This document shows, in pieces, positions 1-37,692 of a stretch of 37,692 nt of DNA. The position numbers and the translations under genes are program-made. A model generated the notes under the pieces. It was not told the DNA's origin. It saw nothing but the letters and a program-made list of their open reading frames with translations, and made no database searches. Source of the DNA: a virus; the IMG/VR virus record IMGVR_UViG_3300032087_004322, positions 1-37,692 of that record; one strand, 5' to 3'. Position 1 is the stretch's first letter, and each line of letters opens with the position of its first letter.

Positions 1-2
1 AA

Positions 3-83
3 GCTGGTCAGACCGTGATAGTTGCCAAAGGTGCAGAACAAGCAATTAAATTTATAGAAAATCTCACGAAAGGAGATGTATGA
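3..83 (+). CDS. 3' end of an unidentified upstream gene (partial)
   Basis: An open frame enters from the window edge at base 3 and reads 26 codons (starting AGQTVIVAKGAEQ, ending NLTKGDV) to TGA at 81-83. The stop overlaps the ATG of the next gene as ATGA, the usual coupled-gene arrangement here. Too little is visible to assign a family. It may simply be the tail of the early/replication operon if the genome is circular, which is inference. Confidence 0.45.
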   Translation, partial: AGQTVIVAKGAEQAIKFIENLTKGDV

Positions 84-373
84 GTGGAAACAAATTAGGA
101 GGGCTAAAAGCAAGAGACACTAACAGAAAAAGATATGGTGAGGACTATTACGCCAAAGTGGGCAAACTTGGAGGACTGAACTATAACCCAGACAAGCCAA
201 AGGGATTCGCACATCCTAATTCTGATCCTAGAAAGGCAGGAAAGCTTGGTGGAATGATTAGCAGGCGTGGAAAGTCTAAGAAAACTATAGACCACGACAA
301 AGCAAAAGCAGAATTTGACAAAATTAAAGAAAAGATTGGCGAGCAGTATGAAGATATTGGGAAAATCAACTAA
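80..373 (+). CDS. GKLGG-repeat small basic protein
   Basis: A 97-residue, lysine/glycine-rich soluble protein with three copies of a K-L-G-G motif (NKLGG near residue 5, GKLGG near 28 and again near 53). The repeats recall the KGG/Con-10-like stress-protein repeat and small proteins often found in phages of Gram-positive bacteria; function is unknown. The C-terminal third is a charged helix rich in K and E. The start is supported by AAAGGAG 5 bases upstream. It overlaps the previous gene by ATGA, and the following membrane protein starts inside its 3' end, so the three look co-transcribed. Confidence 0.7.
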   Translation: MSGNKLGGLKARDTNRKRYGEDYYAKVGKLGGLNYNPDKPKGFAHPNSDPRKAGKLGGMISRRGKSKKTIDHDKAKAEFDKIKEKIGEQYEDIGKIN

Positions 374-518
374 GTACTCAATAACTAAAGACCAAACAGA
401 CTATATTGTTGTGAGGCTCTTAATAGCTTTTGCAATGTTAGGGTTAATAGTTTGGCTATCTTCGGCAATCTTAGAAACAGCAATCGTGGTCGGGATGAAG
501 ATAGGCGATCATTTGTAA
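348..518 (+). CDS. Small membrane protein
   Basis: About 56 residues with one long hydrophobic stretch (roughly residues 20-45, including LLIAFAMLGLIVWL), predicted to span the membrane, after a basic, polar N-terminus. I chose ATG 348. A TTG at 315 would add 11 residues and lengthen the overlap with the upstream gene from 26 to 59 bases. No good ribosome binding site is seen for either start, so translational coupling to the upstream gene is likely. No family recognised. Confidence 0.5.
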   Translation: MKILGKSTKYSITKDQTDYIVVRLLIAFAMLGLIVWLSSAILETAIVVGMKIGDHL

Positions 519-580
519 AAATGTTAAATAACTAAACTAAGTGCTTGCGTGAGATGATTTGCTCTCTCAGAAAAAGGTAA

Positions 581-637
581 ATGGAACGCTACGGATTTTA
601 TAGCACAGCAGTAGTGGACAGCCAGCTTAGAAACTAA
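581..637 (+). CDS. Possible 18-residue microprotein
   Basis: ATG 581 is preceded closely by AAAAAGG and opens a short frame (MERYGFYSTAVVDSQLRN) ending in TAA. It fills part of the 130-base gap after the membrane protein. Support is only the ribosome binding site and gene-dense context. It may be spurious. Confidence 0.25.
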   Translation: MERYGFYSTAVVDSQLRN

Positions 638-650
638 TGAAAGGAAGCAA

Positions 651-788
651 ATGGACAAAAGAATAAAGTTTTTAATCAAAGATTTGATAGCTAAAGAAAT
701 TTTATATGAGCTACTGAAAAACGATTGTGATAAAAAATCACAAAAGGTAGTAGAAGATTATATAAAAAAATTGGAGGAGAAGGTATGA
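651..788 (+). CDS. Small helical protein, 45 aa
   Basis: ATG 651 follows AAAGGAAGC, a good ribosome binding site. The product (MDKRIKFLIKDLIAKEILYE... ending KKLEEKV) is a highly charged, probably all-helical peptide. Its TGA overlaps ATG 785 of an 11-codon frame (785-820), whose own TGA overlaps ATG 817, giving a chain of ATGA couplings. The chain supports real translation of at least the outer two frames. No family recognised. Confidence 0.5.
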   Translation: MDKRIKFLIKDLIAKEILYELLKNDCDKKSQKVVEDYIKKLEEKV

Positions 789-816
789 AAAAGTTTATAA
801 AAATAACGGGGGTAAA

Positions 817-954
817 ATGATATTTTTACTAATAATTTTACTAACAATAGCAACAATAACAACACTTGTTTTTTTACAGAGCGAACCCTGCATACGCCAA
901 CAGCGAGGCTATAGCTGTCGAGGACGAGTTTGTAAAGGTAATAAACCTCATTAA
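817..954 (+). CDS. Small membrane-anchored protein with Cys-rich tail
   Basis: 45 residues. A strongly hydrophobic N-terminus (residues 2-20, I/L/T-rich) looks like a signal anchor. It is followed by a short basic tail with three cysteines (EPCIRQQRGYSCRGRVCKG). It starts at an ATGA overlap with a tiny upstream frame, and GGGGGT lies just upstream. Function unknown. Being a short membrane peptide in an accessory block, it could be a host-interaction protein, which is inference only. Confidence 0.45.
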   Translation: MIFLLIILLTIATITTLVFLQSEPCIRQQRGYSCRGRVCKGNKPH

Positions 955-971
955 ATGAAAGGAGTAAATAA

Positions 972-1130
972 ATGAAATTTTTCTCAACATTTACAGGTAT
1001 AGGAGGATTTGAAATTGGAATACAAAATGCTTATTTACGACACCTACAACAGGTCGCTCTTGAAGCAAAAGCGGCAATCCAAGCTCTTAAAACTACTGCG
1101 CAAAGGAGCGATTATGCTGGTATATTCTGA
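972..1130 (+). pseudogene. Truncated DNA cytosine-5 methyltransferase (N-terminal motif I only)
   Basis: Reads MKFFSTFTGIGGFEIGIQNA and then 32 further residues to TGA. The first 18 residues match the N-terminus and AdoMet-binding motif I of C5-cytosine methyltransferases (F-x-G-I-G-G-F-E-x-G-I). The catalytic PC motif, the ENV motif and the target-recognition domain are all absent, since full enzymes run to 300 or more residues. It has a usable site (GGAGTAAATAA) before ATG 972, so a 52-residue peptide could still be made. Its end overlaps the next gene's start by 17 bases. Best read as the remnant of a deleted methyltransferase gene. Confidence 0.6.
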
Positions 1131-1323
1131 ATCACACGACCATAGTCCAAGAGATTTTGACAAAATAGAGATACCGAAATATGAGGACAAGCACTCTAGG
1201 CTATACTTTCAGCCAAACACCAACCCTCAGAAAGCACACAAAAATGGCTTTAGACTTGCAATAAGAGAACTTAAACGCCTAAATCCTCATTTAGCCACTC
1301 CCCCAATAAAAGGAAAGGATTAG
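1114..1323 (+). CDS. Hypothetical protein, 69 aa
   Basis: I place the start at ATG 1114 because AAAGGAG sits at 1102-1108 with a good spacer. A longer frame from TTG 1009 would overlap the methyltransferase remnant and has no such site. The product (MLVYSESHDHSPRDFDKIEI...) is hydrophilic, with a basic C-terminal half (FRLAIRELKRLNPH). No family recognised. It is followed after one base by the zinc-ribbon gene. Confidence 0.45.
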   Translation: MLVYSESHDHSPRDFDKIEIPKYEDKHSRLYFQPNTNPQKAHKNGFRLAIRELKRLNPHLATPPIKGKD

Positions 1324-1324
1324 T

Positions 1325-1510
1325 ATGAGCAAGCTACAGCCGACATCACCAAAAACCTGCAAACAGAAGCACATGTACCATAGCAACGAAACGGCTAGAA
1401 GAGCACAAAAGCGTAGAAACAAAGCTGCTGGCTTTAAATATCTATCCCGATACCAATGCAACAATTGTGGATTTTGGCACTTAACCACCCAAAAACAAGT
1501 AAAAGAATAA
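1325..1510 (+). CDS. Small zinc-ribbon-like protein
   Basis: 61 residues, very basic. The C-terminal half carries the pattern Y-Q-C-N-N-C-G-F-W-H-L-T-T-Q, which I recognise as a widespread phage/Actinobacteria microprotein motif (YxCxxCgxWHLT). Two cysteines plus the histidine and an upstream C-x-H (residues 12-16) could hold one metal ion. Function is not established; nucleic-acid binding is plausible. Start ATG 1325 is preceded by AAAGGAAAGG. Confidence 0.65.
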   Translation: MSKLQPTSPKTCKQKHMYHSNETARRAQKRRNKAAGFKYLSRYQCNNCGFWHLTTQKQVKE

Positions 1511-1522
1511 TAGGAGTAATAA

Positions 1523-1828
1523 ATGAGTAAAATTAGGATAGAAAAGATTGAGTCAACTATTGTATTAAACCAGGACTCAGCACAGCTTTTAGTAGATGCA
1601 CTACTTAGTTACGCTAGTTCTTTAACGCAAGACCGAGATAATTGCAAATGTAGTTACTGCGAAAAACCAGAACAAAGAGCTAAAAAAATACTGGATATAT
1701 ATTTTGAGGCTTACCCATTATCTAAAGTGGCTAGACACGCCATAGGCATACCCACTCTAAAAGAAATTGAAGATAGGATACAAGCCTCTCTTAAAGATGG
1801 AGAGAACCAGTTAGGTGAGAAGTCATGA
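1523..1828 (+). CDS. Hypothetical protein with CxCxxC motif, 101 aa
   Basis: Soluble protein, predicted mostly helical, with C-K-C-S-Y-C-E near residues 42-48 as a possible metal site. Good site TAGGAG before ATG 1523. It overlaps the next gene by ATGA at 1825-1828. I do not recognise a family. Confidence 0.6.
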   Translation: MSKIRIEKIESTIVLNQDSAQLLVDALLSYASSLTQDRDNCKCSYCEKPEQRAKKILDIYFEAYPLSKVARHAIGIPTLKEIEDRIQASLKDGENQLGEKS

Positions 1829-2013
1829 GTAGTATTGCTTACGATATTGAAACTGGCACACCATATACGATGATTAAAGGTATACCGCATAAATTAGTAA
1901 CTGAATATAGTGAAGATAAAGATGGCATGACTGTAACGGCTAAGTTTGTGCCAGCAAAATCCCTACCTAATAACGATAAGCAACCTAACCCAGTACAGGA
2001 GAAGCAAGAATGA
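1825..2013 (+). CDS. Hypothetical protein, 62 aa
   Basis: A short acidic to neutral protein (MSSIAYDIETGTPYTMIKGI...) with a polar Gln/Pro-rich tail. Coupled to the preceding gene by ATGA overlap and to the next short frame in the same way at 2010-2013. No recognisable family. Confidence 0.5.
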   Translation: MSSIAYDIETGTPYTMIKGIPHKLVTEYSEDKDGMTVTAKFVPAKSLPNNDKQPNPVQEKQE

Positions 2014-2084
2014 AACACTTACAACCCATATTACAGGAACTAGTACACAGCATTTCAAGTATCAGAGCTGGCAAAATGCACTAA
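2010..2084 (+). CDS. Possible 24-residue microprotein
   Basis: ATG 2010 overlaps the previous stop (ATGA), with GGAG 8-9 bases upstream. It reads MKHLQPILQELVHSISSIRA and stops at 2084. Amphipathic helix-like. The alternative frame from about 2009 to 2119 is open and Trp/His-rich but lacks a start codon, so one of the two may reflect a decayed or frameshifted gene. Confidence 0.3.
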   Translation: MKHLQPILQELVHSISSIRAGKMH

Positions 2085-2149
2085 ATAAATGGCACGCTAG
2101 AAGCCCTCATTGGTGGTAGGAATTTAACAATTAAACGAAAGGAACAATC

Positions 2150-2311
2150 ATGCTAATACAAGACATAACACCAGCAAAAGATGAACTAGACAGAGCAATA
2201 GCCAAGAACCAATACTTCATAACAAGACTAAGCGACTGGCGGAGCAAGAAAATTGAGGTGCAAGAACCGCTAGTAGTGAACAAACTATCAGGGTGCCACT
2301 TCCAGTTATAA
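2150..2311 (+). CDS. Small helical protein, 53 aa
   Basis: ATG 2150 follows CGAAAGGAACAATC, a good ribosome binding site. The product starts MLIQDITPAKDELDRAIAKN and is rich in charged residues, probably an N-terminal helix pair. It is the last gene before the promoter and leader that open the packaging operon. No family recognised. Confidence 0.5.
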   Translation: MLIQDITPAKDELDRAIAKNQYFITRLSDWRSKKIEVQEPLVVNKLSGCHFQL

Positions 2312-2411
2312 CTCATAACATTATATGGGTCGCTATATAGAGGTTATGGGGAAATATACCCTCACCATATGGCAGTTTGTTTGAGGTGTGATAGAAAATA
2401 TTTGTAAGAGG

Positions 2412-2420
2412 TGGTATAAT
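2412..2420 (+). promoter_or_regulatory. Extended -10 promoter (TGGTATAAT)
   Basis: A TG-n-TATAAT element in a gene-free stretch, with no clear -35 box at 17 bp. Extended -10 promoters work without one. It points toward the packaging genes. The same TGnTATAAT form recurs at five other intergenic sites in the window. Confidence 0.6.
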
Positions 2421-2426
2421 AAAACC

Positions 2427-2600
2427 AAACCCCAAGCTGTAATTTCTGAAAAAAGTTACAGCATATTAGAACTTCTACCAGAGCTGGTCTGCTTACCCAC
2501 CAAGATAGGCCAGCTAGAACCTTTGACCAGGCTCTGTGCAAAAAGAACTTGAACTGTAAAACATCTCTTTTCTTGCACAACCTGGTAGGCGTTTTAATGA
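2427..2600 (+). ncRNA. Structured leader RNA upstream of the packaging operon
   Basis: The ~190 bases between the promoter and the ParB-like gene have no convincing ORF but hold three perfect or nested hairpins. GCTGTAA (2436-2442) pairs with TTACAGC (2456-2462). AGCTGG (2482-2487) pairs with CCAGCT (2510-2515), with outer TTCT/AGAA. ACCAGG (2526-2531) pairs with CCTGGT (2581-2586), enclosing GTGCAA (2536-2541) with TTGCAC (2573-2578). The position suggests a 5'-UTR regulator, a packaging-related RNA or a pac-site element; none of these is proven. The rest of 2312-2411 shows nothing recognisable. Confidence 0.45.
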
Positions 2601-2615
2601 ATAGAAGGGGAATGA

Positions 2616-3155
2616 GTGGAACGATTACCAATAAGTAAACTTGCAAACAGCACAGGGCAGATAGATGGAGTGCCTGCTAATCCAAGAACAATAAAAAAAG
2701 ACGACTACGACAAACTAATCAAGAGCCTGCAGGAAGACCCAGACTTCCTAAACCACAAGCCACTGCATGTATATCAGCAGGGCGATAAATATGTCGTGCT
2801 AGGCGGTAACCAACGCTTGAAAGCACTCAAAGAGCTTGATTACAAAGAAGTACCCTGTACCCTGTACAAGCCTGAAACACCGCCAGAAGTGCTTAGAGCA
2901 AGGGTTATGAAGGACAATGCAGAGTTCGGTAGCTGGGATATGGACATGCTCGCCAATGAGTGGAGCGATTTTCCGTTGGCTTATTGGGGCGTTGATTTAC
3001 CAGAAGATTGGCTACAAGACGAGCAGGAAGTGATTAGATTATCAGATGGTAAAGATGTAAGACAAGAATATTTAATTGGAATGTCAGTTCCCCCTGTAAT
3101 GATGGCTCAAGTAGCACATCAAGTCTATGAACAGCTTATAGAGGTAACACAATGA
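2616..3155 (+). CDS. ParB-like nuclease-domain protein
   Basis: 179 residues. The N-terminal ~115 match the ParB/sulfiredoxin fold of phage ParB-like proteins, including PLHVYQQGDKYVVLGGNQRL with the signature G-G-N-Q-R and then ALKELDYKEVPC. A following MKDNAEFGSWDMDMLANEW segment is typical of the phage family. Many relatives continue into a DNA methyltransferase domain; here the protein ends after a short C-terminal helix. The start is GTG 2616 with AAGGGG at about 2604-2609. It lies directly before the terminase genes with a 4-base overlap, a common phage arrangement, so a role in packaging or genome processing is likely. Confidence 0.75.
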   Translation: MERLPISKLANSTGQIDGVPANPRTIKKDDYDKLIKSLQEDPDFLNHKPLHVYQQGDKYVVLGGNQRLKALKELDYKEVPCTLYKPETPPEVLRARVMKDNAEFGSWDMDMLANEWSDFPLAYWGVDLPEDWLQDEQEVIRLSDGKDVRQEYLIGMSVPPVMMAQVAHQVYEQLIEVTQ

Positions 3156-3526
3156 CCGATTCAAAGCAAACGGGACTAACTAGAGATGAAAAAGGTCGTA
3201 TTACGGGCGGGCATCCACCTAACGGATTAGACAAGAATCCTCAGAACCGCAGTAATGGCAAATGGAACAAAAATGATAGCTACTCATACCAGCTAAACAT
3301 GATGGATCGTCTCACCGTCAAAGAATTCAAAGACTGGATCAACAAACACCCAGAAGATGTGAGAACAATGGCACAAGAAAAAGCATACAACGCCCAAATA
3401 AAAGCTAGAAAAGACTTAGCTTATCTAAAAGAGGTTACCGACAGAACAGAGGGTAAAGCTCCACAAACTATAGATCAGAACAACACCGGTGAATTAACGA
3501 TACGGATTAAGAGTTTTGAAGAATAG
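3152..3526 (+). CDS. Terminase small subunit candidate
   Basis: 124 residues, basic. The N-terminal part (GRITGGHPPNGLDKNPQNRS) resembles the flexible G/P/N-rich start of DUF5681-type small terminases. A helical middle precedes a conserved-looking ending (TDRTEGKAPQTID) that I associate with TerS proteins. Overlap of 4 bases with the ParB-like gene and position directly before the large terminase support the call. It would recognise phage DNA and hand it to TerL. Confidence 0.65.
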   Translation: MTDSKQTGLTRDEKGRITGGHPPNGLDKNPQNRSNGKWNKNDSYSYQLNMMDRLTVKEFKDWINKHPEDVRTMAQEKAYNAQIKARKDLAYLKEVTDRTEGKAPQTIDQNNTGELTIRIKSFEE

Positions 3527-3536
3527 GTGGTAACAG

Positions 3537-4835
3537 TTGGAAACAGTACTACCACATCACTTTGAGCCAAGAATCTATCAGAGAGGCTTTTGGAATGCGG
3601 CTGATAAGTTACTCCGAATAGTAACAGTATGGCCTCGCCGTGCAGGTAAGGATAAGACGATGTATAACAAACTAATAGAGAAGGCTGTTCGGCGTAAGGG
3701 CAACTATTTCTACATCTTCCCTGAATACAATCAAGGTAAAAAAGCCCTCTGGACGAATATAGACAAAGACGGGTTCAGGACGATTGACCACGCTCCCAAA
3801 GATATTGTGCGACGCACCAATAATACTGAAATGCTGATAGAGCTAGTCAACGGCTCAACAATTCAAATAGTCGGCGCAAGTAGTATAGACAGGGTAGTAG
3901 GCTCAAACCCAGCCGGTGTAGTCTTTAGTGAATACTCACTAATTGATCCGATGGTCTGGGGCTATGTGCTACCGATACTGGCCGAGAACAAAGGCTTCGC
4001 TTGGTTCAACTTTACGCCAAGAGGCGCTAACCACGCTAAGAGACTACTAGAACAGGCTAGAGACAACCCTGATTGGTATGCACAACACCTGAACGCTGAA
4101 GATTGCGGTGTATTTAGTAGTCAAGAACTGGTCAAGATACGAGACGAATACTTTGAGCTGTACGGTGACTATCACTTATTTGAACAAGAGTTTATGACCA
4201 GCTTTGACGCGCCAGTAATGGGGGCTTACTATGCTACTCACATCAAACGGGCCAAAGACGAGAACCGCATAACATCAGTGCCATACGACAGCGCTGTACC
4301 CGTTCATACTGCGTGGGATCTGGGTATTGGTGATGCAACTGCCATTTGGTTTTATCAGACAATCGGTAAAGAGATACACATAATAGATTACTACGAGAAT
4401 AACGGCGAAGGATTAGCTCACTATGGCAACATCCTAAACGGCAAGGGTTACGCCTATGGCCGACACTACTTTCCGCACGATGGTAAAGCTAAAGAATTAG
4501 GCACTGGCAAAACTAGACAAGAGGTGGCTAGGCAATATGGCATTAACGCCCAGATACTACCAATGCAATCAGTAGAAGACGGCATTGAGGCGGTACGAAA
4601 CTTAATTGGCAAATGCTGGTTTGATGAAAAGAGATGCGAACGAGGGCTAGATGCACTAACTAACTACTCCAAAGACTTTGACGAGGAACGGAAAATATAT
4701 CGCAACCGACCACGACACGACTGGTCTAGTCACGGATCCGACGCCTTCCGCTATTTAGCAATGGGCTACAAAGAAAATTACGATATACCCCATAGAACAA
4801 GACCTAAACCAAAGAAAGCGAGGTTTCACGTATGA
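3537..4835 (+). CDS. terL: Terminase large subunit (TerL)
   Basis: 432 residues, the usual length. An ATPase domain comes first: Walker A-like VTVWPRRAGKDKTM (residues ~29-42) and Walker B-like region GVVFSEYSL (~127-135), with Ser-Glu where many have Asp-Glu. The C-terminal RNase H-like nuclease shows AWDLGIGDATAIWF (D261, D266) and HDWSSHGSDAFRYLAMG with a late Asp. It cuts concatemers and drives packaging at the portal vertex. The start is TTG 3537 after AGGTGG; no ATG or GTG is nearby. The next gene overlaps by 4 bases. Confidence 0.93.
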   Translation: METVLPHHFEPRIYQRGFWNAADKLLRIVTVWPRRAGKDKTMYNKLIEKAVRRKGNYFYIFPEYNQGKKALWTNIDKDGFRTIDHAPKDIVRRTNNTEMLIELVNGSTIQIVGASSIDRVVGSNPAGVVFSEYSLIDPMVWGYVLPILAENKGFAWFNFTPRGANHAKRLLEQARDNPDWYAQHLNAEDCGVFSSQELVKIRDEYFELYGDYHLFEQEFMTSFDAPVMGAYYATHIKRAKDENRITSVPYDSAVPVHTAWDLGIGDATAIWFYQTIGKEIHIIDYYENNGEGLAHYGNILNGKGYAYGRHYFPHDGKAKELGTGKTRQEVARQYGINAQILPMQSVEDGIEAVRNLIGKCWFDEKRCERGLDALTNYSKDFDEERKIYRNRPRHDWSSHGSDAFRYLAMGYKENYDIPHRTRPKPKKARFHV

Positions 4836-5101
4836 AAATAGACTATAAAACAGTTGACGCTAGACACTTTAAGCAAACAGGTGTTGAACTAGTCAAGAAA
4901 ATTAGCAAATTATGCGATGAGAAGATAAGCAAAGCCCCAATCTGGACTAAAGAAGCTGTACCGTCAACCCTACTAATAACCCCCGATCAATTCAAAGAGT
5001 TTGGACGACTGCAAGAAGAACCTAGTGCCGAACCAACCGGCAAAGAACTATTTAAAACAGGAGGTGGCTATATGCTAGAAATAAAGGTGGTAGAAGGATG
5101 A
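4832..5101 (+). CDS. Hypothetical protein, 89 aa
   Basis: Basic to neutral soluble protein between TerL and the portal gene, coupled to both neighbours by ATGA overlaps. No transmembrane segment and no recognised motif. Its position suggests a packaging or head-assembly accessory role, which is inference. Confidence 0.6.
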   Translation: MKIDYKTVDARHFKQTGVELVKKISKLCDEKISKAPIWTKEAVPSTLLITPDQFKEFGRLQEEPSAEPTGKELFKTGGGYMLEIKVVEG

Positions 5102-5397
5102 ACGAACAACCAGAATATGGCACGGTAGACTGGGAAGAAACAAATTCAGATGGCACGACGACAGTAAACGAGACGGGCTTTTACAACGGCATAATAAACA
5201 AACGCAAAGTATCCATCAGAAAAGATATAGTTACAAACGAGTCGGACTGGTTAAAAGACTTGCTGGCGAATTTATCACCAATGAAAGGCGACAGCCCGAG
5301 CGTAAACATCAACATCAAGAAAGACAAATTCAAAAAACCCTATATGATACAGATAACTTGGGTGACTGAGAATTATCATAAAAGAATAGATAAATAA
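5098..5397 (+). CDS. Hypothetical protein, 99 aa
   Basis: Soluble protein with a Thr/Asn-rich N-terminus and a basic C-terminus, likely beta-rich. Coupled by a 4-base overlap to the upstream gene. It is the last gene before the portal promoter. Family not recognised. Confidence 0.6.
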   Translation: MNEQPEYGTVDWEETNSDGTTTVNETGFYNGIINKRKVSIRKDIVTNESDWLKDLLANLSPMKGDSPSVNINIKKDKFKKPYMIQITWVTENYHKRIDK

Positions 5398-5399
5398 TA

Positions 5400-5408
5400 T
5401 GGTATAAT
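5400..5408 (+). promoter_or_regulatory. Extended -10 promoter (TGGTATAAT) before the portal gene
   Basis: Identical nonamer to the one at 2412, lying between the stop at 5397 and the portal start at 5464. No strong -35 box. Predicted transcription start is about 5415, giving a ~49-base leader. Confidence 0.6.
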
Positions 5409-5430
5409 TACCATTAAAGGTAGCCTAGTC

Positions 5431-5461
5431 GTCGTTACACCTGCCAACAAGAGGTAACGAC
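5431..5461 (+). promoter_or_regulatory. Leader hairpin covering the portal ribosome binding site
   Basis: A perfect 8-bp stem pairs GTCGTTAC (5431-5438) with GTAACGAC (5454-5461). The AAGAGG ribosome binding site (5449-5454) sits at the loop/stem junction and the GTG start follows two bases after the stem. This could tune translation of the portal protein. Confidence 0.5.
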
Positions 5462-5463
5462 CA

Positions 5464-7395
5464 GTGCAATATATTACCGATTCTAATGAGCTACATAAGC
5501 TCTACACTCAAAGTAAACAAGAATCAGACCAGTGGCGAGAAGATTACCACGAGTTTGAACGACTAGCCGATAACGATTTAATTGATGACCTAGACCCGAG
5601 CTTACCAGAGGTCAATGACGGCACGCTAAGTGCCTCACTTTATAAACTACCAAAACGAATAGTTAGCAACGAGCTAACAGGCACAGCCAAATCACTAGAC
5701 CGAGACGAATCGTGGATAAGTGATTTTGCGACAATTCATTGGCAGAATACAATAATACCTAATGCCAACTCTCAAGCACCATTTATTCGTAAATGGAAAG
5801 ACGCTGTAAGAAAATCGGCTATATACGGATCAGTGCCAATAATCACCCTATTTGTTGAGAGGGGCGACTACATCGGCTCAGACTTTATAATTGCTCAACC
5901 GCAAGATGTCAGACTAGAACCTGGCAAAGTATCTGATTATGACAGCAATATAATCTTCTGGGATGTTTACTACACTAAACAGCAGGTACGAGAGATGTTA
6001 GACATTGCCAAGAAGCACAAGAACACCGAAGGTGAAGGTACTTACGATAACTGGGACAAAGACGTACTAAAACAAGCTCTTGAAGATAACGCCCAAGACG
6101 AAAGGGACAACGACCAAGACCACCGCAGGCGCAATGAAAAAAGCACAAAACAACAGGGCATAAAGTTTTGCATAATCTTCCAACGGGGTGTAAATGCACC
6201 ATTCTATATGTATTACCCAAAGAGCAAAAAGAACGCCCGAGAATGGACTAACCAAGACCCGACTGGTGATATGCCAGTCCACTTCCTCTACTGCTACCAA
6301 GACTTTGTAAACCCTTACGGCACGGGCATTGTTAAGCTAGCTGGCGGTACTCAGAACGCCCTAGACTACTTCAGGCAAGCCGATATACTAGCTACCCAAC
6401 TAGGACTCCGACCACCAGTATCAATTGCTGGTGATACTGACGGTCTAGATCTAGATTCAATTGTTTATGAGCAAGATGCACAATGGTTAGTTGGCCAAGC
6501 TCAGATACGCCGAGAAGAACTAAGTAACCAGATTTACTCGCAACTACCTAACCGAATAAGTATGTACAAAATATCACTAAACCAGATGATACCGACTGGT
6601 GATACTTCAATTGCAGCAGGATCGGGTGACACAAATTACAGCAAGACACCAACAGGGGTTAAATTCCAACAACAGAGCCTATCAATAGATGACGAGGACT
6701 TTAAAGACAACCTATACCTAACCTACGAAGCCGTAGCTAAAAGTATGATAAACATCCAGTTTGCCAATATGCAGGGGACTGATTTAGTAAAGCTATCTGA
6801 TGATGAGCGACAACTGCTAGTACAAGGTGGTATGGACTGGCCAGTGGACGAGAACGGCGAACTAATAAACTCTAACGAACTTGAGGTGTTATGGGATGAG
6901 GTACGCTCAACCTTTGACTTTAAAATTGACGCTGATTTAGACAAGGCCAAAGACGACGAGCAACGCCTAGAATCACTACTAAAGATAGTTGAGCTAAGAG
7001 CTAGTGACCCAACCCTAGAGCAATCACTAATGCAAGCTGGAAAACGGCTTAATTTGGGTGAACTATTTAGCTCAATCATCCAGCTAACCTCTGATAACGA
7101 CAAGATAATTCAAGACATTACCCCAGAAGACCAACAACAGCTAGAAATGGCCGAACAACAGCAACAAATGCAAGCTCAACAACCAGAAGTACCAACCGAA
7201 CCCGAAAACGCCCCCGATCAACCTCAAAACGCACCCGAACAAGAGCTAGCGATTATAGACGAGATAATGAAGCAATACCAAGTACCAGAAAATGTAGCTA
7301 GAGCGATGAGAGAGGGTGAACTGATGGGCTTAGATGACGAGGGTATTGCCGAGATAAAAGATATGCTAAGTCAAGAGGTGGTCAACAATGGTTAA
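5464..7395 (+). CDS. Portal protein
   Basis: 643 residues, placed right after TerL. The N-terminal region resembles podovirus-type portals, including an AIYGSVPIITLFVERGDY strand pair and a QPQDVRLEPGK turn. The acidic helical C-terminal part ends in a Q/P-rich tail (about residues 555-600) and a short helix. The portal forms the dodecameric gate of the capsid, receives the terminase and connects to the tail adaptor. Start GTG 5464 with AAGAGG. It overlaps the following gene by 8 bases. Assignment rests on length, position and overall pattern more than on a single motif. Confidence 0.8.
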   Translation: MQYITDSNELHKLYTQSKQESDQWREDYHEFERLADNDLIDDLDPSLPEVNDGTLSASLYKLPKRIVSNELTGTAKSLDRDESWISDFATIHWQNTIIPNANSQAPFIRKWKDAVRKSAIYGSVPIITLFVERGDYIGSDFIIAQPQDVRLEPGKVSDYDSNIIFWDVYYTKQQVREMLDIAKKHKNTEGEGTYDNWDKDVLKQALEDNAQDERDNDQDHRRRNEKSTKQQGIKFCIIFQRGVNAPFYMYYPKSKKNAREWTNQDPTGDMPVHFLYCYQDFVNPYGTGIVKLAGGTQNALDYFRQADILATQLGLRPPVSIAGDTDGLDLDSIVYEQDAQWLVGQAQIRREELSNQIYSQLPNRISMYKISLNQMIPTGDTSIAAGSGDTNYSKTPTGVKFQQQSLSIDDEDFKDNLYLTYEAVAKSMINIQFANMQGTDLVKLSDDERQLLVQGGMDWPVDENGELINSNELEVLWDEVRSTFDFKIDADLDKAKDDEQRLESLLKIVELRASDPTLEQSLMQAGKRLNLGELFSSIIQLTSDNDKIIQDITPEDQQQLEMAEQQQQMQAQQPEVPTEPENAPDQPQNAPEQELAIIDEIMKQYQVPENVARAMREGELMGLDDEGIAEIKDMLSQEVVNNG

Positions 7396-7711
7396 CGATT
7401 CAATCCTATACAGTGGCCAAACCTCAGCCAGTTTTGCTAAAAGCCGTAAGGTTATTGAGAATGAAGCCAAACTAGAAAACCAAAGCAAGATACTGCCAGT
7501 GGCTAAGATACTTGACGATAAAATTAAACGACACCGCGAAGTAATTGCCGGTGAACTAGGCAATATAATCCATATGGAAATGCGAGAAGAAGATGTCAAA
7601 GCAACAATAATGGGGCTAAGGCTTGCTGACCAACGAATGCTACTACTCCAAAACGACTTACGAGCAATTGTTAAAGCTAAACCACTAAAGAAGTCTAAAG
7701 ATGAACAGTGA
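7388..7711 (+). CDS. Hypothetical helical protein, 107 aa
   Basis: Highly charged, almost entirely helix-forming (KSRKVIENEAKLENQSKILP and onward). Lies between portal and scaffold and overlaps both neighbours (8 and 11 bases). Probably a small head-assembly protein; no specific family recognised. Confidence 0.6.
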   Translation: MVNDSILYSGQTSASFAKSRKVIENEAKLENQSKILPVAKILDDKIKRHREVIAGELGNIIHMEMREEDVKATIMGLRLADQRMLLLQNDLRAIVKAKPLKKSKDEQ

Positions 7712-7946
7712 AGAATACACACCATACACCAAACAGGCTCAAGAAGCTGAGATAAAAGACCAACAAGCCGAAATGACCTACGAAGAAGTAGCTAACTTAA
7801 TGAATAGGCAATCGGAATACAGCCTAGAACTAGATAATCTAAAGCCTCAACAGCATAACTGGGTCGATAGGGGCTTGATGATGACTTGCGAAGGGAGTAG
7901 CCACGCTTATCACGAAGCATACAAGCGACAGAAAAAATATAGCTAG
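7701..7946 (+). CDS. Hypothetical protein, 81 aa
   Basis: Polar N-terminal helix rich in Q/E, then a segment with NWVDRGLMMTCEGSSHAYHE. The HNWxxRGLMxxCEG pattern recalls short proteins found beside phage portal/scaffold genes, but I cannot name a family. Start ATG 7701 overlaps the end of the upstream gene by 11 bases. Confidence 0.55.
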   Translation: MNSEEYTPYTKQAQEAEIKDQQAEMTYEEVANLMNRQSEYSLELDNLKPQQHNWVDRGLMMTCEGSSHAYHEAYKRQKKYS

Positions 7947-7954
7947 GGTGTAGC

Positions 7955-7985
7955 GTGAGAACCGCCCCAAATAGACGGTTCTCAC
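7955..7985 (+). other. Perfect 10-bp intergenic hairpin
   Basis: GTGAGAACCG (7955-7964) pairs perfectly with CGGTTCTCAC (7976-7985) across an 11-base loop, followed by a smaller AGTGC/GCACT hairpin (7986-8003). There is no U tract, so it is not a standard terminator. It may protect or process the mRNA ahead of the scaffold and capsid genes. Confidence 0.55.
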
Positions 7986-8070
7986 AGTGCATCCTCCAGC
8001 ACTAGGGTCACTCACTTTAAGAGTAGCAGTAACGCCAACTGTAAAATGGCAGAAATAGAAAGGAGAGACT

Positions 8071-8907
8071 ATGGCAGATGAACAATCTACCAACGACACA
8101 ACTGTTGCTGAAGCCCCCGCTGAAGTACCAGCAGAAGTCGACACATCAACAACTGATGAAGCTCCAGACACAGATGTTGATCTAGAAGATATTGAAGTAT
8201 CACTAGACGACGATGAAACAGAAGAGTCTGACGAATCAGAAGAATCGCCCAATAGCGAAGAAACTGAAACTGAAGAACAATCAAATGCTGATGATACAGA
8301 GGAAGCGGAAGCAGAGCCAGAGCAATCTGATAATGCCGAAGAAGAATCTGATGCTGACCGCAAAGCTCGTAATCAGGAATACGCCCAAAAGCGTATAGCT
8401 GAACGACAAGACCGCGAGAAGCAAAAAGAAATAGCCCAAGCGAAAGAAGATGTTCGCATTGAGCAGTACCTTAAAGAAGCCGAAGGAGACGAATCGGAAT
8501 TAACCTTGCGTAAAGCAGAAGTTGAACGATTATTACTCCAACGCGAGCGTGTTGCAATGAACGAGGAGAAGTTGCACATAGGAATAGACAGAGCAATTAG
8601 CGAGATTGATTTATTCAGGACTGGTTCGCCAGAAGTGAAACAGGAGCTAGTTAATGCTGTTGATGACTTTGTAGCAATGTATGTAGATACTGACGAAAAC
8701 GGTAATCCAATCCAAGTTCGTGGTGACATAAGAACATTTTTACAAAAGAAAGCTGACTCTATTCGGAGGATTCAAGGAGTTGGTGTAAGGCAAGCAGTTA
8801 AAGACAAACAGGCCGTAAGGTCAAAAACGATGACTGTGCCGACCAGAGCACCCAAAGAGGAAAAGGTTGACAAAGACCTAGCCGACTTTGATAGCGTCTG
8901 GGACTAA
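8071..8907 (+). CDS. Scaffolding protein candidate
   Basis: 278 residues. The first ~110 are extremely acidic (long runs of D, E, S, T), the middle is a charged coiled-coil (DRKARNQEYAQKRIAERQDR onward), and the C-terminal part is helical and basic. This composition and the position directly before the major capsid gene match phage scaffolding/capsid-assembly proteins, which guide procapsid formation and leave the head. Good site AAAGGAGAG before ATG 8071. No sequence motif proves it. Confidence 0.7.
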   Translation: MADEQSTNDTTVAEAPAEVPAEVDTSTTDEAPDTDVDLEDIEVSLDDDETEESDESEESPNSEETETEEQSNADDTEEAEAEPEQSDNAEEESDADRKARNQEYAQKRIAERQDREKQKEIAQAKEDVRIEQYLKEAEGDESELTLRKAEVERLLLQRERVAMNEEKLHIGIDRAISEIDLFRTGSPEVKQELVNAVDDFVAMYVDTDENGNPIQVRGDIRTFLQKKADSIRRIQGVGVRQAVKDKQAVRSKTMTVPTRAPKEEKVDKDLADFDSVWD

Positions 8908-8954
8908 CACTAAATATCAACCGATAGAGCAGATAATAAGAAAGGAAACTAGAA

Positions 8955-9332
8955 ATGGCACAGAATTTAGCAACTAAATTTAGTTCCAAAGTATCTGAAC
9001 GCCTACACAGCGAGTCAATTGTTGGTAAAGTTACTAACAAAAACTACGACTGGGTTGGTGTAGATACTGTAAAAGTCTACTCTGTCGATAATATGGCAAT
9101 GAACGACTACCAAAGAGGTGGAGCAAACCGTTACGGTAACCCAACCGAAATCGGTACAACCATCCAAACTTGGCAATTAGCAGAAGACCGCTCATTCAGC
9201 GGTACTGTTGACGCCCTAAACAGCGCCCAAAGCCAAAATGTAACTAAGCCTGGTTCAATCCTAGCGCGACAAGTTCGCGAAGTAATTGTTCCTAAACTTT
9301 TGGGACTTAACGGAGTAATCCGTTTCGCTTAA
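8955..9332 (+). CDS. Major capsid protein, exon 1 (reads into group I intron)
   Basis: The frame encodes the N-terminal part of an HK97/P22-type capsid protein (MAQNLATKFSSKVSERLHSE... to QVREVIVPKL). The last ten codons before TAA at 9330-9332 (LGLNGVIRFA) belong to the intron. I place the exon end at about 9299, after CTT, where joining to AAG at 10134 restores one frame and gives a protein of about 283 residues. The site AAAGGAAACTAGAA precedes ATG 8955. Without splicing only a truncated ~125-residue product is made, so intron removal should be essential for virion assembly. The exact junction is inferred. Confidence 0.8.
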   Translation: MAQNLATKFSSKVSERLHSESIVGKVTNKNYDWVGVDTVKVYSVDNMAMNDYQRGGANRYGNPTEIGTTIQTWQLAEDRSFSGTVDALNSAQSQNVTKPGSILARQVREVIVPKLLGLNGVIRFA

Positions 9333-10133
9333 TCGTTTTAATTGCTGGGACACCCTAACGAGAGAGACGAGGGCAATCAGCAGCCAAGACACATTGACAA
9401 TTAGATTGAGACACTTACAAAGGAGGCTCAAATGGAAATCTGGAAAACCATACCTGGATACAAAGGACACTACGAAGTGTCATCGTACGGAAGGGTAAGA
9501 ACATTAAAAAACGGGATGAATCCAAAATATTCAACCAATAACAAGCCGAGAGTACTAAAACAAGCTCTGAAACGTAGTGGTTACCTTGCATTAGATTTAT
9601 GTATAGATAATGTGAAGAAAACCACGACGGTACATCGATTAGTTGCAAAGGCGTTCTTAGACAACAAAGACGGTAAATATACCGTGAACCATAAGAACGG
9701 TAACAAAACCGATAATCGCGTAATCAACTTAGAGTGGGCTACAAGTTCAGAGAACACACAACATCGATTCAAGGTACTAAATCAACCCGGTCCAAATCGT
9801 AAGCAAATAATATGTGTAGAAACCAAACAAGTGTTCGCTAGTAGTACTCAGGCAGCCGAGTGGCTATCAAAGAACTACAACCGCACTAAGCAAGTATATT
9901 CAATGGCCAGAAGAATACGTGCAGCGTGTAGTGGCTCTACAAAAACAGCCTACGGCTATCATTGGAAGGATATTGTCAATGTGTAAGGTTCAACGACCAG
10001 TTCAGATGAACGTACACCCCAAGTGGGGTGGAAAAGGACGACTCCTCATTACGAGGATGAAGATATGGTCTCATCTGCATAGAAATATGCAGCAGTTCGT
10101 AAAAGAACGGGCAACCACTAACGAAGGTTGTCG
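9300..10133 (+). ncRNA. Group I intron interrupting the major capsid gene
   Basis: About 834 bases. The core can be read by eye. A P4/P5-like segment TTGCTGGGACACCC (9342-9355) is followed by AATCAGCAGCCAAG (about 9375-9388), the classic ...GCAGCCAAG junction. After the ORF, GGTTCAACGACCAG (9987-10000) and AAGATATGGTC (10060-10070) match the conserved R and S elements, with P7 pairing GACCA:TGGTC. Further hairpins follow: CACCCC/GGGGTG (10015-10030), TCCTC/GAGGA (10043-10057), and a P9 stem CTGCATA/TATGCAG closed by a GAAA tetraloop (10075-10092). The intron probably ends at G10133. Its peripheral domain carries the HNH gene. Confidence 0.88.
9432..9986 (+). CDS. Intron-encoded HNH homing endonuclease (NUMOD4-HNH-NUMOD1)
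   Basis: 184 residues. The NUMOD4 domain EIWKTIPGYKGHYEVSSYGR is at residues 2-21. The HNH_3 core spans about 67-115 (VHRLVAKAF, then YTVNHKNGNKTDNRVINLEW with the H-N dyad, then NTQHR). A C-terminal NUMOD1-like DNA-binding part (VFASSTQAAEWLS, ending YGYHWKDI) recognises DNA. Such enzymes nick or cut an intron-less allele so the intron is copied in by repair. Strong site AAAGGAGG before ATG 9432. It is fully inside the intron between P6-like and P7 elements. Confidence 0.92.
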   Translation: MEIWKTIPGYKGHYEVSSYGRVRTLKNGMNPKYSTNNKPRVLKQALKRSGYLALDLCIDNVKKTTTVHRLVAKAFLDNKDGKYTVNHKNGNKTDNRVINLEWATSSENTQHRFKVLNQPGPNRKQIICVETKQVFASSTQAAEWLSKNYNRTKQVYSMARRIRAACSGSTKTAYGYHWKDIVNV

Positions 10134-10640
10134 AAGATAATGGAGGTAAACACTTATGTTCTAGCAGTAATCAACACTGCTGGTGCAACAGCAAACCGTG
10201 ACGACATCGCTAATGATGCAGCCACATCTGCTGCTAACGCCTGGACTGACTTTTTGTTAATACAAGCAGATATTAGCAACAACTTGGGTAAAACTACTGG
10301 CCGAGTAGCTGTAATGACACCAGATTATTACAACTTCCTAAAGCAAACAGGATATGTACTAGCCAGTGATTCAGCTTACAAAGAACGTAAATCAGGTTCA
10401 CTAGGTACTGTTGACGGTTGTGAAATCGTAGTACACACCAGTGCAGAAATGCCACAATATGTTAACTTAATCATCACTCACCCCGATGTAACTACATTTG
10501 CTGATGTTCTAACTGACTATGTAACTCACAAGAACGCTCCAGGTGTAAATGGTTGGTTGATTGAAGGCCGTCACGCTTATGATGCGTTCGTGGACACCAA
10601 CAAAGTTAATATGGTAGGTATCCACCGTACACAAGCCTAA
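10134..10640 (+). CDS. Major capsid protein, exon 2
   Basis: Encodes the C-terminal ~168 residues of the major capsid protein, from KIMEVNTYVLAVINTAGATA to IHRTQA. It contains typical late capsid segments (TTGRVAVMTPDYYNFL, VDGCEIVVHTSAEMP, VDTNKVNMVGIHRTQA). The frame stays open a few codons further upstream to TTG 10128, but those bases are the 3' end of the intron and there is no ribosome binding site, so it is not an independent gene. Spliced to 8955-9299 it forms the shell subunit. Confidence 0.82.
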   Translation, partial: KIMEVNTYVLAVINTAGATANRDDIANDAATSAANAWTDFLLIQADISNNLGKTTGRVAVMTPDYYNFLKQTGYVLASDSAYKERKSGSLGTVDGCEIVVHTSAEMPQYVNLIITHPDVTTFADVLTDYVTHKNAPGVNGWLIEGRHAYDAFVDTNKVNMVGIHRTQA

Positions 10641-10670
10641 ATAGGTAGGTCGTTCTAGTAAAGGAGAAAT

Positions 10671-10979
10671 ATGGACTATTTAAACCCAAAACTAGAACTA
10701 AAAGTAAACAAACAAATAAGTGAGCTGGACTTGGTTAAAGCAAGAGCCGAAATGCGAACCAAGCGACGCATAGCCGAGCAGATTGAGAAAAACCAACTTG
10801 AAGCACTTGAACTACAAGTTGCCAAGCGAAACAGCGACGCAAGGAACAACATAGAGGTTGTTGCCGCCAGTCCAGCCATTGAACCACAGTACACCGCTAA
10901 ACAGGCCTCTAACGGCACAACCCAGTACCGCAAAGACGGCAAGCTAATTAGCAAGGCGGAGTACGACCAAGCTAACTAA
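10671..10979 (+). CDS. Hypothetical coiled-coil protein after the capsid gene
   Basis: 102 residues. A long charged helix occupies about residues 10-60 (ELDLVKARAEMRTKRRIAEQ onward), then a flexible link and a C-terminal QYRKDGKLISKAEYDQA motif. Site AAAGGAG before ATG 10671. Probably a minor head or head-tail component; family not recognised. Confidence 0.6.
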   Translation: MDYLNPKLELKVNKQISELDLVKARAEMRTKRRIAEQIEKNQLEALELQVAKRNSDARNNIEVVAASPAIEPQYTAKQASNGTTQYRKDGKLISKAEYDQAN

Positions 10980-10994
10980 AAGAAAGGAAATATA

Positions 10995-11369
10995 ATGGCA
11001 GAAATAAACTTAGCTGCATTTGGTTACCAAAACAGTGTAACCGTAACAGGTGACACAACAGCTTCACTAACTGCTCACAGCGGTAAAGTGCTAAATGTCG
11101 CTGGATCAGCAACAATTACTCTACCAGCAGTAGGCACAATGCACCGTTACACAATCCGTGTTGGTGCAGAAGGCAAGACTATTGCTATCAGCCCTAACGC
11201 CAGCGACCTAATCGCTGGTGCAGGTGCGGCTAACTCTGGTGCAGGTGCAGATAACAAAGATGTTATCTTTACTAACCAACCAGTTGGAAGCTACATCACG
11301 CTTGCATATGGTGATGCTAACGGATGGACAATCGTAGCCTCATCTGGCACATTCACATTTGAAGCCTAA
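10995..11369 (+). CDS. Beta-rich head decoration-type protein, 124 aa
   Basis: Small, Ala/Gly/Thr-rich, predicted all-beta protein (SVTVTGDTTASLTAHSGKVL and ATITLPAVGTMHRYTIRVG). The strand pattern TITLPA...YTIR...KTIAISP is common in fibre-associated or capsid-surface proteins. Position after the capsid gene favours a decoration or head-fibre protein. Site AAAGGAAAT before ATG 10995. Confidence 0.6.
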   Translation: MAEINLAAFGYQNSVTVTGDTTASLTAHSGKVLNVAGSATITLPAVGTMHRYTIRVGAEGKTIAISPNASDLIAGAGAANSGAGADNKDVIFTNQPVGSYITLAYGDANGWTIVASSGTFTFEA

Positions 11370-11379
11370 CAAAACTAAA

Positions 11380-11444
11380 GCCTGTTCATACGCCAGCGAT
11401 AGCGTAGCCACCAAGCCAGAACGCTAAGGCAAAAACGAACAGGC
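11380..11444 (+). other. Two-tier intergenic stem structure
   Basis: GCCTGTTC (11380-11387) pairs perfectly with GAACAGGC (11437-11444), and inside it TAGCGT (11400-11405) pairs with ACGCTA (11421-11426). No U tract follows. Together with the hairpins at 5431, 7955 and 11733 it makes a series of stable structures in the untranslated gaps of the head operon, suggesting mRNA processing or stability control. Confidence 0.5.
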
Positions 11445-11467
11445 AACCCCGAGAGAAAGGAATATTT

Positions 11468-11734
11468 ATGCAAGAAGCATACGAATACAAGTACATCAGC
11501 ACCGCAACAACTACCCAAGTAAAAACTGGAACAGGTGTACTGCACGCTATTGTAGTTAGTGGTGCATTGGCAGGTGCAATCTCAGTCATAGACAACACTA
11601 CAGGTTCAACCATTAACATCGGTACGCTAAAAGCTTCCGCTCCTGCAGGCACATACACATTTGATGTAGCCTTTACGACAGGACTTCGCATCATCACCGC
11701 TGGTGCAGATGCAATAACCGTAGTCTACCGCTAA
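11468..11734 (+). CDS. Small beta-rich virion protein, 88 aa
   Basis: Predicted beta-sandwich (VLHAIVVSGALAGAISVIDN, FDVAFTTGLRIITAGADAIT). Similar small domains with TGLRIxxxGADxITVxY endings occur in head or tail accessory proteins. Site GAGAAAGGAATAT before ATG 11468. Function inferred from position only. Confidence 0.6.
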   Translation: MQEAYEYKYISTATTTQVKTGTGVLHAIVVSGALAGAISVIDNTTGSTINIGTLKASAPAGTYTFDVAFTTGLRIITAGADAITVVYR

Positions 11735-11753
11735 AGCCCCTTGGGGTGGCTTT
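11733..11753 (+). other. GC-rich hairpin overlapping a stop codon
   Basis: AAAGCC (11733-11738) pairs with GGCTTT (11748-11753) just at the TAA of the preceding gene. The downstream ATG at 11773 has no good ribosome binding site. The structure may reduce or couple expression of the next gene. Not a classical terminator, as no U run follows. Confidence 0.35.
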
Positions 11754-11772
11754 GTAGCCCCATATACTCACT

Positions 11773-12696
11773 ATGAATCTACAACCATTACAAGACATCA
11801 GAGATAAGAACGAAGCTAAAGCCGACCAACAGCGACGGCATAGTGAATTGTTGCTTGAGGAAAATAAGACACAAGAAATTATTGTTAAGTCATTTGAAAA
11901 CCTTGTGAAGTACCTAAACGGCTCAATCACCAAGACCGAAGTTATTAACCAACTAGACACAATTCATACGCCTGATGTTAAATACATCATAGATGCCCTA
12001 AACAGCCTACATAGCACCCTTAAAACACACGAGAACACCGACCTAACAGAACTAACAGCGGTGCTAAAACAAGTGCTAGACGAAACTAAGCAGATACCAA
12101 AAGCACTACCAGCCGAAGTAACAATCCCAGAACCAAAAGACTATAAAGACCAATTTACTAGCCTAGAGAACGCTATTAAAAGCGTGGAGAAGGTGGTTAA
12201 AGCTCAGAAGCTAATTGCTGAAGCACCAATAGTCAATGTGCCGGAAACTACTGTCAATGTTGAAAAGCCTGACCTAAAACCATTACAAAAGAGTATTACC
12301 GAAGTAGTCAACGCTGTAAACGGCGTAGTTATACCCGAGTTATCCACAACCGAGCTAGAGAAGTTAATCAAGAAAACTAACAAGCTACTCAACGATTTAC
12401 TAGACAAACCAGTTAGCTCCGGTGGTGGAGGCGGTGGTAGGGCTACACCATACGAAACCAGCACAGGCGCACCATATTTTGTAGTAGTTGAAGCAGACGG
12501 ATCTATACCAGTGACCGTAAAGAACAGTCTAACCCCAAATGTTGACTTTGACTACATTGATATTCAGCAAACTAGCGCAACTGTTGAAACCTACGTTTAT
12601 AAGCAAGGTGGAGCGTCTGGCACAGCCGTACAGACAATTACGGTAACTTATACCGACTCAAACAAGAATGATTTAGATAAGGTGGAGTATTCATAA
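11773..12696 (+). CDS. Coiled-coil virion protein with beta C-terminal domain
   Basis: 307 residues. Residues 1-215 are helical and highly charged, with a proline-rich interruption (VTIPEPKDYKDQFTSLENAI; VNVPETTVNVEKPDLKPLQK). Next comes a poly-glycine hinge (SSGGGGGGR, ~218-226), then a ~80-residue beta domain (YFVVVEADGSIPVTVKNSLT, ETYVYKQGGASGTAVQTITV). This layout fits a tail-associated or fibre-attachment protein. It overlaps the next gene by one base (TAATG). The start codon has poor Shine-Dalgarno support. Confidence 0.6.
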   Translation: MNLQPLQDIRDKNEAKADQQRRHSELLLEENKTQEIIVKSFENLVKYLNGSITKTEVINQLDTIHTPDVKYIIDALNSLHSTLKTHENTDLTELTAVLKQVLDETKQIPKALPAEVTIPEPKDYKDQFTSLENAIKSVEKVVKAQKLIAEAPIVNVPETTVNVEKPDLKPLQKSITEVVNAVNGVVIPELSTTELEKLIKKTNKLLNDLLDKPVSSGGGGGGRATPYETSTGAPYFVVVEADGSIPVTVKNSLTPNVDFDYIDIQQTSATVETYVYKQGGASGTAVQTITVTYTDSNKNDLDKVEYS

Positions 12697-13268
12697 TGCC
12701 TATTCGCTTCAACCCCTTTACAGGCAAGCTAGATATGGCTGGTGGTGGCATAACCTTCACTTCTGACACCAAAGCCAACATCTTAGCTACTACCCCAACG
12801 GCTGGCACTTACGCCATCTCTACCGATACTGACGAGCTGTTCTTTTATGACGGAACTACTTGGCAGAAAAGCCCATTTAAGCTATTTACTGACAGTGTAA
12901 ATCCAGATATGGGCTATGACCAAGAATCTAACCGACTTGGCTATGGCACAGATTACATTACTGACAAAACGCTATCTAACACTAAAATAGCTGGCAATGT
13001 TTTAACCGAAAATGGTGCTGTAAGGGTCAACACCTCTATATCGCCCAACCGACTGCAAATATATCTAAGAGATAAGTGGAACACGATATTTGAGGATTTA
13101 ACGACTGATTATGGTGACTTTAGACACACACCACTAAATAAAGAGGTATATATTTGGAGTGGTGATTCGGTGGCGGTAGGTTTGAACGGTCGGTCAATAA
13201 CCCAAGATTATGTAACAAGTATGGGGGCATACCCACCTGCTAGAATAATAGAGGGAGGAGAATTATGA
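12696..13268 (+). CDS. Tail fibre/spike-associated protein
   Basis: 190 residues. The N-terminus MPIRFNPFTGKLDMAGGG is a recurrent start of phage fibre proteins. It is followed by TYAISTDTDELFFYDGTTWQ, the display-type repeat seen in fibre shafts, and an unidentified C-terminal part. Starts at TAATG with the upstream gene and overlaps the next by 4 bases, so it belongs to the fibre operon. Confidence 0.6.
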   Translation: MPIRFNPFTGKLDMAGGGITFTSDTKANILATTPTAGTYAISTDTDELFFYDGTTWQKSPFKLFTDSVNPDMGYDQESNRLGYGTDYITDKTLSNTKIAGNVLTENGAVRVNTSISPNRLQIYLRDKWNTIFEDLTTDYGDFRHTPLNKEVYIWSGDSVAVGLNGRSITQDYVTSMGAYPPARIIEGGEL

Positions 13269-13441
13269 CAATAACGATAGAGGTAACGAAAGAGAACATT
13301 GACCTAGTTAGAAAACTGATTGGTGATGAGGCAACACTAAAAAAGCTAGTAATTGAGGAAATGCAATATGAGAAAGCTGAACTACAAGCCAGAGTTACCA
13401 AGATAGATGACGAAATAACCAAACTAAGCAAGGTAAAGTAA
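13265..13441 (+). CDS. Small coiled-coil protein, 58 aa
   Basis: ATG 13265 follows GGGAGGAGAATT and overlaps the preceding stop. The product (MTITIEVTKENIDLVRKLIG onward) is a charged helix ending in KLSKVK. Its TAA overlaps the ATG of the spike gene. It could be a fibre-assembly helper or a trimerising coil, which is inference. Confidence 0.55.
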   Translation: MTITIEVTKENIDLVRKLIGDEATLKKLVIEEMQYEKAELQARVTKIDDEITKLSKVK

Positions 13442-14307
13442 TGGCGAATATCTATATTTCTGCTGATACTGGCAATGACACCACTGGTACAGGCACAAGT
13501 GCTTTGCCTTATTTGACTATCTCTAAAGCACACAATATGGCTTCTGATGGTGATACTATCATCTGCAAAAACTCGACAGCCGAGTATACTTTTACGAATC
13601 AAACTTTTACTAAATCGTTGACGATACAAGGCGAGAAAATTGATGGGTCAGGAGCAGTATTCAATGGTAATTATAATCAAGTAGTTTGGAACACTAATCT
13701 TTCGAATACGCTGTCTCTAACGGTTCGCTATATCACACTAAGGCAAGTTAGTGCTCAAAATGCTGGACAATACAGGAACTTGATTGACGCTAAAACTTTA
13801 ACAGTAGAGAATTGTGTTTTCCAAGAAATACGAGGAGTATCTAACGCTGGAGGGCAAGGCGGTATTGTTGGTTGTAGTATCGGCTATTCTAGCCCTAGTA
13901 TTTTTAATTTGTCTGGCTGTTTGTTTTGGAAGTTTGGCGACAGTAAAGGTGCGACAGTTTCATCAGGACATTATTCTGGCGACATAGCGCAATTTAGGAT
14001 AAACAATAACACCTTTGTTGATGACGCTACTGCTCCTGATGCTAATCCTGTAATGTTTTATTTGTATGCTGGAACTTCTGATATACAATTTAAAAACAAC
14101 ATCATCTATTCAGACAACAACATAAAATTATTTACTATGCTTTCGCCCTCAGTATTTGAATATAACTGTGTATACAACACTAATAACTATTTGTTGACAC
14201 TTGGTACTGGCTGTATCACTTCTGACCCGCTGTTTGTAGATAAAGCCAACGGTAATTTTAATTTACGACCTGCTTCGCCTTGTATTGACACAGGAACGCT
14301 AATCTGA
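13441..14307 (+). CDS. Right-handed beta-helix tail spike
   Basis: 288 residues. The start (IYISADTGNDTTGTGTSALP, then YLTISKAHNMASDGDTIICK) matches the N-terminus of parallel beta-helix (pectate-lyase-like, DUF1565-type) proteins. Short repeated turns follow (SLTVRYITLR, LTVENCVFQEI, FRINNNTFVD, IQFKNNIIYSD) and the closing LRPASPCIDTGTL is typical of this family. It likely binds or degrades surface polysaccharide. The gene is more T-rich, with different leucine codons (TTG, CTT) from its neighbours, suggesting separate acquisition. Confidence 0.75.
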   Translation: MANIYISADTGNDTTGTGTSALPYLTISKAHNMASDGDTIICKNSTAEYTFTNQTFTKSLTIQGEKIDGSGAVFNGNYNQVVWNTNLSNTLSLTVRYITLRQVSAQNAGQYRNLIDAKTLTVENCVFQEIRGVSNAGGQGGIVGCSIGYSSPSIFNLSGCLFWKFGDSKGATVSSGHYSGDIAQFRINNNTFVDDATAPDANPVMFYLYAGTSDIQFKNNIIYSDNNIKLFTMLSPSVFEYNCVYNTNNYLLTLGTGCITSDPLFVDKANGNFNLRPASPCIDTGTLI

Positions 14308-14615
14308 TGAAACTCAATAGAGCTGATTTCAAAATACGACTGTTCAGAGGAACAGCTAATAAACTAACCTCAGCCATCAATGCACAAGGTTATGAGGGCG
14401 AACCTTATTACGCCACCGACAGCCGACAGTTCTATATTCATAACGGCACTAGCTATTTACATCAAGGCATAATTAGAACCTCTAGTGCTAGCACTCCAAC
14501 TACAACCGAGTACCCGAACGACAAAGATGCAGGACTACACAAAAACACCAGCACCAGTAAGGTTTACTTAGCTTTTAATGATGGTGGAACGATTAAGAAG
14601 GTGGAGCTAATCTAG
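14307..14615 (+). CDS. Fibre protein with Mtd-like N-terminal motif
   Basis: 102 residues. KIRLFRGTANKLTSAINAQG, then GEPYYATDSRQFYIHNGTSY matches the short domain at the N-terminus of major tropism determinant and many fibre proteins (an R-x-G-T helix followed by GE-x-Y-ATD...). A second display repeat follows (YLAFNDGGTIKKVEL). Starts at the TGATG of the spike gene. Likely a shaft or adaptor segment of the receptor-binding apparatus. Confidence 0.65.
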   Translation: MKLNRADFKIRLFRGTANKLTSAINAQGYEGEPYYATDSRQFYIHNGTSYLHQGIIRTSSASTPTTTEYPNDKDAGLHKNTSTSKVYLAFNDGGTIKKVELI

Positions 14616-14637
14616 TAAAATAAGAAAAGGAGTAATT

Positions 14638-14985
14638 ATGAGCAAACTAAAAATCAACAGAGGAACATCATACGCAATAACCTACAATCACAAAGTAGAC
14701 GGAGTAGCAACAACGCTAGTCGGGGCAACTGTTCGCTTTACTATGAAACCAGTAGAGTGGGATGAAGAAGCTAACGACAGCACAGCGCTAATAACTAAGG
14801 ACATTACTAACGGTAATGCTCAGGGCAAAGCTACAATCAGCCTAACACCGACCGACACTTACAAAACCCCAGGCAAGTATTACTATGACATTAAAGTTGA
14901 TGTTAATAGTGACGGCGTAACTATTTATAAGATGGATGAGGGAACTGTTGCTTTGGATGGGAGCCCAACTAATAGAATATCTTAA
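14638..14985 (+). CDS. BppU-like baseplate/fibre N-terminal domain protein
   Basis: 115 residues with an immunoglobulin-like pattern (INRGTSYAITYNHKVDG, VRFTMKP, ATISLTPTDTYKTPGKYYYD, VTIYKMDEGTVAL). It resembles the N-terminal domain of BppU/DUF2479-type baseplate proteins, which anchor receptor-binding proteins. Site AAAAGGAG before ATG 14638. Confidence 0.6.
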   Translation: MSKLKINRGTSYAITYNHKVDGVATTLVGATVRFTMKPVEWDEEANDSTALITKDITNGNAQGKATISLTPTDTYKTPGKYYYDIKVDVNSDGVTIYKMDEGTVALDGSPTNRIS

Positions 14986-14999
14986 TATAAGGAGTAGAA

Positions 15000-17687
15000 A
15001 TGAGCGACATAATTATCACTGGTAACATACAGACCGTAACCTCAACTGGTTCAACTACACCAGCTGTTTCTATAACATCTAGTGTTAGTGACGGTCAGAC
15101 TATTCAGGGCTCATTAACTACTGGTGGCGTAGGACCACAAGGAGCCACAGGACCCACAGGAAGTGCAGGAGCTACAGGACCAGCAGGGGCTACTGGGGCT
15201 GGCTCAACTGGAGCAACAGGCGTTCAGGGAGCCACAGGAGCAAAAGGAGCTACTGGAGTACAAGGGGCTACTGGTACGCAAGGAGCCACAGGGGCTCAAG
15301 GTGCAACTGGAGCTGGTGCTACTGGAGTTACGGGTGCGACAGGTGCAAAAGGCAATACAGGCAATACTGGTGCTACTGGGCCACAAGGTAATGCAGGACC
15401 TACTGGAGCGACTGGACCAACTGGAAACACTGGCTCACAAGGTGCCACTGGAGCCACAGGTGCAGGGGCAACGGGAGTACAGGGAGCGACTGGGGCAACA
15501 GGTCAGGGCGTGCCAGCAGGTGGTACAACAGGGCAAGCCCTAACAAAGAACAGTGCGACTAATTATGATACAGGCTGGTCTACGATAGACTTAAGCTCAA
15601 GAGTAGCTAAAGCTGGCGATACAATGTCAGGTTCACTAGGAGTAACTATTTCAGGCTCAAGTACGGATGTACCAATTACAGCTAAAGTAGACACTAGTGG
15701 AGCGACCAGTAATGCAATACTTGCTAGAAATGATACTAATTATGCACATAGTGGGGATTTGATAAAAGGTAAGTTCTATAACGCCACCGACTCAGGCTCA
15801 ATGATAAAACTAGAAAATGCTGGAACTGGCAATTATATAACTGGCGATAGCGTATTCTCAATAGCTAAGAACGGCAATATAGCTACAACTGGTAATGTAT
15901 CTGTTGCTGATGAGGCTTATGGAGCTGGCTGGAACGGCTCAACCCAAGTACCAACCAAAAACGCTGTTTATGACAAGATTGAAACCTTAGGAACTGTGGG
16001 TGCAACCGGCCCCACTGGAGCCACCGGCCCACAAGGCAACACAGGCAACACTGGTGCAACAGGTGCCACAGGCGGTGTGGGTCCGCAAGGGGCGACCGGC
16101 CCGACAGGTTCAGCTGGCACACAAGGAGCTACAGGGGCAACTGGCGTAGGTGCTACTGGTGCTACTGGAGTTACAGGTGCCACAGGCGTAACTGGTGCTA
16201 CAGGACCAAGTGGGGGCGGTGGAGCAGGTTTGCCAACGACCATAGTGGTTGCCGCTAACGATAGCTCTTCTGCTGATAAGGCTATTGCAGGAGCAACCTA
16301 TACTTGTGATGGAACAGCCGATGATGTTCAAATACAGGCAGCCATAGATGCAATTAAAACGGCAGGCGGTCAGGTAATTTTAGCAACTGGAACATACAAC
16401 ATCGCAACACGGATAGATATACAAGGTGCAAATGCATTAGATGATACTAAATCAGTAACTCTTAGAGGTATGGGAGTAAATGCTAGCAGACTAACTTGTG
16501 CCTCAAATGTATCTGGCATAAGAATATATCACAATGCAAAAGTGAATATACTAGACTTGTCTATCTCGGTAACTGGTACCGGTAACGGCATTGAATCGCT
16601 TGCTGATGAGGCAACTTATATGCGGTCTTTTTGGCAGTCTACCTTTAAAAATCTTAGAATTATAGGCCCCTGGTCATCTGCTCATACAGGCTGGGCAATG
16701 CATCTGGGTAACCCGTTCAGAAGCACCTTTGAAAACATAGAAGTTGAAGGCACTCGTAATGGCTTTAGATTATATACCCAATATGCTGCATTTAATCCTG
16801 GCGACTGTACTTTTATTCGTTGCTTTGTTGAGATTGCTGGTGGCTCTGGTACAGCTTTTGATTTAGATGGAGCTGTAAATGGCGATTGTACGATGAACCA
16901 AGTGGTATTTATTATGTGTGAGGCTATTTGTGATGGCTCTGCCTCAACAACAGGCGTTTATCTACACGGCACTGGCACGGGTAATGCTAGCTGGAATAGA
17001 TTTATAGGATTGAACCTAGAACAGTTCAGAACACTGATAAAAGTTAACAACAATTCTATGAACAACCAGTTTGAGTGCAACTACATAGAGCCATACTCAG
17101 CAGGCACAGTCTTTACTTGCGACAGCACTTCAGGCGGTAACCGATTTAATGCTAAGTTTGTCTACTTTGCCTCAACCGTAGATTTAGTAAATGACGCCAA
17201 TACTACCGATGTTTGTAACTACTACGAACACATCTCAGTAGCTAGTGATACAGGCGGAACGGGTAATGTAACCTATACAGCTAAAAGCAGGTTTGCCAAT
17301 AATGATGTACTCGCTTGGGGTGGTAGTGTTGCTGGCATATTCACCAGTAACTCATTACGCTTAACGACAGGCTCCGTAGCCTCAAGTGCTACTCCAGCTA
17401 TAAATACCGATTTATACGATGAGTTTGATATAACAGCGTTGGCAGCCAATATTACCTCAATGACGACTAACCTAACAGGCACACCGAGAAACGGCCAGAA
17501 ACTGCTCATACGAATAAAAGATAACGGCACGGCTAGAACGATTACTTGGGGAGCAAGTTTTGCTAGTTCAGGTACTGCAACCCTGCTAGCAACAACTGCC
17601 ATTTCTAAAACACATACTGTTGGCTTAGTCTATAACTCAACGGCAAGTAAGTGGTACTGCTTAGCCGTAGACCAAAATGGCTATTGA
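15000..17687 (+). CDS. Collagen-like tail fibre with pectate-lyase-type beta-helix
   Basis: 895 residues. After a short beta start there are two collagen-like blocks of G-x-T/G-x-x triplets (residues ~43-170 and ~334-409), separated by a segment with [19 protein letters not shown], a T4-type fibre repeat. Residues ~411-750 form a beta-helix ([31 protein letters not shown]) like pectate-lyase-3 spikes. The C-terminal ~95 residues end in [12 protein letters not shown], a frequent fibre terminus. It is probably a trimeric fibre that carries an enzyme-like or receptor-binding domain. Site AAGGAG before ATG 15000. Confidence 0.85.
15126..15509 (+). repeat. Collagen-like Gly-X-Y coding repeat, block 1
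   Basis: About 42 Gly-x-x triplets, dominated by G-A-T, with many near-identical 9-base units (GGAGCCACA, GGTGCTACT). Such arrays recombine easily and vary in length. In the protein they form a triple-helical shaft. Confidence 0.8.
15999..16226 (+). repeat. Collagen-like Gly-X-Y coding repeat, block 2
   Basis: About 25 Gly-x-x triplets of the same G-A-T/G-P-Q type as block 1, ending in a poly-Gly linker before the beta-helix domain. Sequence similarity to block 1 makes recombination between the blocks possible. Confidence 0.75.
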
Positions 17688-17690
17688 TAA
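17661..17690 (+). repeat. Direct repeat flanking the HNH gene, copy 1 (fibre 3' end)
   Basis: Encodes the fibre's LAVDQNGY-stop plus TAA. It matches 18215-18244 at 25 of 30 positions by eye, including the first 12 bases and the final TGATAA. Confidence 0.7.
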
Positions 17691-17692
17691 AG

Positions 17693-17713
17693 TGGGATAA
17701 TATATGGTACAAT
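17693..17713 (+). promoter_or_regulatory. Possible promoter(s) for the free-standing HNH gene
   Basis: Two extended -10-like elements, TGGGATAAT (17693-17701) and TGGTACAAT (17705-17713), lie between the fibre stop and the HNH start. If the first is used, transcription would begin at about the start codon, giving a nearly leaderless mRNA. There is no clear ribosome binding site. Confidence 0.35.
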
Positions 17714-18241
17714 ATGAGTATGAATAAAATCTGTGAGCATTGCAAGAGAGTCTTTTTATACAAGACTGGCTGGAACAGTCCAGGCAGATTTTGTAGTAGA
17801 CCTTGTCTCTATGAATCAATGAGAACCATACCTACTACGAAATGCTTAACTTGCAAGAACGAGATTCGCAAGAAAAAGTATTGCAGTAAAAAATGCTACT
17901 ATATCTCACTCAAAGGAAAAGTCCCCACGAACCCCTGGGTTAAAGGACAAGTCGCCTGGAATAAAGGTCTCAAAGGACTGTCTGATGAAAAACATCACGC
18001 TTGGAAAGGCGATAAAGTTGGTTTAATTGCACTACATCAATGGGTAGGCCGTAAATGGGGTTACCCGAATAAATGTGAATTTTGTGGGTTTAGTTCAAAT
18101 AACCGTCACCATATTCAGTGGTCCAATGTAAGTCGTACATATAAACGAGATAGGGATGATTGGCAACGATTGTGCCAAAGTTGTCACGGCAAGTATGACC
18201 GTAAAATGAAGCGTTTAGCCGTAGACGCAACTGGGTACTGA
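17714..18241 (+). CDS. Free-standing HNH homing endonuclease with zinc fingers
   Basis: About 175 residues. Three cysteine pairs-of-pairs are visible: CEHC...CSRPC (residues 7-34), CLTC...CSKKC, and the HNH core CEFCGFSSNNRHHIQWSN followed by RDDWQRLCQSCHGKYD. A central basic NPWVKGQVAWNKGLKG segment is the NUMOD3-like DNA-binding repeat. I start at ATG 17714; a longer frame overlaps the fibre gene. Its final codons (LAVDATGY) re-create the end of the upstream fibre gene, a sign that it inserted as a homing gene at that site. Confidence 0.82.
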   Translation: MSMNKICEHCKRVFLYKTGWNSPGRFCSRPCLYESMRTIPTTKCLTCKNEIRKKKYCSKKCYYISLKGKVPTNPWVKGQVAWNKGLKGLSDEKHHAWKGDKVGLIALHQWVGRKWGYPNKCEFCGFSSNNRHHIQWSNVSRTYKRDRDDWQRLCQSCHGKYDRKMKRLAVDATGY

Positions 18242-18244
18242 TAA
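18215..18244 (+). repeat. Direct repeat flanking the HNH gene, copy 2 (HNH 3' end)
   Basis: Encodes LAVDATGY-stop plus TAA at the end of the HNH gene, in the same reading phase relative to the motif as copy 1. Differences between the copies lie mostly at third or tolerant positions. The repeat marks the insertion boundaries of the endonuclease. Confidence 0.7.
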
Positions 18245-18939
18245 TGGCTTTAGCGTTTGTTCAGGGAGTACAAGGTTCTTCTAGTTCAGACCCATATACA
18301 TTGCCTGCTTTTGCAAGTTCAGTAACGGCCGGAAACTTAATAGTTGTAGCTGTGGTAGGCGATAATGGTTCAGTAGACACTACGACAAATATTACTGACA
18401 ACAAAAGTGGCAACAGCTACCAGCGAGCCGATAGCACACTAAACTTTGGAAATGGTACCAATATGAATATGGACATTTGGTTCGGACAGGTAACCAATGG
18501 TGGAAGTAGCTTTGCTTTAACGATTGCTTTCAATTCTATGGTGCAAAATGGTAGGTTTGTAGCTCAGGAGTTCTCAGGCTTTAGCTCAACCGCAACCTTA
18601 GATAAGTTTGCTAAAGCTAACGCTACCAGTACCTCGCCAAGTTCAGGGGCGACAGGCACAACAAGCGTTGCTGATGAGCTGATTGTCGGGCTGATAGCTA
18701 GAGCAGGTAATAACAGCTCAACAATATCTTTAGGCTCAGGCTATTCTAATTTAACCAATACAGCGACAAGTGCGGCAGCTGGTATGGAAAGTATGGTGGT
18801 AAGCTCCACAGGTACTCAGACAGCAACCTTTAGCCTAAGCATATCTAGAGCTTGGCTATGTGCAGTTTTAGCCTTTAAAGACGGCTCGGGTGGGGGTGGT
18901 GGTGGAGGTAATACCACTAACTTTTTTAACTTGTTGTGA
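18244..18939 (+). CDS. Beta-sandwich fibre/adhesion protein with glycine tail
   Basis: 231 residues, Ser/Thr/Asn/Gly-rich and predicted all-beta. The pattern ASSVTAGNLIVVAVVGDNGS ... SYQRADS ... MDIWFGQVTNGGSS ... AQEFSGFSSTATLD ... LCAVLAFKDG is a common bacterial/phage surface beta-sandwich fold. It ends with G-S-G-G-G-G-G-G-G and NTTNFFNLL, perhaps an attachment peptide. ATG 18244 follows the HNH stop by two bases. Before the HNH insertion it would have followed the fibre gene directly. Confidence 0.6.
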   Translation: MALAFVQGVQGSSSSDPYTLPAFASSVTAGNLIVVAVVGDNGSVDTTTNITDNKSGNSYQRADSTLNFGNGTNMNMDIWFGQVTNGGSSFALTIAFNSMVQNGRFVAQEFSGFSSTATLDKFAKANATSTSPSSGATGTTSVADELIVGLIARAGNNSSTISLGSGYSNLTNTATSAAAGMESMVVSSTGTQTATFSLSISRAWLCAVLAFKDGSGGGGGGGNTTNFFNLL

Positions 18940-18945
18940 TATAAT
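18937..18945 (+). promoter_or_regulatory. Extended -10 promoter (TGATATAAT)
   Basis: TG-n-TATAAT immediately after the fibre-region stop, driving the internal virion protein operon. Its ~140-base leader contains a perfect TTATCA/TGATAA hairpin (19004-19019) and a TGTCT/AGACA stem (about 19051-19071) before the GAAGGAG site of the next gene. Confidence 0.6.
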
Positions 18946-19094
18946 ACGACCAGAAGGAGAGACGGCGTAGCTCCAACCCCTTTAGGAAAGCTAACTAGCA
19001 CCCCTTATCAATCGTGATAACGCAAATGAGGCAATAAGCAACAAATTATTGTCTTTTTATAATTTAGACAGAAATAGTAAGAAGGAGAAGAAAA

Positions 19095-20282
19095 ATGCAA
19101 ATATGGGGAGGATTTAGTCCGGTAAACGCAGCTAAACAATTAGGTAGTGTTATAAACCCTACTGGCGGAGTAACTAACTATGATGTATTTGGCAACTTAG
19201 GCAATCAAAAATCTTTGCAAAGTGGAAGTAGTAATGGTAGTAACGACAACAACAGTTCTGGTGGTGTCTATTGGGTGGGACAAGATGGCAATGTTTGGGT
19301 GAGTGGATCAGGTGGAACTAACTCAGCAGGAAATTACGATTCAAACTCAGACAACTATTGGAACTCAAGGGGTTATAGTCGCATAAACGACCCTAGCTCT
19401 GGAGGTGTCACATCAACTGGTGGCGGTTCAAGCAGTAGAAGTGGTGGCAGTGGCTCTAGCTCCAAATACAACCCAGCCGACCTTGCGTGGATAGATAGCC
19501 AAATAGCCAACACACAAGGCCAGTATGGGCTTATTGACGACGCTTTGAATAGAGGACGCCAAGACCTACAAAACAGCTATCAGGGGGCTGTAAATGACGC
19601 TAACAAGCAACGAGAGCGAGCACTAGAGGGCTATCAGATTCAACGAGATACAACTGAACGAGGCAAAACCAATGCGCTTAACCGAGTTGACGACAATGCT
19701 AGACAACTACTGAATAGCCTAAGGCAGAGGATTGCCCAAGCGGGAGGCGCTAACTCCAGTGCATACCTACAAGCAGCTCCAAATATGGTTGCCCAGCAAT
19801 CAGGCTCAAACCGCAATGATGTAATGGAAAATTACGGCGCTAACTTTATGAACTTAGCTAGAGCTGAACGCTATGCCGAAGACGATTACAAAGACTTACT
19901 AGGACAAATAGGCCGTGATCGTGATACCCGTTTACGCGACCTTCAGGTTGGTATAGATCAACAAAAACAAGGATTAGATAGCGAACTTGCCAGAATGCAA
20001 GCTCAAAGAGCCGAAGCAATGGGTGGAAACTCCACAGCTATAAGAAATGCAATGCAACCATACCTAGACCAAAGAAACGCTCGTGAGAACGCCATAAGAG
20101 ACATTTACAACCGTTACAGTACAGTTACCGCACCAAGAGCGCTAGATGTTCAAAAGGTCAACTTACGAGACTATATGATTGACAGAGCTAACCAACAAGC
20201 TAATGAACAGGCCGGTACACAAGACGACCCAACCGCATACTACCGACCACGACCCCAAGATGACGAAGATAAGCTAGTTTAA
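19095..20282 (+). CDS. Internal virion protein candidate (coiled-coil), 395 aa
   Basis: The N-terminal ~125 residues are Gly/Ser/Asn-rich low-complexity (SSNGSNDNNSSGG, RSGGSGSSSKYNP). The rest is a long, charged, Gln/Arg-rich coiled coil (QDLQNSYQGAVNDANKQRER; RDLQVGIDQQKQGLDSELAR). Size, composition and position before a 1553-residue protein match ejection/internal core proteins of podoviruses, which enter the host envelope with the DNA. Strong site AGAAGGAG before ATG 19095. Confidence 0.6.
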   Translation: MQIWGGFSPVNAAKQLGSVINPTGGVTNYDVFGNLGNQKSLQSGSSNGSNDNNSSGGVYWVGQDGNVWVSGSGGTNSAGNYDSNSDNYWNSRGYSRINDPSSGGVTSTGGGSSSRSGGSGSSSKYNPADLAWIDSQIANTQGQYGLIDDALNRGRQDLQNSYQGAVNDANKQRERALEGYQIQRDTTERGKTNALNRVDDNARQLLNSLRQRIAQAGGANSSAYLQAAPNMVAQQSGSNRNDVMENYGANFMNLARAERYAEDDYKDLLGQIGRDRDTRLRDLQVGIDQQKQGLDSELARMQAQRAEAMGGNSTAIRNAMQPYLDQRNARENAIRDIYNRYSTVTAPRALDVQKVNLRDYMIDRANQQANEQAGTQDDPTAYYRPRPQDDEDKLV

Positions 20283-20297
20283 GAGAGGGGGCATACA

Positions 20298-23200
20298 ATG
20301 TCATGGCTCAATAAACAATGGAGCAAACTTGATTTTTGGGATAAAGAAGAAAACGAACGACAGAAACAACAGTTTGCTAAACCAACACCTCAGACCAAAC
20401 CAGCAGTACCTCAATCAGTTGACTGGAAGACTAAGAATGCCAAGTTTGGGGTACTAGCTAACAACCCTCAAAGACAGAAGAGCTTTCTAAACGATATTGC
20501 TATGCCGAACCAAGCAGTGACTAATGCTAGAAATATAGCTAGTGGCATTGTTGAAGCACCAGTAAAGATTGGTAAAACCTTAGGTAAGGGCTTCTGGGAA
20601 ACTGGTGATGCCGCAAAACAACTACCTGGTGCATTATTAGGCAAAAACAACGGCTTTAAAGAGAGCTTAGACCAGTCAATCATCGGTGGCGTAGGGCGTT
20701 TTGGTCAAAGTTTAGCCAGCGCTGGATTATCACCAGTCACCAACAGTCTAGCTGACAGAGAACGCAAACGGTCTGAAAGACTGCTAATACCAGCTTATGA
20801 GAATCTTTATCGTGCTAGTGGCGCAGACCCACGACTAGGGCGCAACCAAGCCGAACAAGAAGCACTAGGGGCTGATTATACAATCCGTACCGACCCACTT
20901 AACCGGTCTAACATTGGCGTAAACGATTCATTGGGAACAACTGCCCGTAAAGTTACCGCACAAGCAGGGGAAGCAATACTGGACACGGCAACCGCACCAG
21001 CTATGGGGTTAGCTACTGGTAAAGCAATTGTTAGTAGTCCAACTAAACAGTTTTTAAAAAGCACCCTAGACTCTGGACTGCTGTCTGGTGGAGGAAACTT
21101 ACTTTATACCGCACAACAAGATAATGTTACGCCCTTAGATTATGCAAAATCTGGAGGACTTGGTTTTGCAACCGGTATTGCTCTACCAGTTGGAACAAGG
21201 TTGGTTAAAGAGATGCCCCGTTTTGTTGACCAAAATATACCTAGAACTGCATTTAGAGAAACTGAACTAGGCAAACGAGCTACTTGGGTAACACCAAATA
21301 GGAAGCTGGCGGAACAATTTAAACGACCCGAAACTGTTGCTGAAGCCTATACTTACCGCAAAAAGGACATACTAGATCCGTCAGACAATCGCACAAGGTC
21401 ACGCCTGATAGAGCGATATGGGGAAAACAAAATAAACAACCTTACTAGTGATACTCTCAACGGTAGATTTAATGATCAGCTTGAGGCGCCAGCTCGCAAG
21501 ATAGCGAAAGAAATGGGCTATAAAGGAGCGGCTTTTGATGAGCCGATATTACCAAGCGACCCACGAAGCCTCAGACGCAACCCCCTAAGCATAAATGTAT
21601 TTGACCAGTCTGCACTAAAGAGCAAGCAGTTGCTAAACGAGGGTGGCTACATCAATCCTGGCGAGATACTAGCCAGCGCTAAACGCGCAGTAAAACAGTT
21701 GAAGAATAATGGTAGTGGTAAGGCGATGAGTGTTGAGAAGCCTGTTGACCTCAAAGCCGAAGTAAAAGCACCGAAAGTACCTCGTGGCAACATTGAAGAA
21801 GCGGTGGTAAACACAGGTAAGACCACCAATAATACCGAACAGATACTTAATCCGACAGCACCAAAGAAAATAGAACAACTGCAAGCAGAAGCTATTACTC
21901 GCGGAAAAGCACAAAAAAGCCAACCACAGCCGAAACAACAAAAACAACCCACGCAAAAATATCAAAATGGTTCTTTATCAGGAAAGCAAACAGAAGTATT
22001 ACCGCAAAAACAGATAACACAACCAGATAAGGCCAAATTGCAGAATAAAGTTTCATCAGACGATACTATACCAGATGTGGATAACTTTATCAAGGAGCAA
22101 ACTACAGCCCAGCATATAAAGCCTCAAAAACTAGGTGTTAAGGACAGGCTAATGAGGACTTGGATAGATTCACTAGCACCAGCCGAAGATAGATTTAGCC
22201 AAGCCGTTAAAGACGGTAAAATTAGCCAAGAAACATTGGAAAAAATACTGGTTAACAACGGCAAGAGCCTGCGAGCTGGCACTAGAGCTAATCAAGACTT
22301 GATAGACAGCGGTCTAGTGGATCTTATACACAAAATGCCAAAGAAAGATTACGACAATTTAGGACAAGTGCTAATTGCTAGGCACTCTGACGACCTAAGA
22401 GCAAACGGAATAGAAACAGGCAGAAAGCCAGAAACAGACGCAGCGATACTTAAAAAATATGGCAAACAATACGAAAAGCAAGTTGAACAATTTAAGAAAT
22501 CCACAGACTTTGTACTAGACGAAAGTGTAAAATCCGGCTTAATATCAAAAGACACCGCCAAACTATTACGCAAAAAATACCCCAACTATGTACCAATGAA
22601 TAGAGTATTTGACGAAATGGAAGCCACAGGATCATTTGGGAGTAATCAAGTAGCTAACTTAGGTCAACAAACAGTAGTTCGCAAGATAAAAGGTTCAAAA
22701 AGGGTAGTAGAAAACCCAATGGAGTCAATGATTGAAAAAGTGCAAGCCATGAGCCGTCAATCATTAAGGAACGAAGCGGCGACATCTTGGGTAGATACAC
22801 TAAAAGAACTAGGCGAAGCAGAACTCATTAAAGGTGACAAAAAACCCGGTGACTCAGCTATCTCAATATTTAGAAACGGCACAAAAGAAACCTACAAAGT
22901 AGATCCAGTAATGGAACAGGCGGCCAAAGGACTAACCAAAGAGCAAATGGGTGTAATAAATAACGCAGCCAGAAAAGTCTCTAGGGTATTTAAGACAGGA
23001 ACAACAGGCGTGAACCTACCGTTCATAATGACCAACCTAGCCAGAGACCAACAAACAGCACTATTAAATATGCACAAAGGTGAGAGAGAAGTATTCACAC
23101 AACTACCAAAAACAATTATGGAAACACTAGGACATGGCAAACTCTATGATGAGGCTGTTAAGCAGGGAGCGGTGTCGACATCTTTTGATATGACTAAACC

Positions 23201-24959
23201 TAATCTAAAGCGAACCGCTGAGAATATCCGCAAGAAAGGCGCTTCACTAGGAGCTTTTGAACGGATAGAGGATGTAATTGGTAGAAGTGAAGAATTTACA
23301 AGAATACAGCAATATGCCGCAACAAAGAAATACTGGCTCAAAAAAGGACTATCCGAAGAGCAAGCAATGAACAAGGCGACCCTAGCCGCGCAACAAAACT
23401 CGGCCGACTTCTCAAGGTCAGGCGATCTAGGACAAATCATCAACGCATGGCTACCGTATACGAACGCCGGAGTGCAAGGAACACGGGCATATCTAAGGGC
23501 GGCATATAAAAACCCTCAGCGGTATGCAGTAAAAGCAGGTGCATTGCTTGTAATGCCAACAATCGCTACCACGCTATACAATACCGGCACTGATGAGCGC
23601 AAGGCGATATATGACGATATTAGCGACCAAGATAAGATGTCAAGCACGATAATAGTGACTCCTTGGGCTAAGAAAAACGAAGAGGGAAGATGGGAAGGGT
23701 TAATAAAAGTGCCGAAACCGCCCGGTATATCAGCATTACTTTACCCCGTAGAAAAAGGTGTTGCAAGTATGAGAGGCCTAGACCCAGTAGGCTTTAACGA
23801 TATTGCTAAAGGAATACTCGGATTCGCATCGCCCTTAGGAGACAGCCCGAATGCAGCCGTATCAACAATAACGCCACAGCCAATAAAGCCAGCTGTTGAA
23901 TCAATCGTAAACAGAGATTTCTTTACGGGACGAGATATAGTACCGCGATGGTTGCAAAATAAGCCGAAGAGTGACCAAGCCTATGACTACACCTCAGGAA
24001 CATCTAGAGGTATAGCCAGCGCAACAGGACAATCACCACTATCTATTGAACATTTAATAAGAGGTTACACTGGCGAAGTTGGCTTGCAGGGGCTAAACCT
24101 ATCTGACAATATACTAAATAGGTTAGGAGTGATACCAAAAGAACAAATTGGCGGTAGAAGTGTAACATCAGGATTTTCGCGAAGATTTACTCAAGCCTAT
24201 GATAAGGGTAGGGAATCCAAAATAGCCGATGGCTCAGCTGTCGGCAACATTAACGCAATTAGCGGTAAAGACGCTAGTGTCAAGCGAGACGGCAAGTATG
24301 TAAAGGTGAGCGATCTACCACTAGGTCAACGCTTCCAAGAATCACTAAAAAATCTAGGTGAGTCAGGCGATAGCGACTATATTAAACGAAATGTAGCCGA
24401 GATAGACAGTGAGATGAATAAGATATATCAGAAGTATGGGCTACCACCAGCCAAAACCAGTACTGCTGTTGCTAAAAAATGGGCAGAATACGATAACAGA
24501 CTAAAAGATGGCAAGATTAGTCCATTAAAACAACCAGCCGAAGAAAGAAAGCTACTTAGAGATACCTACAAACTCCAAACTCAAGGAGCTACTAGAGACT
24601 TCCTAAGCGTATCTAGCGACAATGATATGAGACAAGCCATAAAAGACGGCCTAGTAGATAAAAAGACCTTAAAATCGGCCATAGAACTAGACAACTTCCT
24701 AGTTGCTAACGGACTACAATCATCACCAACAATCGGCAAGAAACTAAGAGCCGAACTAGGCTACAGTACGCCAGGCGACAAGAAGGGCAGCAAAAAGTCA
24801 GTTGCAAGTGGTGGAGGCAACAAAAAGATAATAGACGATATGATAAAATCGCTGCTGGCCAGTGAACAGGGTAAATCTAAGCTTAATAAAGACTTACGTA
24901 ACCTAATAGAAGGTTTGAGTAAGAAACAATACGCTAAAGCAAAAAAGACTGTTTACTAA
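20298..24959 (+). CDS. Giant internal virion / polyvalent protein (LPD38-like)
   Basis: 1553 residues, the largest product. Residues ~315-450 (RATWVTPNRKLAEQF ... SINVFDQSALKSKQ) resemble the ART-like or substrate-handling modules of phage polyvalent proteins. Residues ~895-1150 carry the LPD38 signature (FIMTNLARDQQTALLNMHKG; ERIEDVIGRSEEFTRIQQYA; AQQNSADFSRSGDLG; WLPYTNAGVQGTRAYLRAAY). Between them lies a long Lys/Gln-rich linker (~500-600). LPD38 occurs in proteins injected with phage DNA. Site GAGAGGGGG before ATG 20298. A role in DNA ejection or early takeover is inferred. Confidence 0.7.
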   Translation: MSWLNKQWSKLDFWDKEENERQKQQFAKPTPQTKPAVPQSVDWKTKNAKFGVLANNPQRQKSFLNDIAMPNQAVTNARNIASGIVEAPVKIGKTLGKGFWETGDAAKQLPGALLGKNNGFKESLDQSIIGGVGRFGQSLASAGLSPVTNSLADRERKRSERLLIPAYENLYRASGADPRLGRNQAEQEALGADYTIRTDPLNRSNIGVNDSLGTTARKVTAQAGEAILDTATAPAMGLATGKAIVSSPTKQFLKSTLDSGLLSGGGNLLYTAQQDNVTPLDYAKSGGLGFATGIALPVGTRLVKEMPRFVDQNIPRTAFRETELGKRATWVTPNRKLAEQFKRPETVAEAYTYRKKDILDPSDNRTRSRLIERYGENKINNLTSDTLNGRFNDQLEAPARKIAKEMGYKGAAFDEPILPSDPRSLRRNPLSINVFDQSALKSKQLLNEGGYINPGEILASAKRAVKQLKNNGSGKAMSVEKPVDLKAEVKAPKVPRGNIEEAVVNTGKTTNNTEQILNPTAPKKIEQLQAEAITRGKAQKSQPQPKQQKQPTQKYQNGSLSGKQTEVLPQKQITQPDKAKLQNKVSSDDTIPDVDNFIKEQTTAQHIKPQKLGVKDRLMRTWIDSLAPAEDRFSQAVKDGKISQETLEKILVNNGKSLRAGTRANQDLIDSGLVDLIHKMPKKDYDNLGQVLIARHSDDLRANGIETGRKPETDAAILKKYGKQYEKQVEQFKKSTDFVLDESVKSGLISKDTAKLLRKKYPNYVPMNRVFDEMEATGSFGSNQVANLGQQTVVRKIKGSKRVVENPMESMIEKVQAMSRQSLRNEAATSWVDTLKELGEAELIKGDKKPGDSAISIFRNGTKETYKVDPVMEQAAKGLTKEQMGVINNAARKVSRVFKTGTTGVNLPFIMTNLARDQQTALLNMHKGEREVFTQLPKTIMETLGHGKLYDEAVKQGAVSTSFDMTKPNLKRTAENIRKKGASLGAFERIEDVIGRSEEFTRIQQYAATKKYWLKKGLSEEQAMNKATLAAQQNSADFSRSGDLGQIINAWLPYTNAGVQGTRAYLRAAYKNPQRYAVKAGALLVMPTIATTLYNTGTDERKAIYDDISDQDKMSSTIIVTPWAKKNEEGRWEGLIKVPKPPGISALLYPVEKGVASMRGLDPVGFNDIAKGILGFASPLGDSPNAAVSTITPQPIKPAVESIVNRDFFTGRDIVPRWLQNKPKSDQAYDYTSGTSRGIASATGQSPLSIEHLIRGYTGEVGLQGLNLSDNILNRLGVIPKEQIGGRSVTSGFSRRFTQAYDKGRESKIADGSAVGNINAISGKDASVKRDGKYVKVSDLPLGQRFQESLKNLGESGDSDYIKRNVAEIDSEMNKIYQKYGLPPAKTSTAVAKKWAEYDNRLKDGKISPLKQPAEERKLLRDTYKLQTQGATRDFLSVSSDNDMRQAIKDGLVDKKTLKSAIELDNFLVANGLQSSPTIGKKLRAELGYSTPGDKKGSKKSVASGGGNKKIIDDMIKSLLASEQGKSKLNKDLRNLIEGLSKKQYAKAKKTVY

Positions 24960-24972
24960 TGCTACTGATTTG

Positions 24973-24981
24973 TGGTATAAT
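24973..24981 (+). promoter_or_regulatory. Extended -10 promoter (TGGTATAAT) with TTTACT -35-like box
   Basis: Third copy of the exact nonamer, 13 bases after the giant gene's stop. TTTACT at 24952-24957 lies 18 bp upstream of TATAAT. The transcript would meet the terminator at 25025-25059 after about 70 bases. Confidence 0.65.
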
Positions 24982-25024
24982 ACAGCCATTACGCCAACAC
25001 GTAATTAACTAGACAATATTGTAG

Positions 25025-25059
25025 AAAAGAGATTCTGTGTTGGCAGAGTCTCTTTTTTT
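25025..25059 (+). terminator. Rho-independent terminator
   Basis: AAAAGAGATTCTG (25025-25037) pairs with CAGAGTCTCT and its U run across a 6-base loop (one G-U pair), followed by seven T. It ends 8 bases before the ATG of the membrane protein at 25068, so it can act as an attenuator as well as ending the structural operon. Confidence 0.85.
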
Positions 25060-25067
25060 GTAAAGAT

Positions 25068-25397
25068 ATGAATCAACAAGACAACGAATCAAAAAAGACT
25101 ACACTAGAGAGCTTGAAAGAATTGTGGCAGGATGGCAAGTATTGGATTATTGGCGTACCAGCAGTAATAATCTTAATATTTGTTAGCGGGGGTATTTTCA
25201 GGGTAGCTACAGGAGGCGAGTTTATACCAAAAAATACCGAAACAGCCGAACAGCGAGAGAGCAGGCTATACCGTTGTGCAGAGGTGTACAACACTACCCC
25301 CACTCACTCACAACAAATAGATGGCGACGATAGAGGAGTATGCAAGGGCTTTACCGAACAAGAGATAGAGGTGGTTAAGCAAAAAGTGGAACAATGA
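25068..25397 (+). CDS. Small membrane protein in moron-like cassette
   Basis: 109 residues: a short cytoplasmic start, one hydrophobic span (YWIIGVPAVIILIFVSGGIF, ~residues 26-45), then a polar ~60-residue extracytoplasmic part with two cysteines (YRCAEVYNTTPTHS; GVCKGFTEQEIE) that might form a disulfide. It is bracketed by promoter-terminator units, typical of morons. It might alter the host envelope or exclude other phages, which is inference. Only a weak ribosome binding site (AAAG) is seen. Confidence 0.6.
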   Translation: MNQQDNESKKTTLESLKELWQDGKYWIIGVPAVIILIFVSGGIFRVATGGEFIPKNTETAEQRESRLYRCAEVYNTTPTHSQQIDGDDRGVCKGFTEQEIEVVKQKVEQ

Positions 25398-25416
25398 TAG
25401 ATATACAAAGAAAGTA

Positions 25417-25425
25417 TGCTATAAT
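25417..25425 (+). promoter_or_regulatory. Extended -10 promoter (TGCTATAAT)
   Basis: TG-n-TATAAT directly after the membrane gene. The predicted ~75-base transcript runs into two consecutive terminators before the winged-helix gene. Confidence 0.6.
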
Positions 25426-25476
25426 GTGAGGGTTATCTACTGGGGTAGCCAAATAGTTTGTAATCAAATTTGATAG

Positions 25477-25510
25477 AAAAGGGACTCCGCCAGTACGGGG
25501 TTCCTTTTTT
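25477..25510 (+). terminator. Rho-independent terminator 1 of a tandem pair
   Basis: GGGACTCCG (25481-25489) pairs with CGGGGTTCC (25496-25504) including two G-U pairs, flanked by AAAA and six T. Loop of six bases. Confidence 0.85.
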
Positions 25511-25526
25511 GTTAGACACGTGCGAT

Positions 25527-25577
25527 AACGCCAGTCTTTCGTCCACTTCAAGTATTTGGGCGAAGCTGGCGTTTTTT
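25527..25577 (+). terminator. Rho-independent terminator 2 of a tandem pair
   Basis: AACGCCAG (25527-25534) pairs perfectly with CTGGCGTT (25566-25573), with additional inner pairing (TTTCGTCC with GGGCGAA). It is followed by a T run. Lies 22 bases before the winged-helix gene's ATG. Confidence 0.85.
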
Positions 25578-25599
25578 GTTAGCCAGCAGGAAGGTGACT

Positions 25600-26061
25600 A
25601 TGGGGAATAAAAACGAAACGCCTCTTTACGCAACTGTGTTCTATCACGTACGCAAACAGCTTGACATTAGCTGGGCTGAATATATCTACCTAGATATGGT
25701 ATATCATCTAAGCAAAGATGGCTGGTGCTATAAATCGCTTGAAAACGTAGCTCTAGATATGGGAATGGTTAAGAGTGGCGTGGTTAAAATGCGCCAACGG
25801 CTTATTGAAAAGAAATTGCTTAAAAAATCAGTGAAAGGCTACGTAAAAACTACTGAAATGTACCACAAAGTGATACGTACCGATCTACGCACGTACCACA
25901 AAGTGAACAAACCGTACCACAAAGTAGTACCTAGCGTACCACTAAGTGATACCAAGAATAACAATAGAATAACATTAGATAATAGAGAAATATTTAGTAA
26001 AAACAAAGAGCTTATAAGACAAGCTCTTAATAACAATGACTGGTCTTTATTAAAAAACTAA
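25600..26061 (+). CDS. Winged-helix DNA-binding protein (replication-initiator- or regulator-like)
   Basis: About 153 residues from ATG 25600, which has AGGAAGG upstream; a frame extension to TTG 25576 crosses the terminator. Residues 5-80 (YATVFYHVRKQLDISWAEYI, then DGWCYKSLENVALDMGM and VKMRQRLIEKKLLKK) form the helix-turn-helix/winged-helix fold of phage replisome organisers and small regulators. The middle holds four YHKV/VPLS-type repeats encoded by iteron-like DNA. The C-terminus is Asn-rich. Being inside the late region yet flanked by its own promoters and terminators, it looks like an independently controlled gene. Confidence 0.65.
   Translation: MGNKNETPLYATVFYHVRKQLDISWAEYIYLDMVYHLSKDGWCYKSLENVALDMGMVKSGVVKMRQRLIEKKLLKKSVKGYVKTTEMYHKVIRTDLRTYHKVNKPYHKVVPSVPLSDTKNNNRITLDNREIFSKNKELIRQALNNNDWSLLKN
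25860..25948 (+). repeat. Four iteron-like repeats (GTACCACAAAGTG) inside the winged-helix gene
   Basis: Copies start at 25860, 25893, 25914 and 25936. The first two are identical over 13 bases, the third differs at the last base and the fourth at one internal base. Spacing of the last three is 21-22 bp, two helical turns. They could be binding sites for the encoded protein, as with origins nested in initiator genes, or merely a peptide repeat. Confidence 0.55.
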
Positions 26062-26067
26062 CTAATA

Positions 26068-26076
26068 TGCTATAAT
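26068..26076 (+). promoter_or_regulatory. Extended -10 promoter (TGCTATAAT) of the tail operon
   Basis: Same nonamer as at 25417. The leader contains a GACAG/CTGTC stem (26087-26091 with 26110-26114) and then AATAGGAGCG as ribosome binding site for the gene at 26138. Confidence 0.6.
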
Positions 26077-26137
26077 AGCAACCAAAGACAGCCTCATCGC
26101 GTCGGCAAACTGTCAACAATAGGAGCGAAAACGCACT

Positions 26138-26815
26138 ATGACACTAACAGACGCAATTACAAGGCTCAACTACATCTTACGAGGTACAGATGATGACGCC
26201 CCAACTAGTGGAACTGACGAATACACCTACTGGCTAGACACCCTCAACCGCAAGAAAAACGAACTTTACTATGACACGACTAATACTTGGCGAACAGCAT
26301 ATAGTGTTGAATCGTTAGGCTCAGTTAGCGCTAGTGCCGCACCCACCTACGACCTACCAACCAACTTCCTTTCACCAGCCAGCAACCCTTACATAATTAC
26401 CGCAGACAGTAACCGTGTTGACCAAGTCTTATCTACCCCTCAAGCCCAAAACCCGAACATACGCACCTTTTATATTGCAGGTATCAACCCCCAAACGCTA
26501 TATTGCTCTAACGAGATTAAAGCTACCGAGAACATTGTTGGTGGAACATTATACCTACCTGGCTACTATTTACCAGATGATTTAACTACTGGTACGGATG
26601 AACTTCTAGTACCAAACCCCGATTGGCTAGTCATGGCCACAGCTAGCGAAATAGCCTTTAACGACATAGTTTACGAAGATAAGAGTGCAGATATAAACGC
26701 CAAAGCTAACGCTCTGTATCAAGCAATGGTAGCTAATAATCGCCGAGCCGTATTCAACCAACCAATTACCACCACTTACAACGGTTATCGTATAAGCCAG
26801 AACCATAAGAGGTAG
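26138..26815 (+). CDS. Head-tail adaptor / tubular tail protein A-like
   Basis: 225 residues. The first helices (TLTDAITRLNYILRGTDDDA; YWLDTLNRKKNELYYDTTNT) and the following beta core (PTYDLPTNFLSPASNPYIIT) resemble podovirus adaptor (gp11/gp4-like) proteins that sit under the portal. Position directly before the nozzle-like gene supports this. Site AATAGGAGCG. Confidence 0.65.
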   Translation: MTLTDAITRLNYILRGTDDDAPTSGTDEYTYWLDTLNRKKNELYYDTTNTWRTAYSVESLGSVSASAAPTYDLPTNFLSPASNPYIITADSNRVDQVLSTPQAQNPNIRTFYIAGINPQTLYCSNEIKATENIVGGTLYLPGYYLPDDLTTGTDELLVPNPDWLVMATASEIAFNDIVYEDKSADINAKANALYQAMVANNRRAVFNQPITTTYNGYRISQNHKR

Positions 26816-26820
26816 TAGCC

Positions 26821-28818
26821 GTGCCGTATAAGACAACTACCAAACGGAACAGGCGAAAAGCTAGGCGAGATATAAACATCCACCAAAACAGCTTTAATAA
26901 AGGCTATATCTCAACCATAGACAACTCACGCCGACCATTAGAATCATTAAGCGATATGACTAATATGGAAATAGTGCAGGACTATATAGGCAGACCTAGA
27001 CCACCTCTAGTGCCTTATGGATCACAACCAGAACTAACTGTTACAGGACGAATGATGGCTAGATATGGTGGCTCACGAAGCATTTACTGGATGATGGACG
27101 ATTCGGGCACTGGCAAAATATATAAGCAAACTGATGGTGGTGCATTTAGCGTTCTATCTGACGCCGATAATTCATACGACGAGACCGTCTGGACGATGGG
27201 CGTACAGGCTAACAACAAGCTATATCTATTTAACGGCACCGACAAGTTAAGTTATATAAACCTAACAACTGACGCCATAGAAAAATATACCGCCCTTGCT
27301 ACACCAGGTGCACCAACTGTGACTTATTCTGGTGGCGTAGGCTCACAAACTCATTACTACAAGATTACTGCCAATAATAGCGTTGGCGAATCGGCCGCCG
27401 GTGTTTCAGGTAACGACAATAACGCCAAACAACGAGACAACTGGGTAAATGGCACGGACTATATGTCACTATCTTGGACAGCAGTAGCCGGTGCAACTAG
27501 CTATACGATTTATTACTCAGGCGACAACTTAACCTTTAATCAGCTATACACGACTACAACAACCTCTTGGGTAGATTACGGCACTGTGCCGATAAATGTT
27601 TATAAAACTGCCCCTGCTGGTAACTCAACTGATGGACCAGTCTTTAATTGGATGTATGTAGATTCTCGTAATTCGCAACTTTACGGAATCACCAGTGATA
27701 ACAAACTATACTATTCTGCCTCAGGTACAGAAGCTAATACTTCAGCCGACTTTTCGCCATATAACGGCGGAGGTTGGGTTGGCATCGATATAGGCGGTGA
27801 CACCCAACTGAACTATGTTGACGGCTTTAGAAATGGTAAAGGCGACCCAGTCATAACAGTCAGCGCCAGAGGATCAGCAGGTCTTGGTAAGCTGTTTCAT
27901 CTGAGTTTTGAAACAATTACATCTGGTAACAGCTCTATAACATTTCCGAACGTTTACGAGGCTAACGGCCAAGCTGGAACTTACGCACCACGAGCCACCA
28001 TTAAAGAACGAGATAGTTTGTGGTATCCAACTGGTGAAACTTTTAAAGCCACTGGCACATCGCAAAATATAGTCAATATACTAACCACCAACACGATTGC
28101 TCAAGTTATTGAACCAGACCTGAACAACATCAGCCTAGCTAACCTACATAAAGCAGTAGGTGTAGCTTACCGAGACAGACTATATTTTGCCTTACCAGTA
28201 GGTTCAACCGAAAATAATGAGATTTGGTACTGCGATATTGCACGTAAGAACCTCTGGGTACTGCGTTGGCCAATAGCCGCCAAAGACCTCTGGCTATATG
28301 AAGACAATGACGGGGTAACTCACTTCTGTGCACTAGTTGGTAACCGAATACTAGAATTCACAAGAGCAGGTTCACAACCTCACCAAGACGACGGCACAGC
28401 GTGGCGATCACGTATAGGCTTCAGCTCGCTAGTTTGGGACGAGGACGGGATAAATCTAGGCTCAATTAGGAATATGTACTTTAAGCTACTATTTCCTAAA
28501 GGCACAGTAACCGCCAACGCAACAGGGCTATCTAGAAAGGGAGTTACTACCGCAGTAGGCTCAGACGAATACACCTATATAGTTACTGAGACGGCTTACG
28601 ACGAGTGGTTTTATGACACATTTGAGTACGACGACGACCCAGGACCAGTAGATTCCTATGGCAAAAGCGTGGCAGTACTGAGGATTAGACCAAAAGGCTT
28701 ACTAAACCAGCTGGACTGGGATGTTACCGCCGATACCGCTGGCAGTGACTACTTTTTAAGTGCCGTAAACAGTCGTGGGAATAGTATTGACCAATTAACA
28801 ATAAAGACAGGAGGATAA
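26821..28818 (+). CDS. Tail nozzle / tubular protein B-like
   Basis: 665 residues, beta-rich. It starts with a basic tail (KTTTKRNRRKARRDINIHQN), then NKGYISTIDNSRRPLESLSDMTNMEIVQDY, typical of podovirus nozzle/stopper proteins. Propeller-like blades follow. An inserted FN3-like domain (residues ~160-260: PTVTYSGGVGSQTHYYKITA, YMSLSWTAVAGATSYTIYYS) may bind surface sugars. The blade segments include WYCDIARKNLWVLRWPIAAK. Start GTG 26821 after AAGAGG. It forms the tail's distal tube. Confidence 0.72.
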   Translation: MPYKTTTKRNRRKARRDINIHQNSFNKGYISTIDNSRRPLESLSDMTNMEIVQDYIGRPRPPLVPYGSQPELTVTGRMMARYGGSRSIYWMMDDSGTGKIYKQTDGGAFSVLSDADNSYDETVWTMGVQANNKLYLFNGTDKLSYINLTTDAIEKYTALATPGAPTVTYSGGVGSQTHYYKITANNSVGESAAGVSGNDNNAKQRDNWVNGTDYMSLSWTAVAGATSYTIYYSGDNLTFNQLYTTTTTSWVDYGTVPINVYKTAPAGNSTDGPVFNWMYVDSRNSQLYGITSDNKLYYSASGTEANTSADFSPYNGGGWVGIDIGGDTQLNYVDGFRNGKGDPVITVSARGSAGLGKLFHLSFETITSGNSSITFPNVYEANGQAGTYAPRATIKERDSLWYPTGETFKATGTSQNIVNILTTNTIAQVIEPDLNNISLANLHKAVGVAYRDRLYFALPVGSTENNEIWYCDIARKNLWVLRWPIAAKDLWLYEDNDGVTHFCALVGNRILEFTRAGSQPHQDDGTAWRSRIGFSSLVWDEDGINLGSIRNMYFKLLFPKGTVTANATGLSRKGVTTAVGSDEYTYIVTETAYDEWFYDTFEYDDDPGPVDSYGKSVAVLRIRPKGLLNQLDWDVTADTAGSDYFLSAVNSRGNSIDQLTIKTGG

Positions 28819-28822
28819 ACGA

Positions 28823-29800
28823 ATGGCAGCAAATGCGAGTGACATGTTTCAAAAAGTAGCACGCTCCACCGCGACTACACTAAGCGCACCAGGCTATACA
28901 GTCGGTGCAACATCAATAAATGTAGCCAGCACATCAAACTGGCCAGCCGATACAGGTATAACCTTTGGCATAGACGAGGTAGATGGCAACGGCAACAGAA
29001 TTGCCGGAACATACAACATATTTAGAGGCACGGTAGGTAGTGCCACACAACTAGCTAACTTAACTTATGTAGGCGGTGACGCAAACCGCAACTACTCAGC
29101 AGGGGCGACAACTAGGGTTTATATCTTAGTGTCATACGCACGAGAGAATAGGTTGGTTGATGGTTTACTCGTATCTCACGACCAAGACGGCACACTAAAA
29201 GCAGGAGCAGTAGATGGTGCTGGGGTGCTAGCTAGTAATGTAGTAGAAACAGCTAAAATCAAAGACGGGGCGGTGACACCGGAGAAACTATCAACTTCGC
29301 CTACTGGTTTTGGACTCCAAGAAATAGCTAGAACCACGCTGTCTAGTGCTAGTGATACTATTACTGTCAGCTCTATACCGACTAAGAAGTATTTGTTCAT
29401 AAAAGCTGTGCTGATACCGACTGGAGGGAACATAACTGGGACACTCAAGCTAAACAACGATACTGGTACAAACTACACGATTAGATATGCGGACAATTTT
29501 GCTGGTGGTGGTTCAGCAAGCTTGACATCGCAAAGTCCAACTGGTTGGGCAGACAATGGTACGGCCTTTAATGTACTTGTTGCTGAAATAAAAATTGCGA
29601 ATTTGGCAATTTATGAAAAAATGGCTGTTGGTACAATTTGGGGAGGCAATGTTGTTGGTGCTGCCAATGCGACAAACATAAGATATTGGAGTGGTAAATG
29701 GACAAATACTACCGACCAAATAAACCGTGTAGATATTATAAATTTTGGTACTGGCGATTACGCTGCAGGTAGTGAGGTCGTAATTTTAGGACACAATTAG
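28823..29800 (+). CDS. Receptor-binding tail fibre
   Basis: 325 residues. The N-terminal ~130 (SAPGYTVGATSINVASTSNW; NIFRGTVGSATQLANLTYVG) look like a virion-anchoring beta domain. The linker AKIKDGAVTPEKLSTSPTGF is the classical fibre motif. The C-terminal ~150 residues (from about LQEIARTTLSS) are a distal beta domain ending in GSEVVILGHN. The last ~240 bases are visibly more AT-rich than the anchor part, suggesting a swapped tip. Confidence 0.68.
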   Translation: MAANASDMFQKVARSTATTLSAPGYTVGATSINVASTSNWPADTGITFGIDEVDGNGNRIAGTYNIFRGTVGSATQLANLTYVGGDANRNYSAGATTRVYILVSYARENRLVDGLLVSHDQDGTLKAGAVDGAGVLASNVVETAKIKDGAVTPEKLSTSPTGFGLQEIARTTLSSASDTITVSSIPTKKYLFIKAVLIPTGGNITGTLKLNNDTGTNYTIRYADNFAGGGSASLTSQSPTGWADNGTAFNVLVAEIKIANLAIYEKMAVGTIWGGNVVGAANATNIRYWSGKWTNTTDQINRVDIINFGTGDYAAGSEVVILGHN

Positions 29801-29801
29801 T

Positions 29802-30104
29802 ATGCCGAACAACGACAACCCTGAAACTATCGCCTACCGACTTACTCAAGTTGAGAACGCTGTTAAAGAGCTGACCAATAAGCTAGACGGTGTAATATCA
29901 GGCTTTGCAACTCATAAAGATATTGAGGCTGCTAAACAACAGGCTAAGCTTGAGCATGACGCAATTTATGAAAAGATTGCTGATGTCGAGACCGATGTTA
30001 ATTCCTTAAAATCTCGTAATTGGGTTCACAATACTTTATCAGCTATTTTAGGCTCAATTTTAACTTTTTTGTTACTTTATTTTTTACAAGATGTTATTAA
30101 GTGA
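29802..30104 (+). CDS. XhlA-like membrane protein (holin-associated)
   Basis: 100 residues: a coiled coil (VENAVKELTNKLDGVISGF; DAIYEKIADVETDVNSLKSR) followed by one C-terminal transmembrane helix (TLSAILGSILTFLLLYFLQD). This order matches hemolysin XhlA-type proteins and fibre-proximal lysis genes. Lies directly before the endolysin. Likely helps membrane lysis. Confidence 0.65.
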   Translation: MPNNDNPETIAYRLTQVENAVKELTNKLDGVISGFATHKDIEAAKQQAKLEHDAIYEKIADVETDVNSLKSRNWVHNTLSAILGSILTFLLLYFLQDVIK

Positions 30105-30117
30105 GGAGGTTTAGTAG

Positions 30118-30846
30118 ATGACAAAAACAGAATTACAAAATAGGTTCAACGGTTTTTTAGCTCGCTGGATTGGCAAGAGGGTGGACACTGACGGCGTGCC
30201 GAGAGGAGCAGTTTACCAATGTGTTGACCTCGCCAAACTATTTCTTAATGAAGCTTTAGGCGTACCTTATGGGGCTTACGGTAATGCGATAGATTGGTGG
30301 TATCATACTGCCTCAGCAGTTTTAGCCAAAACTATCAAGATTGCTACAACTAATGTTGAAAAAGGCGACATCGTAATCTTTAGAGGTATTAACGGCAACC
30401 CTTATGGGCATATTGACGTGGCAACTGGCAATCAAACTAGCAGTGCAGTTGAGGTGGTAGAACAAAACGGCAGTACTGGCACAGGTAACGGACTAGGTGG
30501 CAACGCCATTAGAACTAGATACATCACGAAAAGCCGTGTGCCAGGTATTCTTAGACCTAAAACCTCTAGCCCTGCACCAGCCCCTCAGCCCTCAAAAATG
30601 CCACCAGTTGGTAGCAAGATACAGCTGATACCTGTTGTCACAAGAACAACTTACCGAGCAGGCACTACCACAGTTGCTGGCACAATCAGAGTTACAGGTA
30701 ATGACTACATTTACCTAGTCAGGGGCTATGACCCCAAATATCAAAACAGAGTTCTCATTAATTCAAAATCAGCAGGAGGAAATGGTGTGAGCCTGGCACT
30801 TTTTTATACCTCTGGTGCGAACATTGGGAACTGGAAAGTAATTTAA
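30118..30846 (+). CDS. CHAP-domain endolysin with C-terminal SH3-like domain
   Basis: 242 residues. The N-terminal CHAP amidase/peptidase has the Cys nucleophile in YQCVDLAK (C35), the catalytic His in YGHIDVATG (H98) and EQNGSTG (~115-121) for the third residue. A proline-rich linker (SSPAPAPQPSKMPPVGSK) leads to a ~85-residue C-terminal domain (TYRAGTTTVAGTIRVTGNDY ... GANIGNWKVI), probably a wall-binding SH3b-like fold. It cleaves peptidoglycan cross-links at lysis. Very strong site GAGGAGG before ATG 30118. No signal peptide, so it depends on the holin. Confidence 0.88.
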   Translation: MTKTELQNRFNGFLARWIGKRVDTDGVPRGAVYQCVDLAKLFLNEALGVPYGAYGNAIDWWYHTASAVLAKTIKIATTNVEKGDIVIFRGINGNPYGHIDVATGNQTSSAVEVVEQNGSTGTGNGLGGNAIRTRYITKSRVPGILRPKTSSPAPAPQPSKMPPVGSKIQLIPVVTRTTYRAGTTTVAGTIRVTGNDYIYLVRGYDPKYQNRVLINSKSAGGNGVSLALFYTSGANIGNWKVI

Positions 30847-30864
30847 TAAGTAAAGGAGAAAGCA

Positions 30865-31110
30865 ATGGACATCACAAGCTATGCGTTAGTAACATTTTTA
30901 GTAGTAGGTATGGTAGAGCTAATCAAGGCAGTTTTCGATAAGCAATACCGAACAGCTGTAATAATCTTGGGAGCTTCAGTTGTTGGAGCTGTTTGTGGTT
31001 ATTTCGGTGTTCAGGGTTTGCCAGATGTTGCCACTGGCATTGCCGTTGGTTTAGCAGGCTCAGGCGTTGTAACAGCAGTATCTAAAGCTAGCACAGTCGT
31101 AGGTCAATAG
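30865..31110 (+). CDS. Holin
   Basis: 81 residues. Two hydrophobic segments (YALVTFLVVGMVELIKAVF and AVIILGASVVGAVCGYFGVQ) plus a third weakly hydrophobic Gly/Ala-rich stretch (ATGIAVGLAGSGVVTAVSKA). Directly after the endolysin, with AAAGGAG before ATG 30865. Size and position fit a holin that permeabilises the membrane. Confidence 0.75.
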   Translation: MDITSYALVTFLVVGMVELIKAVFDKQYRTAVIILGASVVGAVCGYFGVQGLPDVATGIAVGLAGSGVVTAVSKASTVVGQ

Positions 31111-31112
31111 AT

Positions 31113-31448
31113 ATGAACCGCCACTCAGAATCACACGATAGGTTTGTAGATTACTTTACCAAAGAACACGAACCGCCCTACCCAGAGGAAAGGGCTGAAC
31201 GACTAGCCGAAGCAATCGCCAGACACGCCCTGCTTTGCGTAGAAAGTGCTGAGTGGCTCCAAAGACGAGTAGACCAGTTAGACGAGCTCACACAGGCTGA
31301 GATTGACTCAGACAGGGTATTCATAGGGCAACCTACTTTGTTTGAGTACAATCTTGGCGATAGAGAGGGTGAAGCCCTACCCCCTAGACTAGAGATTACC
31401 GAAACAGCTCAGGCTGATTTTGATAGAAACTGGGACAGATGGGAGTGA
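31113..31448 (+). CDS. Hypothetical acidic protein, 111 aa
   Basis: Charged, mostly helical (ERAERLAEAIARHALLCVES; EWLQRRVDQLDELTQAEIDS), no membrane segment. It ends ...DFDRNWDRWE. Follows the holin by two bases. Family not recognised; it is the first of a small block of host-directed or regulatory unknowns. Confidence 0.55.
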   Translation: MNRHSESHDRFVDYFTKEHEPPYPEERAERLAEAIARHALLCVESAEWLQRRVDQLDELTQAEIDSDRVFIGQPTLFEYNLGDREGEALPPRLEITETAQADFDRNWDRWE

Positions 31449-31451
31449 GTA

Positions 31452-31847
31452 TTGGAAAAATACAAACTTTATCACGGCAGAGAGGTGCCAGAACGCCAAA
31501 CATCTAATCATCATATAAATTGGCGACAGAAAGATTACAACACCCCTCACGAGAAGTTATATAGAAGCAGGCTAATATTACGCCTGCATAATCCAATCCA
31601 CTCAGAACTGCACCGAGAACTCTACCCACCACCAAAACCGAGTAGGGAGCTGATGCAGATTATAAATAACCACCCTCTTGAAAGCCTTGAGCCTTATGAG
31701 AGGTTTCTTGAAATGACAGCTTTTATAGGTAACCTTGCCCTTACTTCGTGGAACGATGAGCGAGCTGATGAAGCTGGCAGAATTGCCGAGAACTATTTAG
31801 AACAAGACAAATACTTTAGGTATGGTTTAGTAGGTAAGGTTGATTGA
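31452..31847 (+). CDS. Hypothetical protein with HHxNW and HxxLH motifs
   Basis: 131 residues. It contains NHHINWRQKDYNTPHEK and RLHNPIHSELHREL, a His-rich pattern similar to small proteins I associate with Patescibacteria and their phages, faintly HNH-like but without the full motif. The C-terminal half is helical and acidic. Start TTG 31452 with GGGAG upstream; no ATG alternative nearby. Confidence 0.5.
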   Translation: MEKYKLYHGREVPERQTSNHHINWRQKDYNTPHEKLYRSRLILRLHNPIHSELHRELYPPPKPSRELMQIINNHPLESLEPYERFLEMTAFIGNLALTSWNDERADEAGRIAENYLEQDKYFRYGLVGKVD

Positions 31848-31849
31848 TT

Positions 31850-32152
31850 ATGGAACGAGAACCCTCACCCATAATCAGATTACCAGCTACAACTGGCGAC
31901 ATTGAACTACATTGGTACAACAGCCTAGCCAGATATTTTGATGACAGCCAGTACAACCACATAGAGCATTACGAGGAAATAGACGGCGTAGAAAGAATTA
32001 GAGGGTTGCGAGTTTCTCAGTATGTCTTAGATTTACTTATGGAGAATGACTTCAGTTATCGTTACGACAAATACCCTGATGAAGCAACAGTAGAGTGGTT
32101 TATAAAATCAGAGATGACTTTGATGGAAACTGAGATTGAGAAGTTAGAATGA
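31850..32152 (+). CDS. Hypothetical acidic protein, 100 aa
   Basis: I prefer ATG 31850 to TTG 31844, which overlaps the upstream stop. The sequence (MEREPSPIIRLPATTGDIEL..., then WYNSLARYFDDSQYNHIEHY) is acidic and aromatic-rich. The 3' end overlaps a zinc-knuckle microprotein by ATGA. No family recognised. Confidence 0.5.
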   Translation: MEREPSPIIRLPATTGDIELHWYNSLARYFDDSQYNHIEHYEEIDGVERIRGLRVSQYVLDLLMENDFSYRYDKYPDEATVEWFIKSEMTLMETEIEKLE

Positions 32153-32208
32153 AAGCCTGCCCGATATGTAAAGAACTACACACTAAAGCTAAGTGTCCTT
32201 ATAAATAA
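32149..32208 (+). CDS. 19-residue zinc-knuckle-like microprotein
   Basis: MKACPICKELHTKAKCPYK: C-x-x-C, a histidine and a further C give a plausible single zinc site. ATGA overlap with the previous gene supports coupled translation. Very short, so confidence is limited. Confidence 0.35.
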   Translation: MKACPICKELHTKAKCPYK

Positions 32209-32213
32209 AAGTT

Positions 32214-32222
32214 TGTGATAAT
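32214..32222 (+). promoter_or_regulatory. Possible extended -10 (TGTGATAAT)
   Basis: Lies 8 bases before the ATG at 32231. A start site at about 32229 would give a leaderless or near-leaderless mRNA. No Shine-Dalgarno sequence precedes that ATG. Confidence 0.35.
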
Positions 32223-32230
32223 ATAAACTC

Positions 32231-32431
32231 ATGAAATTAGAAAAGTATGATCCAACCAAAGTCAGTAGGCTAAAAAAAACAATATATACATTCTTAGTTA
32301 TTTTAATAGCACCATATACCTTGCTATTGAGTCTGTTCTTTGTACAGTACATCTGGACAGGCAGACCACCATTCAAGAAAAATACCGGCAAGCTAACAAG
32401 TTACAAGAAACTAAAAGACGAAAATAAGTAA
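32231..32431 (+). CDS. Small membrane protein, 66 aa
   Basis: A basic N-terminal segment (KYDPTKVSRLKK) precedes one long hydrophobic span (TIYTFLVILIAPYTLLLSLF, residues ~17-42), then a basic, polar tail. No ribosome binding site, so possibly leaderless. Unknown function. Confidence 0.5.
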   Translation: MKLEKYDPTKVSRLKKTIYTFLVILIAPYTLLLSLFFVQYIWTGRPPFKKNTGKLTSYKKLKDENK

Positions 32432-32455
32432 GTTACCATCGCAAGCGACAAACAT

Positions 32456-32484
32456 TTGCACACTAAAACGATTTAGAGTATAAT
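32456..32484 (+). promoter_or_regulatory. Sigma70-type promoter TTGCAC-17-TATAAT
   Basis: TTGCAC (32456-32461), a 17-base spacer and TATAAT (32479-32484). The predicted start (about 32491) falls within a few bases of the first base of the 23-bp inverted repeat. The product meets a terminator after ~47 bases. Confidence 0.75.
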
Positions 32485-32490
32485 AGTAGC

Positions 32491-32538
32491 TACAATCACC
32501 CAGATCACGGACCGAGCGAGAGCAAGGGCCGTGTTTTT
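32491..32538 (+). ncRNA. Predicted ~47-nt small RNA / terminated leader
   Basis: Begins at the promoter's expected start and ends at a U run (32534-32538) after a CACGG/CCGTG hairpin (32506-32510 with 32529-32533). Its 5' part, bases 32493-32515, is perfectly complementary to bases 34126-34148 in the leader of the muramidase gene. This suggests a base-pairing regulator. Expression is not shown. Confidence 0.5.
32493..32515 (+). repeat. 23-bp inverted repeat, left copy
   Basis: Exact reverse complement of 34126-34148; the match ends abruptly on both sides. The two copies flank the recombinase gene and its promoters (distance about 1.6 kb). Confidence 0.9.
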
Positions 32539-33042
32539 CGCGTCTCAATAAACTCTTATTTAAAAACTTATGTAACACGGTACAAGTAGGTTACCGAGAG
32601 TTAGCTATTGTCTAAAAAAGCTAATCACCTACTGAACAAACTTAGTTCACTTTGAGTGTAGAGTGTTTAGGGGAGGTGGCACATTGTAACTCCCCCGACC
32701 TGCTATGCACTTGAGGGTTAGAAGTGAAACTATGGAAGTGGGAAATAAAAGATCTTGCACTACCTCTGACGATGGGGGACTGAGATAAAACTCTGGTAGT
32801 GTGGTGTTGTACAAGCACCTCTCTAATACCAAATAGATACAGATATAAAGAGATAAACAAAGATGTTAGGCTATGAATGTAAATACGGTAGCCCAAACAC
32901 TAAGAGCAAGCGCCCTAGAGACAATGCTTCATGTTACATAAGTCATCTTAATAAAACCTGCTACCTACTGGAACTAATACCGAGCAGGGAGTATTCCTAT
33001 TGTTAACAGTTATGGTTTACATTTATTAAGTTAAAGGTTAAT
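32539..33042 (+). other. 500-base gene-free structured region upstream of the recombinase
   Basis: No plausible ORF with a ribosome binding site. It holds several stems: AGTAGGT (32585-32591) with ACCTACT (32627-32633) enclosing TTAGCT/AGCTAA (32601-32606, 32619-32624); a competing CGGTA/TACCG stem (about 32579-32595); GGGGAG/CTCCCC (32670-32675, 32690-32695); and GCACTACC/GGTAGTGT (32757-32764, 32795-32802). Could be a structured RNA, recombinase arm sites or part of attP. Identity unknown. Confidence 0.4.
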
Positions 33043-33927
33043 ATGTATCATTCACTACAGATTAAAGACAGTTTAAGTCTCAGAGAGGTATCTATGCGCA
33101 GGCTAGTAGACCTGTTTAGTATTGAGTATGTTCGTTTCAAAAACCTTAGTGGCAGAACAGAGGAAGGTTATCGGACAGCAGTTGCGAGTTTATTAAATGT
33201 AATAGGCGAAGTAACCTCTAAGCAAATAACTTCAAAAGATATAAAGGAGTGGCATAATTACATGCTAGAGAATAACTATGCAATGGGAACCATCAGGAGT
33301 CATCTTTCTAGGATTAAGAACTTGTTTGAGTGGTCTAATTCTAAGGGCTTAACGAACTTTCCTGTTAACGACATAATTTATCCGAAGACTACAATAACAC
33401 CGCCTCGTTTTGTTACAACCGAAGATGTTAGTCAAATGATAAAAGTAACGACCAAAGGCAGAGATAAAGCGGTAATATCGTTGCTTTATGCATCAGGACT
33501 ACGATCTAGTGAGCTGTCTGGGCTTAATAGAAGCTCTCTAACAGGCAATCAATTACAAATACTAGGCAAAGGTCATAAATACCGTTTAGGCTTCATAGAC
33601 GCTCGTACAGCCTTTCTGATAGCTACCTACCTAGACGGTCGCAACGACAACCTAGCACCACTTTTTATAACAAATCGTGGTACTCGTTTAGAAAAAGAAA
33701 TTATTGCTAGAATTGTAAAAACAGCCGTACTCAGCGCTGGTTTAGATGAGTCAGTAACCCCACACACCCTAAGGCACGGTTACGCAACAAACCTACTCAG
33801 AAATGGTTGTAACCTCAGATATATTCAAGAATTACTTGGCCATAGTAATATTCAGACAACTATGCTCTATACGCATGTGTTGGATGATGACTTATCCACA
33901 AATTATAAGAGGTACCACAGCATATAG
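33043..33927 (+). CDS. int: Tyrosine recombinase / integrase (XerC/D-like)
   Basis: 294 residues. The N-terminal SAM-like core-binding domain (residues ~20-110) is followed by the catalytic domain with the full set: R154 (YASGLRSSEL), K in LGKGHKYR (~176-179), H241 and R244 (HTLRHGYAT), H267 (LLGHSNIQTT) and the nucleophile Y276 (MLYTHV). It joins or inverts DNA via a 3'-phosphotyrosine. Start ATG 33043 after AAAGGTTAAT; ATG 33094 is an alternative. It is either the phage integrase or the enzyme acting on the flanking 23-bp inverted repeats. A perfect promoter follows immediately. Confidence 0.92.
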   Translation: MYHSLQIKDSLSLREVSMRRLVDLFSIEYVRFKNLSGRTEEGYRTAVASLLNVIGEVTSKQITSKDIKEWHNYMLENNYAMGTIRSHLSRIKNLFEWSNSKGLTNFPVNDIIYPKTTITPPRFVTTEDVSQMIKVTTKGRDKAVISLLYASGLRSSELSGLNRSSLTGNQLQILGKGHKYRLGFIDARTAFLIATYLDGRNDNLAPLFITNRGTRLEKEIIARIVKTAVLSAGLDESVTPHTLRHGYATNLLRNGCNLRYIQELLGHSNIQTTMLYTHVLDDDLSTNYKRYHSI

Positions 33928-33940
33928 CGCATAATGCTAT
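33924..33940 (+). other. Inverted repeat at the end of int (operator or core-site candidate)
   Basis: ATAGC-GCATAAT-GCTAT: two 5-bp arms around a 7-base spacer, overlapping the int stop codon and touching the -35 box at 33940. The geometry fits a tyrosine-recombinase core site or an operator controlling the adjacent promoter. Confidence 0.35.
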
Positions 33941-33968
33941 TGACAAGCTAGAAACTGTGGCGTATAAT
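33940..33968 (+). promoter_or_regulatory. Consensus sigma70 promoter TTGACA-17-TATAAT
   Basis: Perfect -35 (33940-33945), 17-base spacer, perfect -10 (33963-33968). It is the strongest promoter in the window, lies just after int and points toward the muramidase gene through a terminator at 34099-34122. Confidence 0.9.
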
Positions 33969-33974
33969 CTTAAG

Positions 33975-34122
33975 CAGTACTTTTACAGTTCAAAGTTCAA
34001 TAAAAATCTCAAGCGGATTTAACTGAGTTCTGTTATATCACCCTTCATATAAAAGGCACTATAACTTAACAAATACATACCGAGCATTATACCACAGACC
34101 CGCTAGAGAAAGCGGGTTTTTT
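33975..34122 (+). ncRNA. Predicted ~148-nt RNA between a consensus promoter and a terminator
   Basis: No ORF with a ribosome binding site. AT-rich, ending in the terminator CCCGCT/AGCGGG. It could be an independent regulatory RNA (immunity, copy control) or an attenuated leader of the downstream muramidase gene. Confidence 0.45.
34099..34122 (+). terminator. Rho-independent terminator
   Basis: CCCGCT (34099-34104) pairs with AGCGGG (34111-34116) over a 6-base loop, then six T. The inverted-repeat hairpin begins 2 bases after the T run. Confidence 0.88.
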
Positions 34123-34123
34123 A

Positions 34124-34158
34124 ATTCGGTCCGTGATCTGGGTGATTGCGAACCGAAT
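34124..34158 (+). promoter_or_regulatory. Leader hairpin presenting the inverted-repeat sequence in its loop
   Basis: ATTCGGT (34124-34130) pairs with ACCGAAT (34152-34158). The 21-base loop carries most of the sequence complementary to the predicted small RNA at 32491. A large single-stranded target loop is what an antisense interaction would need. The following 34160-34300 bases hold further short stems (CTGGA/TCCAG, CAGAC/GTCTG) and no convincing gene. Confidence 0.45.
34126..34148 (-). repeat. 23-bp inverted repeat, right copy
   Basis: Exact reverse complement of 32493-32515. Lies just downstream of a terminator and upstream of the muramidase gene. Confidence 0.9.
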
Positions 34159-34316
34159 AGAGAAACCAAGTCAGGTACTAGCGCGGGCGGATCATCAGCG
34201 GCCTAGTAGCGAGCAGGAATCTCGTCATTCTGGAGTGGAGTCCAGAGAAGTGTTGCCAGACAGCCGACAGTCTGATTACAAAAAACGGAGTCCATTAAAA
34301 AAAGGGGGTACGGTTC

Positions 34317-34850
34317 ATTCGTACAGCATTACGACTGACGCTAGTCATCTTACTGGTGAACATAGCGACAGCACACGCAGCTCCCCAGAACCTTAACAAT
34401 CAGGTTACAACAACTGAGCAAGCCGAGCAGGTTGTTGAAAAAGAGGAGCGCCCTGTGGAAGTGGTTACGCCACCAAAGCAGGAAGAACCGCCAAAGGCAG
34501 TAGAACAGCCTAAAGCGGTTGAGAAGCCGATAATAAAGCCGGCAACACCAAAAGCACCAGTCGCAAAAGCTACTGGCACTAAAGAACAGTGGATGGCTCA
34601 GGCAGGAATCCCGAATTCTGAATGGAAATATGTTGACTACATAGTCAGCAAAGAATCGGGTTGGAATCCTAACGCAGTCAACAAAAGTTCTGGTGCATGT
34701 GGTTTGGTGCAAAGCCTTCCTTGCAGTAAGTTAGGCACAAATTGGCGCAATCCAGTACATGCTCTTATATGGCAGAAGAACTATGTAAAAGCGCGTTACG
34801 GCGGATATGCACAAGCATACGCATTCTGGGTAGCTAATCACTGGTACTAG
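34317..34850 (+). CDS. Secreted muramidase/aggregation-promoting-factor-like protein
   Basis: A GTG start at 34356 would cut through a signal peptide. The frame upstream reads IRTALRLTLVILLVNIATAHAA with an AHA-A signal-peptidase site, and AAAGGGGG sits 8 bases before ATT 34317. I therefore propose a non-canonical ATT start. After the signal comes a Pro/Glu/Lys/Val-rich linker (~25-90). The C-terminal ~85 residues are a lysozyme-like SLT/APF domain (YVDYIVSKESGWNPNAVNKS with catalytic Glu, SGACGLVQSLPCSKLG, YAQAYAFWVANHWY). It probably acts on peptidoglycan outside the cell. Lies between the recombinase and the replication operon. Confidence 0.75.
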   Translation: MRTALRLTLVILLVNIATAHAAPQNLNNQVTTTEQAEQVVEKEERPVEVVTPPKQEEPPKAVEQPKAVEKPIIKPATPKAPVAKATGTKEQWMAQAGIPNSEWKYVDYIVSKESGWNPNAVNKSSGACGLVQSLPCSKLGTNWRNPVHALIWQKNYVKARYGGYAQAYAFWVANHWY

Positions 34851-34859
34851 GTGAAAACA

Positions 34860-34877
34860 AGGGGGAGCAATCCCCCT
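34860..34877 (+). other. Strong hairpin after the muramidase gene
   Basis: AGGGGGA (34860-34866) pairs with TCCCCCT (34871-34877) over a GCAA tetraloop. No U tract follows, so it may block 3' decay rather than terminate. Confidence 0.5.
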
Positions 34878-34887
34878 ATCAAGTTAA

Positions 34888-34960
34888 TAGCTGTTGGTTC
34901 ATTGAGGGGGTTCTAGGGGTTTTGCTTGAGAAAGCGACCCTCTCAACGAGCCAATAGCAT
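34888..34960 (+). other. Imperfect long stem-loop before the replication operon
   Basis: TTGGTTCATTGAGGGGG (34894-34910) can pair with CCCTCTCAACGAGCCAA (34938-34954) with several G-U pairs. The loop contains GCTT/AAGC. It lies 15 bases upstream of the next start. Candidate riboregulator or origin structure; no family recognised. Confidence 0.35.
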
Positions 34961-34975
34961 GAAAGGGGTAAGCAC

Positions 34976-35167
34976 ATGCTAACTTATTTTGAACAAAAGG
35001 TTCTGCCTAGCCTATACAAGCTAGAAGAAACCGTAGGCATAAGAAAGAAAGTTGAGGTTAAGTATGAAGAATCTAACACGCAAACAATTGTTAGCAAAGC
35101 CGACTACTACGACGGCTACGAGATCAGTTTCTACGAACCGACCGACGATCAAACAGCACCGTTTTAA
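34976..35167 (+). CDS. Hypothetical acidic protein, 63 aa
   Basis: Starts MLTYFEQKVLPSLYKLEETV and ends in an acidic tail. Site GAAAGGGG before ATG 34976. The last ~104 bases are shared, in another frame, with the following zinc-ribbon gene. No family recognised. Confidence 0.5.
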   Translation: MLTYFEQKVLPSLYKLEETVGIRKKVEVKYEESNTQTIVSKADYYDGYEISFYEPTDDQTAPF

Positions 35168-35255
35168 GTGCTGGAGTTGTAACAAACCTAACAATAATTG
35201 GTTCAGACTATGCGAACAATGTGACGCAGAGCTGGACAGATGGGAGAAAGGCTAA
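35064..35255 (+). CDS. Small zinc-ribbon protein
   Basis: 63 residues from ATG 35064 (GAGG upstream). A basic Thr/Arg-rich N-terminus precedes a C-terminal ribbon: HRFKCWSCNKPNNNWFRLCE then QCDAELD, i.e. C-x2-C...C-x2-C. Likely nucleic-acid binding. It overlaps the upstream gene by over 100 bases, which is unusual, and couples to the next by TAATG. Confidence 0.6.
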   Translation: MKNLTRKQLLAKPTTTTATRSVSTNRPTIKQHRFKCWSCNKPNNNWFRLCEQCDAELDRWEKG

Positions 35256-35413
35256 TGGACGAAGAATATAAATCACTCATAGAGAGACTAATCTTAGCAA
35301 AGTTAGAATCAGAGCTAGTAAAGACTGACGACATAAACATAATTAAACTTTATGTTAAGAAACAAGCGAAAAAACTAGACAGAAAGCTAGAGAAATTAGA
35401 GAAAGCTAAATAA
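35255..35413 (+). CDS. Small helical protein, 52 aa
   Basis: ATG 35255 overlaps the preceding TAA, with GAGAAAGG upstream. The product starts MDEEYKSLIERLILAKLESE and ends in a lysine-rich helix (KKLDRKLEKLEKAK). Its own TAA overlaps the nuclease ATG. Part of the replication operon; function unknown. Confidence 0.55.
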   Translation: MDEEYKSLIERLILAKLESELVKTDDINIIKLYVKKQAKKLDRKLEKLEKAK

Positions 35414-36144
35414 TGGAAAATACAACACATTACAACGGGGAAGTGGAACTGATATTTGACCCACAAAAACACCGCTATACCATTAACGGCAAACCTACTA
35501 AAGGTGTTACTACCGTACTACAAAGGCTAAATAAGCCAGCTCTAGTAGTCTGGGCGGCTAGTGAGGCTAAAAAATATATAGAAGCCAACCTAAAGCCTGG
35601 AGTAGCCCTCGATGAGGTAGAGATTCAGCAACTAGCCAAAGACGCAATGTGGGCGCACCGTAACCGCAAGGACACGGCGGCTGAGATGGGTACATTCGTC
35701 CATCAGTTTTTACAAGACTGGATTGAGGGGAATCCCCAACCAATGCCGATCAACCCGCAATTACAGAAGGCGGTAAACGCTTTTATCAAGTGGTATGAGA
35801 AACAAACTATGGAAGGTAATTGTGAACAACGCCTTTGTAGCCCAACGCTTAGTCTAGCCGGAACAGTAGACTTTGTTGGTCAACTAGATGGTAAACTGAC
35901 AATCCTAGACTGGAAAAGTGGATCTGGCATATACCCAGAGTACCTATACCAGATGGGGGCATACGCCGAGATGTACGAAGAAGAGTTTGGTCAAAAGATA
36001 GAGCAAGTAGGGGTGATCAATTGTTCAGTCAAAGCACCATTTAAAACTTACTTTACGAGTGAAGTACAACCACTAAAAGATATTTACAAAGACTTACTAA
36101 GTCTAGATAGCAAATTAACAACTATAGAAGAAAGGATGAAATAA
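35413..36144 (+). CDS. PD-(D/E)XK nuclease (Cas4/RecB-like)
   Basis: 243 residues. The N-terminal part (FDPQKHRYTINGKPTKGVTT) is seen in phage exonuclease-like PDDEXK proteins. Motif I GTFVHQFLQDW (H97), E138, then SLAGTVDFVGQLDGKLTILD with D153 and DWKSG (D166, K168) form the active site. QMGAYAEMYEE carries the late Gln/Tyr. Probably processes DNA ends in replication or recombination beside the SSB-like gene. Coupled by TAATG on both sides. Confidence 0.82.
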   Translation: MENTTHYNGEVELIFDPQKHRYTINGKPTKGVTTVLQRLNKPALVVWAASEAKKYIEANLKPGVALDEVEIQQLAKDAMWAHRNRKDTAAEMGTFVHQFLQDWIEGNPQPMPINPQLQKAVNAFIKWYEKQTMEGNCEQRLCSPTLSLAGTVDFVGQLDGKLTILDWKSGSGIYPEYLYQMGAYAEMYEEEFGQKIEQVGVINCSVKAPFKTYFTSEVQPLKDIYKDLLSLDSKLTTIEERMK

Positions 36145-36386
36145 TGAAAGACAAGATAACAATTAAAGCCAATAATGGCATAAACAGAGTAAAAAGGTTT
36201 ACAAAAAATGTAGAGACATTTGTACAAGCCGTATCGATGCTAGTGCTAACGACCTTTGCATTCTGGTCAACTAGGCAACTACAACTTAACCAGATGGTTC
36301 GTTATGTGGTAGTAACGGCATTAGTAATAATCGGTCTGAGGGGAATGTATGAATTTGTACGCTTCCTAGACGCAGAAAGGAAATAA
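36144..36386 (+). CDS. Small membrane protein, 80 aa
   Basis: Two hydrophobic segments: FVQAVSMLVLTTFAFWS (~27-43) and VVVTALVIIGLRGMYEF (~55-71), with basic flanks. Embedded between nuclease and SSB-like genes with overlaps of one base (TAATG) upstream. Unknown role, perhaps membrane anchoring of replication or a superinfection factor, which is inference. Confidence 0.6.
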   Translation: MKDKITIKANNGINRVKRFTKNVETFVQAVSMLVLTTFAFWSTRQLQLNQMVRYVVVTALVIIGLRGMYEFVRFLDAERK

Positions 36387-36387
36387 A

Positions 36388-36936
36388 ATGCCAGCACAAG
36401 AGTACACCATTAAACAAGTCAGCCAACAAGAGCCGAAACGCTACGAAGGCAAGTATGGCGTGACGCTGTACTACAAAGTACGGTTTGAAGGTAGCGATGA
36501 AACGGTAGAAATCGGTCGTAAAGAAGGCAACCCACCAAAAGAAGGTGACAGGCTTTATGGCCAAATTGAAGAAACCGAATATGGCCAGAAGTTTAAAGCC
36601 GAACGCAGACCATTTGAGGCACACAGAGCTGGCAATAAGCCTCTGCGTGATGATTCGGCTATACAAGCCCAGTTTGCAATAAAAACCGCTATAGCCTACC
36701 TCGACAACGACGAGCAGGCAACACTAGATACTGTAGAACAGTACGCTAAAGACTTCTTCGCCATGATTGAACGAGTCAAGAACAGTACACAGAAGCCTAG
36801 CCTAAAACAGCAATGGGACAAGACACTAGAGGCTAAGAACGAAGATAGTCCAATACCTAACGACGAAGTACCGTTAGAGGCTTACGAAGATATTGGACTA
36901 GATACAGAGGTTGATTTAAATAATATACCGTTCTAA
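36388..36936 (+). CDS. Single-stranded DNA-binding protein-like
   Basis: 182 residues. The N-terminal ~75 have an OB-like strand pattern (YGVTLYYKVRFEGSDETVEI, DRLYGQIEETEYGQKFKAER). A helical region follows, then a long acidic linker ending in ...VDLNNIPF, the conserved SSB C-terminal tip that binds partner proteins. It coats ssDNA during replication. Site GAAAGGAAA before ATG 36388. Confidence 0.72.
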   Translation: MPAQEYTIKQVSQQEPKRYEGKYGVTLYYKVRFEGSDETVEIGRKEGNPPKEGDRLYGQIEETEYGQKFKAERRPFEAHRAGNKPLRDDSAIQAQFAIKTAIAYLDNDEQATLDTVEQYAKDFFAMIERVKNSTQKPSLKQQWDKTLEAKNEDSPIPNDEVPLEAYEDIGLDTEVDLNNIPF

Positions 36937-36948
36937 AAGGGGGAAATA

Positions 36949-37134
36949 ATGGGTATGAGGAACAGATTGATAAGAATTGACGCATATATAGGTTTTGACG
37001 ATGAAGATTCACCGCGCAAACGAGAGCAGTTTTTATTTAATATTGCTAACGATGAACTAGATGATATGCCAACCATTGTTACAAGAGATTTAGAAGATGC
37101 GATAGCAAACATCATCAACGAGGTTGAGTCATGA
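36949..37134 (+). CDS. Hypothetical acidic protein, 61 aa
   Basis: MGMRNRLIRIDAYIGFDDED... acidic C-terminus. AAGGGGG precedes ATG 36949; ATG 36955 is an alternative. Overlaps the next gene by 4 bases. Family not recognised. Confidence 0.55.
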   Translation: MGMRNRLIRIDAYIGFDDEDSPRKREQFLFNIANDELDDMPTIVTRDLEDAIANIINEVES

Positions 37135-37421
37135 TACAGCAGACAAGCTTAGAAGCATATTTTTCAGAGGTAAAGCCTCACATCAACCATAACCAGAAGC
37201 TAGTCCTAGAAGCGATAGTATCAATTGGGCCAGCTAGTAATAAGCAGATTGCCGAGCACATGGGCTGGCAGATAAATTCAATCACGCCAAGAGTCTTGGA
37301 GTTACGCAAGAAAAAACTGGTAGAACTAGCTTATGTTGGCCACGATCTAGCCGGACGAAAGTGTAACTACTGGAAAGCTACAGAAACAAAAGACGACATG
37401 CTAGAACAGGACTGTGCATGA
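37131..37421 (+). CDS. Winged-helix protein, 96 aa
   Basis: HNQKLVLEAIVSIGPASNKQ, then IAEHMGWQINSITPRVLELR and KKKLVELAYVGHDLAGRKCN: a MarR/ArsR-like winged helix with a wing hairpin. Such proteins often sit next to VRR-NUC genes in phage replication operons. ATGA overlaps on both sides. Confidence 0.72.
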   Translation: MIQQTSLEAYFSEVKPHINHNQKLVLEAIVSIGPASNKQIAEHMGWQINSITPRVLELRKKKLVELAYVGHDLAGRKCNYWKATETKDDMLEQDCA

Positions 37422-37554
37422 GCTTGCCAGTGCCGACTGAAGAAGTAGAGCAAATGGCATTAGTCCAGTACTTAGAGCTAAAAGGACATAAGTTTACGGC
37501 CATACCAAACAGTACTTACACGACTAGCTGGAAGCAGAAGGCCAAAAACAAACA
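37418..37554 (+). CDS. VRR-NUC nuclease, N-terminal fragment
   Basis: Reads [20 protein letters not shown], then [20 protein letters not shown] and KAKNK. This is the typical start of phage VRR-NUC (PD-(D/E)XK) proteins, which should continue with a G-x-P-D catalytic segment. Instead the sequence changes character at about 37545-37556 and the frame continues as unrelated residues. The rest of the gene is missing, and the junction is suspect (see the next entry). Confidence 0.65.
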
Positions 37555-37692
37555 ATCAAGTTTCTGGAAACGATTCCCGAAATCAGACGGGCACTGGCAA
37601 CTGACGTTCAGGCCGCCCTTGATGGTGATCCAGCAGCAACCTGCGCTGATGAAATCATCTTCTGCTATCCTGGCCTGGAAGCCATCTCTATT
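37555..37692 (+). CDS. cysE: Serine O-acetyltransferase fragment (foreign segment at window end)
   Basis: In a different frame from the VRR-NUC gene, 46 codons are open to the window edge: [45 protein letters not shown]. This closely matches the N-terminal domain of long-type serine acetyltransferases (ETIPEIR...DVQAAYDGDPAA...[13 protein letters not shown]), an enzyme of bacterial cysteine synthesis. GC is about 51% by hand count, higher than the phage genes around it. There is no start codon or ribosome binding site, because the fragment is simply joined to the phage gene. Confidence 0.6.

Follow-up and report, generated by a model that had tools for sequence, protein, structure and literature searches.

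A perfect 23-bp inverted repeat in a phage genome as a probable antisense RNA and its target in a muramidase leader

Introduction

The window analysed here is a whole virus record of 37,692 bases. The sequence CAATCACCCAGATCACGGACCGA at 32493-32515 recurs, exactly reverse-complemented, at 34126-34148, as an earlier note on this DNA had claimed. Between the two copies lie roughly 500 nt in which no gene is convincing, a tyrosine recombinase of Xer-like type and the promoter at 33940. The earlier note proposed either that a small RNA made from the left copy pairs with the leader of a muramidase gene at the right copy, or that the copies are crossover sites of the recombinase. The analysis favours the RNA: with a probability of roughly 0.68, the inverted repeat is an antisense RNA plus its target site in the leader (Table 1).

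The repeat stands out in the record. The second-longest exact inverted repeat in the 37.7 kb is 15 bp, so that the 23-bp pair is alone above that length, and by our own arithmetic (37692^2/2/4^23) such a repeat is expected by chance about 1e-5 times per record. An exact search of IMG/VR with the 23-mer gave no match elsewhere, and no DNA similarity to the segment was found in GenBank phages or in 39 records of the phage family described below.

Table 1. Features of the repeat locus in the window and in its relative G015 (positions of G015 in the coordinates of locus L121)
Genome	Feature	Position	Strand	Basis or detail
Window	Promoter of predicted antisense RNA	32456..32484	+	TTGCAC-17-TATAAT; alternative TTTGCA with 18-nt spacer
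Window	Predicted antisense RNA, ~48 nt	32491..32538	+	Sequence, fold, accessibility; predicted ends
Window	Left copy of 23-bp inverted repeat, predicted pairing region of antisense RNA	32493..32515	+	Sequence
Window	Xer-like tyrosine recombinase/integrase, 294 aa	33043..33927	+	PF00589, 6.5e-31
Window	Consensus sigma-70-type promoter of leader transcript	33940..33968	+	TTGACA-17-TATAAT, 12/12 match
Window	Intrinsic terminator within leader	34096..34121	+	Sequence
Window	Target hairpin ATTCGGT...ACCGAAT, holds right copy	34124..34158	+	Fold
Window	Right copy of inverted repeat, predicted antisense target	34126..34148	+	Sequence
Window	Remaining untranslated leader	34159..34316	+	Shine-Dalgarno AAGGGGG at 34302-34308
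Window	Secreted SLT muramidase, first gene behind leader	34317..34850	+	PF01464; AggPromo_Cterm NF052397
Window	PD-(D/E)XK nuclease, recombination-type, same gene run as muramidase	35413..36144	+	PF12705
G015	Promoter ahead of left copy	17020-17048
G015	Left copy of 19-bp repeat	17061-17079
G015	73-aa ORF, sole ORF between copies	17410-17631
G015	Leader promoter	17737-17765		TTGACA-17-TATAGT
G015	Leader terminator	from 17811
G015	Right copy, in hairpin	17855-17873
G015	Muramidase ATG	18003		Preceded by leader

Anatomy of the locus

At the left end, the left copy starts 9 nt past the -10 element TATAAT (32479-32484). The predicted RNA consists of an unpaired 5' tail, a GC-rich hairpin at about 32506-32533 and the run TTTTT at 32534-32538, which bears out, as sequence anatomy, the earlier claim that the left copy coincides with the predicted start of a transcript that has its own promoter and terminator; the predicted length is about 48 nt. 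The stretch that follows, 32539-33042, runs for about 500 nt up to the integrase with no convincing gene; in G015, too, about 330 nt behind the left copy are non-coding. The stretch in the window holds a perfect 12-bp inverted repeat of its own (ACTTATGTAACA, 32566-32577 / 32932-32943), which perhaps represents integrase arm sites or a structured RNA.

The right copy begins 6 nt past the leader terminator, inside the ATTCGGT...ACCGAAT hairpin. The earlier note had placed it in the loop of this hairpin just after the terminator; the placement holds, but the copy is not confined to the loop, as it also builds most of the stem, and only UGGGU is unpaired in the prediction. Folding of 34085-34170, a range that takes in the terminator as well as the target hairpin, gives a z score of -5.0. 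From the end of the target to the Shine-Dalgarno sequence the distance is about 150 nt in the window and about 115 nt in G015, and the target lies more than 120 nt ahead of the start codon. Each of the two leaders has a further region of strong structure.

The gene behind the leader indeed encodes a secreted muramidase-like protein, as first noted, with PF01464 and a signal peptide, though its start needed correction: the ATT codon at 34317 gives a clean signal peptide (MRTALRLTLVILLVNIATAHA) and has AAGGGGG 8 nt upstream, and is probably the start codon rather than GTG at 34356. The muramidase of G015 starts with ATG, compared with ATT in the window. The identifiable genes of the window are all on the + strand, with structural genes, a CHAP endolysin (30118) and small genes on the upstream side, and the muramidase, small ORFs, the PD-(D/E)XK nuclease and a small protein weakly similar to winged-helix proteins downstream of the leader. 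The muramidase is indeed the first gene behind the leader, but to name it as the target was too narrow, since it heads a same-strand run that includes recombination genes. From its gene content, the run behind the 33940 promoter appears to be an early-type operon. Neither the window nor G015 yielded a CI-type repressor (HTH_3 or Peptidase_S24).

Elsewhere in the window, an HNH (homing-type) endonuclease ORF at 9432-9986 is inserted between 8955-9332 and 10128-10640, which may be two pieces of one structural gene; 17651-18241 has an HNH-like appearance by eye.

A relative with the same layout and unrelated letters

A family of related phage contigs was reached via the portal protein (39 records). 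A scan of the collected loci for perfect inverted repeats, blind to gene and place, gave a pair in G015 (IMGVR_UViG_3300048586_000056; 40,490 bases), where a perfect 19-bp inverted repeat, TTCCCCTCAGAAGCCCTTG, lies just upstream of the muramidase. The G015 muramidase is 57% identical to that of the window and has syntenic surroundings: homology extends to a neighbour on either side (gene 31452 upstream and gene 36144 downstream), and the recombination genes ERF and PDDEXK nuclease are also downstream. The order of parts matches the window part for part, minus the integrase, and the copies are 0.8 kb apart compared with about 1.6 kb in the window. The hairpin of the small RNA is present in G015, with no U tract after it. 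In the G015 leader (17768-17838), an alternative helix, GAUUCGC/GCGAAUC, can compete with the leader terminator in an attenuator-like manner.

The pairing sequences of the two phages share at most seven ungapped identities; what is common to both is therefore complementarity and not sequence. Complementarity in relatives had been set beforehand as the test by which the RNA reading could fail, and G015 has lost the sequence and kept the complementarity perfect. The RNA duplex prediction that had been called for gives -47.7 kcal/mol for the cognate pair of the window and -42.4 kcal/mol for that of G015, against about -23 kcal/mol for the crossed pairs, which is background-like. Further, the best non-self partner of each small RNA in the scanned sequence is its own leader, and in both phages the 5' part of the small RNA, which the prediction leaves unpaired, complements the target hairpin's loop (ACCCA/UGGGU in the window; CCUC/GAGG in G015).

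The promoters are placed alike as well. The left copy follows a promoter-like -10 by 9 nt in the window and by 13 nt in G015; a promoter-like site that close upstream should occur at 0.9% of positions in either sequence, and both phages have one. Similarly, both phages have a promoter matching at least 11 of 12 positions in the 250 nt ahead of the right copy, against expectations of 0.7% and 2.3%. In 2.2 Mb of partly redundant sequence, no more than a handful of separate places have perfect repeats of at least 17 bp whose copies lie 300-2500 bp apart. Collectively, the same layout and perfect complementarity in unrelated sequence support the pairing of an antisense RNA with the muramidase leader, and the retention of the layout with unrelated letters suggests that base-pairing itself has been preserved.

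The layout was found in two phages only, the window and G015. The comparable region of the other family members has no perfect repeat of at least 15 bp, and a duplex scan of their non-coding stretches gave interrupted matches only. Searches of IMG/VR and the genome collection with the muramidase, as a single query or a full-length alignment, returned almost nothing because the peptide patterns fell in the variable part of the protein. An alignment of the catalytic part reached 63 loci; in the closest of these the N-terminus is long and of membrane or coiled-coil type, and the leader repeat is lacking upstream.

Perfect inverted repeats of 18-24 bp also occur in other phages of the family, where they surround intergenic gene cassettes or lie at their starts. 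The repeat of L123 (650-671 / 1720-1741) bounds a promoter and two ORFs and touches terminators; in L089 (3675-3692 / 4061-4078) the right copy overlaps a terminator, and in L030 (2012-2035 / 2985-3008) the copies are the start regions of two divergent genes. These repeats were set aside, as their positions are those of gene starts or terminators.

Alternative explanations

The reading of the repeats as crossovers of an invertible promoter switch has some appeal. A segment with the recombinase and the 33940 promoter would flip and turn the muramidase on or off, and in both phages a strong promoter does lie between the copies with the muramidase outside. A tyrosine recombinase between the repeats, as the earlier note claimed, is confirmed by PF00589; in NCBIfam it is XerA/C/D-like, below curated cut-offs, and this short enzyme is weakly similar to tyrosine-type DNA invertases. 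The order repeat, recombinase, promoter, repeat and gene also resembles a Hin-type segment, which differs in that the enzyme here is a tyrosine and not a serine recombinase. However, G015 has no detectable tyrosine (PF00589) or serine (PF00239) recombinase and nevertheless keeps the layout, although a host enzyme is possible; the repeat has thus been kept without a recombinase, which is probably not needed for the RNA pair. The repeats also lack the dyad symmetry expected of a tyrosine-recombinase core (at best 4 of 9 pairs, p 0.56, and 3 of 8, p 0.84), and comparable repeats flanking relatives of the integrase were not found. No dif-like Xer site scored above shuffles. Moreover, inversion gives no role to the coincidence of the left copy with a predicted start of transcription. 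The crossover model is accordingly not supported, and we regard inversion as unlikely.

Somewhat less credible still is the idea that a phage regulator binds the repeats as DNA, or that they mark where a mobile gene cassette ends, with RNA complementarity as a by-product. It can draw on L089 and L123, family members whose perfect 18- and 22-bp inverted repeats surround intergenic cassettes and adjoin terminators. The sites are not palindromic, however, no transposase or common end sequence was seen, and repeat sequence and intervening content are wholly different between the phages while the positions of promoter and terminator are kept.

The two copies, being on the same strand in both phages, could also share one long transcript from an upstream promoter and pair in cis, for example to protect or process the integrase mRNA, but this is the least probable of the three, given that in the window most such transcripts would end at the U-tract hairpins that follow the left copy and precede the right one, and that the right copy has a separate strong promoter in both phages.

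Proposed mechanism

The antisense reading can be put as a sequence of steps. An RNA of about 48 nt would start at about 32491 from its own promoter, and the leader RNA that carries the target would be made from the consensus promoter at 33940. The unpaired 5' tail CAAUCACCCAG would contact the UGGGU loop of the target hairpin (34124-34158), and pairing would spread from the loop to the whole 23-bp duplex. Transcripts that extend beyond the leader terminator would then be repressed by the duplex, whether through cleavage, altered leader structure or further termination, and the muramidase and the same-strand genes behind it would be held down. That the RNA is produced, that it pairs in vivo, in which direction it regulates and that it plays a part in immunity is what we infer from the sequence.

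The position of the target limits how such an RNA could act. As the target lies behind the leader terminator, the small RNA cannot steer that terminator by usual attenuation and meets read-through transcripts only. Further, the target lies more than 100 nt ahead of the Shine-Dalgarno sequence, so direct masking is unlikely, and constrained folding gives no consistent change in Shine-Dalgarno access upon pairing. Anti-Shine-Dalgarno switching by the target was considered and rejected: 6-bp matches are visible by eye in both leaders, but they are likely due to chance and constrained folding is inconsistent. The small RNA may also activate rather than repress. By analogy, it most likely represses the early-type operon by an action like that of P4 CI or P1/P7 c4, outside those families, because the muramidase heads a run with recombination genes and no CI-type repressor was found.

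An RNA-based replication origin, as in mycobacteriophages (PMC7157519), was likewise set aside. There is no sign of a primer RNA, but in both phages a long non-coding stretch follows the left copy, which would be compatible with one.

Comparison with known phage RNAs

The CI RNA of P4 is processed from the leader transcript itself, targets seqA and seqC around it in the operon leader, which also has terminators, and by pairing causes premature transcription termination and prophage immunity (PMC4825925). The locus shares with it a (here predicted) small antisense RNA against a same-strand leader, proposed operon silencing and leader terminators, here with perfect matches of 23 and 19 bp. In contrast to P4, the predicted RNA has its own promoter-like site, genes lie in between, and there appears to be a single perfect target (23 nt; 19 nt in G015), with the RNA 1.6 kb (0.8 kb in G015) upstream of it.

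The c4 RNA of P1/P7 is a three-stem RNA of about 77 nt, processed by RNase P, that uses two short loops, one of them at the ribosome-binding site (PMC5320573, PMC12197685). It too is an antisense RNA upstream of its target on the same strand, and its specificity differs between related phages (P1/P7 heteroimmunity). The predicted RNA described here differs in having about 48 nt and one hairpin, and its single long match is distant from the start codon; a c4-like overlap of the pairing with the ribosome-binding site is absent in the window and in G015. The Rfam C4 motif has no match at the gathering threshold in the window, nor at E up to 5 in 32380-34400. More generally, no Rfam family reaches its gathering score in the window, and matches around the locus and in G015 are at chance level.

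The sar RNA of P22 and OOP of phage lambda are further phage antisense RNAs (PMC12197685). The likeness lies in a short terminated phage RNA with its own promoter that acts by antisense pairing. Both sar and OOP are transcribed at the position of their target, off the other strand. The predicted RNA gene here is instead a separate copy, 1.6 kb away and on the same strand as the target. Judged from sequence features, the locus appears to be a known kind of phage RNA control, differing in its own promoter, its distance and its single perfect target.

Implications

A tentative extension of the antisense reading, possible but doubtful, is immunity without a repressor protein. An RNA of about 50 nt, made from its own promoter upstream of the integration module, would silence the early operon via one perfect match to a hairpin directly after a leader terminator; RNA and target would drift together, so that each phage of this uncharacterised family would form its own immunity group.

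If true, the finding would give a phage family in which no cultured or named member was found a switch made of RNA alone. It would also supply a sequence-independent signature, namely an RNA close to its promoter that is the perfect complement of a hairpin following a terminator in a leader. This signature could be used on metagenomes to find phage RNA repressors that protein searches miss, and immunity groups would be predictable straight from sequence.
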